DNA of 64,000 nt from Methanobrevibacter millerae (GTDB taxonomy: Archaea; Methanobacteriota; Methanobacteria; Methanobacteriales; Methanobacteriaceae). This document shows positions 1-64,000 of the stretch, piece by piece. Made by a program: the position numbers and the translations under genes. Within the stretch, counting starts at the first letter, position 1, and each line of letters opens with the position of its first letter. The DNA lies in assembly GCF_900103415.1 (NCBI RefSeq), contig NZ_FMXB01000001.1, positions 124,001-188,000 of the forward strand, read 5' to 3'. The notes beneath the pieces were generated by a model. The model did not search any database, was not told the origin of the DNA, and saw only the letters and a program-made list of their open reading frames with translations.

Positions 1-48
1 TTAGAAAACATGGAAATGGATTCTAGTGTTGCAGAAGGTGGAGGATAA
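1..48 (+). CDS. 3' end of an unidentified gene (partial)
   Basis: The first 15 codons of the window are open and end at TAA 46-48, giving a tail rich in Met, Glu and Gly that finishes VAEGGG. The rest of the gene lies outside the window. It converges on the helicase gene whose stop is at 56-58. Nothing in so short a tail identifies a family, and it could also be a chance open stretch. Confidence 0.4.
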   Translation, partial: LENMEMDSSVAEGGG

Positions 49-54
49 TCCTCC
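40..54. terminator. Hairpin around a stop codon, convergent gene end
   Basis: GGAGGA (40-45) and TCCTCC (49-54) form a perfect six-pair stem with the TAA stop codon as the loop. It lies exactly between two convergent genes. There is no long T-run directly behind it on the plus strand, so its terminator role is inferred from position only. Confidence 0.3.
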
Positions 55-55
55 C

Positions 56-2137
56 CTAATAATTTTCTGAAAACTGCTTTATTTTTTTGGATAACGTTTC
101 ACCGATACCATCGATTTTTTGCAACTCTTTTTCGGAAACTGATTTCAAATCGGTTCCAAATATTTCCACAACGTTTCTGGCCCGTTTTCTTCCGAGGCGT
201 TTAACTCCCACTACAAGAGGAATGATATCTTCCTTTACGCCGTAATAGAGTCTTGCGGACAGGATATCATAATCCTTAAGGTCTGAATAGCTTCCCAGAA
301 TCTCTGAAGTGCTTTTTGCAAACCTTACAAGCCTTGAAGCTTCATAGGCTGACCTTCTTGTTGAGGCTGAATAGACTCCGTACTTGTTTTCGATTTCAAA
401 CTCGTTTCTCTCATTAATCCATTCAATCAGTGACACCGTTGTGGCTTCGGGATTTCCTATATCGACCGCAAAAAGGCCTGATTCAGACATCTTGTCACGG
501 ACAGGATCCTTGTTTTTCCTTCCCTTAAACGTGATTAAAGGCAAATCAGGAGTTTCGGCAAGGGCATAGATGAACTCCGGAATGTTGAAGGAATCCATTG
601 TTGAGATGTATTCCTTTATCTTGACCGCCGTTTCAACGGCATAGTTTGATTTGGCTATCAGATTACCGAATTCCGTTGTCTTGAGGCCTTCAGGCGTTGC
701 CCTTATTATTCCGTTTTGAAGCAGGAACTGCAAGGCATTTTCAAGCTCCCATCTAAGGCTGTCCGCAGCAAAGAGAGACATTGACGGATTGTTGCTCATC
801 TGATATCCGTAAAGTGTCTTTTCAAAGAAATCGGTCAGCTCATCCAGATCCTTTGATAAGGTTGATGCGATTTGTGCAATAATCTGTTTGTAGACTGCAT
901 CCTTGTTGTCAACCAGTTTTGAATTGGTAATCTCGATTTCACCGTGAATATAGTAATCCTGCAAGTTAATGGCTTCATCCGAGGTCTTTGCAACGAGATA
1001 TGAGTAACCCACGTCATCGTATTGTGGCCTTCCAGCACGGCCTGACATCTGCTCATAGTCAAAGACAGGAATTGGCTGCGGTCCGTTGCTTGTCCAGCGT
1101 GTGGTATCTCTAATTGCAACTGCTTTTGACGGCAAATTGACTCCATACATTAAACTTGGCGTTGCGCTGATCATTAATATGTTGCCTTTTCTGAACTCGT
1201 CTTCAATGATTTCCTTCTGTTCATTGAAAAGTCCTGCATGGTGAAAGGCAACTCCCTTTTCGGCAGCTTCGGCCAGTTTGGTACAGGTTGTGGTCGGTAG
1301 AGACCCCTTGTTTTTGGGAACCTCAAGCAATTTATTGGCTACTTCTTTAAAGCGAATCTTCTGTTCCTTGGTGAGCTTCTTGTTGATTTTTTTGGCAACG
1401 TAAGTGGCCAGGCTTTCTGTAAAGCGCCTTGTTGATACAAAGGTTAATGCCTGTGATTCGTCCTGCATTGCCTTTTCAACGATTTTAACGATAACGTCAT
1501 TCTTGTTTTTCGTGTTGAACATCTCCGCATCAAGGACTTCCTTGTTTAAAGGAACAGGCCTGTAGTCATGCTCGACGCACTTTCCTTCAAGCCATCCTTC
1601 AATCTCTTCAATGTTTCTTAAAGTGGCCGATAAAGCTATTATTCTCATGCCAGGATTGATAATCTTCGCCCTTGTGATGGCTGCCTCTAATGTAGGACCT
1701 CTCGTGTATTCGCCGATCATGTGAAACTCATCGATAATCAACGTATCGACGTCACGAAGAACGTCCCATTGAAATCTGGTAAGGGCATCGAAGGATTCGA
1801 AAACCATAACTGACAAATCTGAGCTTGACGGATGCTTTCCAACTGAGATTCCATGTTCCTCAAAGGCCTTGAACTCCTGCACCTTTTCATTTTGAATTGA
1901 TAAGAGAGGTGCTGCATAAACGGCCTTTCCATTATTTAAAATGGTTTTAAGTGCCGGCAAAACTCCTAAAACGGTTTTTCCACTTGCCGTTGGAATGCAG
2001 ATGATGTAATTTGATTTATCCTCCAGATATCCTGATTCAATAACTGCCTTTTGTGCGGGATTGAACTCCTTAATGTATGGGTACGCACTGTTTATTATTT
2101 TTTTAATATCTTCAGGTAAATTTTCCATTTTAATCAA
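56..2137 (-). CDS. Hel308/Ski2-like DNA helicase
   Basis: Superfamily 2 helicase of 693 residues, the usual size for archaeal Hel308 (Hjm), which unwinds forked DNA at stalled replication forks. Visible motifs in order are PTASGKT (Walker A, about residues 49-55), DEFH (motif II, about 136-139), SAT (motif III, about 170), and a QMSGRAGR motif VI. The last ~30 residues hold a helix-hairpin-helix (KIDGIGETLSKKI), as expected for a DNA-binding tail. The reading starts with TTG at 2137, ten bases behind an AAGGAA ribosome site; the first ATG (2128) would sit about 19 bases away, so TTG is favoured. Motif II is DEFH rather than the DEIH or DEVH I would expect, which is a modest change. Confidence 0.85.
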   Translation of the reverse strand: MIKMENLPEDIKKIINSAYPYIKEFNPAQKAVIESGYLEDKSNYIICIPTASGKTVLGVLPALKTILNNGKAVYAAPLLSIQNEKVQEFKAFEEHGISVGKHPSSSDLSVMVFESFDALTRFQWDVLRDVDTLIIDEFHMIGEYTRGPTLEAAITRAKIINPGMRIIALSATLRNIEEIEGWLEGKCVEHDYRPVPLNKEVLDAEMFNTKNKNDVIVKIVEKAMQDESQALTFVSTRRFTESLATYVAKKINKKLTKEQKIRFKEVANKLLEVPKNKGSLPTTTCTKLAEAAEKGVAFHHAGLFNEQKEIIEDEFRKGNILMISATPSLMYGVNLPSKAVAIRDTTRWTSNGPQPIPVFDYEQMSGRAGRPQYDDVGYSYLVAKTSDEAINLQDYYIHGEIEITNSKLVDNKDAVYKQIIAQIASTLSKDLDELTDFFEKTLYGYQMSNNPSMSLFAADSLRWELENALQFLLQNGIIRATPEGLKTTEFGNLIAKSNYAVETAVKIKEYISTMDSFNIPEFIYALAETPDLPLITFKGRKNKDPVRDKMSESGLFAVDIGNPEATTVSLIEWINERNEFEIENKYGVYSASTRRSAYEASRLVRFAKSTSEILGSYSDLKDYDILSARLYYGVKEDIIPLVVGVKRLGRKRARNVVEIFGTDLKSVSEKELQKIDGIGETLSKKIKQFSENY

Positions 2138-2220
2138 TTAAATATTGTTCCTTTTATATATTAATATATTTGCAGAGAGCGTTTGATAACAAATATTAAT
2201 ATTAGGTAACAGTTAAATAC

Positions 2221-2262
2221 TATTATATATAAAATAATTACAAAAAAATTAACATAAAGGTG
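2221..2262 (+). promoter_or_regulatory. TATA promoter and ribosome site of the thioredoxin gene
   Basis: An A/T box TATTATATATAAAA begins near 2221, about 48 bases before the ATG at 2270, and an AAGGTG ribosome site lies close to the start. The spacing allows a leader of roughly 20 bases. Confidence 0.5.
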
Positions 2263-2269
2263 TATTAAC

Positions 2270-2530
2270 ATGGCAATTAAAATCGAAGTATTCAAAACTG
2301 ATTCATGTCCTCATTGTCCTGCTGCAGTAAGTGCTGCTGAAAATGCAAAAGCTAAATTTGGCGATCAAATTGACGTTGAAATCGTTAACGCAAATGATCC
2401 AGCCAATATTGACAGAGCCAGGGAATATAGAATAATGGCTGTACCTACCGTTGTCATTGACGGTGAAGTTGTCTTTATTGGTGCGCCTAGCGACGATGAA
2501 CTGATTGAAAAACTAGAATCTTTATTATAG
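2270..2530 (+). CDS. Small thioredoxin/glutaredoxin-like protein
   Basis: An 86-residue thioredoxin-fold redox protein. The CPHC active site is at about residues 13-16 near the N-terminus, and the cis-proline loop motif VPT comes later (MAVPTVVIDG). Size and CPHC site match the short archaeal thioredoxins known from Methanothermobacter and Methanocaldococcus rather than the ~105-residue bacterial type. Such proteins reduce disulfides in cytosolic enzymes. It has its own promoter and is followed 22 bases later by cbiD, which may be read through from it. Confidence 0.85.
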   Translation: MAIKIEVFKTDSCPHCPAAVSAAENAKAKFGDQIDVEIVNANDPANIDRAREYRIMAVPTVVIDGEVVFIGAPSDDELIEKLESLL

Positions 2531-2552
2531 ATTCTCTCTTTTTTTTATTTTT

Positions 2553-3635
2553 GTGAAAATGACTGATGATAATTTTATTGGCGTTACAACGGGTACCGTA
2601 GCCACTGCGTGTTCTCTTGCAGCCATAGATGCCATTTTGGATTCATCAGATATTGTTTGCGTTAATGTTGAAACTCCCAAAAAGAAACTGGATATTCTCA
2701 TTGACGACTGCCGCAAGCTGTCCGATTCGTCCGCATGTGCAGTAGCCCACAAGAATCCATATAACGATCCTGACGTTACTGTTAATCTGGCAATCGTTGC
2801 CCATGTGGAGCTGATTGACTTTGAAGGCGAAAAGGTTATCATTACAGGTGGCGAAGGAGTCGGCATAATCACAAAGCCCGGCCTTCAGATTGAGGTCGGC
2901 GATTACGCGATAAATCCCGTTCCGCGAAAAATGATAAGAAAGAACCTTGAAGATAAGGTTCCTGAAGGCAAAAGCGCAAAAGTTACCATTTCCATTCCAA
3001 AAGGCTGTGAAATCGCTAAAAAGACAATGAATCCAAAGCTTGGAATTGTCGGAGGCATTTCCGTTCTGGGAACAACAGGAATCGCAAGATCAATGTCCAG
3101 CGAAGCCTATAAGAATTCCATAGTTACTCAAATCGATGTGGCCATTGCAACAAAGGTTGATAATCTGGTATTCGTTCCGGGAAATATCGGTGAAAAATTG
3201 GCTTTAAAAAGACTGGACATTACAAAAGAACAGATTATCCAAACCGGAAACTATGTCGGATTCATGTTTGAGGAAGCCAAAAAGAGAGGAATCGACAGAT
3301 TTACCTTCTTTGGACATATCGGGAAATTGATTAAGGTCGCCGGAGGAATATTCAATACAAAGCATGCCGTAGCAGACGGAAGGCGTGAGATAATGATTAC
3401 CCATGCGGGAATCTGCGGTGCCGAAAGGGAAATTCTTGAAAGGCTGTACGATTCGGCCACAACCGATGACATGCTCGATATTCTAAGCGAAATAAACCTT
3501 CAGAAGGAAGTTGCAAACAGCATCGCAACAGCAATAAAGCAGCGTTGCGCCCAGCGCTTTGAATTGGAGCTTGACGTTATTCTCGTTGACATGGAAGGAA
3601 ATTATTTGAATGACAATATGGAGGGCTTTGTATGA
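2553..3635 (+). CDS. cbiD: Cobalt-precorrin-5B C1-methyltransferase
   Basis: CbiD performs the C1 methylation step of the anaerobic corrin pathway toward cobamides, which methanogens need for methyl-transfer enzymes. The N-terminal GVTTGTVATACSLAA stretch (about residues 9-23) is the family hallmark, and 360 residues is the usual length. Start is uncertain: GTG at 2553 or ATG at 2559 in the same frame, neither with a strong ribosome site. The stop overlaps the next gene (ATGA at 3632-3635), so it is translationally coupled with the glycosyltransferase. Confidence 0.9.
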   Translation: MKMTDDNFIGVTTGTVATACSLAAIDAILDSSDIVCVNVETPKKKLDILIDDCRKLSDSSACAVAHKNPYNDPDVTVNLAIVAHVELIDFEGEKVIITGGEGVGIITKPGLQIEVGDYAINPVPRKMIRKNLEDKVPEGKSAKVTISIPKGCEIAKKTMNPKLGIVGGISVLGTTGIARSMSSEAYKNSIVTQIDVAIATKVDNLVFVPGNIGEKLALKRLDITKEQIIQTGNYVGFMFEEAKKRGIDRFTFFGHIGKLIKVAGGIFNTKHAVADGRREIMITHAGICGAEREILERLYDSATTDDMLDILSEINLQKEVANSIATAIKQRCAQRFELELDVILVDMEGNYLNDNMEGFV

Positions 3636-4702
3636 AAATAGCTATGCTCGGTCAGTTTCCGCCCCATTTCGGAGGCGTAGGCGTTCATATTCACACGTTA
3701 TCAAAGGAACTCGTAAAGCAGGGTCATGAAGTTTACGTAATAACATATCCCCACAAGGATTTGGCCGATATTGACGGTATTCACGTTATAGGCACTACAG
3801 GAATTAACATTCCCGGAATCAGGGGTCTGATGTTTAAGAGAAATGCCGAAAAGGCACTGGAAAATCTTTTAAAGGAAGTTGACATTGACATCATTCACGG
3901 ACATTACCTATTCCCTGCTGGAGCTGCCGCCGTTGATGTGGGCTCAAAGCATAAAATTAAGACATATGTCACCGCACACGGTTCAGACATGTTTGAAATG
4001 TATAAAAAGCAGTCATTCATGAGGCCGTTTATTAAAAAGGTACTTAAAAAGGCCGATGTGGTCTTTGCAGTAAGCAATGCCTTAAAGGATGAGATTCTGG
4101 CAACGGGAGTCAGTGGAATCGAGGCCAAAACAAGACTCTACTGGAATTCCGTTGACATTGATAAATTTTCCATGGACAATAAAAATACTTTAGAAAGTAA
4201 TGGAAAGCCGATAGTCCTTTTTGTTGGAAATATCATTAAGCGTAAAAACGTTAATTTAATTCTTGAAGCTAAAAAACTGTCAAAAACCGATTATGAAGTT
4301 GTTGTTGTCGGTGACGGCCCTTTGAAAAACGAGCTTGAAAGCAAGGTCGAAAAGGAAAGCATTCCTGATGTCAGATTTTTGGGCTCACGAAATGACGTTG
4401 AAAATATAATTCCCGGCTGTGACGTTCTGGTTTTACCTTCATTTTCCGAAAGCTTCGGACTGGTATTAATTGAAGCGTTGGCATGTGGAAAGCCGGTTAT
4501 CGGAAGCAACGTCGGCGGAATAAAAGAAATAATTAATGACGACGTCGGTTTATTGATAAATCCTAATGACGCATCAACATTGTCCGATGCCATTGATAAG
4601 ATAATTGGAAATGACGAGTTCAGAAAAAAATTAGCTTCAAACGCCCGAAACAGGGCCTGTGATTTTAGTGAAGTTGAAATCCCTTACGATGAGATGAAAT
4701 AA
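3632..4702 (+). CDS. GT4-family glycosyltransferase
   Basis: A 356-residue GT-B fold glycosyltransferase. The N-terminal domain opens with a glycine-rich loop (GQFPPHFGGVGVH), and the C-terminal nucleotide-sugar domain contains FSESFGLVLIEA with the two spaced glutamates typical of retaining GT4 enzymes. It probably adds a sugar to a lipid or surface polymer in the cytosol or at the inner membrane face; the acceptor cannot be read from the sequence. It overlaps cbiD by four bases and aroK by one, forming a tight three-gene operon with no obvious shared pathway. Confidence 0.85.
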   Translation: MKIAMLGQFPPHFGGVGVHIHTLSKELVKQGHEVYVITYPHKDLADIDGIHVIGTTGINIPGIRGLMFKRNAEKALENLLKEVDIDIIHGHYLFPAGAAAVDVGSKHKIKTYVTAHGSDMFEMYKKQSFMRPFIKKVLKKADVVFAVSNALKDEILATGVSGIEAKTRLYWNSVDIDKFSMDNKNTLESNGKPIVLFVGNIIKRKNVNLILEAKKLSKTDYEVVVVGDGPLKNELESKVEKESIPDVRFLGSRNDVENIIPGCDVLVLPSFSESFGLVLIEALACGKPVIGSNVGGIKEIINDDVGLLINPNDASTLSDAIDKIIGNDEFRKKLASNARNRACDFSEVEIPYDEMK

Positions 4703-5568
4703 TGATAAAGAAAGTTAGATGTCCCGGTTCAGCAACGATAATTAATGCAATAGCAACAGGCTGCGGATCCGCATTTGGAATAGGTCTTAACATTAAATGC
4801 GAGGCAAAATCAATCGATTCCGGAGTGAAATGCTATAATGATGTAGGAGCAAGCACTGATTTAATGGATTTATGTGTTGATAAGGTTTTTGAAAGGTATG
4901 ATATTGATAAAAACGATTTCGGTCTTGAAATCAAAACGCAATCAACCCTGCCGATGGCTTCAGGCCTTTCAAGCAGCAGCGCCTCTTCAAACGCCGTTGT
5001 TGCCGTATCATCCAAAATAATATGTGAAGAGTTTGACCTGACTCCATTAACGGATATGGAAATCATCAATCTGGCTATTGATGCCTCAATCGAAGCGGGA
5101 GTTACCATAACCGGTTCATTTGATGATGCAACCGCATCCTACTTCGGAGGCGTTGTAGTAACCAACAATAAAGCCAGGGAATTCATCATTAAAGAGAAAA
5201 TGGATGACTATAAGATACTTGTTTACATGCCCAATTTCCATGCAAAATCCGGAGACAGCGACGTTAACCGCATGAAGCTGATGGCTCCTCTTGTAAAAAC
5301 AGCATTCGGATTTGCTAAAGATAAGGATTACTTCAAGGCTCTTAACTTAAATGGCCTGATATACGCATCAGCCCTGGGCTTTGACCCGGCCATTGCAATC
5401 GATGCTCTTCAGGCGGGTGCCGTTGCCTCAGGCCTTTCAGGAACGGGATCATCATTTGTGGCAGTTTGCGATGAAGGCTCCTGTGACAATATTAAAGACG
5501 CATGGAGTAATCTGGAAGGACGGGTCATCGAAACTGATGTGGATAATGACGGATGCATGTTTTATTAA
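4702..5568 (+). CDS. aroK: Shikimate kinase, archaeal GHMP type
   Basis: Phosphorylates shikimate in aromatic amino acid synthesis. Archaea use a GHMP-family enzyme unrelated to bacterial AroK. The phosphate-binding motif PMASGLSSSSASS sits at about residues 84-97, and a C-terminal GLSGTGSSF motif fits GHMP motif 3. Length 288 is normal for the family. The ATG shares one base with the preceding stop, and the chorismate mutase gene follows about 110 bases later under a separate promoter, so two aromatic-pathway genes are close together. Confidence 0.9.
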   Translation: MIKKVRCPGSATIINAIATGCGSAFGIGLNIKCEAKSIDSGVKCYNDVGASTDLMDLCVDKVFERYDIDKNDFGLEIKTQSTLPMASGLSSSSASSNAVVAVSSKIICEEFDLTPLTDMEIINLAIDASIEAGVTITGSFDDATASYFGGVVVTNNKAREFIIKEKMDDYKILVYMPNFHAKSGDSDVNRMKLMAPLVKTAFGFAKDKDYFKALNLNGLIYASALGFDPAIAIDALQAGAVASGLSGTGSSFVAVCDEGSCDNIKDAWSNLEGRVIETDVDNDGCMFY

Positions 5569-5611
5569 CTGAAAAAAATTCTTAATTCCTTAAAAAATTG
5601 CCGTTTCATGC

Positions 5612-5629
5612 CATAGTTTATATACTATG
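5612..5629 (+). promoter_or_regulatory. Palindrome spanning a TATA box before chorismate mutase
   Basis: CATAGT (5612-5617) and ACTATG (5624-5629) flank TTATAT, so a perfect inverted repeat encloses the TATA box TTTATATA. Transcription would start near 5645, before the GGTGAT ribosome site at 5669. A dimeric repressor bound here would block TBP. That role is inferred. Confidence 0.45.
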
Positions 5630-5678
5630 ATTATTATAAATTATATTATTATCATTATTATCAGATATGGTGATTTTT

Positions 5679-6014
5679 TTGACTGGCGAAAATGAGATTA
5701 ATTCTTTTGAAAACAAAGAGGAAGCCGAAATTCTTTTAGAAGAAGCTAGAAATCGCATTGATGAAATTGATAATGAATTATTTAATTTAATTTACCAGAG
5801 AACTCACATTGCAAAGGATATCGCACTTGCCAAGGAGTACTTGGGAATGCCCGTATTTGATAAGACAAGGGAAGAGGCGGTTCATGCAAAAATCGAGAAG
5901 TTGTCTGAGGAAAACGGTATTGATGCAGTAATAATTGATCAAATCGTTGATATGCTGACTATATTAAGTAAAAATGAGCAGAATGAAATATTGAGGAGGA
6001 ATAATAATGGGTAA
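5679..6014 (+). CDS. Chorismate mutase, AroQ class
   Basis: Converts chorismate to prephenate for Phe and Tyr synthesis. The all-helical AroQ signature is visible: [20 protein letters not shown], then KDIALAKEY with the second catalytic lysine region, then the short helix 3. The frame opens at ATG 5667, but a GGTGAT ribosome site (5669-5674) lies inside that start and TTG at 5679 follows with the spacing seen elsewhere here, so TTG is the likely start (about 111 residues). The 3' end overlaps S17e by eight bases, coupling a metabolic gene to a ribosomal protein gene. Confidence 0.85.
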
Positions 6015-6204
6015 TATTAGAACTTCATTTGTTAAACGTTTAGCAAGGGAACTTGTAGATACTCACAAAGGTGTTTTCACCACTGATTTTGAAGAAAACA
6101 AAAAATTAGTATCTGAATACTCAACCGTAAGTACTAAACATTTAAGAAATAAAATAGCTGGATATGTTACAAGGCTTGTTAAGATTGAACAAACTCAAGA
6201 ATAA
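6007..6204 (+). CDS. rps17e: Ribosomal protein S17e
   Basis: A 65-residue basic protein opening [18 protein letters not shown], matching archaeal S17e, a small-subunit protein absent from bacteria. Length is typical. A strong GAGGAGGA ribosome site sits inside the end of the chorismate mutase gene. The gene ends the operon, and the aspartate-pathway operon follows behind its own promoter. Confidence 0.95.
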
Positions 6205-6309
6205 GCTTTCTACATATTTATTCTCTTTTTTTATAATTTACTTTTTTTTCAAAACTGAACCTTTTTTTAATTAAAACTATTTTTTTAAAAGTTTATTAAT
6301 ATGGTGAAA

Positions 6310-6390
6310 TAAAAATATAAATGAATATCTTTGTATTCGAAAATTTGTGAAATTTTTTTTATAAATTTCAAGAAATAGGTGTGAATTTTA
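6310..6390 (+). promoter_or_regulatory. Promoter and leader of the lysC-dapA-dapB-asd operon
   Basis: A TATA-like AAAAATATAAATG lies at about 6312-6323. Further on, GAAATTT (6349-6355) and AAATTTC (6363-6369) form an inverted repeat around a second A/T box. The ribosome site AGGTGTGA (about 6377-6384) precedes the ATG at 6391. Which TATA is used is not clear. The inverted repeat could be an operator or a leader hairpin. Confidence 0.35.
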
Positions 6391-7614
6391 ATGGATTTAA
6401 TAGTAGCAAAATTCGGTGGCACATCGGTAGGAGATGGGGCCAGAATTAAAAAGGCGGCGCAGTCCGTAGTAAATGAGTATATGAAAGGCAATCAAATCGT
6501 AGTAGTGGTTTCAGCAGTCAACAAGACTACTGATGAATTAATTGGACTATCTACTGACGCTATTGGAGCTGGTTTAACTGACAAGCAGAAGGCAGAAATC
6601 ATGGCCATGGGTGAGTTAACTAGCGCAAGATTGTTCTCAGCAACTATTGAATCATTAGGAGTGAAATCTGAATTTATAGATCCTTATAACAAATTATGGC
6701 CGATAATGACTGATTCAAATCCTCTGGAAGCCAAAATAGACTTCAAGACCACCAATGAAAAGGCTGAAGGCATTAGAGAACTCCTGAATCAGGGCATCGT
6801 TCCTGTTATTTGTGGATTCTTAGGCAAAGGACCTAGCGGAGAAATCACCACCCTCGGAAGGGGAGGAAGTGATATCACGGCATTTTTAATTGGTCACTGC
6901 CTGGATGTTAGTGAAGTAATTATCGTTACAGATGTGGAAGGCGTAATGTCAACCGATCCCAACAAAATCGAAGAGGCAGAGCTTTTGCCTGAAATTACCG
7001 TTGAGGAATTGAGGGATTTGGCTACACACGGTGCTCAAGTTCTGCATCCTCACGCATTAACATACAAAGATCCATTAATATCAGCCAAGATTATTAATTT
7101 TGAACATGGGAATTTATCTGCAAAAGGTACTCGTATAGTAGGGCCTTTTGAAGGTGATTCTTTGAAATCTGTAACTATATATAAAAATCCTATTTCACTT
7201 ATAGCAATTGTTGGAGATGGAATGCTTAAAAGATCTGGGCTTTTGGCTAAAGTGACTTCCTGTTTGGCAGACAACAACATCAATATATTTGGCATTTCTG
7301 CCGGTCAGAATTCAATGACAGTCTTCGTTGAAAAGACAGAATCCAATAAGGCATATCACTTATTACATCATTTAGTGATAGAAGACGAGTTCTTCAGCTC
7401 TTTATCTTTAGGTGAAGACGCTTCTATGATTACAATCGTCAGCCCTAACTTTGCTGATGAAACGCCGGGCATCATTTCAAACATTACGGAGCCGCTCAGA
7501 AAGAACAAAATCAATATAATTGAGATTTCATCTTCTCAAACGGCAATAGTATTATATGTGGATATAAAAGATGGTGAAAAAGCATTAGATTTACTTAACG
7601 AGGTTTTAGAATGA
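6391..7614 (+). CDS. lysC: Aspartate kinase
   Basis: Phosphorylates aspartate at the start of the Lys, Thr and Met pathway. KFGGTS (residues 7-12) is the substrate and ATP site hallmark, followed by the GRGGSD motif. The C-terminal ~140 residues carry two ACT repeats ([19 protein letters not shown] and a later copy), which bind amino acid effectors for feedback control. 407 residues is normal for a monofunctional enzyme. It overlaps dapA by four bases and heads a four-gene operon. Confidence 0.95.
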
Positions 7615-8504
7615 ATTTTGAAGGAACTTATGTTGCAATGGTAACTCCTTTTACCGAAGATTTGAAAATAGACGAAGAAGGTTTCAGGTCAAATATTAAC
7701 TATTTGATTGACAACGGCGTATCCGGTTTGGTCGGTGCCGGAACAACCGGTGAGTCAGCTACAATGGATCATGATGAACACAGAAGAGTAATCGAGATTC
7801 TGGTTGACGAAGTTGACGGCAGGGTTCAGACTGTTGCCGGAACTGGTAGCAACGCAACATCCGAAGCTTTGGACTTGACCCAGTTTGCCTGTGATGCAGG
7901 TGCAGACGCTGCATTGGTTATCACTCCGTATTACAACAAACCGCAACAGCATGCGCTTGTAAAACATTTCGAAACCATTTCCGATAATGTTGACATACCG
8001 ATTATAGCATATAACGTCCCATCCCGTACCGGAATAAACATTGACGTTGATACCGTTGTCGAACTGGCTAAACTCGATAATGTCGAAGCTATTAAGGAAG
8101 CAAGCGGAAGCGTCGATAAGGTGTCAGACATCTACAGGGCACTCTCACTTGAAGGCCTTGAAGACGAATTCAACATTTTATCCGGTGAAGACTCCCTGAC
8201 TTTGCCTATCATGGCTGTGGGCGGAACCGGTGTAATCAGCGCATCAGCAAACATTGATGTTAAAAGGATGGTTTTAATGGTTGACAGCATCCTCAACGAC
8301 GACTATGAACGTGCTCTTGAGCTTCACTATGAAATGCTAGATTTCATCAGAGCATGTTTCGTTGAAAGTAATCCTGTTCCTGTAAAAACCGGAATGAACT
8401 TAATGGGACTTCCGTCAGGACCTTTAAGACAGCCATTAGCTCCACTGAAAGAAGAAAGTTTAGAAATTCTCAAAAAAGCTTTAAAAGATTCAAATTTTAT
8501 CTAA
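7611..8504 (+). CDS. dapA: 4-hydroxy-tetrahydrodipicolinate synthase
   Basis: Condenses aspartate semialdehyde with pyruvate. A TIM-barrel enzyme of 297 residues with GAGTTGES near residue 43, catalytic Tyr134 in YNVPSRTG, and Schiff-base Lys162 in [11 protein letters not shown] overlaps the lysC stop (ATGA). It is committed to the lysine and diaminopimelate branch. Since Methanobrevibacter walls are pseudomurein, which contains lysine, this pathway also feeds the cell wall. Confidence 0.95.
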
Positions 8505-8513
8505 GGTGTTAAG

Positions 8514-9335
8514 ATGATTAGAGTTGCAGTAACCGGAGCTGCAGGAAGAATGGGCTCCGGAATTATCAGAAAAATTACAGCGCAAGATGATATGGAAGTA
8601 GTTGCTGCCATTGAAATGCCGAACACTCCATTGGCAGGAAAAGACGCCGGCCTTCAGGCAGGAATTGACGAGCTCGGCGTGGAAATCACAGGTTCAGAAA
8701 AACTCGAGGAAACCTTAAATGCCGCAAAACCGGATGTTCTGGTTGATTTCACTATTGCACATGCAGCAGTCGAAACAATCAAGACAGCCACTTCATGCGG
8801 CGTCAATATTGTAGTCGGAACTACAGGTTTCACTGAAGAGCAGATGGCGTCAAACGTTAAAAACGTTGCCGACAACAATGTCGGTGCGGTCATCTCATCA
8901 AATATGGCTATCGGAGTTAACGTGTTTTTCAACACTTTAAAGAAATTGGCTCCGTTATTATATGATTATGACATAGAAATTATTGAAGCTCACCACAATC
9001 AGAAAAAGGATGCTCCATCCGGAACCGCAGTGACCGCTTTTGAAGTCATTGCCGCAGAACTTGGCCGTGATACTGAAGAAGTCGGTGTATTCGGAAGAAA
9101 AGGACTTGTCGGAAAAAGAACTCCTGAAGAAATCGGTGTTCATGCAATCCGTGGTGGAGATATTGTCGGTGATCATACCGTAATGTTTATCGGTGACGGT
9201 GAAAGACTTGAAGTCAAACACCAGGCACATACAAGAGAAGTTTTCATAGCTGGTGTAATAAGGGCTATCAGATACGTTCCTACTGCAGAAAAAGGTGTTG
9301 TAAGCAGTATGAATGATGTTTTAGGTTTAGAATAG
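8514..9335 (+). CDS. dapB: 4-hydroxy-tetrahydrodipicolinate reductase
   Basis: NAD(P)H-dependent second step of the lysine branch. It has the N-terminal Rossmann motif GAAGRMG (residues 8-14) and the catalytic EAHHNQKKDAPSGTA stretch with the His pair and Lys. 273 residues is typical. It follows dapA by nine bases with an AAGGTG ribosome site and is followed by asd eight bases later. Confidence 0.95.
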   Translation: MIRVAVTGAAGRMGSGIIRKITAQDDMEVVAAIEMPNTPLAGKDAGLQAGIDELGVEITGSEKLEETLNAAKPDVLVDFTIAHAAVETIKTATSCGVNIVVGTTGFTEEQMASNVKNVADNNVGAVISSNMAIGVNVFFNTLKKLAPLLYDYDIEIIEAHHNQKKDAPSGTAVTAFEVIAAELGRDTEEVGVFGRKGLVGKRTPEEIGVHAIRGGDIVGDHTVMFIGDGERLEVKHQAHTREVFIAGVIRAIRYVPTAEKGVVSSMNDVLGLE

Positions 9336-9343
9336 GTGTTTTT

Positions 9344-10393
9344 ATGGTAAATGTAGGTGTACTCGGCGCAACAGGAATGGTAGGCCAAAGATTCATCCAA
9401 TTATTGGATAATCATCCTGATTTCGAAATTACGGCGCTTGCGGCTTCCGCACGTTCCGCAGGTAAAAGATATGAGGATGCTACCACTTGGTATCTCAATG
9501 ATGCCATGCCTGAATCCGTAAAAGATATAATTGTTTGTGAAACGAATCCTGAAGATATGGATAATGATGTAGATATTGTGTTTTCATCACTTCCAACTGA
9601 ATTTGCAGCCAAAGTCGAAAAGGACTTTGCAAAAGATTACGTTGTTGCAAGTAATGCCAGTGCTCATAGGATGAAAAAGAACATTCCTTTAGTTATCCCT
9701 GAAGTCAATCCTGAGTATTTAGACATGATTGACGCTCAGCAGAAGGAAAATAAATGGGATGGATTCATTGTAACCAATCCTAACTGTTCAACAATCGCAT
9801 TGACCTTGACATTGAAACCTATTGCCGATAATTTCAATATTAATTCAATCAGGGTATCAACCATGCAGGCTGTATCCGGCGCAGGATATAACGGTGTTCC
9901 TTCAATGGCCATTGTTGATAATCTTGTACCATACATCGGCAGCGAAGAGGAAAAGATGGAAACCGAGACATTGCACTTATTGGGCTCTTTTGATGGCGAA
10001 AAAGTCACCGATGCAAATTTCAAATTAAGCGCTTCATGTCATAGGGTTCCCGTTATTGATGGTCATACCGAGGCAGTATTTATTGAGTTGGACGATGACT
10101 TTGACATTGATGATGTTAAAGATAAAATGGCAAATTTCAAAGCATTGCCTCAAGAATTAAATTTATTCTCAGCTCCCGAAAATCCGGTTATTGTCAAAGA
10201 GGAAATGGACAGGCCTCAGCCAAGAATGGACAGAAATGCAGGCAATGGTATGTCCGTTAGCGTTGGTAGATTAAGAAAAGACCAAGCTTTTGATAATAGC
10301 TTAAAATATGTTCTTGTAGGACATAACACTATTCGTGGTGCTGCTGGAGCATCAGTATTAAACGCAGAGTTAATTAATGAGAGAATCCTCTAA
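9344..10393 (+). CDS. asd: Aspartate-semialdehyde dehydrogenase
   Basis: Reduces aspartyl phosphate to the semialdehyde that DapA uses. It has the Rossmann motif GATGMVGQRF (residues 8-17) and catalytic Cys148 in NPNCST. Length 349 and the archaeal/fungal-type sequence fit the family. The gene order kinase, dapA, dapB, asd puts four enzymes of one route in one transcript. A T-rich stretch (10400-10445) follows and probably ends transcription. Confidence 0.95.
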   Translation: MVNVGVLGATGMVGQRFIQLLDNHPDFEITALAASARSAGKRYEDATTWYLNDAMPESVKDIIVCETNPEDMDNDVDIVFSSLPTEFAAKVEKDFAKDYVVASNASAHRMKKNIPLVIPEVNPEYLDMIDAQQKENKWDGFIVTNPNCSTIALTLTLKPIADNFNINSIRVSTMQAVSGAGYNGVPSMAIVDNLVPYIGSEEEKMETETLHLLGSFDGEKVTDANFKLSASCHRVPVIDGHTEAVFIELDDDFDIDDVKDKMANFKALPQELNLFSAPENPVIVKEEMDRPQPRMDRNAGNGMSVSVGRLRKDQAFDNSLKYVLVGHNTIRGAAGASVLNAELINERIL

Positions 10394-10624
10394 TTTAACT
10401 CGTTTATTTTTTTTATTTTTTCTATTTTTTTCTATATTTTTTAACTGGTTTCTATATCTTTTTAGTTTCTATTTTTGGTTAATTTAAGGGTTTAATTTAA
10501 ATAGTATGACATCTATATTAAATATTAATTAATTATATTGTGCAGTATTACATAATTTTTAAATTTAAAAATTAAACATATGTAAATTCCAATATTGAGA
10601 TAAATTTTAAGTTAAGGGATAGAA
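10394..10624. other. Intergenic, T-rich end then promoter region
   Basis: The first half has repeated TTTCTAT-like pyrimidine runs consistent with archaeal termination after asd. The second half is A/T-rich with no clear TATA box that I would choose over others. No gene is seen. Confidence 0.4.
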
Positions 10625-11878
10625 ATGGAAAATGGAATAGACTCTGAAAAAGAAGCTTTACAATCTTTAGTCAGGTCTTGTTTATTAGAGCTCAATAAAC
10701 TTAAATTCGATTTAACAGAGCTCGAGGTAGAAAAAGCAAATGATAACTCTGCCTCTCGGATTAGAGAACTCGAACAAGATATTGTAGACAAAGAAAAAGA
10801 AGTTTCCGTAATAAAATTCAAAGCAGAAGAAGAAGTAAATCAACTACGGAATCAACTGGACGAAAAGGATTTGCTGATTAAAAATCAGGAAGATCGCATT
10901 TATGAACTTGATTACGTTAACAATTCCTTGGAAGAAATCAAGACTTATTTTGCTGAGCAGTTAATGGATTACAAGAAGAAAGAACTGTCCGAAGTTAATG
11001 AAAGATTAAACGAGTCTTACAGAAGCATTGCCGAAAAGGATGCTCAAATCAACAGTCTTTCAAGGACCATTGACGATTACAAGATTCAGGTTATCAAGCT
11101 GGAAAACGACGCTGGCGCCCAGCAGGAAATTATGGAGCTTGAAAAGCAAATAGAATTCAAGAACAGGGAACTCCAGCAAAAGGATAATGAAATTACCATG
11201 ATTGACAACCAGCTTGTCATGTTAAAAGAGCAGTCTATCCCTAAAGAGGATTATGATAATCTGCAGGCTCAGTTTGAATATGAAGTTGCCGCAATGAATA
11301 ATCAAATAACTACTCTCAAGGAGCAGTCTATCCCTAAAGAGGATTATGACAGTCTGCAGAGTCAGTTTGAATATGAAGTTGCTGAAATGAACAGCGAAAT
11401 AGCTACCCTTAAAGAACAGTCTATCCCTAAAGAAGATTATTTAAGTCTTCAAAAGCTATTGGAAAATGAAGTTGCAGCAATGGATCAAGAGATTAACTCA
11501 CTTAAAGAAAATTCTATCCCGCGCAGAGATTATGTTAATCTCCAAACCCACTTTGAAAATGAACTGTCCGCAAGGGACAATGAGCTCAAGTACTTCAAGG
11601 AACAGACAATACCTCGTACCGAGTACATTGACTTGCAGAACAAGCTTCAAAATGAGATTAATGCAAAGGATAATGAGCTCAAATACCTGAAAGAGCAAAC
11701 TGTTTCACGTGAAGAGTTTATCAACCTCCAAAACGAATTGTTGCGTAAAAACGACAAAATCAAACGTTTGGAAGAAATTAATGCATTCTTCAATGAACTT
11801 CAAGAAGAACAGGACTCTTATGAAACTATCGAAAGGACACCTCCTTTCAGATTAGAGAAAAAAGAGCCTAGACGTTAG
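10625..11878 (+). CDS. Coiled-coil protein with six 31-residue repeats
   Basis: A 417-residue acidic, almost wholly helical protein with no recognised enzyme domain. Residues 1-199 are ordinary coiled coil. Residues 200-385 consist of six tandem 31-residue units, each opening LKEQSIPKEDY or a variant and ending near an acidic heptad stretch. The first three units are close at the DNA level, so duplication is recent. Each unit contains one proline, so the coil should kink every 31 residues. No signal peptide or membrane segment is visible, so it is likely cytosolic and structural. Another coiled-coil protein with a similar PKEEY segment is encoded at 49998-50903. Confidence 0.75.
   Translation: MENGIDSEKEALQSLVRSCLLELNKLKFDLTELEVEKANDNSASRIRELEQDIVDKEKEVSVIKFKAEEEVNQLRNQLDEKDLLIKNQEDRIYELDYVNNSLEEIKTYFAEQLMDYKKKELSEVNERLNESYRSIAEKDAQINSLSRTIDDYKIQVIKLENDAGAQQEIMELEKQIEFKNRELQQKDNEITMIDNQLVMLKEQSIPKEDYDNLQAQFEYEVAAMNNQITTLKEQSIPKEDYDSLQSQFEYEVAEMNSEIATLKEQSIPKEDYLSLQKLLENEVAAMDQEINSLKENSIPRRDYVNLQTHFENELSARDNELKYFKEQTIPRTEYIDLQNKLQNEINAKDNELKYLKEQTVSREEFINLQNELLRKNDKIKRLEEINAFFNELQEEQDSYETIERTPPFRLEKKEPRR
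11222..11779 (+). repeat. Six tandem 93-bp coding repeats
   Basis: Units start at 11222, 11315, 11408, 11501, 11594 and 11687. The core GAGCAGTCTATCCCTAAAGA recurs almost unchanged in the first three, then decays toward the 3' end. All units keep the frame. Confidence 0.85.
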
Positions 11879-11889
11879 AAACGCTTCAG

Positions 11890-11927
11890 TGATGCATTTT
11901 CATTAATGCATCATAATTACTTTTTTT
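11890..11927 (+). terminator. Hairpin terminator after the coiled-coil gene
   Basis: TGATGCATT (11890-11898) pairs perfectly with AATGCATCA (11905-11913) around a six-base loop, and seven T follow at 11921-11927. It starts 12 bases after the stop codon. Confidence 0.65.
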
Positions 11928-12204
11928 ATTTAATTGCCCTATCTATCCCACCGAATTTCATATTGTTTTTTTAAGGTATTTGAATAAATTAATTTTAGAG
12001 TTAATAATTCTTAGAGTAATTCTTTTAAACATTATAATTATCGCAAGCATCTTAAATTATTATGGAATCATTTTTGATGTGTTGTAGGATATTATTTATT
12101 ATTTTAAATTAATTTTCACCATATTCGATGTTATTAAATATTATTCATATCATGGTTTTATATGCATAATATCATATATTATTATGTACTGAGGAGTGAT
12201 TAAA
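11928..12204. other. A/T-rich intergenic with promoter for the small genes
   Basis: Very A/T-rich. A TATA-like TTTATATGC lies near 12158, ahead of a strong GAGGAGTGAT ribosome site at 12191-12200. I see no RNA gene or repeat here. Confidence 0.4.
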
Positions 12205-12357
12205 ATGTTTGGCAAAAAATTGATTTTTATGCATAGTATAAATAGTACTTCGGGGATGTATGGTTTCCAAGTACCGAATAATTTAAATAATATTAATGTT
12301 AATGTATTAAATAATTTTGATTTTAATATATTTTCAATGAAAAACTTTTTATATTAG
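12205..12357 (+). CDS. 50-residue orphan small protein
   Basis: An ATG-to-TAG frame of 50 codons directly behind GAGGAGTGAT, one of the best ribosome sites in the window. The product begins MFGKKLIFMH and is otherwise rich in Asn, Phe and Ile. No family is recognised. It is followed 25 bases later by the small secreted protein gene, so the two may form an operon. The ribosome site is the main reason to call it; composition alone would not be convincing. Confidence 0.5.
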   Translation: MFGKKLIFMHSINSTSGMYGFQVPNNLNNINVNVLNNFDFNIFSMKNFLY

Positions 12358-12382
12358 AACTGATTAAAAAGGAGGTCTTAAT

Positions 12383-12760
12383 ATTAAAAAGATACTTTTA
12401 ATTGTGGTGGTATTGTTGATTATTCTTTGTAGTTATGCTTTTGCCACATCAAATATTGATCAAGAGAAAACTGCAGTTAATGCAATAAATTCGACAGATA
12501 TTGCTCAGGAAGATGCTACAATTAATGAAATAAATAATCAAATTATTAAAAATTCTGCAGATACGATATATGTTGAATACGATGAAAACGATGATAGTGT
12601 CATGACGTTATATGGCGGATATTCTACTACCAGTTCAGGATATTCTGATTCAAGTAAGGATTCTTCTATTGATTTAAATGAACATGTTCAAGATTCAACA
12701 CCTGCTGAGGATAATAAATATCCGATAGGCACTATAGGATCATGTGCTAATGCAGCATAA
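12383..12760 (+). CDS. Small secreted acidic protein, probable ATT start
   Basis: The frame is open from before 12383 to the TAA at 12760. A GGAGGT ribosome site (12371-12376) lies six bases before ATT (12383). Starting there gives a classic signal peptide: KK, then ILLIVVVLLIILCSYAFA, then a polar chain. The first GTG in frame (12404) would cut away the positive n-region and has no ribosome site. The mature part (~100 residues) is rich in Asp, Asn and Ser and unlike any family I know. It ends CANAA, with one Cys near the C-terminus. Likely exported; function unknown. Confidence 0.6.
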   Translation: MKKILLIVVVLLIILCSYAFATSNIDQEKTAVNAINSTDIAQEDATINEINNQIIKNSADTIYVEYDENDDSVMTLYGGYSTTSSGYSDSSKDSSIDLNEHVQDSTPAEDNKYPIGTIGSCANAA

Positions 12761-13063
12761 TTTTATTGGGAGTTTTTAACTCTTTTGCGGGATTAAATCT
12801 CTCAATTTTTCTTTATTTTTTGAATTGTTTTAATATTTTGGTCTATTTTACAATTATCCTTTTTAATGTTCTATCAATTAAATTCATCGATTCATCCATT
12901 GTATAATTCTTTTTCTTACAAAAATTTACTAAATAGTAAAGTATTTATATAACCTTAAACTCATGTTATATGTAGAAAGGTACATTCAACACTATAAACT
13001 TATTTTTTCATGTTGATTGTTAAACTGATCTAATTATTTATTAAATTAAAAAAAGGTGATTAT
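12761..13063. other. Intergenic before the thermosome gene
   Basis: GAGTT/AACTC repeats just after the previous stop may end transcription. The promoter of the thermosome gene lies at 12925-12952 and is described separately. The leader from about 12975 to 13063 has no evident hairpin. Confidence 0.4.
12925..12952 (+). promoter_or_regulatory. Thermosome promoter with inverted repeat
   Basis: TTTACT (12925-12930) and AGTAAA (12935-12940) form an inverted repeat with a four-base spacer, directly before TATA box TTTATATAA (12944-12952). A regulator bound there would cover the BRE. A chaperonin gene is a natural heat-shock target, but the binding protein is unknown. Confidence 0.5.
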
Positions 13064-14674
13064 ATGGCACAAGGACAACCAATTTTCATCTTACCTGAAG
13101 GAACTAACAGATCCGTCGGTAGAGATGCACAAAGAAACAATATTTTAGCCGGTAAAGTATTGGCTGAAACCGTAAGAACCACTTTAGGTCCAAAAGGAAT
13201 GGACAAAATGTTAGTGGACGGACTTGGAGACATTGTCGTAACCAACGACGGTGTAACTATCTTAAAAGAAATGGATATTGAACACCCTGCAGCAAAAATG
13301 CTCGTGGAAGTTGCTAAAACCCAAGAAGACGAAGTCGGAGATGGAACTACCACCGCAGTTATCATTGCAGGTGAATTATTGAAAAAATCCGAAAGCTTAT
13401 TAGACTCAGACATTCACCCAACAATCATTGCAATGGGATACAGAAAAGCAGCTGAAAAAGCTCAGGAAATCTTAGACAACATTGCAATTGATGACGTTGA
13501 TACTGAAACTTTAACCAAAGTCGCAATGACTGCTATGACAGGTAAAGGAACCGAAGCAGCACGTGAACCATTAGCAAAATTAATCGTTGAAGCTGTACAG
13601 AAAGTGGCTGATGGAAACGTTGTCGACACCGATAACATCAAAATCGAGAAAAAAGACGGTGCTGTTGTCGAAGAATCCAGCTTAGTTGAAGGAGTAATCG
13701 TTGACAAGGAAAGGGTACACCCAGGCATGCCATCCGAAATCAAAGGTGCAAAAATCGCTTTAATCAACACTCCATTAGAAGTTAAAGAAACTGAAACTGA
13801 CACTCAAATCACAATTACCGACCCTGCTCAAATGCAAGCTTTCATCGAACAGGAAGAAAAAATGATTAAAGACATGGTTCAGCAAATCGTTGATGCAGGA
13901 GCTAACGTCTTATTCGCACAAAAAGGTATTGATGACTTAGCACAGCACTACTTATCCAAAGCAGGTGTTTTAGCTGTAAGAAGAGTTAAAAAATCAGACA
14001 TCGAAAAATTATCCAGAGCTACCGGCGCAACTGTCATTACCAACTTGGATGACTTATCCGCTGAAGACTTAGGTGAAGCTGGTATCGTTGAAGAAAGAAA
14101 AATCTCCGGTGAAGAAATGATCTTTGTCGAAGAGTGCAGCGCAGCTAAATCCGTAACCTTATTCGTAAGGGGAAGTACCAAACACATCGTTGACGAAATC
14201 GTAAGAGCTATCGAAGACGCAATTGGTGTAGTAGCAGCAACCCTCGAAGACGACCAGGTTGTAGCTGGCGGAGGTGCTCCTGAAATCGCTATGGCTAAAA
14301 AACTCAAAGATTACGCAGAATCCATTTCTGGAAGGGAACAATTAGCTGTAAACGCATTTGCAGAAGCTTTAGAAATCGTACCAAAAACCTTAGCTGAAAA
14401 CGCAGGTTTAGACAGCATTGACTCCTTAGTTGACTTAAGAGCAGCTCAGGAAGACTCATTCTACATGGGATTAGACGTATTCTCCGGTGAAGTAGCAGAC
14501 ATGAAGGAAGCTGGTGTAATTGAACCTAAACGTGTCAAAAAACAAGCTATCCAATCTGCATCCGAAGCAGCTGAAATGATTTTAAGAATTGATGATGTAA
14601 TTGCATCTAAAGGTGGAGCAGACGACCTTCCTATGGATCCAGGAATGGGCGGCGGTATGCCACCAATGATGTAA
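13064..14674 (+). CDS. Thermosome (group II chaperonin) subunit
   Basis: ATP-driven protein-folding chaperonin of the archaeal cytosol, 536 residues. It opens [16 protein letters not shown], carries [11 protein letters not shown] near residue 45, [15 protein letters not shown] (nucleotide site), and the flexible GGMPPMM tail typical of thermosomes. A GGTGATTAT ribosome site precedes ATG. Codon use is strongly biased, as for a highly expressed gene. A terminator hairpin overlaps the stop codon. Confidence 0.97.
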
Positions 14675-14695
14675 ATTCAATTTACATCTTTTTTT
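14668..14695 (+). terminator. Terminator hairpin containing the thermosome stop codon
   Basis: GATGTAAAT (14668-14676) pairs perfectly with ATTTACATC (14680-14688) across a three-base loop, then seven T follow. The TAA stop codon is inside the left arm. Confidence 0.7.
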
Positions 14696-14705
14696 CTCTT
14701 TTTTT

Positions 14706-15719
14706 ATGTACGATAACAGACTTATTTTTAAGACTTCAGCGTCAGACGAAGTGTATTACTTTAAAGATTCTATTTTTATTAATTTCAATCATGAAAGAAA
14801 CGTCATTTCCAATTCTGTTTTAAACGGCGGAATCAATGATAATCTGAAAACCCTTTTCAATCATCATCTCTCACAGGAAAACATCAATTATCTGGAAAAT
14901 CATGACCTCAGCGATTATTTAACCGAATTCTGTGAAAATTATGGCTTTGAAGCATCCGAATCATCAGGACTTGTCACTCTGGCCAGGATGAGAAACCTTT
15001 CAATCATTACTAAAAAGTATAAAAAATTGGAGGTAACGGCCATTACTACCGCAGGAGTCCGAGTCAATGCGGTGTGTGCAGGAGATGATGCGTCATATTA
15101 TGAAGAGGACGGAAAGTTTCACGCAGGAACAATCAATACGATTCTGCTCATCAATTCAAGACTGGATGACAATGCTTTAACGGAAGCCTTCATGACGGCA
15201 AGCGAGGCAAAAACCGTTGCTTTGAATAATTTGAAGATTCCTTCACAGTTTTCCAATGCCTTTGCAACCGGAACAGGTACTGACGGGCTTATAATAGCTT
15301 CTGATTTGGATTCAACCAATTTATTGACGAATGCGGGAAAACATTCCAAGTTAGGCGAACTGATTGCCAAATCCGTCATCGAATCTATAGGTGCAGCTAT
15401 CAGAAAACAGGTCTGGATTACGCCACGTTCACAATCCAACGTTCTGGTATTGTTAAACAGATACAAACTTGACATCAATGAATTTTATGACAGCCTGGAT
15501 GAAGATAAGCATGACTTCATAATGCAGCTGAAAACGGATTCGAAAATTCAGGAAAATATTGCCGTAACCTCGTCAATCCTAAACCTGATGGATGACGCTG
15601 ATAATGGCATAATCGAAAAAGAAACTGCTTTCAACATTGCAAATTCAATTTTAGATGATTGTGTCGGGTATCATGTCAGGAAACTGTTATTGTATTGGAT
15701 TAATGCTTTTCTAGCATAG
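14706..15719 (+). CDS. cbiZ: Adenosylcobinamide amidohydrolase
   Basis: CbiZ cleaves adenosylcobinamide to cobyric acid so that archaea can salvage incomplete corrinoids. Signature stretches are AGVRVNAVCAGDDASYYEE, GTINTILLIN, TASEAKTVAL, ATGTGTDGLIIA and AGKHSKLGELIA. The family core is ~220 residues; here an extra ~80-residue C-terminal part follows, of unknown role. The ATG lies just behind the thermosome terminator T-run with no ribosome site, so the first codons are uncertain. With cbiD at 2553 it shows both synthesis and salvage of cobamides. Confidence 0.88.
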   Translation: MYDNRLIFKTSASDEVYYFKDSIFINFNHERNVISNSVLNGGINDNLKTLFNHHLSQENINYLENHDLSDYLTEFCENYGFEASESSGLVTLARMRNLSIITKKYKKLEVTAITTAGVRVNAVCAGDDASYYEEDGKFHAGTINTILLINSRLDDNALTEAFMTASEAKTVALNNLKIPSQFSNAFATGTGTDGLIIASDLDSTNLLTNAGKHSKLGELIAKSVIESIGAAIRKQVWITPRSQSNVLVLLNRYKLDINEFYDSLDEDKHDFIMQLKTDSKIQENIAVTSSILNLMDDADNGIIEKETAFNIANSILDDCVGYHVRKLLLYWINAFLA

Positions 15720-15770
15720 ATTTATATTAAATTAAAGCTAAATATTATTATGAATTAAGGTGATTTTTTT

Positions 15771-15998
15771 ATGAGAATGAAAGAATTGGTTAACAAAGAA
15801 GTTTTGGACGGAAACATAAGAATTATCGGTAAGGTTCAAGAGATTATTTTTGATGAGGACACTTTTGAAATCACCGATCTGGTAGTTAAAAAGATTGGAA
15901 TTTCAGAACAAATCCGTGACAGCGAAAACGTTATTCCTGTAGAGCTTGTAAAGGCTATAGGAGATAAAGTATTACTTAAAAGCGATGATGATATCTAA
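15771..15998 (+). CDS. PRC-barrel domain protein
   Basis: A 75-residue single-domain protein with the pattern [10 protein letters not shown]...[21 protein letters not shown] typical of PRC-barrel beta domains, found in photosynthetic reaction centre H subunits, RimM and many small archaeal proteins. An AGGTGAT ribosome site fixes the ATG. It overlaps pyrE by one base. Archaeal stand-alone versions have been linked to cell division (CdpB type); whether this one is cannot be told from the sequence. Confidence 0.8.
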
Positions 15999-16519
15999 TG
16001 CCATCTAAAGATTATTTAATTCAATTGTTAAAGGAGAATGAAGTTTTCCTTAAGGGGGATTTCACTTTATCTTCAGGTAAAAAGAGTGATTATTACATAA
16101 ACATGAAAAAGGCCATTACAGAGCCTGAAATACTCTCAACCATAGCCAAACTAATCACTGAAATGATATCTGGCGATAACGTGGACAAGGTTGCAGGACC
16201 TGCTCTTGGAGCCGTTCCTATAGCTACTGCAGTATCTCTTGAAAGCGAAACTCCTCTATTAATGATTCGAAAGGAAAAGAAAGGATATGGAACATCCAAA
16301 TTAATTGAAGGTGAATTGAACTCTGGCGATAACGTCATTGTGGTTGAAGACGTTACCACAACCGGTGGATCCCTTTTAAAAGCCATTAAAGCCATTCAGG
16401 ATAATGGTGGTAATGTAACAAGGGCCTTTGTTGTCGTTGACAGACAGGAAGGAGCCATTGAGGAGTTTGAAAAAGAAGGAATTACTTTAGAACCTTTAAT
16501 TAAGGTAGATGAATTCTAA
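15998..16519 (+). CDS. pyrE: Orotate phosphoribosyltransferase
   Basis: Joins orotate to PRPP in UMP synthesis. 173 residues, with the 13-residue PRPP motif [15 protein letters not shown] and a flexible loop [15 protein letters not shown]. Coupled to the PRC-barrel gene by a one-base overlap. Converges with moaB across a 38-base gap. Confidence 0.93.
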
Positions 16520-16557
16520 AAAAAAGAAATTGTGATGGATTAAAATCCATCAACCAA

Positions 16558-17061
16558 TTATTTTTGTGCGTGATGAACTATATGTGGAAGTTCATCGATT
16601 ATTATTTTGCATGCCGTTTTGACTGCATTCGGTGATCCGGGCATGGAAAATATACAAGTTTTTTTGTAAACACCGGCCGTAGCCCTTGAGATAAGCGCTC
16701 CTGAACCGATTTCGAGATATGACTGGTGGCGGAATATTTCTCCAAAACCGTCGATTTTCTTGTCAAAGAGTTCCTCAACGGTTTCAACGGTAATGTCTCT
16801 CATGTCGAGGCCGGTTCCGCCTGTGGTGAGAATTACATCAGCACCGTTTTCAATCATTTTCTCTATCGCTTCTGTTAATTCGTCTTTTTCGTCTTTTATT
16901 ACTTCTCTTGAAGTCAAATTATATCTTTTTTCAATCTCATCCTGGAGATAGTCTCCGGACAAATCCTCTTTCTTGCTTCTGCTGTCACTTAGCGTGATGA
17001 TTGCGCAGTTGATATTTTTTGAGGATTCGTTTTGATGCTCTTTCGTTGTATTGCTTGCCAT
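16558..17061 (-). CDS. moaB: MoaB/MogA-like molybdopterin biosynthesis protein
   Basis: MoaB-type adenylyltransferase of molybdenum or tungsten cofactor synthesis, needed for formylmethanofuran dehydrogenase in methanogens. It shows the LTTGGTGLDMRD phosphate-binding motif and a later MPGSPNA stretch. About 167 residues, normal for the family. A GGTGAT ribosome site stands three bases before ATG 17061; a TTG at 17064 abuts it and is less likely. Confidence 0.88.
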   Translation of the reverse strand: MASNTTKEHQNESSKNINCAIITLSDSRSKKEDLSGDYLQDEIEKRYNLTSREVIKDEKDELTEAIEKMIENGADVILTTGGTGLDMRDITVETVEELFDKKIDGFGEIFRHQSYLEIGSGALISRATAGVYKKTCIFSMPGSPNAVKTACKIIIDELPHIVHHAQK

Positions 17062-17104
17062 CAAATCACCATATTTTGCAAAAATCTTATAAACTTACTA
17101 TTAA

Positions 17105-17392
17105 TTATATTAATTTTTTCAGCTTATAAAATGCTTCGCTCTCATTTATGAGTTTTGGGGTTGCTTCATAGATTGAACCATATTCCGTATTTTTCTTTTC
17201 AATCAGGTTATGCTTCAGCATAATCTGCATATGATAATAGGCTGTATTGTAGCTGATATCGAGGATATTAGCTATTTGATTCGGATTGTATGGTCTTACC
17301 AGAATCTTTTCGATTATTCTGGCAGTGGTTTTTCCTCCCTTTTTTTGAAGAAGGATAACCTTTAGCGTATTTATATCTTTATTGTCATTCAT
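17105..17392 (-). CDS. Small winged-helix transcription regulator
   Basis: About 95 residues, all one winged-helix domain: PYNPNQIANILDISYNTAYYHM is a helix-turn-helix, followed by a wing with EKKNTEYGSIYEATPK. It resembles archaeal ArsR-like regulators. GGTGAT at 17400-17405 favours ATG 17392 over the GTG at 17404. The gene overlaps the 3' end of the next regulator upstream, so all three regulators (17105-19052) are probably one transcript. Confidence 0.75.
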   Translation of the reverse strand: MNDNKDINTLKVILLQKKGGKTTARIIEKILVRPYNPNQIANILDISYNTAYYHMQIMLKHNLIEKKNTEYGSIYEATPKLINESEAFYKLKKLI

Positions 17393-18197
17393 AGTCATTA
17401 TCACCTTTGTATGCGTTAAATACTCCTTTGCTCCATTTCAAGGCATTTTCATGTTTGTCAATGAGCATTTGCGAATCATCGTAATGATTATCCTTGAAAA
17501 ACAATGTCAAGGCCATGAACTTTTCAGAGAAGGTCAGGAATATTTTCAGGTCTTCCCTGGTTTCTATCACAGTAACTTTCCTGTTTTCAAGCAGCGATTT
17601 TTTCAGATATCGGTTCCTTCTCATGTTCTTGAGAATTTTCGAATTGATTAAAATCGTCAGGCTGATTAGCTGATTTTCTTTCAAAAGCTTTATGAGATTG
17701 TTGAAATGATTCTCCGAATAAATCGGCAGAATTATTGTCAGTTCTCTTGATGTTGAAATCAGTTCAACGTAGCTGTTGTATGCGTTGGACAAGTCACTTG
17801 TTGTCGACGAGACGAATTTTGCGTCTTTTAAAAGATATAATTTGTTTAAGTAATCATCCGGAATTCCTCGAAGGTCGTGGTTGTTCCAGAAGATCTTATT
17901 CTTTTCAATCGAATACCAGTTATCAATCAGTTTGATAACGTTTGTTGCAAGTAAGTAGCCGTTGGAAGTCAATGAATAGTCTTTTTTGTCTTTTTTAATC
18001 AATTCATCGCTTTCCAGTTCTTTCAAGCCGTGCAATATTGTTGCGGAAGGTTTTTTGAGCTCGTCCCTTATTTCATTAAGGTTTTTGCTTTCATTGTAGA
18101 GGACTACCAGAATCAGCGTGCGCATTGAGGACGTCAGCAGATACTTGACATTCTGGAATTCATTGAGATTGTTGAAGTTTTCCGTTGTGGAGGTCAT
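17385..18197 (-). CDS. FilR1-like winged-helix regulator (DUF1724 type)
   Basis: A 270-residue regulator with an N-terminal winged helix (LNEIRDELKKPSATILHGLKELE) and a larger C-terminal region of the type found in methanogen proteins related to FilR1. The C-terminal part contains an SRELTIILPIYSENH-like segment that may sense a ligand. Its start codon abuts the stop of the preceding regulator and the end overlaps the small one. It resembles the 18198-19052 product in layout, so the pair are probably old duplicates. Confidence 0.72.
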   Translation of the reverse strand: MTSTTENFNNLNEFQNVKYLLTSSMRTLILVVLYNESKNLNEIRDELKKPSATILHGLKELESDELIKKDKKDYSLTSNGYLLATNVIKLIDNWYSIEKNKIFWNNHDLRGIPDDYLNKLYLLKDAKFVSSTTSDLSNAYNSYVELISTSRELTIILPIYSENHFNNLIKLLKENQLISLTILINSKILKNMRRNRYLKKSLLENRKVTVIETREDLKIFLTFSEKFMALTLFFKDNHYDDSQMLIDKHENALKWSKGVFNAYKGDNDYE

Positions 18198-19052
18198 TTA
18201 AATCACTCTTTCTTTGATGTCTTCAAATAGCGTATTCGCCCAATGCAGTGATTCCTTTGATTCACAGTTCAGTATTCTGTTCTGATCGTAGCTGCCATCA
18301 TTGCGAAACAGTCCCAGATTCATTGAATTGTCACATATGAGCAGGTAAAGCTCAATGCTTTCATTAAGTACATGAATCTTCAGCCGTCCGCTTTTAATTG
18401 ATTTGCGCTTAATGCCCTCGTCAATCTGTTTGATAATGCCTTTGTATATCCTTCTCTCCATAATCAATTCGACATTTCCGTCTTCCCTTAAAATGTCTTC
18501 AATCAATTCCGGATAGTCCGGATGAATGTAAGGCAGTATCCCTTTCACATTTTTAGACTCTTTCAGCTGCTTCTTTACATTATTGTGAGTTCTATAAATG
18601 TCGGTTGGATTCGTTTCAATCAACCTTGATTCATAAAGCTCTGTTATATTTTCTATTAACTCATTATTTAAGTATTTTATCTTATGTTTGCTCCAAAATG
18701 AGTCAAAGTTCTTGATAACGTCTATGCTTTTTTTGAATTCCATTAGCTGATTGAAGTGAAGCCTTGTCATGGGAGTAATTTCATATACTCTGTCAATTTT
18801 TTGAACATGATCATTGAGCTCTAATCTGTTAATGTTATTTGAAACGGAGCTGTAAACCATATTGGTATTGTCTACGATTTCTTTTACTGTCTGTGGCCTT
18901 GCATTTAGTTCTGTTAGTATTTTTAATCGAATTTCTGACTTTACGATAAACATCATCTTGTTGTCAATATAATCGCTGTCCCTTATCATTTTCTTCACCG
19001 CATAATTTTTTTCAATCGGGTCAATTCTTGTCAGTGATTGAAATATGTTCAC
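18198..19052 (-). CDS. FilR1-like winged-helix regulator beside the 11-bp array
   Basis: A 284-residue protein with an N-terminal winged helix (RPQTVKEIVDNTNMVYSSVS) and the same kind of C-terminal domain as its neighbour, ending with the shared HWANTLFEDI-type motif. The start is GTG 19052. A TATA-like box lies only ~30 bases upstream on the minus strand, so the mRNA is probably leaderless or nearly so. The divergent upstream DNA is the 17-copy 11-bp array, so this regulator is the prime candidate to bind it and control itself and nob1. That is inference from position. Confidence 0.72.
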   Translation of the reverse strand: MNIFQSLTRIDPIEKNYAVKKMIRDSDYIDNKMMFIVKSEIRLKILTELNARPQTVKEIVDNTNMVYSSVSNNINRLELNDHVQKIDRVYEITPMTRLHFNQLMEFKKSIDVIKNFDSFWSKHKIKYLNNELIENITELYESRLIETNPTDIYRTHNNVKKQLKESKNVKGILPYIHPDYPELIEDILREDGNVELIMERRIYKGIIKQIDEGIKRKSIKSGRLKIHVLNESIELYLLICDNSMNLGLFRNDGSYDQNRILNCESKESLHWANTLFEDIKERVI

Positions 19053-19088
19053 GTTATTAGTTTTTTTCTATGATGTTTAAATAAATAT

Positions 19089-19275
19089 ATGAAAATTCCC
19101 TGAATATTCCATTAATATTTCATGAAAATTCTATGAACATTCACTGAAAGTTTCCTTAACGTTTCATGAAGATTGACTGAAACTTCTCTGAAAGTATCCT
19201 GAAATTTGGGTGAAACTTCACTGAAGCTTGGGTGAAAATTCCATGAAACTTCCCTGAAGATTAACCGAAAACTTT
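19089..19275. repeat. 17-copy 11-bp tandem array between divergent promoters
   Basis: Seventeen contiguous 11-bp units without a single insertion or deletion. Consensus is NTGAANNTTNN; the AA at unit positions 4-5 is present in all 17 units and T at positions 8 and 9 in 16 each. Many units contain the palindrome GAANNTTC. The array starts right at the TATA region of the minus-strand regulator (19052) and ends inside the TATA region of nob1 (19298). The 11-bp period puts every unit on nearly the same face of the helix. It may be an operator array, a bent-DNA element or an archaeal histone positioning tract. Confidence 0.9.
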
Positions 19276-19297
19276 TATAGATTTTCAAATCAAAGAT
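19273..19297 (+). promoter_or_regulatory. Core promoter of nob1, leaderless
   Basis: TTTTATAG (19273-19280) is about 24 bases before ATG 19298, so transcription should begin at or next to the start codon. No ribosome site is present, which fits a leaderless mRNA. The last array unit overlaps the left edge of the box. Confidence 0.45.
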
Positions 19298-19810
19298 ATG
19301 TTTATGGAAATTTACTATATTCTTGATGCATCAGCTTTCATCAACGGTTTTGATTTAACCGCAAAAAATAATTATACTGTTCCTGAAATTACTGTCGAAA
19401 TCAAGGACTTTGAGTCACGTCTGGCATATGACAGCGCAGTCGATGAGGGAAGGCTTAAAGTTCAGGACGTAACCCAAAAGTACCTGGATAAAACTGACGA
19501 GTCAATATCAGAGTCTGGAGACGTTTTGAGACTGTCACTGCCAGATAAAAAGCTGATAGCACTTGCCCTCATGCTAATCGATGAGGGAAAATCAGTTAAG
19601 GTGATAAGCGATGACTACACCATCCAGAACACCTTGAAGATTATGGGAATCGACTATTCCGGAATAATAACCGAGGGAATAAAGGAAATCTATAACTGGA
19701 AAAAAGTCTGTCAGGGATGCAAAAAGGAATTCGATGAGGATTACCCTTTCGACGACTGCGACGTATGCGGCTCCAGGATTTTCAAAAAAAGAATCAGGGT
19801 GAGGAAATGA
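19298..19810 (+). CDS. nob1: rRNA maturation endonuclease Nob1 (PIN plus zinc ribbon)
   Basis: Nob1 cuts the 3' end of 16S rRNA during small-subunit maturation. The N-terminal PIN domain starts YYILDASAFINGF with the first catalytic Asp, contains an acidic SLPDKKLIALAL motif and VISDDYTIQN, and ends in a zinc ribbon with CQGC and CDVC pairs. 170 residues is usual for archaea. An alternative ATG is two codons in (19304). It overlaps the DUF2117 gene by four bases. It is odd for a housekeeping ribosome gene to share a promoter region with a long repeat array. Confidence 0.9.
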   Translation: MFMEIYYILDASAFINGFDLTAKNNYTVPEITVEIKDFESRLAYDSAVDEGRLKVQDVTQKYLDKTDESISESGDVLRLSLPDKKLIALALMLIDEGKSVKVISDDYTIQNTLKIMGIDYSGIITEGIKEIYNWKKVCQGCKKEFDEDYPFDDCDVCGSRIFKKRIRVRK

Positions 19811-20928
19811 GAATAGGAATTGTGGTTCACGGTCCAAACATCATAGATTCCGGCTATGCCCTGAAACTGATTGACCTGATAAATGAATACGGTGACGTTT
19901 CTGTAAGACTCGGCGGAACCATGGGAAGAACTGCCGTGATTGACAAGTCCCTTGAAAATGTTATAGACATCTCACGAAAGCTTGTTCCAAGCGATTCCTT
20001 AAAGATATTTCACGATGACAACGTTGACGTTATTTTCCTTTTGAATTACGGCAAATCATCAACTACAGGCCAGGTTTTCGGCTATAAGGTCTACACTCAC
20101 TATGAAAACAAAATTGCTGACAATAATATTCCCGTCATTCAGATTGAAAGGCCGGGCGAAAAGGACGGAAGCGTCATTAACTGGGCATGCAAGTCCGATT
20201 TGGCTTGTGAATTTGCCGATAAGCTGAATTTAAAAATTGTAACGCCTGAAGAGATTTATGAAACCCATATAAAGGATGACGAGAAAAGCGAATCTCGAAG
20301 GACGATTCATGGAGTGAGCCCCAGCGAAAACATAATGGTTAACGGCGTGGTTATTGGAAAATCAACCTCTGATAAATTAATACTGGTTTCAAAGGACGGC
20401 AGAATCGTTGAAATCGTTGGGGGCGAGATTAAGCCCCATGGCATTGAAAAATTGGGTGAAGTCGATTTAGGCTCAGCCATCGTAAAGACCGGGCTTTTGC
20501 GAAAGGCGAAAGTCACTCCGAGAGTACTGGACAATGAGAAGTCCTCAGACTTTAAGGTGGCATTTCTCGACCATGCAGGCGAGGACGTTTACCGGTTCAG
20601 GAATCATTCAGTGGTAATCACCATAGGCGACGACACCACATTAATAGCATCGGACATCCTATACAGATTCAGCATTCCGATAATAGGAATAACCGACGGT
20701 GATTTGGATAAGGTCGTTGAAAGCGGATTTAAATCTAAAAATTCAGTTATTTTTGAAGTTGAAAGCGGAAACGATGACATTATCGGCGGTGAAATCCATA
20801 AATTAATTTTTAAAAATGAAAATGAATTGGTCAATTCGGCCGATTTCAAGTCAATTGATGATTTGGAAAAAAAGATTATCGAAATCATAAATAATAGGAA
20901 TATTAAATATAAAATCAATAGAATTTAA
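19807..20928 (+). CDS. DUF2117-type protein, methanogen conserved
   Basis: About 373 residues, opening MRIGIVVHGPNIIDSGYALK, which I associate with the DUF2117 family conserved in methanogens. Function is not established. The ATG overlaps the nob1 stop (ATGA) and a GAGG ribosome site lies inside nob1. A GDDTTLIASDILYRF segment and several small beta-rich regions suggest an alpha/beta nucleotide-binding fold, but no catalytic motif is clear. It lies between nob1 and MMP2. Confidence 0.65.
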   Translation: MRIGIVVHGPNIIDSGYALKLIDLINEYGDVSVRLGGTMGRTAVIDKSLENVIDISRKLVPSDSLKIFHDDNVDVIFLLNYGKSSTTGQVFGYKVYTHYENKIADNNIPVIQIERPGEKDGSVINWACKSDLACEFADKLNLKIVTPEEIYETHIKDDEKSESRRTIHGVSPSENIMVNGVVIGKSTSDKLILVSKDGRIVEIVGGEIKPHGIEKLGEVDLGSAIVKTGLLRKAKVTPRVLDNEKSSDFKVAFLDHAGEDVYRFRNHSVVITIGDDTTLIASDILYRFSIPIIGITDGDLDKVVESGFKSKNSVIFEVESGNDDIIGGEIHKLIFKNENELVNSADFKSIDDLEKKIIEIINNRNIKYKINRI

Positions 20929-20933
20929 AGGAA

Positions 20934-21917
20934 GTGGGGTTTATTTTAGACTTTGAAAAACTCATAAAAGAAGTACAGGAATTCGAAGGAGTTTCCCGTA
21001 AAAGCTCAATAGACAATGTAATCAATCTTTTGGGTGAAGCTTATAATGTTTCAGGAGATGTAATCATCGACATCGGTGATGACGCATCAGCAGTTGATAT
21101 AGGAAATAATCAGGTTATTCTGGTGGCTGCCGATGGAATATGGGGTCAGATTATGAATGTCAATCCGTATTGGGCAGGCTACTGTTCAGTTCTCGTTAAC
21201 GTTAATGACATTGCGGCCATGGGCGGAAAGCCTCTAGCAATGGTTAACATAATGTCAATCAGCAACGATGAGATTTATGAAGAATTATTGACTGGAATAA
21301 AGGACGGATGCATGAAATTCGGAGTCCCTATGGTCGGAGGACACCTGCATCCCGATGCAGAATGCGATTCAGTTGGAGTAGCCATTGTCGGTATAGCTCA
21401 AAAGGACAAGCTAATTACCAGTTTCGGTGCTAAAACCGGCGATAAGGTAATTGTAGCCATTGACTTGGACGGCAAGCCTCATGAGATGTTTAAACTGAAC
21501 TGGGATACCACTTATGACAAGGATGCCAAGCTTGTTCAGGATCAGATTACCGCAGTCCAGTACTTGGCCGAAAATGACTATATCAAGGCGGGAAAGGACA
21601 TTTCAAACCCTGGAATTTTAGGGACTCTGGAAATGCTTCTTGAGACTTCCGGAAAAGGGGCTAACGTCAATCTTTCAGACATTCCAAGAAATGAGAGTGT
21701 GCCATGGGCAGACTGGCTAAAGTCATATCCTGGATCCGGCTTTGTATTTACGGCTCCTGAGGATAAATGCGATTTCATTAAGGAGTATCTTGCCAAATAT
21801 TCAATAGAAGCCAATGTGGTCGGCGAAGTAACCGATGAATTGACGCTTAACGTTACTTACGAAGGCCAGACCATTGAAGTATTTGACCAAAATAAGAATC
21901 CTGTCTTTAAATTATAA
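20934..21917 (+). CDS. Methanogenesis marker protein 2 (AIR synthase-like)
   Basis: A PurM/AIR-synthase-related protein found only in methanogens and relatives. It shows GDDASAVDIG, then AADGIWGQIMNVNPYWAG, then VNVNDIAAMGGKPLAMVN, the usual PurM-like dimer and ATP-site blocks. MMP2 is linked to methyl-coenzyme M reductase activation or modification by conservation. The start is uncertain: GTG 20934 has no spaced ribosome site, while ATT 20943, directly followed by LDFEKLIKE as expected for the family start, lies behind GGAAGTGGGG. Confidence 0.85.
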   Translation: MGFILDFEKLIKEVQEFEGVSRKSSIDNVINLLGEAYNVSGDVIIDIGDDASAVDIGNNQVILVAADGIWGQIMNVNPYWAGYCSVLVNVNDIAAMGGKPLAMVNIMSISNDEIYEELLTGIKDGCMKFGVPMVGGHLHPDAECDSVGVAIVGIAQKDKLITSFGAKTGDKVIVAIDLDGKPHEMFKLNWDTTYDKDAKLVQDQITAVQYLAENDYIKAGKDISNPGILGTLEMLLETSGKGANVNLSDIPRNESVPWADWLKSYPGSGFVFTAPEDKCDFIKEYLAKYSIEANVVGEVTDELTLNVTYEGQTIEVFDQNKNPVFKL

Positions 21918-22314
21918 ATTAACCACACTTTTTTACTATTTTTTTTAGGAAACCATATTTTATTCTAGATTTTGATAATAAATGATTGATTATATTTATG
22001 AAGCAGTCATGAAAAAATGAAAGTGAAATTGAATAATTTCATAAAATGTTGTGTTTGTTATTATGATTTTGTTACTTAATTAATAATTATAATTGAATTT
22101 TATTAAATAAAATAGTCAGTTTCATATAATCTAATGCCCCCTATTTTTATATGGATTTAAAAATGGGGTGATTTGAGGGTTTAAAACAAGAAAAGGAAAA
22201 ATTTCTTAAAAAAAGGGTCAAAGAAAAATCAAAAAAGAAGAATTTATCTTGAAAATACGAATTATTGATTAATATTCACGTTAATAGAAAATTTAAAGCA
22301 CAAGGCGATAAAAA
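21918..22314. other. Intergenic with a strong hairpin, before the UbiB gene
   Basis: CCCC-T-ATTTTT (22138-22148) pairs with AAAAATGGGG (22159-22168), a ten-pair stem with one bulged T. A GGGGTGAT ribosome-like site lies at the end of the stem. The next ~80 bases are lysine-codon-rich in one frame but have no start codon there, so I do not call a gene. The rest is A/T-rich. This may be a leader with a sequestered ribosome site. Confidence 0.4.
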
Positions 22315-23901
22315 ATGGGAAAAGAAGAAAAGAAAGTTGCAAGAAAACGTTTTGATGAAATTATGGGTGTTGCAAAAAATCACCATTTGGCAAATCTGTT
22401 AAAGGACAAAGGTGAAGATGAGAACTTTGAAGTTTCAGATTTAAGGTATGCAATGGAGGAATTGGGTCCTGCATTCATCAAATTGGGTCAGCTATTGGCT
22501 ACAAGGCCCGATATGGTCGGTAATGAGATTGCTGATGACTTGAAACTTCTTAGGGACAATACTCCACTGACTCCTTTTGATGAAATCAGGGAAGTTATCG
22601 AAGGAGAACTTGGACAGCCGTTGGAAGAAATCTATTCTGAATTCAATGAAGAACCTCTCGGTTTCGCATCAATCGGCCAGGTTTACAAGGCGACGTTAAA
22701 GGAAAACGGCATGGATGTTGCCGTAAAGGTTCAAAAGCCTGGAATCAGGGAAGTTATCGAGCCTGATGTAAAAATATTGATTAAAGTTGCCGGAACGGTA
22801 GACAAGTATGTTTCTAAATCAAGAACCTATAATTTACCTGCAATGGCCAAGGAATTTGAAAGATCCATCTTTAAAGAATTGAACTACCTGGAAGAAGTTA
22901 AAAACATCGGTAAAATAACCAAAAACTTTGAAGATGTTGAATACATCAAGATACCTGAAGTCTATCCTCAGCTTTGTACCTCCAAAGTCATTAACATGGA
23001 GCTTATCGACGGATATGAATTGCCTGACCTCTATGACAATGAAATTGAAGGAATCAACAACGCGGAAATTGCCCAGTACGGATGTCAATCCTATCTAAAG
23101 CAAGTGTTGATTGACGGATTTTTCCATGCAGACCCTCATCCGGGAAATCTCTTTGTAACCCGTGACAATAGGCTCTGCTACATTGATTTTGGAATGATAG
23201 GTGTCGTAAATGATACTTTCAGATCAAACTTCGCCCAATTGGTATTGCTCTTGCTGGATGGAAATTCACATCATCTCATCAATCAGTTGCTCTATATGAA
23301 CATCATAACTCCTGAGCAGAACACTGATGAATTCAAGGAAGACATTGACGATTTGCTGAATTCATACCTCGGCGTTGACATGGACCAGATGGACGGCATA
23401 TTCGATGATTTGATGAATGTCATGATTAGGCACAATATTATCCTTCCAAGGGAATTCGTAATGATTGGAAGGGGAATAATTCTCATTGAGGAAGCCGGAG
23501 ACAAGCTTGATCCTCACTTCAACTTAACCGCTGAACTTGAAAAATTCGCTAAGGACATGATCAAGTCAAAATTCGAACCTGGAAATCTTGTAGGTGGCGG
23601 ATTCAATTATATTGTTGAAATCGAGCATTTGCTGAAAGATTTGCCTGACAGGCTCAACAGCACTCTCGATAAGGTTGAAAAAGGCGAAATTGAATTAACT
23701 ATGAACCACACTGGTTTGGATGACTTGAAAAATCAGCTGTCCATATCATTAATCGTATCCGCATTGCTTGTAGGTTCATCCATTGCAATCATGGCGGATA
23801 AGGGACCGAAAGTTTGGGATATTTCTGCAATCGGATTTTTAGGATTTCTATTCAGTGCAATTCTTGGAATCTATTTGATTATAAAGTATATAAGGAATTA
23901 A
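22315..23901 (+). CDS. UbiB/AarF (ABC1) atypical kinase-like membrane protein
   Basis: Member of the ADCK/UbiB family of protein-kinase-like ATPases, here 528 residues. The family KxGQ motif appears as FIKLGQLLATRPD, with the Ala-rich nucleotide loop GFASIGQVYKA, VAVKVQKPG, HADPHPGNLF and IDFGMIG. Two transmembrane segments end the protein (LIVSALLVGSSIAIM and GFLGFLFSAILGIYLIIKY). In bacteria and mitochondria the family supports ubiquinone synthesis; methanogens lack quinones, so here it probably acts on isoprenoid lipid metabolism. The GGCGAT ribosome site lies five bases before ATG. Confidence 0.88.
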   Translation: MGKEEKKVARKRFDEIMGVAKNHHLANLLKDKGEDENFEVSDLRYAMEELGPAFIKLGQLLATRPDMVGNEIADDLKLLRDNTPLTPFDEIREVIEGELGQPLEEIYSEFNEEPLGFASIGQVYKATLKENGMDVAVKVQKPGIREVIEPDVKILIKVAGTVDKYVSKSRTYNLPAMAKEFERSIFKELNYLEEVKNIGKITKNFEDVEYIKIPEVYPQLCTSKVINMELIDGYELPDLYDNEIEGINNAEIAQYGCQSYLKQVLIDGFFHADPHPGNLFVTRDNRLCYIDFGMIGVVNDTFRSNFAQLVLLLLDGNSHHLINQLLYMNIITPEQNTDEFKEDIDDLLNSYLGVDMDQMDGIFDDLMNVMIRHNIILPREFVMIGRGIILIEEAGDKLDPHFNLTAELEKFAKDMIKSKFEPGNLVGGGFNYIVEIEHLLKDLPDRLNSTLDKVEKGEIELTMNHTGLDDLKNQLSISLIVSALLVGSSIAIMADKGPKVWDISAIGFLGFLFSAILGIYLIIKYIRN

Positions 23902-23976
23902 CTTTCAAATTAAAAACTTGATGGTGGAATAATTAAATTCTTCTGTCAAGTTAAAAAGAGATTAAGTTAATAAAAA

Positions 23977-24047
23977 GGAGAAGGCAATTCCTCCTCAATC
24001 TACAGGGGTTGAGGTATCCTTGCCAAATAAGATGAACTTATTTCTCC
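23977..24047 (+). ncRNA. Candidate three-way-junction structured RNA
   Basis: GGAG (23977-23980) can close with CTCC (24044-24047). Inside are two hairpins: GGCAA (23983-23987) with TTGCC (24020-24024), containing the inner stem CCTCAA/TTGAGG, and AAATAAG (24025-24031) with CTTATTT (24037-24043). A T-rich run follows. The nested pairing is good, but there is a single copy and so no covariation. It could be a small RNA, a terminator of the UbiB gene or a leader of the MMP3 operon. Confidence 0.4.
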
Positions 24048-24196
24048 CATTTTATTTTTTTGAATTAATTTTGGATAATCCGTCACTTCTTTTTTAATAT
24101 GCCCGTACTTTTTTCCATCCCATTCAATTCAAATAAGTAACTATTTTAATATTAAAAAATAAAGTTAACATATTAAACAATATATTAGGAGATTGT

Positions 24197-25738
24197 ATGT
24201 TAATTAAAGTTAATGGCAAAGAGATTGATGTGGCAGAAGGTTCAACAATCCAGGACGTTATTGATGAAACCAATGCCCCATATACTCCTGGTAGTATTAT
24301 TTGTCTAATTAAGGGTAAAAAAGAACTGGAAAAGAATATAACTAAGTATAAAATTAAGACAACCCAAGGTTCTATCATTATCGAACTTTTAGATGATGAG
24401 GAGGCAAAACCTCTTGTTGACGTTTGGAAAAACCAGTATGAGGAATTCACCGACTTATCCATAAGGTGGTCCACCCCTACGGAAGTGGCAATCGGACCTA
24501 TCGTAACCGATTTGGAGCCTACCCATGACGAATTCAAGTATTATGAGGGTGATGTTGTTTTAAGTTTATCTAGTTTCAGTAACGAGTCAACGCACTTGAT
24601 TCTTCTTAAGGAAAATACCACTAACGTATATGGCGTGCCCCCATACAACAAGGGTATTTTTGCACGCATTATCGGTGGTAAAAAGACTTTGGCGGAATTG
24701 ACTGATGACGATGAGGTAACTTCCATTGAACCGATCATTGAAAGAAGTACAACAACGGACAGCGCATCCGTTTCCGATTTGAGCACTGTTCTTGAAGCGG
24801 GAAATGAACTTTACACCTACATTTCCTTTGAAATTGATGAGAACTCACCGGTCTGTGTCGAACACTTGTTTTCATTAATTAAGGGCAATAGGATTAAGGT
24901 TCACTTTGATTCAAATTCATTTTTGGGCTTTTATGACCTTGAAGGCATTGACAAACCTAAGGAAAATACTACCCAAAGGGTACGAGGAACCATAACCATT
25001 AGAAATAATGGTGGCGGCGTAGGCAGAATGTACGTTTATCGTGAAAACAGGGTTTTAACCCCAAATCACACTACGGTGGGTAGAATCACTGCAGGAATGG
25101 AGCTTATTGATATTGCGAAAAAGGATGATTTCATTACTGTTGAATCCAAGCAGAAAAGATTGCTTCTGCTCAGCAAAAGTCAGGGCGAAGCAAGCAAATT
25201 GCTGGCCGAAGCCGGAATTGAGCATATCCGTGAAGGAGTTACCGATGATGATGGATTAATCGTAGAGCAGTCTCCTAGACATACCATTGATATTTTAAAT
25301 GAAGGAAAAGTCGTAACAAAAGCCGTTGATCCTGAAAAAGTGGTTGAAGTTAAATTCGTTGACAATGCGCCAAGATCAGTCAAGTACTTTAAGTTAATAT
25401 CCGGCCTTTTGGAAAACCCTGTCGGAAAAATCAAGATTCACTTTGCGGTGCCTGGAATGCACATTACCATCTTTGAAGGGGACAAAAAACTGGCTAAGGG
25501 ACTCATTCCCGAAAACAACCCTGTAGATGTTGTAAATGAATGTGAAATTGGTATCACCAACATGTCTGCAAAGGCAGCAGGACTGATTGGTGTAAGGTTT
25601 GAGCCTAACAGGGAATTCGGACCGACTGCAGAATCATTTGGCGCTACAAACATTATAGGTAAAATGGTAGCCAATACTGAAGGTTTAGAAGATTTAAAAG
25701 AAGGAGTTGAAGTATATGTCAGAGAATCTATGTCCTAA
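24197..25738 (+). CDS. Methanogenesis marker protein 3
   Basis: A 513-residue protein of the MMP3 (UPF0288) family, restricted to methanogens. The first ~60 residues look like a ubiquitin-like MoaD/ThiS-type fold ([19 protein letters not shown]), followed by a long beta-rich part. MMP3 belongs to the set of proteins tied to ATP-driven activation of methyl-coenzyme M reductase. It leads a compact operon with MMP6, 5, 15 and 17; a ribosome site AGGAG precedes the ATG. Confidence 0.9.
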
Positions 25739-26183
25739 AGTTAACATGAGTAGTGAAGATTGGGATCCGGACGTAATTACTCGTATGATAATTCTCGGAC
25801 CTGGAGCTCGCGTAAGTGAAAGTGAGATTGTGGGAGAATTCCACATGCTTGGCCTTCCTTTAACAATCAAGAACACATGCTACGGATCAATGATTAGTGG
25901 CAAAAAGGAAGACGTTTACAAGGCGATTGAGGAAATCAGAAAGCTTGACCCTCCGCACATATTCACAAAGGAAAGAGGATTCGCTCCGGGTGACCCTAGA
26001 AGATGCAGGGGTCATAGATTCGGACCTAGGGAAGGATTCCATCAAATGGAAAAGGAATACACAATACTGGGTTATGTTGGCGAAGCTTTGGAAAATCCGA
26101 AAGACGTAACGGTTGAAAAGAAAAAACCGGTTAAAGTTGATGATTTTAAAGAAATAATGTATGAAAGTTTAGAAAACAAATAA
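25716..26183 (+). CDS. Methanogenesis marker protein 6
   Basis: About 155 residues, with [15 protein letters not shown] near the start and a later [17 protein letters not shown] segment typical of MMP6. It overlaps the end of MMP3 by 23 bases. AAGGAG (25701-25706) stands nine bases before ATG 25716, which I prefer over TTG 25707. The product is expected to join the same MCR-activation machinery as its neighbours. Confidence 0.88.
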
Positions 26184-26196
26184 AACAGGTGAAAAT

Positions 26197-26652
26197 ATGG
26201 TTAAAGTAGCTATTTATCCTCCAAATTCATTAATCTTGGCAGATTTAATTGAAAGGAAAGGTCATACTCCTTTGGTTCTTCAAAAACAAATTAGACAAAA
26301 GATAAAAGATCCGGAGATTGATTCTCCTCCGATGAACATTACAGAAGACGACCCGATTCAGGGTCTTAAATATGCGGCTATCGAGGTTCCGTCAGGTGTT
26401 CGTGGCAGAATGGCAATTATCGGACCTCTGATTGATGAGGCTGAAGCCGCAATCATCGTTGACGGCGCACCTTACGGTTTCGGTTGTATTGGTTGTGCAA
26501 GAACAAACGAATTATCAATATTCTTACTTAGGAATCGTGACATTCCTATTCTGGAAGTGGATTATCCGACAAATCAGGATGAAACCTACGTTATGGTAAA
26601 CAACATCAATGAGTTCGTTGATTCACTAGAAGAAAAAGTTGAGGAGGAATAA
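26197..26652 (+). CDS. Methanogenesis marker protein 5
   Basis: A 151-residue methanogen-specific protein, opening [19 protein letters not shown], with a conserved [13 protein letters not shown] cysteine pair mid-chain. Function is not proven; conservation and operon place it with MCR maturation. It lies 13 bases behind MMP6 and two bases before MMP15. Confidence 0.88.
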
Positions 26653-26654
26653 AG

Positions 26655-27896
26655 ATGGTTAAAATTGCTTTAGTTTCATGCGGAACTGAATATAGTGGAA
26701 TTCAAAAGGAAATTGAAAAGGCAGCTAACAAGTTTGGTGCAGAAATTATTCTTCCCGAAATCGATTTGGATTACATTGATGAAGCTTATGAGAAATTCGG
26801 CTTTTCTGCTCAGAGTTCAAGTTTAAAGTTAATGATTGCAAGGGCAATGGCCATTGTCGAAGGCAGGTCAAAGCCTGATGCAGTATTTATCGCCACCTGT
26901 TTCAGATGTGCCGAAGCAGCACTTGTCAGAAATGAGGTAAGGCGTTTCATTCAGAACAATACTCGTATACCTGTAGTTACCTATTCATTCACTGAAAGGA
27001 CTAAGGCTGACGAACTGTTCATACGTATGGAAGCTCTGGCCACTACAGTAACCAGAAGAAGTATTCTTGCACGTGAAAAGCAGGAAGGACTTACCCTCGG
27101 TCTGGACTCCGGCTCAACCACTACAAAGGCTGTTTTAATGGAAAACAACCAGGTTATCGGAACTGGCTGGACCGCAACCAAGGACATTATCGAATCCGCA
27201 AAGACTGCAGCAGCAGAAGCATTTGGCGAAACCGATTATGACTGGGATGATTTGGACGGTATCGGAACCACCGGTTATGGAAGGTTCACCATGGGTCAGG
27301 AATTCGGAGCCGAGCTCATTCAGGAAGAACTGTCCGTTAACGCAAAAGGCGCAGTATACCTTGCAGACCGTCAGAAAGGCGAAGCTACAGTATTGGACAT
27401 CGGTGGTATGGACAACAAGGTAATTACCGTAAACAACGGTATTCCGGACAACTTTACCATGGGTGGTATCTGTGCAGGGGCATCCGGAAGATTTCTGGAC
27501 ATGACCTCCCGTAGGCTTGACGTTGACATTACTGAGCTTGGTCCTTTGGCAGTTCAGGGAGACTGGAGAAAGGCTATGCTTAACTCATACTGTATTGTAT
27601 TCGGTATTCAGGACCTTGTTACTACTCTTGCTGCAGGCGGATCAAAGGCTGACGTTGCAGCGGCTGCATGTCACTCAGTATCAGAGCAGGTTTATGAACA
27701 GCAACTTCAGGAAATTGATATACGTGAACCTCTGATACAGGTGGGGGGAACAAGTTTGATTTCAGGTCTTGTTGAAGCCGTCAGTGAAACCCTGGGTGGA
27801 ATTGACGTTATAGTTCCTGAATATTCCCAACACATCGGTGCTGTAGGCGCAGCTCTTCTCGTATCGGGAATGGGACACAGGCAGGATAACAAATAA
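26655..27896 (+). CDS. Methanogenesis marker protein 15 (BadF/BcrA-type ATPase)
   Basis: 413 residues with an ASKHA-fold ATPase of the activator family that powers low-potential electron transfer (2-hydroxyacyl-CoA dehydratase and benzoyl-CoA reductase activators). [15 protein letters not shown] is the phosphate-1 loop, [10 protein letters not shown] phosphate-2, and [10 protein letters not shown] holds the cysteine expected near the bridging cluster. Residues 1-140 form an extra N-terminal domain with CFRC. It fits an ATP-driven electron donor for Ni(II) to Ni(I) reduction in MCR, by family analogy. Confidence 0.9.
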
Positions 27897-27910
27897 GAAG
27901 AGTTGGTTAT

Positions 27911-28471
27911 ATGTTAGTTGAATGCTATGATGAGAAAGGCGCAGAGGTTTATGAAATCATCATAAAGCAGATTTTCCAGGATTTGGTTCTGGGTACGGCC
28001 GTTGATGATTTAAAAGCTTTTGTCAATCCTGACGATCCTGTATTTATATTAGCTATTAAAATGAAAAAGACTTCAACCGTCGTTGAATTCAAGGATGTCG
28101 CCACTTTTACTTATGTTAAGGAAAACGACATAACAAGCATCTTCATTGAGGATGAAAATTACCTTCCGAACATCTTGAAAAGGTTATGGAGGATGTTTTC
28201 AAGGGATGAAATCTATCAGCCTAACAGATTCACCATTGAAATTTCAGGAAATCAGATGAATCTGGAAACATTGATTATCGACGACCCTAAATCCAATCTT
28301 CAAAGAAGGATTTACGATGCCATATTCAGGATTTTGCCTGAAGGCTTCAAGATTATCAAGGACATGTCCACTAAGGATATTGTTGCAGTTGTCGCTACCG
28401 ATGAGCTGATTATGGATGCTTGGATTGAAAAAGCTAATGTTTATATAAGTGAATTAGAAAATGGAATGTAG
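27911..28471 (+). CDS. Methanogenesis marker protein 17
   Basis: 186 residues, the last gene of the MMP3-6-5-15-17 operon. Opening MLVECYDEKGAEVYEIIIKQI matches the MMP17 family. No catalytic motif is visible. Family members are associated with the methyl-coenzyme M reductase activation complex. A palindromic promoter of the nifB-like gene starts seven bases after its stop. Confidence 0.87.
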   Translation: MLVECYDEKGAEVYEIIIKQIFQDLVLGTAVDDLKAFVNPDDPVFILAIKMKKTSTVVEFKDVATFTYVKENDITSIFIEDENYLPNILKRLWRMFSRDEIYQPNRFTIEISGNQMNLETLIIDDPKSNLQRRIYDAIFRILPEGFKIIKDMSTKDIVAVVATDELIMDAWIEKANVYISELENGM

Positions 28472-28477
28472 AAAGAT

Positions 28478-28499
28478 TTATATAACACCTGTTATATAA
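28478..28499 (+). promoter_or_regulatory. Perfect 10-bp-arm palindrome over the nifB TATA box
   Basis: TTATATAACA (28478-28487), CC, TGTTATATAA (28490-28499). Each arm contains a TATA-like sequence, so any protein bound here would compete with TBP. It lies 26-47 bases before the start codon of the nifB-like gene. It does not match the GGAA-N6-TTCC type of NrpR site. Confidence 0.6.
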
Positions 28500-28524
28500 T
28501 ATCTATAATCAATTAGGGAGAGTA

Positions 28525-29400
28525 GTGATTGAAATGAATGAACATAAAGGTTCCAGATTTGCACATATAACTAAAGCACATCCCTGCTTTAATGAAAAAA
28601 TGCACGATAAAGTTGGTAGAGCTCATGTTCCAATCGCACCAAAATGCAATATCTTCTGTAACTTCTGTACAAGGGATATTAATAACGAAGAGGACAGGCC
28701 TGGGGTTGCAGGCTGCATCTTGAATCCTGACGATGCAATCGCACATATCGATGAAGTAACCGCAGACGGTCCAATTTCAGTTGTTGGTGTTGCAGGTCCT
28801 GGAGATTCTCTGGCCAATGAAGAAACCTTTGAATTCTTTGAAAAGATGGCTGAAAAACATCCTGACCTGATAAAATGCATGAGTACAAACGGGCTTTTGC
28901 TTCCAAAGTATGCTGACAGGCTTGCAGAGCTTGGAGTTAACTCAGTTACCGTAACGATTAATGCAATCGACCCGGATATTGCAGTTGACATCTATTCATT
29001 CATCAAATATGAAGGAAAGGTATACAAAGGCTATGAGGCTGTTGAAATCTTAATCAAAAATCAGCTGGAAGGTGTTGAAAAGGCGGCAGCCAACGGATTG
29101 GTCGTAAAGGTCAATTCAGTACTGATTCCTGGTTTGAATGACGAACACATCATTGAAATCGCAAAGGAAGTCAAGAAAAGAGGTGCTGCATTAATGAATA
29201 TCTTGCCATTAATACCTCTGGCAAAAATGAAGCATTATTCACGCCCTGACTGTTCAATGATGGAAAGGGTTCGTGAAGAGGTCGAAGAGATAATTCCGGT
29301 ATTCAGAGCATGTACTCAATGCAGGGCGGATGCATACGGAATTCCTGGTAAGAAAAGCGAAGATCATCATTTAGGAATGACTCCACAAAGTCATTACTAA
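28525..29400 (+). CDS. nifB: NifB-like radical SAM protein
   Basis: A 291-residue radical SAM enzyme with CNIFCNFC (CX3CX2C, residues 41-48) and the lead-in SRFAHITKAHPCFNEKMHDKVGR split over residues 10-32, as in NifB, which builds the 8Fe-9S-C precursor of nitrogenase cofactor. A C-terminal CTQCRADAYG motif supports extra clusters. No other nif genes are in the window, and methanogen NifB homologues also occur without nitrogenase. Start may be GTG 28525 or ATG 28534; both have plausible ribosome sites. Confidence 0.82.
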   Translation: MIEMNEHKGSRFAHITKAHPCFNEKMHDKVGRAHVPIAPKCNIFCNFCTRDINNEEDRPGVAGCILNPDDAIAHIDEVTADGPISVVGVAGPGDSLANEETFEFFEKMAEKHPDLIKCMSTNGLLLPKYADRLAELGVNSVTVTINAIDPDIAVDIYSFIKYEGKVYKGYEAVEILIKNQLEGVEKAAANGLVVKVNSVLIPGLNDEHIIEIAKEVKKRGAALMNILPLIPLAKMKHYSRPDCSMMERVREEVEEIIPVFRACTQCRADAYGIPGKKSEDHHLGMTPQSHY

Positions 29401-29450
29401 ATCTTTTTTTTTTAATTTCTTTTTTTACCGAAATTATTTTATTCATTAAC

Positions 29451-30689
29451 TCAATCCAGCTCGTTAAGGACTGTTCCTTTGGTTTCAGGGAATACCCAAA
29501 TCCATATGCCGCAGAGTATTGCAAATATTGATGCGATAGCTATTCCGTAGCTTAAATCGAAATATGTTGCAACGAGAGTAATGATTACTGGAGTTACGAA
29601 TTGCGCTCCACGTGCAAGGTTGAATACAGTTCCAACAGCCGTATTTCTGATTTTTGTCGGGAAAAGTTCTGAGAACAGCGCACCGAATCCTCCGAAGAAT
29701 CCGGTTCCGAATCCTGTGAGGAACATGAATACGAATATCAAATCTGGGACTGCTTCAATCTGATTCCAGCAAAGGGTTATCATGGATATGCTTATTCCCA
29801 TAATGAAGCTGTATATCGTAAATGCAGGACGTCTTCCAAGCTTTTCGGCTACAAAACCGAATGAGGTATATCCAAGGAAATCTCCGCTTTGGATTAGAAT
29901 GATTCCGAGAGTGGTTCCAACGGCAGCTAGACCCCTTTCCTTTGTAAGGTAGGTCGGAAGCCAGGAATAAGTATACCAGTATGCTGACATACCGAAAAGA
30001 CACAAAATTAATGAGATTAAAAATATTTTCCTGTGTTCTTTGGTTATTAATTGCTTGAACTCCTGGAAAATATTTTTATTGACGTATTCGTCTCTGTTTT
30101 GAATCCAGACATCGGATTCCTTGAGATGTCTTCTGATGAATATGACTGTAATTGCAGGAATGATTGAAATTAAAAATGTAAGTCTCCAGCCGATAATAGG
30201 GCTTATTAATCCTCCGACTATTGAAGCCAGAATCACTCCAACAGGCGCTCCGGACTGCATGAAAGCTCCGTATCGGGCTCTCAGCTTATCCGGGAATGTC
30301 TCGTTAATGTAGGTCTGTCCTGTAGCCCATTCTCCACCGACACCCAACCCTGTGATGAATCTGAATATTATCAGGGAATAGAATGACCATGAAAATGCGG
30401 ATAGTAATGTACCTATAGAATAGACTATGATTGTCCATTGAAGCACTGTCTTACGACCGTATTTGTCTCCAAGCGCTCCGAAAACAATTCCTCCTAAACC
30501 TGTGGCAAAAAGTGATACTCCCAAACATAAGGAAAGCATTTCCGCTGTAAAATTCAAACTGCTTTGAAGCTGTGATACAAGAAAGGTAAATAACATCAAA
30601 TCGTAGAAATCAAAGACCCATCCTGCCCAGCTTAATGCGAAAATCTTGTAATGATCTTTTGTAAGCTTTTCATGTTCATTCATCAACAT
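29451..30689 (-). CDS. MFS transporter, metabolite:H+ symporter type
   Basis: 412 residues with about twelve hydrophobic segments and the MFS loop motif GDKYGRKT after the second segment; RFITGLGVGGEWATGQ and a second-half copy (EKLGRRPAF) are typical of the metabolite/sugar-proton symporter group. It opens MNEHEKLTKDHYKIFALSWAGWVFDFYD, with the Asp pair seen in aromatic-acid and sialate transporters (stretch split for length: WVFDFYD). An AGGATG ribosome site supports ATG 30689. Substrate unknown. Converges with nifB over a T-rich gap. Confidence 0.85.
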   Translation of the reverse strand: MLMNEHEKLTKDHYKIFALSWAGWVFDFYDLMLFTFLVSQLQSSLNFTAEMLSLCLGVSLFATGLGGIVFGALGDKYGRKTVLQWTIIVYSIGTLLSAFSWSFYSLIIFRFITGLGVGGEWATGQTYINETFPDKLRARYGAFMQSGAPVGVILASIVGGLISPIIGWRLTFLISIIPAITVIFIRRHLKESDVWIQNRDEYVNKNIFQEFKQLITKEHRKIFLISLILCLFGMSAYWYTYSWLPTYLTKERGLAAVGTTLGIILIQSGDFLGYTSFGFVAEKLGRRPAFTIYSFIMGISISMITLCWNQIEAVPDLIFVFMFLTGFGTGFFGGFGALFSELFPTKIRNTAVGTVFNLARGAQFVTPVIITLVATYFDLSYGIAIASIFAILCGIWIWVFPETKGTVLNELD

Positions 30690-30770
30690 GGTTATACATC
30701 CTATCTGATTTTTTAGAAATAATTACTAATATTAATTTTTAAAATATTAGAATATAAATTTTTTTCAAAT

Positions 30771-31403
30771 TTAAAGCAATTCTTTGGCCGAATATTCAAA
30801 ACAATCGCTAACATCATAGTGTGAACATACCGCCAGCTTATAGTCTTTCATGTCAAACAAGTTGAATTTAAGGTTGTTTTTATCGTCTTTAAGTTTTATT
30901 TCATCATCGATTTCTATTTCAAAGCGGTCCAAGTCCAGATTAAATCCAAGTCCAGTGTATTTCATGTAGCTTTCCTTTAAAACCCAATAGCTGAAGAATT
31001 CGTCTGCCGGATTTTTAGAATTTTTTATGCTTTCATATTCTCTGTTGAAGAAGTAATTTTTAGCTATGTTTAAATCAATTGTAGGGTCAATATTTTCAAT
31101 ATCAATGCCAACTTCCCTATCGGAAATTGTGCATGCAACCATTTTGCTTGAATGACTTATATTAAAATAAATATTTTCATAGTTGGATATGTATGCCTTA
31201 CCGTATTTTCCTATTTTGAAGTGAGGTTTGGTGATATCCATATCATCCAGAAGTTTCATTAAAAGTAAGTATGCGCCGCAGCTGAGTTTCTTGTCCTTTT
31301 CAAATCTGTAAAAATCGATTTTTTCTTGTCTTTCCGGTGAAACTCGGGCGTAACCCTTGCTTAAATCCAGATTCTCCACATTGCAGTAAGCTAATTTAAT
31401 CAT
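30771..31403 (-). CDS. 4'-phosphopantetheinyl transferase, Sfp type
   Basis: Adds phosphopantetheine to carrier-protein serines. 210 residues with NISHSS, VGIDIE (about 97-102) and FFSYWVLKESYMKYTG, the three family motifs. Archaea rarely need such enzymes except to arm non-ribosomal peptide synthetases. Its 5' end overlaps the RsbW-RsbU fusion gene by eight bases, and an NRPS fragment lies 2.3 kb away, so it probably served that NRPS. It looks intact. Confidence 0.87.
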   Translation of the reverse strand: MIKLAYCNVENLDLSKGYARVSPERQEKIDFYRFEKDKKLSCGAYLLLMKLLDDMDITKPHFKIGKYGKAYISNYENIYFNISHSSKMVACTISDREVGIDIENIDPTIDLNIAKNYFFNREYESIKNSKNPADEFFSYWVLKESYMKYTGLGFNLDLDRFEIEIDDEIKLKDDKNNLKFNLFDMKDYKLAVCSHYDVSDCFEYSAKELL

Positions 31404-33030
31404 TTTTGATCTTTAAATATAATAATGTCATGTCGTCAAACTGGTCATTGCCTTCGGTAAAAGTGTTGATGTCATTCAATAACGGCACGATTGGGTCTTC
31501 ATCGCTTTTGAATTCATTGAAGAACTTCAAAAGTCTCTCTTCGCCGTACATTTCATTGTTCTTATTGTTTGCATCGGTTATTCCGTCAGTGTATGCGACA
31601 ATTCCATTTGTTAACGTTATCTCTTCGTTTTCGTATTCGAAATCTTCCATAATTCCTAAAACAATTCCTGTATCCATATTCAAATATTTGAATTCACCGT
31701 TTTCATTGATTAACGGGGGGTTGTGTCCTGCATTGGAAAATGTTAATTTGCTCGTTGTCCTGTTATAGATTCCAAGCCATAATGTAATGAACATCGTTTC
31801 GGGATTATTTTCATTCAGCTGATTGTTTAATGAGTATAGGACTTCTGAAGGATTGTGATTGTCTTTAAGCATCTGTTTAATCATGACCTGAGTAATCATT
31901 GCAACGATTGCTGCCGGAATACCCTTGCCTGAAGCGTCACCGATTACAATGGCCAGATTATCATCGTCCAATGGATAATAGTCAAAGAAATCTCCTCCTA
32001 CCTCTTTTGCTGGACGGGAATATCCGTCAACAGTAAAATCCTCGGTTATAATCGCTTCGGTTGGAAGGGCGGCCGCCTGAATTTTGGTTGCGATATCGAT
32101 TTCCGCATTCAAACGCTCCTTTTCACCTTCAATTTCCTGGATGTTTTCAATATAATTGTTGTTGTAGTTTATCAAATCAGTGTATGACTGGGCGAGCGTT
32201 CCGATTTCATTATTCTCATTAATATATTTTGAATAGATGTCGAGCAGTCCTTCCGTTTCGATTTTCTGGTTTTCATGCACGAATTCTCCAATCTGTGAAA
32301 ATGATTTTATAGGGTTGATTAGCGTATTTTCAACATATTTCACAACAATCATTCCGGGTATGAAAAACAAAAGGATTATGATGTCAGTAATCATTAAAAA
32401 TGGCATAAGTTCTGAAATGGTAACTAATTCCTCAAAATCTATGAATGAACTTTTTGCTACGAAGATTGAGAATAATAATCCGGATATTGCGATAATTAAT
32501 GTTGCAAAAAGGAATATGTTCATGATTTTTTCAGATATCGGACTGATTTGAATTGAAGCTACTTCGGATTCGATAGGCTTTGTCAGATAAGCATATAATA
32601 TGATTATGACAAGTGCCAGTTCCGCTATTGCTATCGCAATGTTCATTTGCATGTGGGACTGGATAAAAAGAACTGCCGTGAGAATTATTAAGATGGAAAA
32701 TAATATTTTATATAATCGTTTGTTTGCTTTTCTTTTGGATTTTTGAGGAGTATGGATAAAATTAATCTTTTTGGAAACCCAAATACCTATTATTCCTATG
32801 ATGAATGATATGAATCTAATTCCATTGTCTATGAATTCCAGTATTAGCTTTGAGTCGATGTATTCTGCATTAACGGTAATGAATTCTGATTTTGAATAGC
32901 ATACAATGTTAACGAATATCTCTTCCACGATTAAATTGACCTGAAGGTTTTCTTCGGGAAGCTCATTTAAGACAAGTTCGTTTAAAGCATATAGCTCGTT
33001 CAAATCAGGTTTTAATGTTATTGAGTTCAT
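31396..33030 (-). CDS. RsbW fragment fused to RsbU-like membrane serine phosphatase
   Basis: 544 residues. Residues 1-73 are the first half of an RsbW-type histidine-kinase-like ATPase, with N-box VEEIFVNIV and G1 box FIDNGIRF, but the chain then jumps straight into hydrophobic sequence and the G2 lid is missing. Five predicted membrane segments follow (~74-230), then a HAMP-like linker (~232-290) and a PP2C/SpoIIE phosphatase domain (~325-540) with VGGDFFDYY, IGDASGKGIPAA and DDMTLLYL. The phosphatase would reactivate an STAS partner (33341 gene, overlapping by four bases). The N-terminal join looks like an in-frame deletion. Confidence 0.8.
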   Translation of the reverse strand: MNSITLKPDLNELYALNELVLNELPEENLQVNLIVEEIFVNIVCYSKSEFITVNAEYIDSKLILEFIDNGIRFISFIIGIIGIWVSKKINFIHTPQKSKRKANKRLYKILFSILIILTAVLFIQSHMQMNIAIAIAELALVIIILYAYLTKPIESEVASIQISPISEKIMNIFLFATLIIAISGLLFSIFVAKSSFIDFEELVTISELMPFLMITDIIILLFFIPGMIVVKYVENTLINPIKSFSQIGEFVHENQKIETEGLLDIYSKYINENNEIGTLAQSYTDLINYNNNYIENIQEIEGEKERLNAEIDIATKIQAAALPTEAIITEDFTVDGYSRPAKEVGGDFFDYYPLDDDNLAIVIGDASGKGIPAAIVAMITQVMIKQMLKDNHNPSEVLYSLNNQLNENNPETMFITLWLGIYNRTTSKLTFSNAGHNPPLINENGEFKYLNMDTGIVLGIMEDFEYENEEITLTNGIVAYTDGITDANNKNNEMYGEERLLKFFNEFKSDEDPIVPLLNDINTFTEGNDQFDDMTLLYLKIKND

Positions 33031-33341
33031 TCTATCTTTAAAATTTTATCAAAACCTGACATTCTGAATATTTCATTAATCGTATCGTTGATGTTTTTAA
33101 TGACAAAAGGAATGTTGTCCGCTTTCAGTTTCTTTTGGGTTGCAATCAGCACCCTAAGTCCTGCACTTGAAATGTATTCCAAATCGGTAAAATCCAAAAT
33201 CAATGAGTCAAAATTGCCGATTTCGTCATTAATTTCTTTTTCCAACTCCTTTGAAGTGATTGTATCAATGCGACCTTCAACAGTTAATGTCAACTCTTTT
33301 TCATTATAATTTTTTGAAATGTTCATGATATCTCTTTTCAT
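33027..33341 (-). CDS. STAS-domain anti-sigma-antagonist-like protein (RsbV type)
   Basis: 104 residues, a single STAS domain with the phosphorylatable serine region LEYISSAGLRVL. In bacteria RsbV is phosphorylated by RsbW and dephosphorylated by RsbU. Archaea have no sigma factor, so the output here must differ. Start may be ATG 33341 or the in-frame ATG 33326; neither has a clear ribosome site. It is coupled to the downstream phosphatase gene by a four-base overlap. Confidence 0.85.
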   Translation of the reverse strand: MKRDIMNISKNYNEKELTLTVEGRIDTITSKELEKEINDEIGNFDSLILDFTDLEYISSAGLRVLIATQKKLKADNIPFVIKNINDTINEIFRMSGFDKILKIE

Positions 33342-33712
33342 TAATTATTGATAATATATTATTTTTCATTAACTTTTAATATTTTCTAATATTTTTTTTT
33401 AATCTAATTGTAAATTTGGCAATAATGATTAATCCATGATTTATGAAATTGCAGTTGTGATTTTAATTATCATTAATTATACTCATTAAAAGTCAAAATA
33501 AGTTAATTTAACGGTTTTAATGTTGTATGTGAGTACTTGCACTCAAAAAACTATATATTTAATATTCTTGATATATAATTAATAAATAATGCAAAATTAA
33601 TTAGATATTTTAAACAATATTCAAATATTATCTGAATTAATTTATGGAGCATTTAGTTTATAAACAGGTTTTATATACCAAAATAGGCAATCAGGGAATA
33701 GTGGTGAATAAA
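33342..33712. other. Intergenic between STAS gene and NRPS remnant
   Basis: A/T-rich divergent promoter region. TGAGT (33530-33534) and ACTCA (33541-33545) form an inverted repeat right before a TATA box CTATATATTTAA (33551-33562). A second TATA, TTTATATACC, is near 33670, closer to the NRPS start at 33713. No further gene seen. Confidence 0.4.
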
Positions 33713-33994
33713 ATGAATTTATTTAACTTGTCTTCAGCTCAGAAAATGTTGTTGTTTTCGGAAATAAACGATCCTTTAAACGATTCTTTTTATCTTAATT
33801 TCAGGAAGGATTATGCTTTAGAGGATTTTGAATATGTTAAATCAGCTATTGAAACTATTAGTAAAAGCTATCTGACTTTACAAATCATGCATGATGAAAA
33901 CGGTGATTTTAAGCAGTATTATGCGGATGTCAATGACTTTAATGTTGAAACGTTTGATGTAAGCGATGAGAATGTCAATGATTTAGGGTTCTGA
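33713..33994 (+). pseudogene. NRPS condensation-domain remnant, cut by an IS element
   Basis: The first ~89 codons before the junction read as the N-terminus of an NRPS condensation domain: FNLSSAQKMLLFSE matches the usual opening, followed by LNFRKDYALEDFEYV and LTLQIMHDENGDF. A GGTGA ribosome site (33703-33707) fixes ATG 33713; an upstream in-frame ATG at 33644 has none. The last three residues and stop come from the left terminal repeat of the IS (33982 onward). A full NRPS runs to thousands of residues, so this is dead, though its promoter and start are preserved. Confidence 0.78.
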
Positions 33995-35241
33995 ATTTTT
34001 TAGTTCTCAGATAATTGTTGTATGGCCGTTTTTGAGTAGAATCCTTGCGATATGATTAGGGCTCCTAAAAATACATTTAAATATACTGTTTTTTCAACGG
34101 ATTTTGGTGTGTATTTGTGTATTTCTCTCATGTTGAGTCCTTGTTTGAGTAATTTGAAAAAGTCTTCTATTTTTTCCCTTATTGGTTTGAATTTTTCCCA
34201 ATTATCTAATTTTTTTAATAATTCATATTTTAAGTTGTCGTAGAATCTTTTTTCGGTTAAAATTTTCTTGGTTTTCTTAAAAGCTTGTAATGGGTAGGAT
34301 AACTGGTCATTGAGTTTGTTTTTTTTTTGAAATTGTCTCTTGGGAAAATGAAAGGAACGATTTTGTATTTGCTAATTCCTAATTGGTAGTTTTCATAGCT
34401 GTAATAACCTTTATCATAAATTAATATGTCTCCTTTTTGAATTATACGTCTTTTTTGTAGAGTTTCCATAATGGGGTCAAAAAGTTTTGCATCGTTTGGG
34501 GCTCCAGAATGGATTAAAATACAAACAGGATTCATACTATCGAAATCAATGACTACAGTTGCTTTAAATCCGATATAAAATCCTTTGGAGGATGAGTAGC
34601 TCCATTTCAAATTCAATGTTTGAAGATGTTCTTTTGTCTTTTTATTTCTGTGAAAATTAAAATCTAAGTCCACTGGTGTTGCATCAACAAGAAAAATCTT
34701 TTTTCCTCTTCTTTTTACACGATTTCTTGAATTTAAAATACGATTTAAGGCTTTCATTAGATTATCTGAGTCCTGAAGTGATAAAGTTTTGTAAACTTGA
34801 TCAGGACTCAAAACTTCAGAAATATTAAAGTATTTACGAAGCTTTTCTTCAGATTTAAGCTCATTTAAAATGAAAGGAATGTCTAAACCAAAAAACATAC
34901 TAATAAATATAATTTTAAAAGTAAATACTTGTTTATCCAAGTTTTTAAAGCCAAATGAAGCTAAAATTTTGGAAGTTTCTCTGGAATCCATAATTTTAAA
35001 TATTTCTTTCAACAAAGCATAATTTGGTCTTTAATATCTAAATTTAATCTGTGTTTCATGTAAATCGCCAAATAAATATATGTAATGCATTGTATTTAAA
35101 TTTAACGATATTAAGACTCTTTTTATTAAAATTAATGCTAATGAAATTGTATTTTTACAAACCATCGAAAATGAATATAAAAAATAAGAAAAATAGAACA
35201 AATTAGGTCGAATTTTAATCGAAAAAATTCAGGCCCCTAAA
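33982..35241 (-). mobile_element. IS4-family insertion sequence, 1,260 bp
   Basis: Terminal inverted repeats are visible: TTTAGGGTTCTGAATTTTTT (33982-34001) and, on the other strand, TTTAGGGGCCTGAATTTTTT (35222-35241), 18 of 20 identical. One transposase gene fills most of the element on the minus strand and its final stop lies inside the left repeat. There is no target duplication: the left flank is an NRPS fragment and the right flank a different gene fragment, so DNA was probably lost or moved by recombination between IS copies. Confidence 0.85.
34000..35015 (-). pseudogene. IS4-type transposase, frameshifted at a run of ten A
   Basis: The first frame (35015 to 34257, 252 residues) carries the DDE motifs DATPVDLDF and a later YDKGYYSYENYQLG. 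It shifts frame at the A10 run (T10 at 34319-34328 on the plus strand). In the -1 frame the protein continues to a stop at 34000-34002, about 338 residues in total, and only this part holds RxxxExxxxxxK (REKIEDFFKLLK), the IS4 YREK region with the catalytic Glu. Either the gene is broken by loss of one A or it uses slippage at the A-run, as some IS do. Start TTG 35015 has no ribosome site; ATG 34991 is possible. Confidence 0.75.
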
Positions 35242-35407
35242 CATATTGATATCAGTCAAGGATATGGGAATCGATTTCAATCCTGTAGCTAAAAATGAAG
35301 AATTGGAATTTGACAACATCTCCGTATTGAACAGTATTGCCGATAAAATAGACTACTCAAGAGTATTGGGTTTAAACAGTACAGTAATTACCATTAAAAA
35401 TAAATAG
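35240..35407 (+). pseudogene. 3' fragment of an RsbW-like ATPase gene
   Basis: The frame right of the IS reads ILISVKDMGIDFNPV and then ISVLNSIADKIDYSRVLGLN to a TAG at 35405-35407. The first block is an RsbW-type G1 box with the DxGxxF pattern and the rest fits the C-terminal strand-helix part. Because it has its own G1 box it is not simply the missing half of the 31396-33030 product but part of a second paralogue. No start codon with a ribosome site is left. Confidence 0.62.
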
Positions 35408-35466
35408 AATGATTAAAACTAAACTTTTAAATATATTTTCAAATATAAATTTTAAATGTGATAAAT

Positions 35467-36042
35467 ATGGCAAAAAATATTAAAAAAGCAATTGTACAAC
35501 CTTTGCCGGTCTTTATGGTCGGTACTTACTGTGAAGACGGAACTCCGGATGTTATGAACGCTGCATGGGCAGGCCAGTGCGGTCCTGAAAACGTTGCAAT
35601 TACCTTTGCCCTGAACCGTCAGACTCTCAAAAACATTGAAAATAATAAGGAATTCACTGTAGCTTACGCAACCAAAGACACTTTGGAAATTGCAGATTAC
35701 TTCGGTCTTGTTTCAGCTTCAAAAACTCCTGACAAGGTTGAAAGAACTGGCGTAACAGTTAAAAAAGCGGAAAATGTAAACGCTCCAATCGTTGAAGAGT
35801 TTCCAATCACTCTGGAATGCGAACTTATGGACATGCATCAGGTGGTTCCGGACAGGTGTCTTGTTGTCGGAAAGGTAATTAACGCTGTCGTTGATGACGA
35901 ATTCGTCGATGAGGAAGGCAACGTTGACACTGAAGCTATTGAATTCATATCCTATGACGGAAACACTAAAAACTACAGGGTTTTAGGTGATGTTGCAGGA
36001 AAGGCATTCAATGCAGAATTATTGAAAAGCGGGAGGTTTTAA
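35467..36042 (+). CDS. Flavin reductase-like (flavoredoxin) protein
   Basis: About 191 residues with the split-barrel FMN-binding fold: VFMVGTYCEDGTPDVMNAAW is the usual opening of the family, followed by TFALNRQTLKNIENNKEF. Likely an FMN-binding electron carrier or oxygen-protection component in the cytosol. GTGAT at 35458-35462 acts as ribosome site for ATG 35467 rather than as a GTG start. It is the first intact gene after the rearranged locus. Confidence 0.85.
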   Translation: MAKNIKKAIVQPLPVFMVGTYCEDGTPDVMNAAWAGQCGPENVAITFALNRQTLKNIENNKEFTVAYATKDTLEIADYFGLVSASKTPDKVERTGVTVKKAENVNAPIVEEFPITLECELMDMHQVVPDRCLVVGKVINAVVDDEFVDEEGNVDTEAIEFISYDGNTKNYRVLGDVAGKAFNAELLKSGRF

Positions 36043-36048
36043 ACTTCC

Positions 36049-36696
36049 TCAATATAATTTTTCACCAGAATACTCGTTTTCTTCCGTGTAGATTCTGATT
36101 AGCGTATCTACCGTATCCTCATACATTAACCTGTAGCCAATGGCTCCGCCAGCATCCGTTTTAACATTGTTTAATGATAAATCGCTGTTGGGACCACAGT
36201 TATTGATAATGTACCACATTCCATGGGGAGTGTAAATGAACAGTGATCCTTCGCCGTTTTTTGATTCGTTTTTAAAGCTGTCTTCAGGATCGTATATTTT
36301 TGTTGAATGAATTGCCAGTCTGCTTAAATCCTGCTTTGGTCTTGTTCCTTTCTTGAAAAGAAGGTTCAGCCAGTCATAGGTTTTATCCAGAAGTGCTTCC
36401 CTTTTTACGGGGTCATCAAGTGATGCATGTATATTGGCCCATTTCTTTTCAATGGTTTTTTCGATTCCCAGTATCTCTTCGACTTTTGAAACGTCCTTTT
36501 CAAGGCATCTGTAGCCTTCAGGTCTTCCGGTGACTTTAATGATGCCATCCACAAAGTCCTTTCTTCTGAAATTTCTCATGTATGGCTTTACTTTCTCAAA
36601 TTCCTCATCTGGAATCCTCTTATTCAGGCCGTATAAATATCCGTATTCGTTGGCGTCATAACACTTTGTTTCCAATCTCAAATCTTCATCGGTCAT
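36049..36696 (-). CDS. Conserved hypothetical protein
   Basis: 215 residues, soluble and charged, with no signal peptide or membrane segment. I recognise no domain. A segment YTPHGMWYIINNCGPNSDLS may be a beta hairpin region. It converges with the flavin reductase gene over six bases and diverges from xseA, so it has its own promoter in the ~90-base gap. Confidence 0.65.
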   Translation of the reverse strand: MTDEDLRLETKCYDANEYGYLYGLNKRIPDEEFEKVKPYMRNFRRKDFVDGIIKVTGRPEGYRCLEKDVSKVEEILGIEKTIEKKWANIHASLDDPVKREALLDKTYDWLNLLFKKGTRPKQDLSRLAIHSTKIYDPEDSFKNESKNGEGSLFIYTPHGMWYIINNCGPNSDLSLNNVKTDAGGAIGYRLMYEDTVDTLIRIYTEENEYSGEKLY

Positions 36697-36793
36697 GTTA
36701 TCATTTCCTAATTAATATTTTATTGATTAAGCTATTTAAAAGGAAAAGATTATTGTACTAATTAATGCTAAAGTATTAACCAAGGTGATATTA

Positions 36794-38044
36794 ATGGACG
36801 GGGAGTATATCACTGTATCTGAAATCACGGATTATATTGTTAGGCTCATCGGCAGTGATTCGAATTTAAAGCATGTCTTTATCAAGGGAGAGCTGTCTAA
36901 TGTTAAATTATATAGAAGCGGGCATTTGTATTTCACTTTAAAGGATGAAAACAGCCAAATCAAGGGAGTGATGTTCGGCGCTCGCCATAGACTTAAATTC
37001 AAGCCCGAAGATGGTATGAAAGTACTAATCGAAGGAAAAATCGAGGTCTATAAGAATTATGGAACCTATCAGTTGTATGTAAGCGAGATTTCCAAAGACG
37101 GTATCGGTGATTTGCACAGGAAATACGAAAAATTAAAGGAAAAACTTAATAAAGAAGGTCTCTTTGACCCTGCACACAAAAAGAAAATTCCTAATTTTCC
37201 AAAAAGAATCGGCGTTGTAACTGCTGCAAACGGTGCAGCCATTAGAGACATCATAATAACCATTAAGAGACGCTGGCCATTGTGTGAAGTAATCCTTTTC
37301 CCTTCACTGGTTCAGGGAGAAAATGCGGCCCAAAACATTGTATATCAAATCAAAAGGTCTGAAAACTTTGATTTGGATACTCTGATTGTTGGAAGGGGAG
37401 GAGGAAGCATTGAGGATTTGTGGTCATTCAACGAGGAAATCGTTGCAAGAGCAATTTATGAATGCCGCACGCCTGTAATAAGTGCAGTAGGTCATGAAAT
37501 CGATTTCACGATAGCTGATTTTGTCGCTGATTTGAGGGCGGCCACTCCGACAGCAGCAGCTGAGATTGCAGTTCCGCCTTATGCTGAAATCAGAAACGGC
37601 GTGGACCAGCTCGAGTCAAGGGCAAACCTTACCATCAACAAAAAACTTGATGAAAACAAGGCCAAACTGGAAGCCATTGTCTCAAAAAGACTGTTTAAAA
37701 ATCCTCGCGAAATCTATGCTCCTAAGGAAATGATGCTTGACAATATTGTCAATCGCCTGGAGCATTCATCAGATTCATTGATTATGAAAAATAATGCAAA
37801 ATTGGATTTGATTAAAAATTCAAAGGTATTTAAGAATCCACAAGAGATTTTTGCAAAGCAGAAAGAAAGCTATCTCTTGCAGTTCTCCAAACTGGAGATT
37901 TTAAATCCATTGAATACTTTAAAAAGAGGTTATACTTTAGCGAAAAGTGATGGAAAGGTTATTTCAAGTTCAAAGCAGTTGAAATCTGGTGACGTACTGG
38001 AAGTTGAATTTATGGATGGTAACGTTAATACGAAGGTGATTTAG
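36794..38044 (+). CDS. xseA: Exodeoxyribonuclease VII large subunit
   Basis: ExoVII degrades single-stranded DNA; the large subunit carries catalysis. About 416 residues with an N-terminal OB fold (FIKGELSNVKLYRSGHLYFT) and the catalytic block containing GVVTAANGAAIRDI, VGRGGGSIEDLWSFN and SAVGHEIDFTIADFVADLRA. GGTGAT (about 36784-36789) points to ATG 36794, not GTG 36785. Mainly a bacterial enzyme; presence in methanogens points to old transfer. xseB follows at once. Confidence 0.93.
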   Translation: MDGEYITVSEITDYIVRLIGSDSNLKHVFIKGELSNVKLYRSGHLYFTLKDENSQIKGVMFGARHRLKFKPEDGMKVLIEGKIEVYKNYGTYQLYVSEISKDGIGDLHRKYEKLKEKLNKEGLFDPAHKKKIPNFPKRIGVVTAANGAAIRDIIITIKRRWPLCEVILFPSLVQGENAAQNIVYQIKRSENFDLDTLIVGRGGGSIEDLWSFNEEIVARAIYECRTPVISAVGHEIDFTIADFVADLRAATPTAAAEIAVPPYAEIRNGVDQLESRANLTINKKLDENKAKLEAIVSKRLFKNPREIYAPKEMMLDNIVNRLEHSSDSLIMKNNAKLDLIKNSKVFKNPQEIFAKQKESYLLQFSKLEILNPLNTLKRGYTLAKSDGKVISSSKQLKSGDVLEVEFMDGNVNTKVI

Positions 38045-38045
38045 T

Positions 38046-38261
38046 ATGGAAAATGATAGTTTTGAAGATAATTTAAAAGAATTGGAAGAAATCGTTGCAA
38101 AATTGGAAAAAGGTGACGTTCCATTGGATGATGCGATTGAAGAGTTTAAAAAAGCCATGGATTTGGTAAAAGCTTGTGACGATAAACTGAAAGACGCCCA
38201 GGATACCATAGCAAAAATAGTTAATGACAATGGTGAAATAGTCGATTTTGACGTTGAATAA
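38046..38261 (+). CDS. xseB: Exodeoxyribonuclease VII small subunit
   Basis: 71 residues, helical hairpin, with FEDNLKELEEIVAKLEKGDVPLDDAIEEFKKA in two parts: FEDNLKELEEIV and the LEKGDVPLDDAIEEFKKA block that defines XseB. One base separates it from xseA, fitting stoichiometric co-expression of the complex. Confidence 0.95.
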   Translation: MENDSFEDNLKELEEIVAKLEKGDVPLDDAIEEFKKAMDLVKACDDKLKDAQDTIAKIVNDNGEIVDFDVE

Positions 38262-38273
38262 ATTTGTGATAAT

Positions 38274-38711
38274 ATGAACAATAGCGTTTTGGGTCTTTTC
38301 CTGCCTGTATTGATGGTCGTTTTGGCAAATACGATGTATAACGTCTGCACCAAATCAACGCCTTCAGAGGTAAATCCGTTCATTACGCTGTTTTTCACAT
38401 ATCTGGTTGCTGCGGCAGTTACTTTGGTATTGTTTTTCCTTTTCGGAAATTCAAGTGACATAACCTGTGAGATAGCTAACGTCAACTGGACTTCAATCGT
38501 TTTGGGAATTTCAATCGTTGGGCTTGAAACCGGCTATATACTGATGTATCGTGCGGGATGGAAAGTAAGCAACGGATCCATTGTTGCCAATATCTGCCTT
38601 GCGATTACGCTTCTTTTTGTCGGATACATCCTATATAAGGAGAATATTAATTTAAAGCAGATTTTAGGCATTGTTGTCTGCATGATAGGCCTAATCCTCA
38701 TAACGAATTAA
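38274..38711 (+). CDS. Half-size EamA/DMT-type membrane protein
   Basis: 145 residues with four to five hydrophobic segments (LFLPVLMVVLANTMYNV, LFFTYLVAAAVTLVLFFLF, TSIVLGISIVGLETGYILM, VANICLAITLLFVGYIL, LGIVVCMIGLILI). It looks like one half of an EamA transporter, which would work as a dimer. It is 12 bases downstream of xseB and may be cotranscribed. Substrate unknown. Confidence 0.75.
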   Translation: MNNSVLGLFLPVLMVVLANTMYNVCTKSTPSEVNPFITLFFTYLVAAAVTLVLFFLFGNSSDITCEIANVNWTSIVLGISIVGLETGYILMYRAGWKVSNGSIVANICLAITLLFVGYILYKENINLKQILGIVVCMIGLILITN

Positions 38712-38772
38712 CATAACTTTTATTTAATATGAACTAAAAACAATATTATATTTAATTTTAATGGGCGAAAAT

Positions 38773-39762
38773 ATGATAATCAGAACACCTGCTAGAATAC
38801 ACATAACCTTATTGGATTTAAATGGTTCTTATGGTAGAATTGACGGGGGAATAGGATTTTCCTTGCAAAACCCTCAGTTTATTTTAGAAAGCACTCAAAC
38901 TGAAAGCGGAGTTACCGTTGAATTTGATGAAAGCATTACTGATGAAGAAGCTATTGAAGAATGTAACCTGAAAATTAGACAGGCTTATGAAGACATCTGC
39001 AGTCATTTCGATTTGGATATTGGATTCAACTTTAAGGTTCACAACGCCTTTTCAGCACATTCAGGTTTCGGATCCGGAACTCAGATTGCCCTTGCAACGG
39101 CTAAGTTAATCTGTGAAACTGTCGGAATCGAAAAGGGATCAGTTGAACTGTCCACAATCGTTGGAAGGGGAGGAACCTCAGGTATTGGAACTTACGGCTT
39201 TGAAGACGGAGGATTCATAGCTGACGGAGGACACAGTTTAAAGGAAAAGGCAACATTCCTGCCTTCTTCAGCATCAAGTGCATCTCCACCGCCACTTATT
39301 GGAAGATATGAGTTTCCACAGGAATGGGATGTGCTGGTAGCCATTCCACCATACGGACTTTCAATTCACGACGGTGAAGAGATTAATTTATTCCAGAAAT
39401 TCTGTCCGCTTCCGCAAAGGGAAGTCGAACAGCTCTCACACATCGTTTTCATGAATATGATTCCTGCAATGCTTGAAAAGGATATTGAAGCTTTCGGCAA
39501 ATGCATTGATGAAATTCACAAAAGAGGTTTCCAGAAGGCTGAATTAACGTTATACGATGAAAGGATGCATAATCTGATGCAGCATTTGCGCGATAACGGT
39601 GCATACGGTGTTGGTATGAGTTCATTCGGACCTACAATTTATTCCGTTGTAGATGATAGAAACCGTGAAAGCGTCTTAAAAGCAACCAGGGAATTTTTGG
39701 GCGAAGACGCTCCAATATTTATAACTAAAGGTCAAAACAGTGGTTATGTAATAGAAAAATAA
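38773..39762 (+). CDS. Beta-RFAP synthase (methanopterin biosynthesis)
   Basis: Beta-ribofuranosylaminobenzene 5'-phosphate synthase joins p-hydroxybenzoate or p-aminobenzoate to PRPP, the first committed step of the methanopterin arm. It belongs to the GHMP-like superfamily: MIIRTPARIHITLLDLNG, SAHSGFGSGTQIALA and GRGGTSGIGTYGFE are visible. About 329 residues. GGCGA at 38764 spaced four bases before ATG 38773 favours that start; the in-frame ATG 38761 is an alternative. Confidence 0.9.
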   Translation: MIIRTPARIHITLLDLNGSYGRIDGGIGFSLQNPQFILESTQTESGVTVEFDESITDEEAIEECNLKIRQAYEDICSHFDLDIGFNFKVHNAFSAHSGFGSGTQIALATAKLICETVGIEKGSVELSTIVGRGGTSGIGTYGFEDGGFIADGGHSLKEKATFLPSSASSASPPPLIGRYEFPQEWDVLVAIPPYGLSIHDGEEINLFQKFCPLPQREVEQLSHIVFMNMIPAMLEKDIEAFGKCIDEIHKRGFQKAELTLYDERMHNLMQHLRDNGAYGVGMSSFGPTIYSVVDDRNRESVLKATREFLGEDAPIFITKGQNSGYVIEK

Positions 39763-39785
39763 TCACTTTTTCAATTCTTTTTTTT

Positions 39786-40499
39786 TTAATCAAAATCCTT
39801 ATAGCAGATTTCTTCGTAAGTGCAGAATCTGCAAATGTACTGTCTGTTTTTCGGGAATTTTCCGGCATTTACTTTCTCTCTTACTTTATATAATGTATCT
39901 ATTCCCTCTTCTAGCTCTTTTGAGTGCATGAATTTCCTTTTGTTTTCCTCGTCTTCAAAGTACAAAACTCTCAGCTTATTGTCCTTTGTGAAAAATATTC
40001 CTGCACCGATGACGTCACGGTCATAGGCGCTTTCAACAAGCATCTTGTAGTATCCAAGCTCCAGGCGGCACTTGCTGAACGAGGATGAGGAACCTGTCTT
40101 GTAGTCTATTACTATCAGTTCTCCTGAGGAATTTTCCAAAATCAAATCGGTAATGCCCGTAAAGTTATGGGTTTCATTTGTAAGGTATTCCTCCTGGCTG
40201 AAAATCTTAAAGTCCTTTTCAATCAGCGCCAGCTTAAAAAAGTCAGACAGGCTTTCAAGATGAACGTCAATGTCATCAACGCCGATGTTCAGCTGCTCGG
40301 ATATCAAATCAAGGAAGTATCTCGGATTTTCCTGAGGGTTGTCCCCGTATATTTCGGCGTACTTTTCAGCTATTAGATGAACGTCGCTTCCCAGTGCCAT
40401 GTATTCGTTTGGAGGGACTTCAATCTCGTCGATATAACGGTATTTGAATTCCCTAGGACATTTGATATAAGTGTTTATTTTCGATTTTGACATTCGCAT
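39786..40499 (-). CDS. Cas4/RecB-like PD-(D/E)XK nuclease with Fe-S cysteines
   Basis: 237 residues. The nuclease core shows GITDLILE (catalytic Asp) and VIDYKTG (E/D-x-K type), and four cysteines, one early in YIKCPREFKYRY and three in CRFCTYEEIC, would bind a 4Fe-4S cluster as in Cas4 and AddB. There is no CRISPR array or cas gene nearby, so this is a stand-alone Cas4-like exonuclease, probably in DNA repair. Confidence 0.83.
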   Translation of the reverse strand: MRMSKSKINTYIKCPREFKYRYIDEIEVPPNEYMALGSDVHLIAEKYAEIYGDNPQENPRYFLDLISEQLNIGVDDIDVHLESLSDFFKLALIEKDFKIFSQEEYLTNETHNFTGITDLILENSSGELIVIDYKTGSSSSFSKCRLELGYYKMLVESAYDRDVIGAGIFFTKDNKLRVLYFEDEENKRKFMHSKELEEGIDTLYKVREKVNAGKFPKNRQYICRFCTYEEICYKDFD

Positions 40500-40655
40500 A
40501 TTCTATTATTTGATTAACAAATTATTAAAAATGATAGCATTAAATATTCTTTTTTATAAAGATAACTATGATTCAGATTTAATATTTAATAGGAAATTCG
40601 ATAGATTGGAAGAAATGATTGAGAAAAACAAAGGATTAATATTTTTGGTGAAACT

Positions 40656-41585
40656 ATGAGAACTATGGAATGGGAAGACAATAGATTGAAATTAATAGAC
40701 CAGACGAAACTTCCGGATGAATTGACTTACGTTTACTGCGAAAATTATCATGAGGTCATTGTGGCAATCCGAGACATGATTGTTCGTGGCGCTCCGGCAA
40801 TCGGTGTTGCCGCAGGATTTGGAATGGCTCTTGCCTATCTGGATGGCGAGGATTTGGATAAGGCAGCCGATGAAATCAAGGCCGCAAGACCAACGGCCAT
40901 CAATCTCTTCTGGGCAGTTGACAGGGTATTGGGTAGCGATAATCCCCTTGACGAAGCCCTGAAGATGTATCAGGAAGACATCGATACCAACATGGCAATC
41001 GGAAAGTACGGCGCTGAGGTAATCGATGACGGCGATACGGTATTGACACACTGCAATGCTGGAGCTCTTGCATGTGTTGATTACGGAACCGCCCTTGGAG
41101 TATTCAGGGCAGCCCGTGATGCAGGAAAAAGCATTAACGTAATATGTGATGAAACAAGGCCAAGAGGCCAGGGTGCCAGCTTGAGCGTTTGGGAAATGCA
41201 GCAGGAAAACATTCCGGTCAAACTGATTCCGGATGTCGCTTCAGGATTTCTGATGTCTCAGGGAAAAATCGACAAGGTCGTAATCGGCGCAGACAGGATT
41301 GCAAAAGGCGGTGTCGTCAACAAGATTGGTTCATTCATGGTTGCGATGGCAGCAAAACAGCATGACGTTCCATTCTATGTGGCAGCTCCCCTATCAACCT
41401 TTGATTTTGACGCATCAATCTTTGATACGGTTATAGAAGAGCGTGATGGCGATGAGGTAAGGTATTATGGTGGTGCCAGGATCTGTCCTGAAGGCACTGA
41501 AGTAATCAATCCGGCTTTCGACATCACTCCTAGCGAATTCATTACCGGTATCATTACTGAAAACGGCATTATTGATCCTATTTAA
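40656..41585 (+). CDS. mtnA: Methylthioribose-1-phosphate isomerase / eIF2B-like
   Basis: 309 residues of the MtnA/aIF2B superfamily. It shows VRGAPAIGVAAGFGMALA, LTHCNAGALACVDYGTA with the catalytic Cys, and VVIGADRIAKGGVVNKIG with the catalytic Asp. It is shorter than most MtnA proteins (about 340-360), so related ribose-1,5-bisphosphate isomerase or aIF2B-like roles are possible, but the Cys and Asp favour isomerase activity. GGTGAA precedes ATG 40656. Confidence 0.85.
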   Translation: MRTMEWEDNRLKLIDQTKLPDELTYVYCENYHEVIVAIRDMIVRGAPAIGVAAGFGMALAYLDGEDLDKAADEIKAARPTAINLFWAVDRVLGSDNPLDEALKMYQEDIDTNMAIGKYGAEVIDDGDTVLTHCNAGALACVDYGTALGVFRAARDAGKSINVICDETRPRGQGASLSVWEMQQENIPVKLIPDVASGFLMSQGKIDKVVIGADRIAKGGVVNKIGSFMVAMAAKQHDVPFYVAAPLSTFDFDASIFDTVIEERDGDEVRYYGGARICPEGTEVINPAFDITPSEFITGIITENGIIDPI

Positions 41586-41601
41586 AATAAATGAAATAAT
41601 T

Positions 41602-42795
41602 CTAATCACGGATAATGGTCTTGTTTTCCCACGTAGTTAACTTATAGCCGTTTTTTTGATGTTCAATATTTTCCATAGGCACCAGAGGTATTTTGCCGAG
41701 CCCACCGGGGGAATTGAACACGTATGTCGGCTTGCACATTCCGCTGGTTCTTCCTTCCAGATGCTTCATAATCTCCAGACCTTTTTCAATATCGACCTGG
41801 AAGTGCTTGGTGCCCTTGATGTCTTTTGGATGGAAGAGATAATACGGTATTACGCGGTATTTCTGCAGTTCCTCATTTGTCTTTTGAATGCAGTATTTGT
41901 CGTCATTAATGTTATGCAACAACACCATCTGATTTCTTACGAGAACTCCATGGTCAGTCAATGTATCGACAGCCCTTACGGCCTCCGGAGTAATCTCGCA
42001 GGCATGATTGAACTGCGTTGACACGTTAACCTTATACTTTCTAAGAAGAACGGCCAGTTCATTGTCAATTCTGAATGGAAGGGTTGCCAGTGTCCTTGTT
42101 CCGACTCTCATCACATCAACATGATTTATCTGGGACAATCTATTAAATATGTACTCCAATTTATCGTTCGGCAATAGCAATGCGTCTCCGCCGGTAACCA
42201 GCACTTCCCTTATGCTTTCATGATTTTCAATGAATTCTATTGATTCGTCAATGTCTGATTTGGAAGTGTGCTTTTCGGTGTTTCCGATTAGTCTGCGGCG
42301 CTGGCAGTGTCTGCAAAGCATCGGGCAGGCATTGGTGACATTGATTATCAGCTTGTTGGGATATCTTCTTGTGATTTTTCCTAAAGGATTGGACTGTTCC
42401 TCCTTCATGGGATCAAGCTCTCCGTCCTCATCCAGTTCCTCAATGTTCGGAATGGACTGCAGCTTTATGGGACAGTCGGGATTGTCAAAATCAATAAGTG
42501 AAAAGTAATATGGAGTTATTGCAAATCTGTATCTTTCGCTGACTTCTTTAATGTGTTCGTATTCATCATCTGAAAGGCTTGTGTATTTTGAAATTTCGTC
42601 AGCTGTACAAATGCGATTCTTTAATTGCCATTTCGGATTGTTCCAGTCTTCTTCACCTGCATTCAATTCATTCAGGATTTTACTTTTGTTATTTTCATAT
42701 ATTTTTTTAGAAAATTCGCTAAAACCGGTTCTAACCTTTGACTTGTGCTTCATATCGTCAATAGCTATTTCATCAAGCTCTCTGGAACGAATCAA
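41602..42795 (-). CDS. eam: KamA-family radical SAM aminomutase, probable glutamate 2,3-aminomutase
   Basis: 397 residues. It has the radical SAM motif CPMLCRHC (157-164), a PLP site region and TSGMCKPTYVFNSPGGLGKIP near the C-terminus. Lysine 2,3-aminomutase binds the substrate side chain with two Asp; here the aligned positions are Lys324 (FHPKDIKG) and Asn361 (VFNSPGG), the pair known from glutamate 2,3-aminomutase. The product would be beta-glutamate, an osmolyte in methanogens. Start is TTG 42795 or possibly ATT 42822, which is in frame behind GGAGTGA (42826-42832). Confidence 0.8.
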   Translation of the reverse strand: MIRSRELDEIAIDDMKHKSKVRTGFSEFSKKIYENNKSKILNELNAGEEDWNNPKWQLKNRICTADEISKYTSLSDDEYEHIKEVSERYRFAITPYYFSLIDFDNPDCPIKLQSIPNIEELDEDGELDPMKEEQSNPLGKITRRYPNKLIINVTNACPMLCRHCQRRRLIGNTEKHTSKSDIDESIEFIENHESIREVLVTGGDALLLPNDKLEYIFNRLSQINHVDVMRVGTRTLATLPFRIDNELAVLLRKYKVNVSTQFNHACEITPEAVRAVDTLTDHGVLVRNQMVLLHNINDDKYCIQKTNEELQKYRVIPYYLFHPKDIKGTKHFQVDIEKGLEIMKHLEGRTSGMCKPTYVFNSPGGLGKIPLVPMENIEHQKNGYKLTTWENKTIIRD

Positions 42796-42844
42796 TGATT
42801 TTTCTCTATTGATGTTTATAATATCTCACTCCATATTGAATATC

Positions 42845-42879
42845 TTTTTTATATGATTATGATTTTGTTCATGAACAAA
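42845..42879 (-). promoter_or_regulatory. Promoter of the aminomutase gene with 16-bp palindrome
   Basis: TTTGTTCATGAACAAA (42864-42879) is a perfect palindrome. On the minus strand it is followed by a TATA-like CATATAAAAAA near 42845-42856, then the start region. It thus covers the position of the BRE. A dimeric regulator controlling beta-glutamate synthesis is a natural reading, unproven. Confidence 0.5.
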
Positions 42880-42940
42880 TATATATTTTTTTTCATACCT
42901 AAATTTTCAATAGATTTTTTTTCGCATAATGAAATGGTGG

Positions 42941-43942
42941 TCATTTGGAAGTTATCCTTGCATCGATTGCCACGTGCCACTCTCCTGGGGATGTGGACTT
43001 GACCTTTCGTGTATTTGTTATCTCAACGTTTTTGCCGGCTTTCAATGCAGCATCACTTAACCTTTTTGTACCCTGTTCATACCCATCTGAGAATTCATAA
43101 TAGTTGATTGTTCCACCATCTTCAATCAGATTCATTGCAACATCAAGGAAATCATAGGCAAGGCCGGGAAGGTTCATGATTATCCTGTCGAACTTGCATT
43201 TAAATGATGAAGATATTTCTCTCGCATCGCCGCAGATGGCTTCAACGTTTTTGAGCTTGTTTAACCTGATGTTTTCTTTGAAATACTTTATCGCATTTTC
43301 ATTGATGTCAACGCCGGTAATCTCAACGTCATTGTTTCTGGCTATCACCACCGGAAACGGACCTATTCCGCAGAACATGTCCAGAATATTTTCTCCGTCA
43401 TGAACGCTATCGCTTACGCGTTTTCTTTCGGTTGCAAGCCTTGGTGAAAAGTAGACTTCGCAGACGTTAAGCTTCAGTCTTGCCCCATGCTCCTTGTGGA
43501 TTGTAATGGGATTGTCCTCACCGGCAATCAGCTCCAGGTCCCTTATTCTGATGGTTCCATGCACGGCGCTTTTCTTCATGTAGATTGACCTTCTTTTGGT
43601 GAAGTCCAGCGTTGCCTTTCCTATAATGTTTTTCTTTTCTTCCAGTTCATCGGGAATCTCTAAAATAACAATATCGCCGATAGTGTCGAAGGAAGTTTTC
43701 AGATTCTCGATTTCTTCTTCGCTCAGTTCGTCTTCAAGCAGTTCGGAGAAATTGTGGGGATGGGTATTTAGCTCTTCCAGGTCAGCATCGACGATTTCAT
43801 AGCCTTCAATATCTTCCTTCACCGGAATGTAACCGTAGTCCTTTTCGGCTTTTATGCGGTAATCCATTCTCATTAATTCCTTTTCAATTAACTCCTTTCG
43901 AACGTCATTAAGCTTTTTTAATGGAACCTTCACTGATTTCAT
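42941..43942 (-). CDS. trm5: tRNA (guanine-37-N1)-methyltransferase Trm5
   Basis: 333 residues. Class I methyltransferase with motif I DMFCGIGPFPV, GVDINENAIKYFKENI, and the MNLPGLAYDF catalytic loop. The N-terminal D1/D2 region (residues 1-110) is present, so it is the full Trm5b-like form. It makes m1G37 in tRNA, which prevents frameshifts. It has the head-to-head neighbour dph5 with ~39 bases between starts. Confidence 0.9.
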   Translation of the reverse strand: MKSVKVPLKKLNDVRKELIEKELMRMDYRIKAEKDYGYIPVKEDIEGYEIVDADLEELNTHPHNFSELLEDELSEEEIENLKTSFDTIGDIVILEIPDELEEKKNIIGKATLDFTKRRSIYMKKSAVHGTIRIRDLELIAGEDNPITIHKEHGARLKLNVCEVYFSPRLATERKRVSDSVHDGENILDMFCGIGPFPVVIARNNDVEITGVDINENAIKYFKENIRLNKLKNVEAICGDAREISSSFKCKFDRIIMNLPGLAYDFLDVAMNLIEDGGTINYYEFSDGYEQGTKRLSDAALKAGKNVEITNTRKVKSTSPGEWHVAIDARITSK

Positions 43943-43981
43943 AATAACTTTTTTATGTTTTATTCAATATATATTAATATC

Positions 43982-44773
43982 ATGTTTTATTTAGTAGGTT
44001 TAGGTTTATTTGATGAAAAGGATATTTCCCTAAAGGGTTTGGAATGTTTAAAAAATGTAGATAAGATTTATGCCGAATTCTTCACTTCCCGCTTGTTCGG
44101 TTCAAGTTTTGATGAAATTGAATCCTTAATCGGTAAAAAGATTGAGGTTCTTGTCAGGGGTGAAGTCGAAGAGGAGCACAAATTCATTGAAGAGGCAAGG
44201 GATTCTGACGTTGCGCTGATTACCGGAGGAGATCCCCTTATTGCAACTACTCACAGTGATTTTCTTATTCAGTGCTCCAAAAAGGGAATAGAATATGAGG
44301 TCATTCACGGATCATCAATTTTATCTTCCGCTCCGGCTATTTCCGGGCTTCAGGGATACAAGTTCGGTAAGGTGACAACCATTCCGTTCCCGGACTATAA
44401 TTTCTATCCTAAATCTCCATATATGGCAATTGAAGAGAACCTGAAGTCAAATCTTCACACCCTCGTTCTGCTTGACATTCAGGCACACAATGACCGCTAC
44501 ATGACGGTTAACGAAGGCCTGGAATACCTGATGAATATACGCGATAGTCTGGATTACGACGGATTGGTCGGTGAAGATACTCTGGCTGTAGGTATTGCCC
44601 GCGTAGGTTCAAGCGACGTTGTCGTAAAGGCGGGAAAAATATCTGATTTAATCGATTTTGACTTTGGAGGACCGCTTCACTGCATCGTTATACCTGCCGA
44701 ATTACATATCGTTGAGGCTGAGTATCTCGTTGAGATTGCAGGCGCCGATTCTTCCATTCTGGATGATGTTTAA
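43982..44773 (+). CDS. dph5: Diphthine synthase
   Basis: 264 residues of the tetrapyrrole-methylase fold. It opens MFYLVGLGLFDEKDISLKGL and carries GGDPLIATTH and the later TIPFPDYNFYPKSP stretch. It methylates the modified histidine of elongation factor 2 on the way to diphthamide. ATG 43982 is preceded by A/T-rich TATA-like sequence and no ribosome site, so the message is probably leaderless. ATG 43955 is in frame but unlike the family start. Confidence 0.93.
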   Translation: MFYLVGLGLFDEKDISLKGLECLKNVDKIYAEFFTSRLFGSSFDEIESLIGKKIEVLVRGEVEEEHKFIEEARDSDVALITGGDPLIATTHSDFLIQCSKKGIEYEVIHGSSILSSAPAISGLQGYKFGKVTTIPFPDYNFYPKSPYMAIEENLKSNLHTLVLLDIQAHNDRYMTVNEGLEYLMNIRDSLDYDGLVGEDTLAVGIARVGSSDVVVKAGKISDLIDFDFGGPLHCIVIPAELHIVEAEYLVEIAGADSSILDDV

Positions 44774-44780
44774 TAAAAAA

Positions 44781-44898
44781 TAGGGGAAGAAGAAGTAGAG
44801 ATTTACTGTCTACTTCATTCTGTTTGGTGTATTGAACAAATCTGGAGATTAAATAATATTAAATTTGTTCTATTAGACATGAAGTTTTTTTCATATCG
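44781..44898 (-). ncRNA. Candidate small RNA, copy 1
   Basis: Read on the minus strand: a TATA box TTTATATA (plus 44919-44928 region) with an A/G-rich BRE, then ~25 bases later the conserved AAACGAT, a stem ATGAA/TTCAT, a stem with arms 44863-44870 and 44834-44841, and a final stem GAAGTAGA/TCTACTTC (44809-44816 and 44792-44799) followed by pyrimidines and six T. The second stem differs from copy 2 in sequence but pairs in both. Its loop carries AATCTCCA, complementary to ribosome sites. Length about 118 nt. Confidence 0.55.
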
Positions 44899-45149
44899 TT
44901 TAATATTATGTTTTAATTATATATAAATCTTTTTATGGTAATACTCTATTATGATTAAAATTTTCTTGTTTTAGGCTTTAAATCCATATTTAATGATGTC
45001 TTGATTAGTATTTTTTAAAAATCACGGTTTTAATTCGAAATTTGGCTATAAAATCATTAAGTTAATTATTGATATTGTGTTTTTATTTGTTAAACGTTAA
45101 AATAAGCGATTGTGTTGGAGCAATAGTTATTTTTATGGTGTAGGTGATT

Positions 45150-45272
45150 AGGGGAGGGGGGAAGTAGAATCATTTAGTTCTACTTCGTGTTTTTAATTGC
45201 AATGAACTAAATTTGGAGATTATAAAATGATCGACTGATGTTCATTGTAGACATGAATTTTATTTCACATCG
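45150..45272 (-). ncRNA. Candidate small RNA, copy 2
   Basis: Same order as copy 1 on the minus strand: TTTATATA (plus 45294-45302 region), AAACGAT, TGAA/TTCA stem, a stem with arms 45240-45247 and 45200-45207 (different sequence from copy 1, still eight perfect pairs), the AATCTCCA loop, and the GAAGTAGA/TCTACTTC stem (45179-45186, 45161-45168). It ends in a C-rich tail, CCCCCCTCCCC, without a T-run, so its terminator is weaker than copy 1. Confidence 0.55.
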
Positions 45273-45416
45273 TTTATTATTATGTTTTCATACTATATAA
45301 ATCTTTTCTTTGAATTTCATTTGTGCAATCTTTTTGGCCCGTTATTTTTCAGGGCATGAAATCCTTGTTGCGTGATGTTTGTTTAAATCGCCTTTTTTTT
45401 AGAAAAAATGTATGCT

Positions 45417-45470
45417 GTTATAAATTATATTGTGCATAATATAGCATAACTAAAAATATATTATGGAGAG
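45417..45470 (+). promoter_or_regulatory. Promoter of the large adhesin gene
   Basis: Nested inverted repeats GTTAT/ATAAC (45417-45421, 45446-45450) and TATATT/AATATA (45426-45431, 45438-45443) overlap A/T boxes. GGAGAG (45465-45470) is the ribosome site of ATG 45482. The segment TGGAGA (45464-45469) is complementary to the UCUCCA loop of the two candidate small RNAs just upstream. Confidence 0.45.
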
Positions 45471-45481
45471 AATGATTTATT

Positions 45482-48400
45482 ATGAAAATTAAATATTTGA
45501 TTTGTGTCTGTTTAATGGTACTTTTTTTAATGTCAGTAGCTGGCGTATCAGCCAGTGATTATGTAAACCATACAGCAGACAATGAATTATTGTCAGCCGG
45601 CGTATCTGATGATGCTGTCGGCCTGTCATGTGAGGATAATGTAATTTCAAGCGATAATCGTGACTGGTATGTGAATGCCAGTGCGGCTGATGGAGGTGAT
45701 ACTTCTAATATTGCTTCTTATAATAATTTTAGAAGTGTTTTGGATAATTCTCCTCTTCGGGATGAAGAATGCACAATCTTTTTAGAAAACATGAATGTAG
45801 ACCCTGAATTATCTGTTGCAGTTGATTCTCAGGTGACTGATTATGGCAGCAATACCACAATTCTCCTTGACTATAATGTTAATGCAACAGGAAAGGTCAA
45901 TATAACTTTAACCGGTGATGAATATAATTACTCATTTGAAGATATTGCATTAAATGCAAGCATTACGCTTCCAGAAATGATTTTGCCGGACAATTATAAT
46001 ATAACTGTTTCATATAGTGGGGATGAAACATTCACAAATGCAACTGCAAATGCAACATTAATTATCAATAAATTAAAACCTGAATTGTCAGTTGAAGATT
46101 CCGTCATCGTTTATGGTGAAATAATAATGATAATCCTTCACTACAACGATAATGCAACTGGATTGACAAATATCTACTTTAAAGGCGAAAAATATGGTGG
46201 CGATGCATGGTATGAGCCTTTAAACAATACAGTCATTATAGAGTTCAGCCTTCTTCCTGATGTCTATAATGTGACCGTTGAATACTTTGGAAACCAAATA
46301 TTTGAAAGTGCAACTGCAAATGCAACATTAATAATAAACAAACTGGATTCTGAGCTGTCTGTTGAAGCTCCGACTATCACATTCGGTGAAGATATTGTGC
46401 TTTACTTGGATTATAATGAGAATGCTACTGGTATGGTGGATATTGGTATTGCTGGTTCTGGTGGTTTTATTATTGCTTTAAATCAAACTTTAAATGGAAC
46501 GCTCACTTTTGTTGATACTTTGGATCCTGGAGATTATATTGTGTCTGTTTACTATCATGGTGATGATATTTTCAATGAAACTAACATTATGGATGTTAAT
46601 CTGACAATCAATAAAGTTGATATTGCTCCAGAAATTAATTTAAACGATACTATAATGACCGTTAATGTTTCTAATGATGCTTTAGGCAATATCACATTAA
46701 CTCTTGGAAATAATACATTAATATCTAAAATTAATGATGGAATTGCTGAATTTAACTTATCGGAGATTCCTGACGGCGATTACGATGCTAATTTGACCTA
46801 TCCTGGTGATGACATTTATAACGGATTTGAAGAAATCGTGCCTGTCTCAATCAAATCTGACTTCAATATGATGGCTGAAAATCTTACCAAATATTATGGC
46901 GGAAGCGAAGCGTTTCTGGTTGAAGTAATCAACGTTAAAGGCCAGCCTTTACGAGGTAAAACCGTTCAGATTACTATCAATGGAGTTACATATAACAGGA
47001 TTACCAATGAAAGAGGTATTGCCAGACTCAATATTAATTTAAACACCGGGCAATATCCTGCGAGTGCCAGCTTAGAAAATAAAACAGTTAATGTGACAGT
47101 TACTGTACTGTCAACCGTTAACGGAACAGACATTACAAAGGTCTATAAGGATGGAACTAGCTATAATGCAACATTCCTTGACGGTAAAGGCAATTTCCTT
47201 GAAAACGGAACCGGGGTTAAGTTCAACATCAATGGCGTAATCTATAATGCAAACGTTTCAGGAGATAGTGGTTTGGCGCAATTAAACGTAGATTTGCCTG
47301 CCGGCGAATACATAGTTACTGCAACCAATCCTGTGACGGGCGAAAATACTGCAAATAACATTACTATGATTAAGGCAGATTCCAACATTTCCGTTGAAGC
47401 CCATAATGTCAGCTACAGCGAATGGAACGGCATTATTGCAGATATCCTTTTACCTGGCGATGCGACAGGAAATGTCAGAGTAACAATCGGAAACGATACT
47501 TCAGTCTATGACATCAACTCATCCGAACACAAAATTATCTCAGATAAAACAGTTCTCTTCATCAGAAACGGCAGTTTGGATGTCGGTGAATATAACATTT
47601 CAGCAACCTATGAAGGAAATGAATATTACAATTCATCAGGAGATAACGCTGTATTTAATGTATTGAAAGCGGATTATAACATTACCATTAACACTTTTGA
47701 CATTAATGTGACTGACGTTAATGCTGCTGTTGCGCTCATCAGATTGCCGGGCGATGCAAGAGGCAACGTATCCGTAAGCATTAATGACGATGATTTCACG
47801 ATAGAGATTAACGCCACTACCGTAAGGGGAATTAACGGAGCATTGTTAATGCCTGTTTATAACAAAGCCTATCCTGCGGGAGATTACAACATCTCAGCCG
47901 TTTACGGCAGTGATTCATACGAGCAGTCAAGCGCAAACGGCACTTTCAAGGTCTCAAAAGTATCATGCACTTCAAACGTCACGGTAAACGATACAAATGT
48001 CACGGTTGAAGTTCCTGAAGATGCAGAAGGCAATATCACATTGTCTATTGGCAATGGAACTATTGTCTCACCGATTGAAAACGGAACCTCATCATTTGAC
48101 TTAAGCGATGTTCCTTCAGGGGAATATAATGCAACTTTAATCTATGGCGGAGATGACATATACAACGGATTTGAAATTGTCTGTCCGATTTCCATTGAAG
48201 ACAAATTCATCATAACAGCCGAGAATCTAACCAAATACTATGGCGGGTCTGAAAGATTCTCAGTAAACCTTACGGATAGACAAGGCAATCCTATTGCAAA
48301 TGCTACTGTAGGCATTACTCTTAACGGTTTGGGTTATGTTAGGGTTACTGATGAAAACGGTTCAGCATCAATTGCCGTTAACCTGAACTCCGGTGAATAT

Positions 48401-49225
48401 CCTGTTGTCGTAAGTTATGATGGCACTTCCGTTAATGCAACAGTCACTGTCTTGACTACCGTTAATGGCACTGACGTTGTTAAAGTATTTAGAAACGCAA
48501 CCCAATACTATGCAACGTTCCTTGACAGCGAAGGCAAATTCCTGGCTAATGGAACTGATGTTCAATTTAACATTAATGGTGTATTATATGACCGCAAGGT
48601 ATCTGGAAATGAAGGTCTGGCAAGATTAAACATTAACTTGGAACAGGGTGAATATATAATTACTGCAATAAATACGGTTACTGGAGAAAACACTGCTAAT
48701 AACATCACAGTTTTACCTAAAATCATTGAAAACAGTGACATAACCAAATATTATCGTAATGCCACTCAGTACACCGTTAAAGTCATAGGTGATGATGGAA
48801 AAGCTGTAGGCGCCAATGTAACGGTCAAGTTCAACATCAACGGTGTTTTCTATGAAAGGACTACCAACGAATCAGGCATTGCCAAGCTCAACATTAACCT
48901 GCAGCCTGGAGACTATGTCATAACTGCTGAGTATGAGGGGTGCATGGTTTCAAACAACATCACTGTCCTTCAGGTATTGTCCGCCGATAACATGACTAAA
49001 AAGTACGGCACTCCGGACCAGTTCGTTGCAACGCTCGTTGACGGTCAGGGCAACCCTTATACAGGCCAAAACGTAACCTTCAACATCAATGGAGTCTTCT
49101 ACAGCAAGACAACAGATTCCGAAGGTCAATCCAAGCTCAACATTAACTTGATGCCTGGAGAATACATCATAACCTCAAGCTATGACGGAACCAATATCGC
49201 AAATAAAATTACTGTAACCGGCTGA
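45482..49225 (+). CDS. Large secreted adhesin-like protein with Ig-like repeats
   Basis: 1,247 residues. The signal peptide is MKIKYLICVCLMVLFLMSV then AGVSA. After a Ser/Asp-rich linker come three ~90-residue Ig-like units ending in TLIINK or similar, then several alternating units of the Big-type family with the recurring FNINGV...RLNINL...G(E/D)Y pattern. It ends with a KKYGTPDQFVATLVDGQGN domain typical of the C-termini of Methanobrevibacter adhesin-like proteins; no membrane anchor or sortase motif follows. Many N-glycosylation sequons (NAT, NIT). Probably a surface protein that binds other cells or host material. Terminated by a hairpin that includes the stop codon. Confidence 0.88.
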   Translation: MKIKYLICVCLMVLFLMSVAGVSASDYVNHTADNELLSAGVSDDAVGLSCEDNVISSDNRDWYVNASAADGGDTSNIASYNNFRSVLDNSPLRDEECTIFLENMNVDPELSVAVDSQVTDYGSNTTILLDYNVNATGKVNITLTGDEYNYSFEDIALNASITLPEMILPDNYNITVSYSGDETFTNATANATLIINKLKPELSVEDSVIVYGEIIMIILHYNDNATGLTNIYFKGEKYGGDAWYEPLNNTVIIEFSLLPDVYNVTVEYFGNQIFESATANATLIINKLDSELSVEAPTITFGEDIVLYLDYNENATGMVDIGIAGSGGFIIALNQTLNGTLTFVDTLDPGDYIVSVYYHGDDIFNETNIMDVNLTINKVDIAPEINLNDTIMTVNVSNDALGNITLTLGNNTLISKINDGIAEFNLSEIPDGDYDANLTYPGDDIYNGFEEIVPVSIKSDFNMMAENLTKYYGGSEAFLVEVINVKGQPLRGKTVQITINGVTYNRITNERGIARLNINLNTGQYPASASLENKTVNVTVTVLSTVNGTDITKVYKDGTSYNATFLDGKGNFLENGTGVKFNINGVIYNANVSGDSGLAQLNVDLPAGEYIVTATNPVTGENTANNITMIKADSNISVEAHNVSYSEWNGIIADILLPGDATGNVRVTIGNDTSVYDINSSEHKIISDKTVLFIRNGSLDVGEYNISATYEGNEYYNSSGDNAVFNVLKADYNITINTFDINVTDVNAAVALIRLPGDARGNVSVSINDDDFTIEINATTVRGINGALLMPVYNKAYPAGDYNISAVYGSDSYEQSSANGTFKVSKVSCTSNVTVNDTNVTVEVPEDAEGNITLSIGNGTIVSPIENGTSSFDLSDVPSGEYNATLIYGGDDIYNGFEIVCPISIEDKFIITAENLTKYYGGSERFSVNLTDRQGNPIANATVGITLNGLGYVRVTDENGSASIAVNLNSGEYPVVVSYDGTSVNATVTVLTTVNGTDVVKVFRNATQYYATFLDSEGKFLANGTDVQFNINGVLYDRKVSGNEGLARLNINLEQGEYIITAINTVTGENTANNITVLPKIIENSDITKYYRNATQYTVKVIGDDGKAVGANVTVKFNINGVFYERTTNESGIAKLNINLQPGDYVITAEYEGCMVSNNITVLQVLSADNMTKKYGTPDQFVATLVDGQGNPYTGQNVTFNINGVFYSKTTDSEGQSKLNINLMPGEYIITSSYDGTNIANKITVTG
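46880..49222 (+). repeat. Ig-like domain repeats in the adhesin gene
   Basis: The FNINGV...LNINL domain occurs about seven times in this part, each ~75-90 codons, with DNA similarity strong enough for recombination. The last four units also resemble those of the second adhesin at 62168 onward. Confidence 0.7.
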
Positions 49226-49250
49226 GATTAATTTTCTCAGCTGTTTTTTT
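49221..49250 (+). terminator. Terminator hairpin of the adhesin gene
   Basis: GCTGAGA (49221-49227) pairs with TCTCAGC (49235-49241), then T7 at 49244-49250. The TGA stop codon is inside the left arm. Confidence 0.7.
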
Positions 49251-49748
49251 CCTATTTTTTAATGCGGCAAACATGTCCTCAAATCAATACTTTCATCATG
49301 ACTTCATCATTTATTCAACTGATTTTTCAATTATCCATAAGTATATTTTTATTTCCGGCATTATTCATCAAAGGTATCTACATGCAATCAAATATATTGC
49401 CCACATTATCCCTCTTGAAATTGCTTCATGAAAATGTATTTTGAAAAAATTTTGTAAAAATGATACAGGCCAATATTTCGCCCGAGGCAAAAATTCAATT
49501 TCAAAGATGTCAAATCATTTTTCGTTAATGCCCATAATATTGTCATGAAAATTTCAAAAGGTGATTTTCGATTTTCATTTCACCCGCTAATTAACACAAA
49601 GATAATTGTTTTAGCTAATTTTCAAGAAGATTTCTTTTCTAATTTACCTTGTTTTTACCTTCCCTCATAATTATTATCATTTAAGAGTAAAATTAAGCTC
49701 AAAAAATACTGCTTAGTTTATTTACTAGAAGTTTTTTAATATTCATGT
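49251..49748. other. Intergenic, no gene seen
   Basis: About 500 A/T-rich bases. A 60-codon frame at 49262-49444 lacks a ribosome site and reads like chance hydrophobic sequence. GGTGATTTT...TTTCACC near 49560-49585 could form a weak hairpin. Nothing else stands out. Confidence 0.4.
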
Positions 49749-49904
49749 ATGACAAAGAACAAAAGAGTTACCATTAGCATTAATAATGATTTGGATATAT
49801 ATTTCCGTAAAGTGGCTTCCTCCAAGCTGCTTTTTACCAGCGGATGGTATTCAAAGGCTGTTGAGGAAGCAATGATATTGTGGATTGAAAATGAGGAGAA
49901 GTGA
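49749..49904 (+). CDS. 51-residue ribbon-helix-helix-like protein
   Basis: A short frame with convincing protein character: TKNKRVTISINNDLDIYFRKVA is a basic strand and helix (strand RVTISIN), followed by a second helix SGWYSKAVEEAMILWIEN. This is the size and shape of a ribbon-helix-helix DNA-binding domain, so it may be an antitoxin or autoregulator. No partner toxin gene is adjacent. No strong ribosome site, and a TATA-like run lies close upstream, so it may be leaderless. Confidence 0.62.
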   Translation: MTKNKRVTISINNDLDIYFRKVASSKLLFTSGWYSKAVEEAMILWIENEEK

Positions 49905-49997
49905 TTCGGATATTTTCAATTCTCCTCAATTGCATTTTTTTAGACAAACTATTTAAATTATGAACAATTTAGATATAATTAAAGTAGGTGTTTGGAT

Positions 49998-50903
49998 ATG
50001 GAAAATGACGAATTCAGAACCGTACGGGTGTACACTAAAAAATATTCAAGTAAAGATAAAGATGGTAACTCAATAGAAAAGGAATCAAAGCAGAAACAGG
50101 TAAGTCTTAAAAAAGAAGATCCATTTGAAGACAATGACCTTGTTAAAGTTCTTCCAAAAGAGGAATATGAAGAGCTTATTGCAAACAATCCGTCTGAAGC
50201 GGTCGATGAGGATATCATAGCCGAAAAGGATGCCCAGATTGCAGAACTGCAGGACCAGCTTGATACCTTGAAGTCTTCATTCTTTGATGATGTCGGTTCC
50301 CTAAAGGATCAGCTTTCAGATAAGGAACAGCTGATTCAGGCCAAGGATGAAATCTATGAGCTGAACAAAAAACTCGTAAGCGTTGACGAAGAAAGGGTAG
50401 CTATTTTCAAGGAACTTGACTATAAAAACAAGATGATTCTTGCCTACAACGTTGAGCTGAACAAATCCATTCTGAACGCCATTAACGTCGTCATCGATGA
50501 GGCAAGGGAAAACATCAACAAGAGAAACGCCCAGCTGGTTGCCGATTTGGAAAAGTCCATATCAAAATCAAAGCATGAAGTAAATGAGAAGAATAAAGCT
50601 ATAGCATATGACATAAACAGCACAATCGATGACATGAATGAGCAGATTCGAAACACAAGCACTCTTAAAATGATACTTAACAAAAAGAAGATTAACTTAA
50701 GGGTACCTACAGACGATTTGCTTAAACCTTTTGAGTTTGATTTTGACGTCGAGCAGCTGCTTTCAGGCCAGGCACTTGAATTGGATGCCGCCGAAATACT
50801 AAAGGAAGTAATGCCTAAGCTTCCAGAACCATTTTCCAAATACATCGACACCCTTGAGGAAGCACCCGAAACCATTGACATCAATTCAAAGGAAGAGGAA
50901 TGA
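49998..50903 (+). CDS. Coiled-coil protein of unknown function
   Basis: About 301 residues. The N-terminal ~70 residues are polar and charged, ~75-235 is coiled coil (EKDAQIAELQDQLDTLK and following heptads), and the last ~70 residues are a folded acidic tail. It contains a PKEEYEELIA segment like the repeats of the 10625 protein, so the two may be related scaffold proteins. AGGTG (49986-49990) fits ATG 49998. The next gene starts four bases after its stop. Confidence 0.7.
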   Translation: MENDEFRTVRVYTKKYSSKDKDGNSIEKESKQKQVSLKKEDPFEDNDLVKVLPKEEYEELIANNPSEAVDEDIIAEKDAQIAELQDQLDTLKSSFFDDVGSLKDQLSDKEQLIQAKDEIYELNKKLVSVDEERVAIFKELDYKNKMILAYNVELNKSILNAINVVIDEARENINKRNAQLVADLEKSISKSKHEVNEKNKAIAYDINSTIDDMNEQIRNTSTLKMILNKKKINLRVPTDDLLKPFEFDFDVEQLLSGQALELDAAEILKEVMPKLPEPFSKYIDTLEEAPETIDINSKEEE

Positions 50904-50906
50904 TTC

Positions 50907-51332
50907 ATGGAGTTTAACCTATTCCGTTCAGGAAACCTGAGCTTTGAATATCCAGATACATGGCAGGCAGAAAATCCGGACACTTCAAACAATCCCGACT
51001 GCATTGCAACCCTGTCAAAGGGCGAAAATAACCTTTTAAACATCGTTGCCTTTCCGACAGAAACCGATTTGGAAAGATACAAGGAATTCATGGAGACATG
51101 CATCAGCGATGATGGCGGAACAATTTTCGAATCTGTCTTTGTAAAAAAAGCTTCAATGGATGCCATAAGGCTTCATGGAAATATCAAAACTCCCCAAATC
51201 ACTTTTGACATTCACACTTTCGTTTTTATAGAGCAGGGCGATATCTACATATTTGAGCTTAGAACCACTGACTATTCATCAAAAACAATATCCGAATATG
51301 AAGATATGGTCGATTCCCTTAAATTAGAATAG
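50907..51332 (+). CDS. Hypothetical protein, PsbP/DUF1795-like
   Basis: 141 residues. The opening FRSGNLSFEYPDTWQAENPD and the later central strands resemble PsbP or DUF1795-like folds (SFEYPxxW), and the end DYEDMVDSLKLE-like helix is also usual (here SEYEDMVDSLKLE). No signal peptide. Cotranscribed with the coiled-coil gene, so it may be a partner of it. The 3' end overlaps the convergent gene by nine bases. Confidence 0.6.
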   Translation: MEFNLFRSGNLSFEYPDTWQAENPDTSNNPDCIATLSKGENNLLNIVAFPTETDLERYKEFMETCISDDGGTIFESVFVKKASMDAIRLHGNIKTPQITFDIHTFVFIEQGDIYIFELRTTDYSSKTISEYEDMVDSLKLE

Positions 51333-52088
51333 CTGGCTGTATTCGAGGATAAAGTCCATGTAATTCTTGTCCAGAAGCTTCAATGTTGACACGTTTTGTG
51401 GTGATGTAGTTGAGCGCTCTTCAACCAGGTTTCTAAGGGAAGAGTTTTCCATATGGCTTTGGATTTCCTTTATGACGAATTCAAGGCATTCCAGATTTTT
51501 TTCTTCAAGTTCCTCAGGAGTGAGGTCTTCATAAATCCCATAGCTGTTCAGGTCATATGCCTTTGTCGGGGTCTGCAGAACATTCAAATAACTGTAGTAA
51601 TTGCTCGCATCGCTTAAAAACCCGTCTATTCCCATGTATGTTAATATGGGCATGAATGAGCTTTCGGCAAAAGTGAAAATAAGCACACTTGAAGGATGAG
51701 CATTTTTCCTTAAATTAACGACAATGTCAACCAGCTCTCTCGGATTAGTTAACAGTTCATCCCCGTTTGCTATGACGAATACGTTGTATCCGATTTCCTC
51801 AAGGCCTTTAAGGCATTCTATTCTCAGGTTGATGTATTTTGATCCCTGAATTACTGCGCAGTCGCATTCATCGGCATTTTCTTTTGCAAGCCTTAAGGTT
51901 TCCCTGACGTTGAGCTTGGCTATTTCCTTGTCGATATTGTAGGCTGAGCCATGTGACGGAGCTATTTTCAGGTCCTCTTCATAAAATATTTTCGGGGTTT
52001 TCTCGCCGTCAAGTTTGCCGTATCTTCCGGGTCCGTCATGTGATTTTATTTCGTATTTTCTTATCATCAAAATAATTTTGTTTTTCAT
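51324..52088 (-). CDS. TGT/ArcS-like tRNA-ribosyltransferase-related protein
   Basis: 254 residues. The opening HDGPGRYGKLDGEKTP and the long alpha/beta chain resemble the TIM-barrel region of archaeosine synthase (ArcS) and archaeal tRNA-guanine transglycosylase. It lacks the PUA-containing C-terminal part of full ArcS, so it may be a shortened paralogue. Start may be 52088 or the internal Met that begins IRKYEIKSHDG. A perfect palindrome lies 12 bases upstream. Confidence 0.6.
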   Translation of the reverse strand: MKNKIILMIRKYEIKSHDGPGRYGKLDGEKTPKIFYEEDLKIAPSHGSAYNIDKEIAKLNVRETLRLAKENADECDCAVIQGSKYINLRIECLKGLEEIGYNVFVIANGDELLTNPRELVDIVVNLRKNAHPSSVLIFTFAESSFMPILTYMGIDGFLSDASNYYSYLNVLQTPTKAYDLNSYGIYEDLTPEELEEKNLECLEFVIKEIQSHMENSSLRNLVEERSTTSPQNVSTLKLLDKNYMDFILEYSQLF

Positions 52089-52099
52089 AGTTTATAGCA

Positions 52100-52117
52100 T
52101 TTTAGGATATCCTAAAA
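52100..52117. promoter_or_regulatory. 18-bp perfect palindrome between divergent genes
   Basis: TTTTAGGATATCCTAAAA is its own reverse complement. It lies 12 bases from the start of the minus-strand ArcS-like gene and ~50 bases before the TATA box of hdrC. It is a good dimer site and could regulate either gene. Confidence 0.55.
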
Positions 52118-52164
52118 AATTTAATGGGTGTAAGCTTTTTGATTACACATTCAAAAAATTTAGT

Positions 52165-52213
52165 AAGCTTTATATAGGATTTTCAAATAAATTATAATTA
52201 AGGATTGGAGGTA
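52165..52213 (+). promoter_or_regulatory. hdrC promoter and first ribosome site
   Basis: GCTTTATATAGG (about 52167-52178) is a strong TATA box. TTGGAGGT (about 52205-52212) is a good ribosome site for ATG 52224, and a second, GAGGTG (52234-52239), serves ATG 52248. Confidence 0.6.
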
Positions 52214-52247
52214 ATTTAATCCAATGAAAATCCGAGGTGTGTTTTCA

Positions 52248-53363
52248 ATGTCTATTATAAATCGTCTTAAATCCTTGTTTAAAGAGGAAAAAGATATGGA
52301 AGAAAAAGGCATCGCAGATAAGTTTTCTGATGATGCCGAAGTTACATCTTCAAATTTGGGAAATACTATTGTGTCCGGCACAAAAACAACCGTATCAATT
52401 TCAGAGGTTGTTAAAAAAGAAGGGGACACAATCAGTAAGGAGATAACATTCAAAAAGAATGTCGGCTCCATCGAAGAAGAAAGTGTTGAAGAGGATCTTC
52501 CTATAATAGAAGAAGCTGAACCTTCTAATGATGAAGAAATTCCTGAGGCAGAGGAAGACTCTGATGTAGAAGAAGTTCAAGAAGTTGAATCAGCTGAAGA
52601 AGCTGCTGAAGAAGCAGTTGAAGAAGCAGCTGAGGAAGATGGCGATGAAACTTCAGAAATTGAAGAAGAAGTTCCTGTGGAAGAATCTTTAGATGTTGAA
52701 GAAAATACTTCTTCACAAGAGGAAGATGTTAACACTGATAATGAAGAAGAAGCAGCTGAGAAAGCTGAATCTGAAAATGAAAATAAAGAAGAAAAGAGAG
52801 ATAATATGACTTTATTGACTGATAAAGAATTATTAACAGACGCAAATCGTGACCCAGAATTTACTGCTGAGTTTATTGATGCTGGAATTGAAACGGTTAA
52901 ACATTGTTTCCAATGTGGTACCTGTGGTGGAGGATGTCCTTCAGGAAGGAGAACTCCTTATAAAGTAAGACAAATAGTCAGAAAATGTTTACTCGGATTA
53001 AAAGAAGAAGTAATCGCTGACGACGCATTATGGATGTGTACTACCTGTTACACCTGCCAAGAAAGATGTCCTAGAAGTGTTAAAATTGTTGAAATCATCA
53101 AAAAAGCACGTAACGTTGCTGCACACGCTGGATACATGGCAAAACCACACAAAATGACTGGTGTATTCGTAATCAACACAGGTCACGCTGTACCTATCAA
53201 CGATGCTGCTAAAGCATTAAGAAGCCAAATTGGTCTTTCAGAAGTACCTCCAACTACTCACGCAGATGCTGGAGCATTAGAAGAAGTTAAAAAATTATGT
53301 AAAATTACCGCTTTTGATGAATTAATCGGTTACGATGAAGCAACCGGCGGATTAAAAGAATAG
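52248..53363 (+). CDS. hdrC: Heterodisulfide reductase subunit C with acidic N-terminal extension
   Basis: HdrC carries two 4Fe-4S clusters that feed electrons to HdrB for reduction of CoM-S-S-CoB. Both cluster motifs are present (CFQCGTCGGGCP and CTTCYTCQERCP). The known core is ~186 residues and starts at MTLLTDKELL (ATG 52806). Upstream lies an open, in-frame extension of ~186 residues, extremely rich in Glu (EEAAEEAVEEAAEE type) with a basic, amphipathic start MSIINRLKSLFKEEK. ATG 52224 is a further in-frame option. GAGAGAT before ATG 52806 could allow a second, short product. Confidence 0.88.
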   Translation: MSIINRLKSLFKEEKDMEEKGIADKFSDDAEVTSSNLGNTIVSGTKTTVSISEVVKKEGDTISKEITFKKNVGSIEEESVEEDLPIIEEAEPSNDEEIPEAEEDSDVEEVQEVESAEEAAEEAVEEAAEEDGDETSEIEEEVPVEESLDVEENTSSQEEDVNTDNEEEAAEKAESENENKEEKRDNMTLLTDKELLTDANRDPEFTAEFIDAGIETVKHCFQCGTCGGGCPSGRRTPYKVRQIVRKCLLGLKEEVIADDALWMCTTCYTCQERCPRSVKIVEIIKKARNVAAHAGYMAKPHKMTGVFVINTGHAVPINDAAKALRSQIGLSEVPPTTHADAGALEEVKKLCKITAFDELIGYDEATGGLKE

Positions 53364-53385
53364 ATTTGATTAGGAGAGTATTAGT

Positions 53386-54282
53386 ATGGAAATCGCATAT
53401 TTCTTAGGTTGTATCATGCCAAACCGTTATCCTGGTATTGAAAAAGCAACCCGTATATTATTTGACGCATTAGATATTGAATTAAAAGACATGGAAGGAG
53501 CTTCCTGTTGTCCTGCTCCTGGTGTATTCGGATCTTTTGATGAAGAAACCTGGGCTACCATTGCTGCACGTAACTTAACTCTTGCAGAAGACATGGGCGC
53601 TGACATCTTAACCGAATGTAACGGATGTTTCGGTTCTTTATTTGAAGCTAACCACATGTTAAAAGAAGACGATGACAAAAGAGCTAAAATCAACGCTAAC
53701 TTAGCAGAAATCGGTAAAGAGTTCAAAGGAACTACTAACGTAAAACACTTAGCTCAAATCTTAAGAGACGATGTCGGATACGAAAAATTAGCATCCCTCA
53801 TTGAAAAACCATTAGATTTAAACGTTGCTGTCCACTACGGATGCCACTTCTTAAAACCTACAGCTGAAATCGGTATCGAAGAACAGGCTGAAAACCCATC
53901 CATCTTAGATGATCTTGTTGAAATCACCGGTGCTAAATCTGTCGACTACAAAGACAAAATGATGTGCTGTGGTGCAGGTGGAGGTTTAAGAGCTAGAGAT
54001 TTAGATGTAACCGCAAGTTACACCAAAGAAAAACTCGACCACATGGCCGAAGCAGGCGTAGACGCAATCATCGACGTATGTCCATTCTGTCACATGCAAT
54101 TCGATCAAGGACAAACCGAAGTTAACGAAAAATACGGAACTGACTTCGCAATTCCTGTATTCCACTTAGCTCAATTATACGGATTAGCTATGGGATTATC
54201 TGCTGACGAATTAACTTTAGACGCACAAAAAATCGATGCAGCTCCTGCTTTAGCTAAAGCTTTAGGTGAAAACGCTAAATAA
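53386..54282 (+). CDS. hdrB: Heterodisulfide reductase subunit B
   Basis: Catalytic subunit that reduces the heterodisulfide at a non-cubane double 4Fe-4S centre. 298 residues with both CCG domains: SCCPAPG with CNGCFGS in the first, and HYGCHFL, MMCCGAGGG and VCPFCHMQFD in the second. Codon use is strongly biased, as for hdrC's core, and it is coupled to hdrC by a 22-base gap with an AGGAG ribosome site. In hydrogenotrophic methanogens HdrABC works with MvhADG in flavin-based bifurcation; hdrA is not in this window. Confidence 0.96.
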   Translation: MEIAYFLGCIMPNRYPGIEKATRILFDALDIELKDMEGASCCPAPGVFGSFDEETWATIAARNLTLAEDMGADILTECNGCFGSLFEANHMLKEDDDKRAKINANLAEIGKEFKGTTNVKHLAQILRDDVGYEKLASLIEKPLDLNVAVHYGCHFLKPTAEIGIEEQAENPSILDDLVEITGAKSVDYKDKMMCCGAGGGLRARDLDVTASYTKEKLDHMAEAGVDAIIDVCPFCHMQFDQGQTEVNEKYGTDFAIPVFHLAQLYGLAMGLSADELTLDAQKIDAAPALAKALGENAK

Positions 54283-54286
54283 GTTT

Positions 54287-54308
54287 AAGGATTTTATCCT
54301 TATTCTTT
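54287..54308 (+). terminator. Terminator after hdrB
   Basis: AAGGA (54287-54291) pairs with TCCTT (54297-54301), followed by T-rich sequence with seven T in a row. Short stem but well placed, five bases after the stop. Confidence 0.55.
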
Positions 54309-54477
54309 TTTTATTTTTTAGGCATTGAAAACACATTTCGGGTATTGTTACTTATTTAAGTAGCAATTTTTTTTTAAAATTTTATTTTGTTCGTTAACAT
54401 ACGAATGATTTTTAATTAATTTTATATATCATTAATTTAAAAAATTTAAATGTTATAAAATAAGTGAGGTATAAAAT

Positions 54478-54744
54478 ATGTTTGTGGCAACTTTAGACGG
54501 TATTTTTAAATATGAAGACCTTCCTGAAGAATATGAACCTTACGTTCAGTTCAAAGCGACTATTGAAAAAAGAGAACTTAAGGCTGATGATGAATTGGCT
54601 ATTCTAAACATTTCAGGCACTTCAACTCATCATGTCTTATTCCTGGATTCATATAAAAATACCAGAGAAATCGAAAAGGAATTGAAAGAAGCTGACGCTA
54701 AAATCAACCATACTACTTTAAAAATTATAGGTGGACATTTATGA
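54478..54744 (+). CDS. DUF749-like methanogen protein
   Basis: 88 residues, opening MFVATLDGIFKYEDLPEEYEP, with STHHVLFLDSY mid-chain. I associate it with the DUF749 family of methanogens, with moderate confidence. Function unknown. It overlaps the next gene by four bases (ATGA), so the two are coupled. Confidence 0.65.
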   Translation: MFVATLDGIFKYEDLPEEYEPYVQFKATIEKRELKADDELAILNISGTSTHHVLFLDSYKNTREIEKELKEADAKINHTTLKIIGGHL

Positions 54745-55271
54745 GCTTGCCTTCCGAACAAAATTGGTTAGTTCTTTTTAATCTTATTTCAGACTTAACT
54801 CAAAGGGGATACGAGATTCCCGAAGGAATTAACCCGGAGATGGGATTAATCAGGTCATCTATCAGTTCATACAAAAGAGATCCTACCCATCCGGATTTGA
54901 TTAATGGTTTGGCTCAGGCAGAGATGTCTTTAAATAAAATTCAGGGAACCATTCTTGTTATTGCAGAAGAAGAAGGAGAAGAATACGTTGACGAATGGCT
55001 TGGTTACTTCAAAAGGGCTATGAGGGGAGAAGAAGTCTTTGAATTTCCAAAATCCCGTTCAACATTTCTGGTCAACTCTCCTCCGGGACTGACAACCGGA
55101 AGAATCAATTTGAAGGTTCCTTTAGCTGAAGAAAGAGTTCAGGAAATCGCCGAATGGCACGGTTTAATCATTGAATTCGATGATGATGTTACTGTTGCTC
55201 TTCATGGAGACAAGCCTGATTTGCAGATTGGCTTGAAAGAAATGGGTTCTTTTTTCTTGGAAGAATTATAG
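54741..55271 (+). CDS. DUF2096-like archaeal protein
   Basis: 176 residues, opening LPSEQNWLVLFNLISDLTQRG, which fits the DUF2096 family of archaea. A KSRSTFLVNSPPGLTTGRI segment is notably conserved-looking and may be a binding loop. Function unknown. It forms an operon with the DUF749-like gene and the phosphoesterase. Confidence 0.65.
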   Translation: MSLPSEQNWLVLFNLISDLTQRGYEIPEGINPEMGLIRSSISSYKRDPTHPDLINGLAQAEMSLNKIQGTILVIAEEEGEEYVDEWLGYFKRAMRGEEVFEFPKSRSTFLVNSPPGLTTGRINLKVPLAEERVQEIAEWHGLIIEFDDDVTVALHGDKPDLQIGLKEMGSFFLEEL

Positions 55272-55283
55272 GAGATAAATAAT

Positions 55284-55973
55284 ATGAAAATTTTAGCTAT
55301 TAGTGATGTTCATGGAGAAGAAAACGAAAACTTATACAAATACTTAGACAACAATGATATTGATTTGGTCATTATACTTGGAGACATTACAAATTTCGGA
55401 CCTCTTGAATTTGTAGGCGAATTCATAGGCAAGATATTTGAATATGACTGTGACGTAATTGCAATCCCTGGAAACTGCGACCCTGCGGGAATCTGTAAGG
55501 CAATCGGAGAATCCGGAGCATTCTGTCTTCACAACGAAATCATCGGATACGGTGATGCTATCCTATTCGGATATGGGGGATCCAATCCGACTCCATTCGA
55601 CACTCCAGGTGAAATCGACGATTTAAAGATTTACGGTGACGTTTATGAATTGATGGCAAACTATGACTATGTCTACAACAAGGATGTTCCTAAGGTCAGA
55701 ATCCTTGTTACCCACGCTCCACCGTTCAATACTGATGCGGATAAGACTTCAACAGGCGAGCATGTCGGAAGTTCAGGAATTTTAAAGTCAATTCACGAAT
55801 TTGAACCTGAAATCAACATTTGCGGACATATCCACGAAGCAAAATCCTTAAGCCAGATAGGCAATACTACTAAGGTTGCCAATCCTGGAATGTTAAAGGA
55901 CAACGGCGCTGTTCTCATTGACATTACAGACGGTGCTACGTTCGATATTAATGTTATTTCATTAGATGAATAA
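55284..55973 (+). CDS. Calcineurin-like metallophosphoesterase
   Basis: 229 residues with the complete metal-binding set: SDVHGE near the start, LGDITNFG, GNCD, THAPP and CGHIHEAK. Small archaeal members hydrolyse phosphodiesters in the cytosol; the natural substrate is unknown. 12 bases behind the DUF2096-like gene. Confidence 0.88.
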   Translation: MKILAISDVHGEENENLYKYLDNNDIDLVIILGDITNFGPLEFVGEFIGKIFEYDCDVIAIPGNCDPAGICKAIGESGAFCLHNEIIGYGDAILFGYGGSNPTPFDTPGEIDDLKIYGDVYELMANYDYVYNKDVPKVRILVTHAPPFNTDADKTSTGEHVGSSGILKSIHEFEPEINICGHIHEAKSLSQIGNTTKVANPGMLKDNGAVLIDITDGATFDINVISLDE

Positions 55974-56078
55974 TCTAATGACTTTTTCTCTCTTTTTTTT
56001 TACAAAAATCAAATAACAAATTTTATCTATTATTATTTTTAAATATCTTTTTAGCAAAATGATTTTAGAGTGATATTT

Positions 56079-57005
56079 ATGATTTGGGTTGTTGGAAATA
56101 TTGAAGGAAATCAGTATAAGGAACCCTTTTCAAAAGGTGTTTTGGCCCGTTCACTGCGTGTTTCAAGACTGGGACTTGACCAGGCTTATGAGATTGCAAA
56201 TGAAATAGAAAAGGAACTTCTTGAACGGGACATCAATGAGATTTCTGTAAATGATTTGGCAACTTATGTTGCAGATTACCTTAATAATGTAGATCCCGAA
56301 GTGTCATCCAAATACAAAAATTGGAGAGAGGTCAGAAAGTCCGATGAGCCTTTAATTATATTGATTGGAGGTGCTTCCGGTGTTGGAACCTCTTCAATGG
56401 CTTTCGAGCTTGCAAATCGTTTGGGATTGAAAAACATTATAAGTACGGATATGATTCGTGAGGTAATGCGTAAAATCGTATCCAAAGATTTGAATCCGGT
56501 TATCCACAAGTCCAGTTTTGACGCTTATGAGAGCATAAGGACTCCAGCAATCCGTGTAGATGCAGTTATTGAAGGATTTATAAGTCACGTTGACGTAGTT
56601 AATGTTGGCGTTGAGGCCATTATCGAGAGATCACTTAAAGAAGGTATCAGCGTAATTATTGAAGGAGTCCATGTAGTTCCAGGATTTATCCGTGAAGATT
56701 TAATCAAAAAAGACAACGTAATCATGCTTATACTGACGGTTGACGATGAGGAAACGCACAAACAAAGATTCTACACCCGATGCAGGCCGCCTTGGGTAAA
56801 AAGGTCTCTGGAGCATTATATGGAAAATTTCGAAACGATTAGAAAGACCCAGCAGTTCCTGGTTGATCAGGCCAAAATACATAATACTCATGTTATTAAC
56901 AATGTGGATTTCAGAACTACCATAGATTCAATGGTTAATGAAATAATTAAAGAATTTGGAGGTGAAAACGATGGAAACGAGGAAAGTGGAACAGATAATG
57001 ACTAA
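56079..57005 (+). CDS. 2-phosphoglycerate kinase
   Basis: Makes 2,3-bisphosphoglycerate for cyclic 2,3-diphosphoglycerate, a protective and storage compound of some methanogens. About 308 residues. The N-terminal ~90 residues are an ATP-cone domain ([18 protein letters not shown]), then a kinase domain with P-loop [20 protein letters not shown] and [13 protein letters not shown]-type basic motif (here [13 protein letters not shown]). GTGAT at 56070 is read as ribosome site for ATG 56079. Its last 35 bases overlap the CBS gene. Confidence 0.87.
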
Positions 57006-57357
57006 AGATGTGATTACAGCAACTCCGGATATCGATGTTGTATGTGCATTTGAAAAACTGATGAAATGCAAAATCAGCTCTCTGCCTGTCGTTGAAGACG
57101 ATAAACTGGTGGGAATAATCACTGCAACTGACGTTGGTCATAATTTAATCCTTGACAAGTATGAACTGGGGACCAGCGTTAAGGAAATAATGATTAAGGA
57201 TGTTGTAACGGTTTCCCCTAAGGACAGCATTGAAGATGCAATCAAGGTCATGAAGGAAGCCACCGGTTCCGGAATTTTGAACCAGTTGCCTGTAGTCGAA
57301 AATGATAAATTGGTTGGTATTATTTCCGATGGAGATATCATTCAAGAGTTATTTTAA
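56971..57357 (+). CDS. Two-CBS-domain protein
   Basis: About 129 residues, two CBS domains in tandem ([17 protein letters not shown]... and [17 protein letters not shown]...), forming one Bateman module that binds adenine nucleotides. ATG 56971 follows GGAGGTGA (56958-56965) with seven bases between, so the TTG frame start at 56956 is unlikely. It lies inside the end of the 2-phosphoglycerate kinase gene in another frame, tying its expression to that kinase; it may sense energy state for it. Confidence 0.88.
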
Positions 57358-57652
57358 TTAAAGCTCTTGTTTTTTCTTTTTATTATTTTTTACTTGTTTT
57401 AAGCCAGTTACTGTAAAAGCATATTTTTTCCAGTAATGGTCTTGTTAATTTTTTTCATATCTTTTTGATTTTAAAAATTTCACTTTTTTTTCTTTTATTA
57501 TTTATCATTAATTAATGTTTAATTGTATTTTTTGATTTACTTCTATTTGAATTAATTAATCATCATTTTATGGATTTTAACCGAGTTACTGTAATAATAA
57601 TTTTTTTCAAGTAATTGTTAACATTTATATAATATTAATGATATAAAATAAT
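57358..57652. other. Region upstream of SRP RNA with two inverted repeats
   Basis: Two related imperfect repeats occur, about 57400-57445 and 57580-57625. Each reads AGTTACTGTAA, then ~15 A/T bases, then CCAGTAA or CAAGTAA, so TTACTG and CAGTAA face each other. The second is followed closely by the TATA box TTTATATAAT (57624-57633) of the SRP RNA. Their role may be promoter-related. Confidence 0.45.
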
Positions 57653-57926
57653 AGTGGCTAGACTGGAGGGTTAGGGGTCCTCTGTAAGCACACACCCCCT
57701 TTGGTGCAGTCGAAGTTCAGAAGGCGGCTTTTCAATGAAATGTGAGCCTGGAAAAACGGCATAGAAACTTCGTCCTACAGGATTAATGGTGATGAGGTCT
57801 TTACTGGAGGGTAAAGAAGAATCATCTTTGATATAGGAACGTGTCAGGCCCGGAAGGGAGCAGCTCTACTATTAACAATTGATGCTTGTAGTATCCCGGG
57901 GTGGAGTCGGGTTTTCAGATCACTCA
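57653..57926 (+). ncRNA. ffs: Signal recognition particle 7S RNA
   Basis: About 274 nt. The invariant helix-8 motif CAGGCCCGGAAGGGAGCAGC is at about 57848-57867. The 5' part GTGCAGTCGAAGTTCAGAAG and an Alu-like start with a T-shaped fold fit archaeal 7S RNA, and AGTG at the 5' end can pair with CACT at the 3' end. A TATA box lies ~27 bases before 57653. Ends are approximate. The RNA pairs with SRP19 and SRP54 for membrane targeting. Confidence 0.9.
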
Positions 57927-58028
57927 TGTTTTTGCGATTTGTCCACTTCTGGACATGCCATTATTTAAAAATAAATAACTTTATAAATAACTTATTTACA
58001 TATAATGTTATATCTTGTTTTATTTGTT

Positions 58029-58112
58029 GTCGGGATGGCCCAGCCTGGTACGGCGTCGGACTGCTAATCCGATGGTCATATGACCACCCGGGTTCAAATC
58101 CCGGTCCCGGCG
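58029..58112 (+). tRNA. tRNA-Ser (GCT)
   Basis: 84 nt. Acceptor GTCGGGA pairs with TCCCGGC (58105-58111), discriminator G. Anticodon arm TCGGA-CTGCTAA-TCCGA gives anticodon GCT. A long variable arm GGTC-ATAT-GACC confirms a type II serine tRNA, and GGTTCAAATC is the T loop. CCA is not encoded, and no intron is present. Confidence 0.95.
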
Positions 58113-58118
58113 TTTTTA

Positions 58119-59027
58119 TTATTTTTTATCTATATCTTGGGAATGGTCGTACTCTGATCCCAATGGACAGACATGCACTGTCGCTGATTTTACTATTGGG
58201 ATCTTTTTAAGGATATTTTTCTCAACATTATGCGCAATTTCATGTGACTGGGATACTGTAAGGCTGCCGTTGACTTTCACGTGAAGATTGACAAGAACGT
58301 AAGCCCCATAGTTGTCTACCTTAATGTTGTGGGCTTCATATGCATTCGGGGTTTTATTTGCTACCCTTTCAATCTTTCTGATGATTTTATCGTCCGTAAC
58401 TTTTCCCATGATGTTGTCAATGTTTTCCTTTCCAATTTCAAATGCTGTCTTTAGGATTAAAAGTCCAATTAAACATCCAACTATTGGGTCAAGTATTGGA
58501 TAACCTATATTTGATGCTACAACGCCGCATAAAATAGCTATTGATGAAAAGATATCTGTTCTTTGGTGTTTTCCGTCAGCTACAATGGCCGGACTGTGTA
58601 TCTCTTCACCGATCTTAATGATATATGTACTTATGGCCAGATTAATGAATATTCCGAATACTGCCATTATTGCAGCGTAAAAGCTGGGAACGGTAATTAA
58701 ACTCGGATTTAAGAACTGGTCTTTGGCCGTATCAATGATTTCCCATCCTACAATCGTTAAGAATACTACTATAACAAGTCCGCTTATTGCCTCTGCACGG
58801 CCGTGGCCTCTAGGATGCTCTTCATCCGCAGGTTTCTGGCCGATTTTAAATCCTATATATGCTATAACTGATGTGGTAACGTCTGAAAAGGTATGCATTC
58901 CTTCAGCAATCAAAGCGTAACTTCCGCTCATCACTCCGACGAGTATGTTGAATGCCGTTAAAAAACAGTTCGCTGTTATTGCTACCGTTGCGGCCTTTTT
59001 ACCGCCTTTTTCTCTTAGCTCATCCAT
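58119..59027 (-). CDS. Cation diffusion facilitator (CDF) transporter
   Basis: 302 residues. Six membrane segments with the metal site of CDF exporters: ALIAEGMHTFSDV in TM2 and ADGKHQRTDIFSSI in TM5, then a cytosolic C-terminal domain (NIDNIMGKV onward) of ~85 residues with ANKTPNAYEAHNI. It exports divalent metals such as Zn2+, Mn2+ or Fe2+ in exchange for protons; the exact metal is not readable. Its 5' end overlaps the aminotransferase 3' end by eight bases. Confidence 0.92.
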   Translation of the reverse strand: MDELREKGGKKAATVAITANCFLTAFNILVGVMSGSYALIAEGMHTFSDVTTSVIAYIGFKIGQKPADEEHPRGHGRAEAISGLVIVVFLTIVGWEIIDTAKDQFLNPSLITVPSFYAAIMAVFGIFINLAISTYIIKIGEEIHSPAIVADGKHQRTDIFSSIAILCGVVASNIGYPILDPIVGCLIGLLILKTAFEIGKENIDNIMGKVTDDKIIRKIERVANKTPNAYEAHNIKVDNYGAYVLVNLHVKVNGSLTVSQSHEIAHNVEKNILKKIPIVKSATVHVCPLGSEYDHSQDIDKK

Positions 59028-60138
59028 TAACTAGACGCTCCTCCAGAATATCCATAGCTTTTTCGATGTTTTCATATGAATTTGCGTAAGACATTCTTAC
59101 GTGTCCCTTTCCGTTTGAACCGAAAGCTGCACCGGGAACCGTTATGACTCCTGCTTTGGCTGCCTTTTGGACAAAGTTTTCATCATCGATTTTTGGAAAT
59201 ACGTAGAATGCTCCTTCCGCATTGACAGTTTCATATCCCATTCTATTCAATCTTTCAACAATCAAATCTCTTCTTCTTTTGAATTCGTTAACCATTTTCA
59301 CCGCTTCGTCCTGCGGTCCTCTAAGTGCTTCAATTGCGCCTCTTTGTGATGTTGTTGTGGCGCAGGCAAGGTTATACTGGTGTATCTTAAGCAGTTCTTC
59401 ACACAAGTCTTCGTTTGCGTTCAGATAGCCTATCCTTAAGCCGGTCATTGCATAGGTTTTTGAAAATCCGTTGATTGTAATTACGTTATCACTCCATTTT
59501 GCAGGAGAATAATGCTTTTTATCGTAAATGATTTTTTCATAGATTTCATCTGAAATGATGAGGAAATTTTTGTCCATTGATAAATCAGCAATTGCCTTTA
59601 TGTCTTCCTTTTCCATTACCGCTCCGGTCGGGTTTGACGGGGAATTCAATACGATGGCTTTTGTGTTTTCATTAATCTTTTCAGCAACGTCATCCGCCTT
59701 AAGCTTGAATTCGTTTTCCATGCTGCACTCAACAGGAGTAATTTTACCTCCGGCAATCTTTACGCATGCTTCATATGACAGGAAGCTTGGATTTGGAAGC
59801 AGAACTTCGTTTCCACTTTCAACGAATGCCTGTGCGCACATGAACAGCGCTTCGCTTGCTCCGACGGTCACTATTATGTTTTCAGGGTTTGTTTTTATTC
59901 CGTTGTCATCTTTGAACTTCTTGACAATCTCTTCCCTGAGCTCAATATAACCCTTGTTCGGAGTGTAATGTGTATCGTTTTCATTGATTGATTCAATCAT
60001 TGCATTTTTAATATTTTCAGGTACGTCAAAATCAGGTTCTCCAATTCCCAGATTGATGGCATCCGGATTTGTAATTTCAAACATTTTTCTGATTTGAGAC
60101 AGTTCAATTGCTTTTGTTCTTTGTGCTGGATTTATCAT
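59020..60138 (-). CDS. Class I/II aminotransferase
   Basis: 372 residues. PLP Lys in NGFSKTYAMTGLRIGY (about residue 230), substrate Arg near HVRMSYANS, and the N-terminal NLGIGEPDFDVP typical of class I/II enzymes. Likely an aspartate or aromatic aminotransferase; substrate unknown. ATG 60138 is preceded by an AGGAATTA-like ribosome site. It is followed by a CDF gene. Confidence 0.88.
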   Translation of the reverse strand: MINPAQRTKAIELSQIRKMFEITNPDAINLGIGEPDFDVPENIKNAMIESINENDTHYTPNKGYIELREEIVKKFKDDNGIKTNPENIIVTVGASEALFMCAQAFVESGNEVLLPNPSFLSYEACVKIAGGKITPVECSMENEFKLKADDVAEKINENTKAIVLNSPSNPTGAVMEKEDIKAIADLSMDKNFLIISDEIYEKIIYDKKHYSPAKWSDNVITINGFSKTYAMTGLRIGYLNANEDLCEELLKIHQYNLACATTTSQRGAIEALRGPQDEAVKMVNEFKRRRDLIVERLNRMGYETVNAEGAFYVFPKIDDENFVQKAAKAGVITVPGAAFGSNGKGHVRMSYANSYENIEKAMDILEERLVNG

Positions 60139-60180
60139 ATTAATTCCTCTATAATAATTATATATTATATAATATTAATG

Positions 60181-61725
60181 TTAGTCACATGACCCGCAGT
60201 TATAGCATGTCGAGTTGTTGCACCATGGAGTCTGCTTTTTGGTCTCGAGTCTTTTGTATTCTATTTTAAGAAATTCCTTTTTCACGCCCACATCAATCCC
60301 GTCCCAGGGAAGCTCATCGTCAATGCCGTACTCGGGAAGGTAGCCCATCCACTCGTGAATGTTGACGTCTCGGGTAAGTGACCTTTCAATAATTTCAGAA
60401 ACTTCACTATTTCCACAGGACAATATATATTGGATTAATGCTTTTTTAGGACTTTCTATTTTGATGCTATATTTTCGAAGATTCTTTTTAATATATTTGC
60501 TCTTTCGTTTGATGTCCTTAAAATCATAGCTCATCCATTGCATAGGAGTGTGGGGTTTTGGGACAACGGGATTTATGCTGAATTTGATTTTGTGTCTTGA
60601 GGTATGCATGTTTGCAATCCTTTCGATGTACCCGCAAAGTTCCTTTATGTCATCCATCGTTTCATGAGGAAGACCGATGAGGAAGTAAAGTTTTATGTTG
60701 AAGTCAAGCTTCACCGCATCCTCAATAACTGAAAATATCTTTTCGTCCGGAATGCTTTTATTGATTCTTTTTCTTAAGGAGTCAATCGACTCGGGAGCCA
60801 GCGTAATAGTTTTAAGCCCGCTTTCCTTAAGGAGTCTGAGGCTTTCGTAGGTAATCGATTCTATCCTGAGTGATGGGGTTGAAATCTGAAAGCCCTTGCC
60901 TTCAAGTCTTTTTATAAGTTCTTCTATTCCATCATAGTCACTTACCGCAGCCCCTATTAACGTGATTTTATTCAATCCGGTGTTTTCACGGCTTTCGATG
61001 GCTGTTTCAACCAGCTTGTCGATGTTGGTTTCCCTCATCGGCCTATAAAGATAGCTTGACATGCAGAATCTGCAGCCTCTCGTGCATCCCCTTGACACGT
61101 TAAGCATTATCGAATCGCTGAAGACGGTTTTGTACTCGTCATCGTCGCTTCGGGATATTATCGGACGGGTAATGTGGTACGCATCTTCCATCTCATTAAC
61201 GATAGCAATATTTGCATCATTGTCGAATTCGGGAATGTAGATGCCTTTAATGTCTAAAAATGAACTTAATTCCTTATTTTCAAGGTATTTGTCAAGGAAC
61301 TGGTTTATAATCACTTCACCTTCGCCTATAATGAATATGTCGATATATGGTGACATCGGCATTGGATTTGCGGTGGCGCACGGCCCGCCGGCTATAATTA
61401 ATGGATCTTTAGAGCTTCTATCCTCCCGCCTTAAAGGGATTTCTGTCTGTTTCAGCATCTCTAAAACATTGAAATAGTCCTCTTCGAACTGCAGTGAGAA
61501 GCTGATGATATCAAAGCTTTTAAGGGGGGTGTTTGATTCAATTGAATGGATATTGGGGTATGTTATTCTCTCACACCATGTGTCTGCCCTTTCATTAATA
61601 TAATTATATAATATATTATAGCCGAGTGATGACATGGCCGTTCGATAAATATTCGGATAGGTCAATGCAAATCTGATGTCTACCTTTTTATAATCCTTGA
61701 TGAAAATATTGTCTTCACTTATCAT
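60181..61725 (-). CDS. B12-binding-domain-type radical SAM protein
   Basis: 514 residues. The N-terminal ~200 residues form an alpha/beta domain similar to B12-binding folds (no clear DxHxxG cobalamin motif is seen), followed by the radical SAM domain with CTRGCRFC (214-221) and a long C-terminal region ending in CNNSTCYNCGSCD, which could hold a further cluster. Similar proteins occur in methanogens without a known reaction. Its operon state is unclear. Confidence 0.8.
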   Translation of the reverse strand: MISEDNIFIKDYKKVDIRFALTYPNIYRTAMSSLGYNILYNYINERADTWCERITYPNIHSIESNTPLKSFDIISFSLQFEEDYFNVLEMLKQTEIPLRREDRSSKDPLIIAGGPCATANPMPMSPYIDIFIIGEGEVIINQFLDKYLENKELSSFLDIKGIYIPEFDNDANIAIVNEMEDAYHITRPIISRSDDDEYKTVFSDSIMLNVSRGCTRGCRFCMSSYLYRPMRETNIDKLVETAIESRENTGLNKITLIGAAVSDYDGIEELIKRLEGKGFQISTPSLRIESITYESLRLLKESGLKTITLAPESIDSLRKRINKSIPDEKIFSVIEDAVKLDFNIKLYFLIGLPHETMDDIKELCGYIERIANMHTSRHKIKFSINPVVPKPHTPMQWMSYDFKDIKRKSKYIKKNLRKYSIKIESPKKALIQYILSCGNSEVSEIIERSLTRDVNIHEWMGYLPEYGIDDELPWDGIDVGVKKEFLKIEYKRLETKKQTPWCNNSTCYNCGSCD

Positions 61726-62167
61726 TTTTCACCGATTTTCATTTTTTCTTTTATTCTTCTTATTTTTTCGATTTCTGAATGATTTTTCAATATTTTTTCA
61801 ATTAATTTATTTGATAGTTTATATTTTTAATTGATTTTATATAATTTTTTATAATTTCCGATTTAATAGGCTTATGAACTAAATATTTATCTTTCAATAG
61901 GTCGCTTATTGATGAATTTAAATTCAAGATATTTAATCTTGCATTAGCTTATTTCAACATAAATGTTCTTTTATTATTAATTTATGCATATTTTTAAGCT
62001 ATTTTGGTTAATTTAACTTCTTTAAATTAGTTTTTTTCAATATTAATCTATGAAAAACATTTATATATTATTAAAATATAACATTAATTTACTCATTATG
62101 AATACTAATCTTAGTATATATCATATTTTTATTAAAATTTTCGTAATGAGAACCAAGAGGTGGAAAA
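61726..62167. other. 442-bp intergenic upstream of the second adhesin
   Basis: Very A/T-rich. ATACTAA (62102-62108) and TTAGTAT (62111-62117) form an inverted repeat overlapping a possible TATA (GTATATATC). Another TATA, TTTATATATT, is near 62060. AGAGGTGG (62157-62163) is the ribosome site of the adhesin gene. No other gene seen. Confidence 0.45.
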
Positions 62168-64000
62168 ATTTCTAAGATAAAAAATGTAATGCTTATTTCT
62201 ATTGTCTGCATTCTGTTCATGTTTTTGGGTTCAGTTTCAGCAGTAGATTTAGACAGTACAATTGATGATGCAAATTTATTAGGCGAAAATAATAAAGTTG
62301 TTTTTTCTTCACAAATTTTAGATGTTTCTAGTGATGATTCTATCTCAGAGACTATTTCTCATGATGATGAAGGATTTTTGCAATCTCAATATATCTCTGA
62401 TGATATTCTGGCTAATGGGACAGTTGCAACGTCATTGGTTGGAAATGATAGCGAATTTTACTTTAATAGTGGAAATTCATTTAAAGTTTCATTGTCTGAT
62501 GTTAACGGTACTCCATTAACAAATCAGAGCGTAATTTTTACAATCAACGGTAATAATTACACTAGAATTACTAATGAAAACGGTACGGCTTCCATTAAGA
62601 TCAATCTGAATTCAGGAAGCTATGACATAGCATCTTATTACGAAGGAACAAGTGTTTACGAACCTTGCAATGCTACAAATATTATTAAAGTGTTATCTAC
62701 GATTTCCGGAGACGATATTGAGAAATATTATAGAAATGCTACTCAATATTACGCTACATTCGTCAACAGTCAGGGCGCCTTGCTGAACAATACCACTGTT
62801 GCTTTCAACATCAACGGCGTTTATTATGAACGGAAGACCAATGAAAACGGAACGGCAAGACTTAACATCAATCTTCATTCAGGGGATTATGTATTGACTG
62901 CAATCAACCCGGTTACCGGTGAAATGCATTCAAATGACGTTACTGTATTGACTACTTTATATGCGGCTGATATTGTAAAGTACTATAAGAACGATACTCA
63001 GTATTATGTTAGTGTCCTGAACGCTACAGGCAATCCATTAATCAACAAAAGCGTAACCTTTAACATTAATGGTGTTTATTATAATCGTACTACTGATTCA
63101 AGTGGTATAGCTAAGATGAATATCAATCTTAATCCGGGAAATTACACTATTACTACAATCAATCCTGTAAATGATGAAATGCATTCCAATAATATTGAGG
63201 TATTGCCTACAATATTCGCAGATGATTTGGATATGATTTATAGGAACGGAAGCAGGTTCAAGGCACATGTTTTGGATGGTAATGGCAACCCATTGGCTAA
63301 AAGCAATGTGACGTTCAATATCAACGGCATTCACTATACCCGTGTCAGTGATGATGAGGGTAATGCATACTTAAACATTAATCTTGACGTCGGTCAGTAT
63401 GTCATAACCGCTACAAACGATAAGGGACTCTCCGTTTCCAATGTAATCAACATCAGTAAATGTAATTCAACTATCTCAGGCAGCAACGCCCATATAATTT
63501 ATGGCGTTGACAGGGATTACACGGTTACATTAATGGGATTAAACAATAAGTCAGTCCGTTCAGCTACAGTATATTTCTCATATGCTGGAAGAAACGTGAC
63601 CGCACTCACCAATGAAAACGGTGAAGCAACCATTACGATTTCCAACATTTCAATCGGTACATATTCTGTTGAATACGGATTCCTTGGAGACATTAATTAT
63701 TATCCATGCAAATCCAACAGCACTTTTGTTGTGGCAAATTCAACCGTGATATTGTCCGCTGAAGACCTGGACATGGTTTATAAGGACGGATCCAGCTTCA
63801 ACGTTACATTAACCGATTTGGATTCAAATCCATTAGCCAACGAAACCATAACTTTCAATCTTAATGGTGTTGACTATAACCGTACGACCGATGCGAACGG
63901 AACCGCCAGAATCAAAATCAACCTGTTCCCTAACTCTTACAAAATTACCTACACCCATGGTGAAGTTGATGCGGAAGACTATTATCAATCTTCCAATATC
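62168..64000 (+). CDS. Second adhesin-like protein, partial, probable ATT start
   Basis: Open from 62168 past the window end, at least 611 codons. GAGGTGG (62157-62163) is four bases before ATT 62168, giving SKIKN then VMLISIVCILFMFLGSVSA, a classic signal peptide. The first ATG in frame (62189) lacks the positive charge and lies 25 bases from the ribosome site. After a ~90-residue Ser/Asp-rich stretch there are at least six Ig-like units of ~80 residues with FNINGVYY and LNINL motifs. It shares these repeats with the 45482 product. The surface role is inferred. Confidence 0.82.
   Translation, partial: MSKIKNVMLISIVCILFMFLGSVSAVDLDSTIDDANLLGENNKVVFSSQILDVSSDDSISETISHDDEGFLQSQYISDDILANGTVATSLVGNDSEFYFNSGNSFKVSLSDVNGTPLTNQSVIFTINGNNYTRITNENGTASIKINLNSGSYDIASYYEGTSVYEPCNATNIIKVLSTISGDDIEKYYRNATQYYATFVNSQGALLNNTTVAFNINGVYYERKTNENGTARLNINLHSGDYVLTAINPVTGEMHSNDVTVLTTLYAADIVKYYKNDTQYYVSVLNATGNPLINKSVTFNINGVYYNRTTDSSGIAKMNINLNPGNYTITTINPVNDEMHSNNIEVLPTIFADDLDMIYRNGSRFKAHVLDGNGNPLAKSNVTFNINGIHYTRVSDDEGNAYLNINLDVGQYVITATNDKGLSVSNVINISKCNSTISGSNAHIIYGVDRDYTVTLMGLNNKSVRSATVYFSYAGRNVTALTNENGEATITISNISIGTYSVEYGFLGDINYYPCKSNSTFVVANSTVILSAEDLDMVYKDGSSFNVTLTDLDSNPLANETITFNLNGVDYNRTTDANGTARIKINLFPNSYKITYTHGEVDAEDYYQSSNI

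Follow-up and report, generated by a model that had tools for sequence, protein, structure and literature searches.

Between the genes for a FilR1-like regulator and nob1 lies a tract of evenly spaced 11-bp repeats, which raises two questions: to which of these genes does it belong, and what does it do there? The tract stands in a window of 64,000 nucleotides (the whole stretch of Methanobrevibacter millerae DNA that was analysed), within a genome of 2.72 Mb. We split the intergenic stretch into units and obtained 17 contiguous 11-mers with zero indels. Comparing the array with itself at lag 11, we found an identity of 0.648, whereas same-length stretches elsewhere in the window reached at most 0.46. 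The sequence-only reading, which had described an indel-free array of 17 copies of 11 bp, was thus right on this point. Its claim of AA at positions 4 and 5 of every unit also held, with A at both positions in 17/17 units. T stood at position 2 in 16/17 units, G at position 3 in 15/17, and T at positions 8 and 9 in 16/17 each. The whole 245-bp intergenic stretch gave a lag-11 identity of 0.581, against a mean of 0.293 (s.d. 0.029, maximum 0.406) in 10,000 dinucleotide shuffles. The array is a real, constrained cis element, far above chance. A search of Rfam over 18900-19400 returned zero matches. The features around the array are collected in Table 1. Elsewhere in the window, a tandem repeat of 93 bp in about 3 copies was observed at 11225-11520.

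Table 1. Array, genes and promoter elements at the locus (positions within the window).
Feature	Position	Strand	Remark
Small HTH_20 protein, overlapping the second regulator gene	17105..17404	-	Possible third operon member
Second FilR1_middle regulator gene	17385..18197	-	Directly behind the first
FilR1-like regulator, N-terminal winged HTH and FilR1_middle (PF08350)	18198..19052	-	Possibly starts at the ATG at 18989 instead
TATA-like box of the FilR1-like gene, TTTAAATA on the + strand	19076..19083	-	Putative TATA role, from sequence
Array, 17 contiguous 11-bp units	19089..19275	.	Consensus NTGAANNTTNN; TG side faces the FilR1-like gene
nob1 TATA-like sequence, overlapping the end of the last array unit	19274..19279	+	By eye
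nob1 (PIN_6)	19298..19810	+	Many relatives align from residue 3, the ATG at 19304

The first unit in the window begins 13 bp from the start of the TATA-like box of the FilR1-like gene, and the interval between them presumably holds the BRE. This gene had been thought likely to be leaderless. It probably is not, as FilR1 orthologues start near codon 18989, 63 bp inside the GTG proposed earlier, and GGTGA precedes that ATG. In many genomes, weaker matches lie directly behind the FilR1 orthologue, and five PF08350 genes are present in the genome of the window. To the right of the array are nob1 and the genes for a DUF2117 protein and an AIR-synthase-like protein.

To settle the ownership of the array, we surveyed 67 genomes of the genus. 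The regulator was matched in 65 of them at E 0.001, with orthologue-grade matches in 62 by a reading of the list. Five of the 67 genomes carry no clear FilR1 orthologue, and those five are incomplete (75-84%). Upstream regions were taken at 62 loci, one of which (L083) was too short. In the remaining 61, we compared lags 6-17 over the first 450 bp. Lag 11 was the best of these lags upstream of FilR1 orthologues in 57/61 loci, including four ties (L087, L129, L130 and L144). It was the best in 0/10 upstream regions of FilR1 paralogues and in 0/19 loci of other genera in the family (of 20 fetched, these 19 were long enough). At L033, L035 and L070, the array lies with FilR1 and nob1 is 1.1-3.7 kb distant; across loci, the distance from the array end to nob1 ranges from 14 to 3668 bp. 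At L034, L036 and L038, neither a FilR1 match nor an array was found near nob1, and L034 and L036 reach little upstream sequence. Taken together, these six loci rule out nob1 as the owner. From the lag-11 signal at the orthologues, the placement in L033, L035 and L070, and the 0/19 in other genera, we conclude that the array belongs to the FilR1-like regulator. It looks like an innovation of the genus Methanobrevibacter.

The sequence-only reading had proposed a search for arrays upstream of nob1 homologues. Such arrays are found where FilR1 adjoins nob1, but at the three loci with a distant nob1 the array stays with FilR1. In the window, the array touches the nob1 TATA-like sequence, and in L037 it ends 14 bp from nob1; such contact could place nob1 under shared regulation, but it is not conserved. 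Upstream of nob1 in two other genera, strong signals of period 9 (L067) and period 10 (L068) were observed at loci with no FilR1 match.

Is the array placed with respect to the promoter? We scored arrays with two unit motifs, TKAANNTT and CMAANNTT, at a threshold score of at least 5, and took the best TTTAAATA-like match within 45 bp as the TATA-like box. By this measure, 49/61 orthologue loci carry arrays, of 4-17 scored units each, and the other 12/61 score below it with both motifs. In 40/49 scored arrays, 12-15 bp separate the start of the first unit from the start of the box, mostly exactly 13 bp in clade A and 14 bp in clade B. In another 5/49, the unit start lies 25-26 bp from the box, which is one unit more. 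The gap that remains between the box and the array is roughly BRE-sized. In one genome (G052), one array reaches the contig end and a longer array lies on another contig.

The units themselves come in two types, TKAANNTT in clade A and CMAANNTT in clade B. Among 98 clade A units from 11 loci, position 2 is T in 96% and position 3 is G in 81%, and AA and TT both exceed 90%. Among 296 clade B units (34/47 loci, the other 13 having been dropped from the logo for low score), position 2 is C in 95%, position 3 is C in 72% or A in 21%, and position 11 is T in 80%. The orientation of the units to the promoter is forward in 11/11 clade A loci and in 34/34 scored clade B loci. Since the pooled units are directional, we regard them as direct repeats with a palindromic AANNTT core and not as full palindromes. 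The palindrome noticed earlier in the units is accordingly incomplete; exact GAANNTTC lies inside 8/17 window units (by eye, from the unit list).

These regularities bear on two rival explanations. A neutral tandem repeat spread by slippage would fit the variable copy number, and some arrays are indeed homogenised or show higher-order repeats, as in G052. However, the units are divergent yet exactly spaced, they keep a TATA-like register and a fixed orientation, and matching copies occur in trans, which makes this explanation barely credible. The other is a histone-positioning or intrinsically bent tract, whose periodic AA/TT would wrap or bend the DNA and set promoter access. We consider it improbable, although AA and TT return with each turn of the helix in nearly all units and a periodicity of ~10 bp in AA/TT is described for a subset of archaea (PMC3372288). 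The period here is exactly 11 bp and not ~10, and the register to the TATA-like box is fixed. Moreover, the histone tract and the bent-DNA switch suggested earlier leave unexplained the clade-switched TG or CC positions and the fixed orientation of the units, which are conserved in cis and in trans.

Arrays also occur away from FilR1. Across the 67 genomes, TKAA-type arrays (one mismatch) were found in all 12 clade A genomes and otherwise as single matches in G009, G024 and G049. They lie clearly away from FilR1 in five clade A genomes (G000, G018, G045, G047 and G052). Many clade B genomes have CMAA-type arrays at places other than FilR1, and in clade A genomes this type appears as single matches in G016 and G027 only. 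Trans arrays bear the unit type of their own genome, and the cis and trans unit logos agree. The genome of the window has a second array at C11:40007-40101. Weak matches in the same genome at C37, the C6 end, the C30 end, C26, C5, C2, C13, C7 and a second C11 place were rejected, as they score near other periods.

Examining 21 trans loci (20 fetched, and the one of the window's genome), we found that 4/5 clear TKAA-type loci (L107, L219, L220 and L222) share a single gene family, as judged from a tblastn search with the L222 gene as query; the L220 gene gave a sub-threshold match to Rpn nucleases. Of the CCAA-type trans arrays, nine lie at a 50-residue gene, and another three lie at DUF6932-like genes (Pfam on L230 only). 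The genes reached by trans arrays are often of provirus or mobile type. Short CCAA-type trans arrays begin 12-14 bp from a TATA-like box in 10/12 cases, and TKAA-type ones hold the register less well (2/5 at 12-15 bp). At the usual place, a TATA-like box is missing from two long arrays (L235 and L237) and from L223, and L228 has a weak one only. Relatives of the 50-residue mini-gene occupy 30 places in 21/67 genomes; by reading, about 13 of these have an array before the box and the others do not.

An array that is locked to the FilR1 promoter and reused at other genes in relatives is probably the regulator's own landing strip. On this comparative evidence, we think it likely that the array is an iterated upstream operator of the FilR1-like winged-helix protein, serving autoregulation and a small, partly mobile regulon. 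Among the functions suggested by the sequence-only reading, an operator serving the neighbouring regulator has good comparative support: the array accompanies the FilR1-like gene, stands in fixed register to its TATA-like box and reappears in trans with matching unit type.

What kind of protein would bind it? FilR1_middle (PF08350) matched residues 152-282 of the FilR1-like protein with E 3.7e-25 and 88.8 bits, against a cut-off of 27. The Pfam scan gave no receiver-domain family, and the PF08350 match ends at residue 282 of 284; we therefore class it as a FilR1_middle protein and not as a response regulator. Its Pfam HTH matches fall below the cut-off. In the AlphaFold model, the winged HTH is confident (block pLDDT 93-96 over residues 21-70; elements H19-30, H35-42, H46-58, E62-65 and E68-71), and confidence in the C-terminal domain is mixed, with a mean of 77.4. 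The five best Foldseek chains are all TrmBL2 (E 1.6e-9 to 4.8e-8, TM 0.39-0.41), among them 5bpd_D with E 1.6e-9 and TM 0.39. By VIA-align, the HTH part resembles ArsR proteins (CzrA, Z 13.7, rmsd 1.9, 89 residues) and the remainder resembles TrmB and PLD-like domains (2f5t, Z 12.1, rmsd 2.5, 124 residues). As modelled, the closest solved fold would be that of the TrmB family, a winged HTH with a TrmB/PLD-like domain, TrmBL2 being the best; the domain arrangement is unlike TrmBL2, with an rmsd above 10 across the whole TrmBL2 chain. The TrmB sequence domains PF01978 and PF11495 gave no match in the protein at E 0.001, and the family profile gave none at 0.01 against the sequences of solved structures.

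The predicted recognition helix, YSSVS[NS]N, barely differs between the TGAA and CCAA clades, and it is nearly identical in paralogues without arrays. Inspecting 71 proteins, several of them blank at this place, we saw no residue that covaries cleanly with unit type. A near-constant helix leaves the unit switch unexplained by protein sequence, and this is the main gap in the operator argument. It also favours a promoter operator with another binder, namely the second FilR1_middle protein, the HTH_20 protein or an unlinked factor, FilR1 being merely a target. The first two are of DNA-binding type and are encoded beside the first gene. Nevertheless, we regard another binder as rather unlikely: the promoter marked by the array has FilR1 as its first gene, and an unlinked factor would need its motif to switch in step with the FilR1 clades.

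If the FilR1-like protein is the binder, one of its winged-helix domains would occupy each 11-bp unit. The proteins would line up head to tail on one DNA face, from just upstream of the BRE/TATA of their own operon, and occupancy of the array would autoregulate that operon. Shorter arrays of the matching unit type, upstream of other promoters, would place those genes under common control. Binding by FilR1, cooperativity and a filament-like assembly are what we infer here. As to the sign of control, activation is somewhat favoured because the array lies upstream of the BRE and because of the FilR1 and TrmB precedents. Autorepression is also possible; the TATA-like boxes deviate little from a common form, which leaves no obvious need for an activator.

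Among these precedents, the FilR1 of Methanosaeta harundinacea, which likewise has a winged HTH and a PF08350 domain, is described to bind and stimulate its own promoter (PMC3991700, PMC5847659), with expression from it up 8-fold in an E. coli reporter (PMC3991700). It contains a receiver domain and has a kinase as its partner, whereas the FilR1-like protein here is without a C-terminal receiver domain. The terms 'direct repeat' and 'consensus' are absent from the available text of PMC3991700. TrmBL2 dimers are reported to place HTH domains in adjacent major grooves and to form cooperative filaments (PMC4877046), and TrmBL2 binds coding and intergenic regions broadly. TrmBL1/Tgr are described to activate when the site is upstream of the BRE/TATA (PMC4158304), and sites upstream of the BRE as typical of activators (PMC5512572, PMC4158304).

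Smaller precedents for the array are already known in CarH and EarA. CarH and CarA are bacterial MerR-type winged-helix repressors. Oligomeric DNA-binding domains of these proteins are described to bind tandem 11-bp direct repeats on one DNA face at promoters (PMC9304148), and tandem 11-bp direct repeats at a promoter are what we see here. However, the CarH operator as described has three to five TnnACA repeats, a B12-binding regulator and -35/-10 promoters, whereas our arrays have 4-17 or more units with an AANNTT core, an archaeal TATA promoter and a FilR1/TrmB-like protein. There is no TnnACA in the TKAANNTT or CMAANNTT units, and the Pfam scan gave no B12-binding domain. In archaea, several EarA sites are described directly upstream of the BRE in the fla promoter of Methanococcus maripaludis (PMC5512572), much as the repeated sites here lie directly upstream of a putative BRE and the TATA-like box. 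EarA has four 6-bp sites at one operon, and the available source text describes no contiguous 11-bp array. MalR, with two repeats, is another smaller archaeal precedent. The earlier statement that no archaeal element like the array had been described was too strong in view of EarA and MalR, which are precedents on a smaller scale. Searches of the open-licence PMC literature turned up no account of an array of this kind in Methanobrevibacter, nor of long, length-variable arrays in archaea.

The anatomy also recalls TubR-tubC and AspA, in which, as described, a winged-helix protein coats DNA, iterated or extended, upstream of the gene or operon that encodes it (PMC5016525, PMC5120986). The array could then be a centromere-like partition site, its iterons coated by the winged-helix protein. 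We find this very improbable, as these are partition systems with motor proteins, no motor NTPase gene is present among the eight neighbouring proteins scanned, and many trans arrays stand at promoters in TATA register.

An operator bound by its own regulator would make both the operator and the regulon of an uncharacterised family of archaeal regulators in gut methanogens ready to test. The unit type switched in step in cis and in trans, a natural experiment on the joint change of operator and regulon, and the array copies associated with proviruses suggest that a control circuit of the host is tapped by mobile elements. A wider and more doubtful proposal is a genus-wide code, in which a TrmB/FilR1-like protein would polymerise on length-variable 11-bp arrays and array length would set the promoter response. 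Provirus, DUF6932 and Rpn-like genes would then carry host-type arrays to obey or titrate the host regulator, and a change of unit alphabet between the clades would have taken place jointly in cis and in trans.

We also noted the gene content of several trans loci. At L224, L229, L231, L232 and L234, the array and the 50-residue gene adjoin provirus terminase (PF03237) or portal-like genes, and the variable cargo at these loci includes a KAP NTPase like PifA, a GmrSD-type gene (HEC-06/Orf5) and an MkoA-like helicase. These sites look like a provirus defence-cargo hotspot. At L230, L233 and L238, a DUF6932-like gene has a second small gene behind it, and a CCAA-type array lies close to the promoter; PADLOC calls the L230 DUF6932-like gene PDC-M63A. 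The pair is a possible two-gene toxin-antitoxin or defence unit. L237 holds 42 scored CCAA-type units at ~3050-3520, near a PDC-S09-type nucleotidyltransferase gene, and L235 holds 12 at ~2900-3120; these two long arrays are possible decoys.

In viral contigs, two CCAA-type patterns gave 0 matches. The TKAA-type pattern gave 36 stretches; the arrays in these consist for the most part of homogeneous simple repeats, and their GC content varies widely. Phage records gave zero matches to the FilR1-like regulator or the 50-residue mini-protein. Identical sets of four imperfect GAATTTTCA-type units were seen near two contig ends (L109 ~3000-3050 and L110 ~2990-3040), and the open frame behind those of L110 is presumably transposase-like. 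In the genome of the window, the Rpn-like gene that adjoins the trans array is split between frames (L107 3098-3957), and it is followed by a gene that we take to encode fructose-bisphosphate aldolase/phosphatase.

Follow-up and report, generated by a model that had tools for sequence, protein, structure and literature searches.

The locus and its two predicted tandem RNA genes

The window analysed here is the whole stretch of 64,000 nucleotides taken from Methanobrevibacter millerae, and the genome containing it (2.72 Mb) is designated G000. The minus strand of this window carries two diverged tandem copies of one predicted structured RNA gene, named A and B, whose units lie 374 bp apart between dph5 and a gene encoding a 1247-aa protein with Ig-like repeats (Table 1). 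Each copy displays a TATA promoter, a 5' hairpin, a stem presenting a loop and, ahead of a C-rich tail, a 3' hairpin of the form GAAGTAG/CTACTTC. The tandem copies had been recognized in an earlier note made from the sequence alone, and the elements named there (the TATA box, AAACGAT, a small ATGAA hairpin, an 8-bp stem around AATCTCCA and a GAAGTAGA/TCTACTTC stem) are all in place in both copies.

Archaeal transcription usually starts about 25 nt past the centre of the TATA box, and the predicted RNA would therefore begin at the foot of hairpin 1. Hairpin 3 is followed in copy B by a C-rich tail and in copy A by CCCCTATTTTTT, which is both C-rich and U-rich; the 3' end of the RNA is probably located here in both cases. 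With a TATA promoter of its own, a terminal hairpin and C-rich tail, and with fdhA (the gene matched by its loop, see below) on another contig, each copy has the appearance of a stand-alone gene.

Table 1. Coordinates of the predicted RNA genes, their elements and the dph5 neighbour (positions in the window)
Feature	Position	Strand	Basis and remarks
dph5 (diphthine synthase), convergent neighbour, outside the RNA	43982..44773	+	TIGR00522, 332.8 bits, E 1e-99
Copy A, predicted diverged paralogous small RNA, dph5-proximal	44770..44901	-	Covariance model 85.3 bits; fold z -4.9
Copy A TATA box	about 44918..44931	-	Sequence; centre 22 nt ahead of AAACGAT; conserved in homologues
Copy A hairpin 1, GATATGAA/TTCATGTC	44876..44897 (arms 44890-44897/44876-44883)	-	Fold; pair-preserving changes in family
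Copy A hairpin 2, GAACAAAT/ATTTGTTC	44834..44870 (arms 44863-44870/44834-44841)	-	Fold
Copy A anti-Shine-Dalgarno element, TAATCTCCAG	44842..44851	-	Match to the fdhA leader reduced to 11 nt
Copy A hairpin 3, GAAGTAGA/TCTACTTC	44792..44816 (arms 44809-44816/44792-44799)	-	Fold; double changes in family
Copy B, predicted antisense small RNA	45139..45275	-	5' end at the 45275 side; covariance model 109.8 bits; fold z -4.4
Copy B TATA box	45294..45306	-	Sequence; centre 22 nt ahead of AAACGAT; conserved in homologues
Copy B hairpin 1, GATGTGAA/TTCATGTC	45250..45271 (arms 45264-45271/45250-45257)	-	Fold; pair-preserving changes in family
Copy B hairpin 2, CAATGAAC/GTTCATTG, presenting the antisense loop	45200..45247 (arms 45240-45247/45200-45207)	-	Fold
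Copy B loop, TCGATCATTTTATAATCTCCAAA	45212..45234	-	23 contiguous nt with fdhA, G-U included; -30.2 kcal/mol
Copy B hairpin 3, GAAGTAGA/TCTACTTC	45161..45186 (arms 45179-45186/45161-45168)	-	Fold; double changes in family

The 1247-aa protein (45482-49225, plus strand) is of adhesin type with seven Big_3_5 Ig-like repeats; in other genomes its gene is not conserved beside the RNA. Rfam matches also place an archaeal SRP RNA gene at 57651-57964 (+) of the window, followed by a tRNA gene at 58029-58112 (+). Elsewhere in the genome, a third and weaker paralogue of the RNA was detected at L105:1511-1630 (-), corresponding to G000:C5:38010-38129 (-). It displays a hairpin 1 of the form GATATAAA/TTTATATC with pair-preserving changes, a TATA-like sequence of its own and the loop CCATTTTTTAATCTTCAAAATG.

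Conservation of the predicted hairpins

Both copies fold far better than shuffled sequences (z scores in Table 1), none of 200 shuffles being as good. For the comparison with homologues, 50 copies were gathered by profile search and the 46 good ones were aligned (alignment A3). In this alignment 96% of the pairs of hairpins 1 and 3 are kept, and double changes are found in 7 of their 16 pairs versus 1.9 expected in shuffles; the compensatory changes in homologues on which the earlier note had made its candidate depend do occur. Hairpin 1, whose common form is GATRTGAA/TTCATGTC, varies mostly by A-U to G-U replacement, with 30 such cells in two pairs. These changes bear on the proposal that no RNA is made and that the hairpins are DNA operator or promoter repeats, the palindrome of hairpin 1 being placed where transcription is expected to begin, a position that a repressor could occupy. 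A-U to G-U changes keep the pairing of an RNA and break a DNA palindrome, double changes are present in hairpin 3 as well, and an operator leaves the antisense match to fdhA described below without a place. This proposal was consequently rejected as very improbable.

Hairpin 2 is a longer stem enclosing the loop with AATCTCCA in both copies. It was not recovered by RNAalifold on the MAFFT alignment because its register slides between copies, and it was therefore tested copy by copy, the fold being compared with those obtained after shuffling the flanks: 39 of 46 copies surround the loop with a stem of 5 bp or more, versus a mean of 22 and a maximum of 29 with shuffled flanks. The arms of this stem had been described as pairing in both copies in spite of completely different sequences, and taken as covariation within one genome. 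The pairing does hold in both copies; the sequences share a GAAC/GTTC core, to which copy A adds AAAT/ATTT on the inward side and copy B adds CAAT/ATTG on the outward side. The difference within the window is thus a register shift around a shared core and not a column-by-column covariation.

Distribution of the family

No Rfam 15 family matches the locus at the gathering cut-off, and at E<=10 the only match is noise (patAB, E 1.3, 20.9 bits vs a cut-off of 92), which agrees with the initial impression that no known RNA family was involved. A DNA search of 100 relatives returned homologues of the same genus, with E values down to 1e-25 and commonly in tandem. A covariance model (R1) was also built and run against 151 genomes of the order. 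Within the genus (Methanobrevibacter smithii group), 57 of 67 genomes contain the RNA, a count from which G022 and G052 are excluded since the model matches there are antisense of fdhA leaders; some further model matches are likewise antisense of fdhA leaders and not RNA genes. The homologue of G034 is placed at G034:C1:761760-761910 (+). Diverged members are present in sister genera (G102, G108, G128 and G118), and convincing matches are confined to the genus and these sister genera in both the 100 relatives searched by DNA and the 151 order genomes searched with the model.

The synteny of the locus is well preserved. The dph5 gene is convergent in 60 of 60 loci tested, mostly within 20 bp of the end of the model, and the copies are in tandem in 30 of them; the 60 loci include duplicates and represent fewer than 60 separate genomes. 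The plasmid and phage collections contain no match to the RNA, and there is therefore no sign of a mobile element. The homologues keep the promoter, the hairpins, the C-rich tail and the synteny in addition to the double changes, and the initial proposal of a new non-coding RNA candidate is strengthened accordingly: by all the computational tests applied, a new non-coding RNA family is supported. No description of this putative family, of its distribution or of its link to fdhA was found in Rfam or in the open-licence PMC papers searched.

Complementarity of the loop to the fdhA start

The loop of hairpin 2 is the most conserved part of the RNA (consensus TCAACCATTTTATAATCTCCAAA; conservation 0.91 vs about 0.70-0.75 in both flanks). 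In reverse complement the loop (TTTGGAGATTATAAAATGGTTGA) has the layout of a Shine-Dalgarno sequence, a spacer, an ATG and the codons that follow. A pattern search of G000 with the 21-nt loop core retrieved a single exact site, the start of fdhA, which encodes the alpha subunit of formate dehydrogenase (TIGR01591, 714 bits) and is located just downstream of the transporter gene fdhC. The region paired by copy B (G000:C8:40245-40265, minus) comprises the RBS, the start codon and the first codons, and the -30.2 kcal/mol predicted for this duplex compares with -19.7 for the strongest among 58 further starts tried within the window. The loop is unpaired or partly paired in the predicted folds, so that a conserved and presumably accessible region is complementary to the RBS of an mRNA.

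An alternative use of the loop would be as part of a small open reading frame (MNISQPFYNLQN-like) whose product is a peptide. In 35 of 46 copies the loop is indeed crossed by an open frame of 10 codons or more; the frames, starts and lengths vary from one copy to another, a 4-nt deletion stands directly ahead of the loop in several of them, and synonymous positions of the loop are conserved as well. The peptide was rejected on these grounds and is given hardly any weight.

The match to fdhA is a property of the family and not only of this genome. In 41 genomes with the site, an RNA copy of the same genome pairs with the fdhA start over 20-28 contiguous nt, G-U allowed; these genomes are related, and such genome counts do not represent independent events. 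A Fisher test of intact RBS against long match is given no weight as proof, since any alteration of the RBS inevitably makes the match shorter. Among 54 fdhA leaders, conservation is 0.92 in the pairing part (-17 to -1) vs 0.56 at -60 to -18. The exact 23-mer TCAAYCATTTTATAATCTCCAAA occurs 64 times, in 62 stretches, in 84,980 bacterial and archaeal genomes: 31 occurrences belong to RNA copies and 33 lie antisense to fdhA starts, one of the latter (L153) being assigned from an FdhA-like translation, and nothing else is found. The records containing the 23-mer are all titled Methanobrevibacter with the exception of one contig binned as Cellulosilyticum (L147, JAGAVZ010000229.1), in which the 23-mer is of Methanobrevibacter type and which is probably mis-binned.

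These figures also allow the selectivity of the RNA to be weighed. A general anti-Shine-Dalgarno RNA with many mRNA targets, of which fdhA is merely the best, could be envisaged since any GGAGAUUAU site is a potential partner of the loop core AUAAUCUCC, and in G000 the predicted energies of a 253-aa protein gene (-32.5 kcal/mol) and of a ferredoxin gene (-28.3, about as well as fdhA) are close to that of fdhA. When these two genes, chosen for their similar RBSs in G000, were used as controls, the 16-mer was kept in 9 of 28 and 0 of 28 genomes, respectively, versus 27 of 28 for fdhA. Moreover, the match runs into codons 2-3 of fdhA, past any general RBS, and the exact 23-mer is found solely in RNA copies and fdhA. 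A general role is consequently considered quite unlikely, and fdhA is retained as the candidate target of the family.

No RNA match is found in genera with another fdhA leader (e.g. AAGGAGAGTATTAAATGG in g38); within the genus, no RNA was found in G032 and G005, where the leader is changed, and both loop and leader are changed in G008 and G013. The sister-genus genome G102 has the leader TGGAGATTATATAATGG and the RNA loop CCATTATATAATCTCCA, an A-to-T change in the leader being met by a T-to-A change in the RNA. The natural pair (leader TATATAATG with loop CATTATATA) forms 17 bp, versus 11 when either is crossed with the consensus partner. This is the only intermolecular compensating event found, and such a change would be expected where a regulator pairs with its target.

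A number of genomes depart from this pattern. G028 and G044 retain the loop, yet fdhA there has another leader and lies behind another gene (L352, G028:C6; L054, G044:C217); fdhA has perhaps been moved or replaced in these two genomes. The fdhA leader of G010 and G021 displays a 1-nt insertion, G135 combines the fdhA site with a poor loop, and in four incomplete genomes the fdhA site is present with no RNA found.

Divergence of the copies and other candidate targets

In many species the fdhA-type loop is kept in both copies; in the clade of the window, the dph5-proximal copy has drifted. The pattern search of G000 with the complement of the 21-nt copy A loop found no site with up to 3 mismatches except itself. 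On the best reading of these sequences, copy B would be the fdhA regulator in this species, and copy A may be decaying or retargeted. The ferredoxin start was the best of the copy A targets tried (-22.4), but its leader is not conserved and it is therefore not put forward as a target of this copy.

The 253-aa gene encodes a predicted membrane protein for which neither Pfam nor NCBIfam gives a significant match. Its RBS matches copy B in a 21-nt pairing at L033:1501-1521 (+), i.e. G000:C2:156310-156330 (+). It is kept in 6 of 7 genomes of the clade of the window and drifts elsewhere, and this gene may be a second, clade-specific target. As family-wide targets, the ferredoxin and 253-aa genes were both rejected, their leaders drifting across species.

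Proposed mechanism

The gene family, its structure, promoter and synteny and the conserved complementarity are read directly from the sequences compared. From these we infer that the genes are transcribed and that their products bind the fdhA mRNA and repress it in response to a signal. The favored reading, to which a probability of about 0.78 is assigned, is that of two paralogous trans-acting small RNAs that mask the start of fdhA, lower its translation and thereby regulate formate use. The mechanism can be summarized as follows. Two RNAs of about 120-135 nt, each from its own TATA promoter, would begin at the foot of the 5' hairpin and end after the 3' hairpin with its C-rich (in copy A also U-rich) tail. 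The middle stem would present the anti-Shine-Dalgarno loop, flanked by antisense to the fdhA start and first codons, and a pairing of 20-28 nt would mask the RBS and AUG of fdhA on the fdhC-fdhA mRNA. Translation of formate dehydrogenase would be lowered as a result, Fdh being made only when the RNA is low. As the pairing spans the Shine-Dalgarno sequence, the AUG and codons 2-3, its simplest consequence would be to conceal the start from the ribosome. With fdhC lying ahead of fdhA, FdhA would in this way be uncoupled from the transporter FdhC. The expression of fdh is raised by H2 limitation in methanogens (PMC3600222), and fdhAB is up in M. ruminantium co-cultured with a formate producer (PMC2812497; PMC10658910). 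These responses make H2 and formate natural candidates, and the signal is probably the supply of one or the other.

Complementarity alone leaves the sign of the effect undecided. The RNA could bind the fdhA leader and raise expression, by shielding the fdhC-fdhA mRNA from nuclease or by altering its processing; sRNA154 of Methanosarcina mazei stabilises some mRNAs and blocks another (PMC5867862), and a hairpin with a U tract stands between fdhC and fdhA. The paired Shine-Dalgarno sequence, AUG and codons 2-3 would nevertheless need to be freed again for translation, and activation is regarded as unlikely in comparison with masking of the start.

Relation to known systems and significance

The mode of action proposed, a trans-encoded antisense small RNA masking an RBS, is a known one; the new part would be the family, its distribution and the link to fdhA. 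In Staphylococcus, the multi-target small RNAs RNAIII and IsrR pair with Shine-Dalgarno sequences through a C-rich hairpin loop, and the present RNA would resemble them in this respect while differing from these bacterial RNAs by its single proposed family-wide target. The M. mazei sRNAs were compared with this RNA by description. Of these, sRNA162 is a trans-acting methanogen sRNA that pairs with the RBS and start of an operon-internal cistron, whose repression by RBS masking was proposed as probable (PMC3510493). Its pairing region is a single-stranded linker with a predicted -17.6 kcal/mol, whereas the RNA described here has a hairpin loop with 20-28 unbroken pairs, fdhA as target and usually tandem copies. 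The M. mazei sRNA154 and sRNA41 are also methanogen sRNAs acting on metabolic mRNAs (cited in PMC5867862) and differ by their targets (nitrogen fixation genes for sRNA154) and by belonging to another order of archaea.

No small RNA with a convincing target was found reported for Methanobrevibacter in the open-licence PMC papers searched. Convincing targets are available for few archaeal small RNAs in general, and the fdhA link presented here is immediately testable. Formate dehydrogenase is the key enzyme with which the principal methane producers of the rumen and of the human gut use formate. Reviews describe rumen samples without Fdh transcripts although Methanobrevibacter carry fdh genes (PMC10658910), and record formate growth in just two species of the group (PMC13135261). 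If fdhA is braked post-transcriptionally, this would provide a new handle on both the formate puzzle and methane control. More tentatively, tandem sRNAs matched to a single operon through almost perfect complementarity could constitute a dedicated, genus-wide RNA switch deciding Fdh production in the dominant gut methanogens of people and livestock, with spare copies such as copy A drifting to new targets. If true, such a switch could explain the carriage of fdhCAB in spite of seldom-seen rumen fdh transcripts and formate growth.

The region between fdhC and fdhA (L031, upstream of fdhA) contains in most genomes a GAAGC-type hairpin with a U tract, a candidate partial terminator. The RNA model matches this intergenic region too, on its antisense strand (model positions 43-114), and the RNA could therefore have arisen from an inverted copy of that region.
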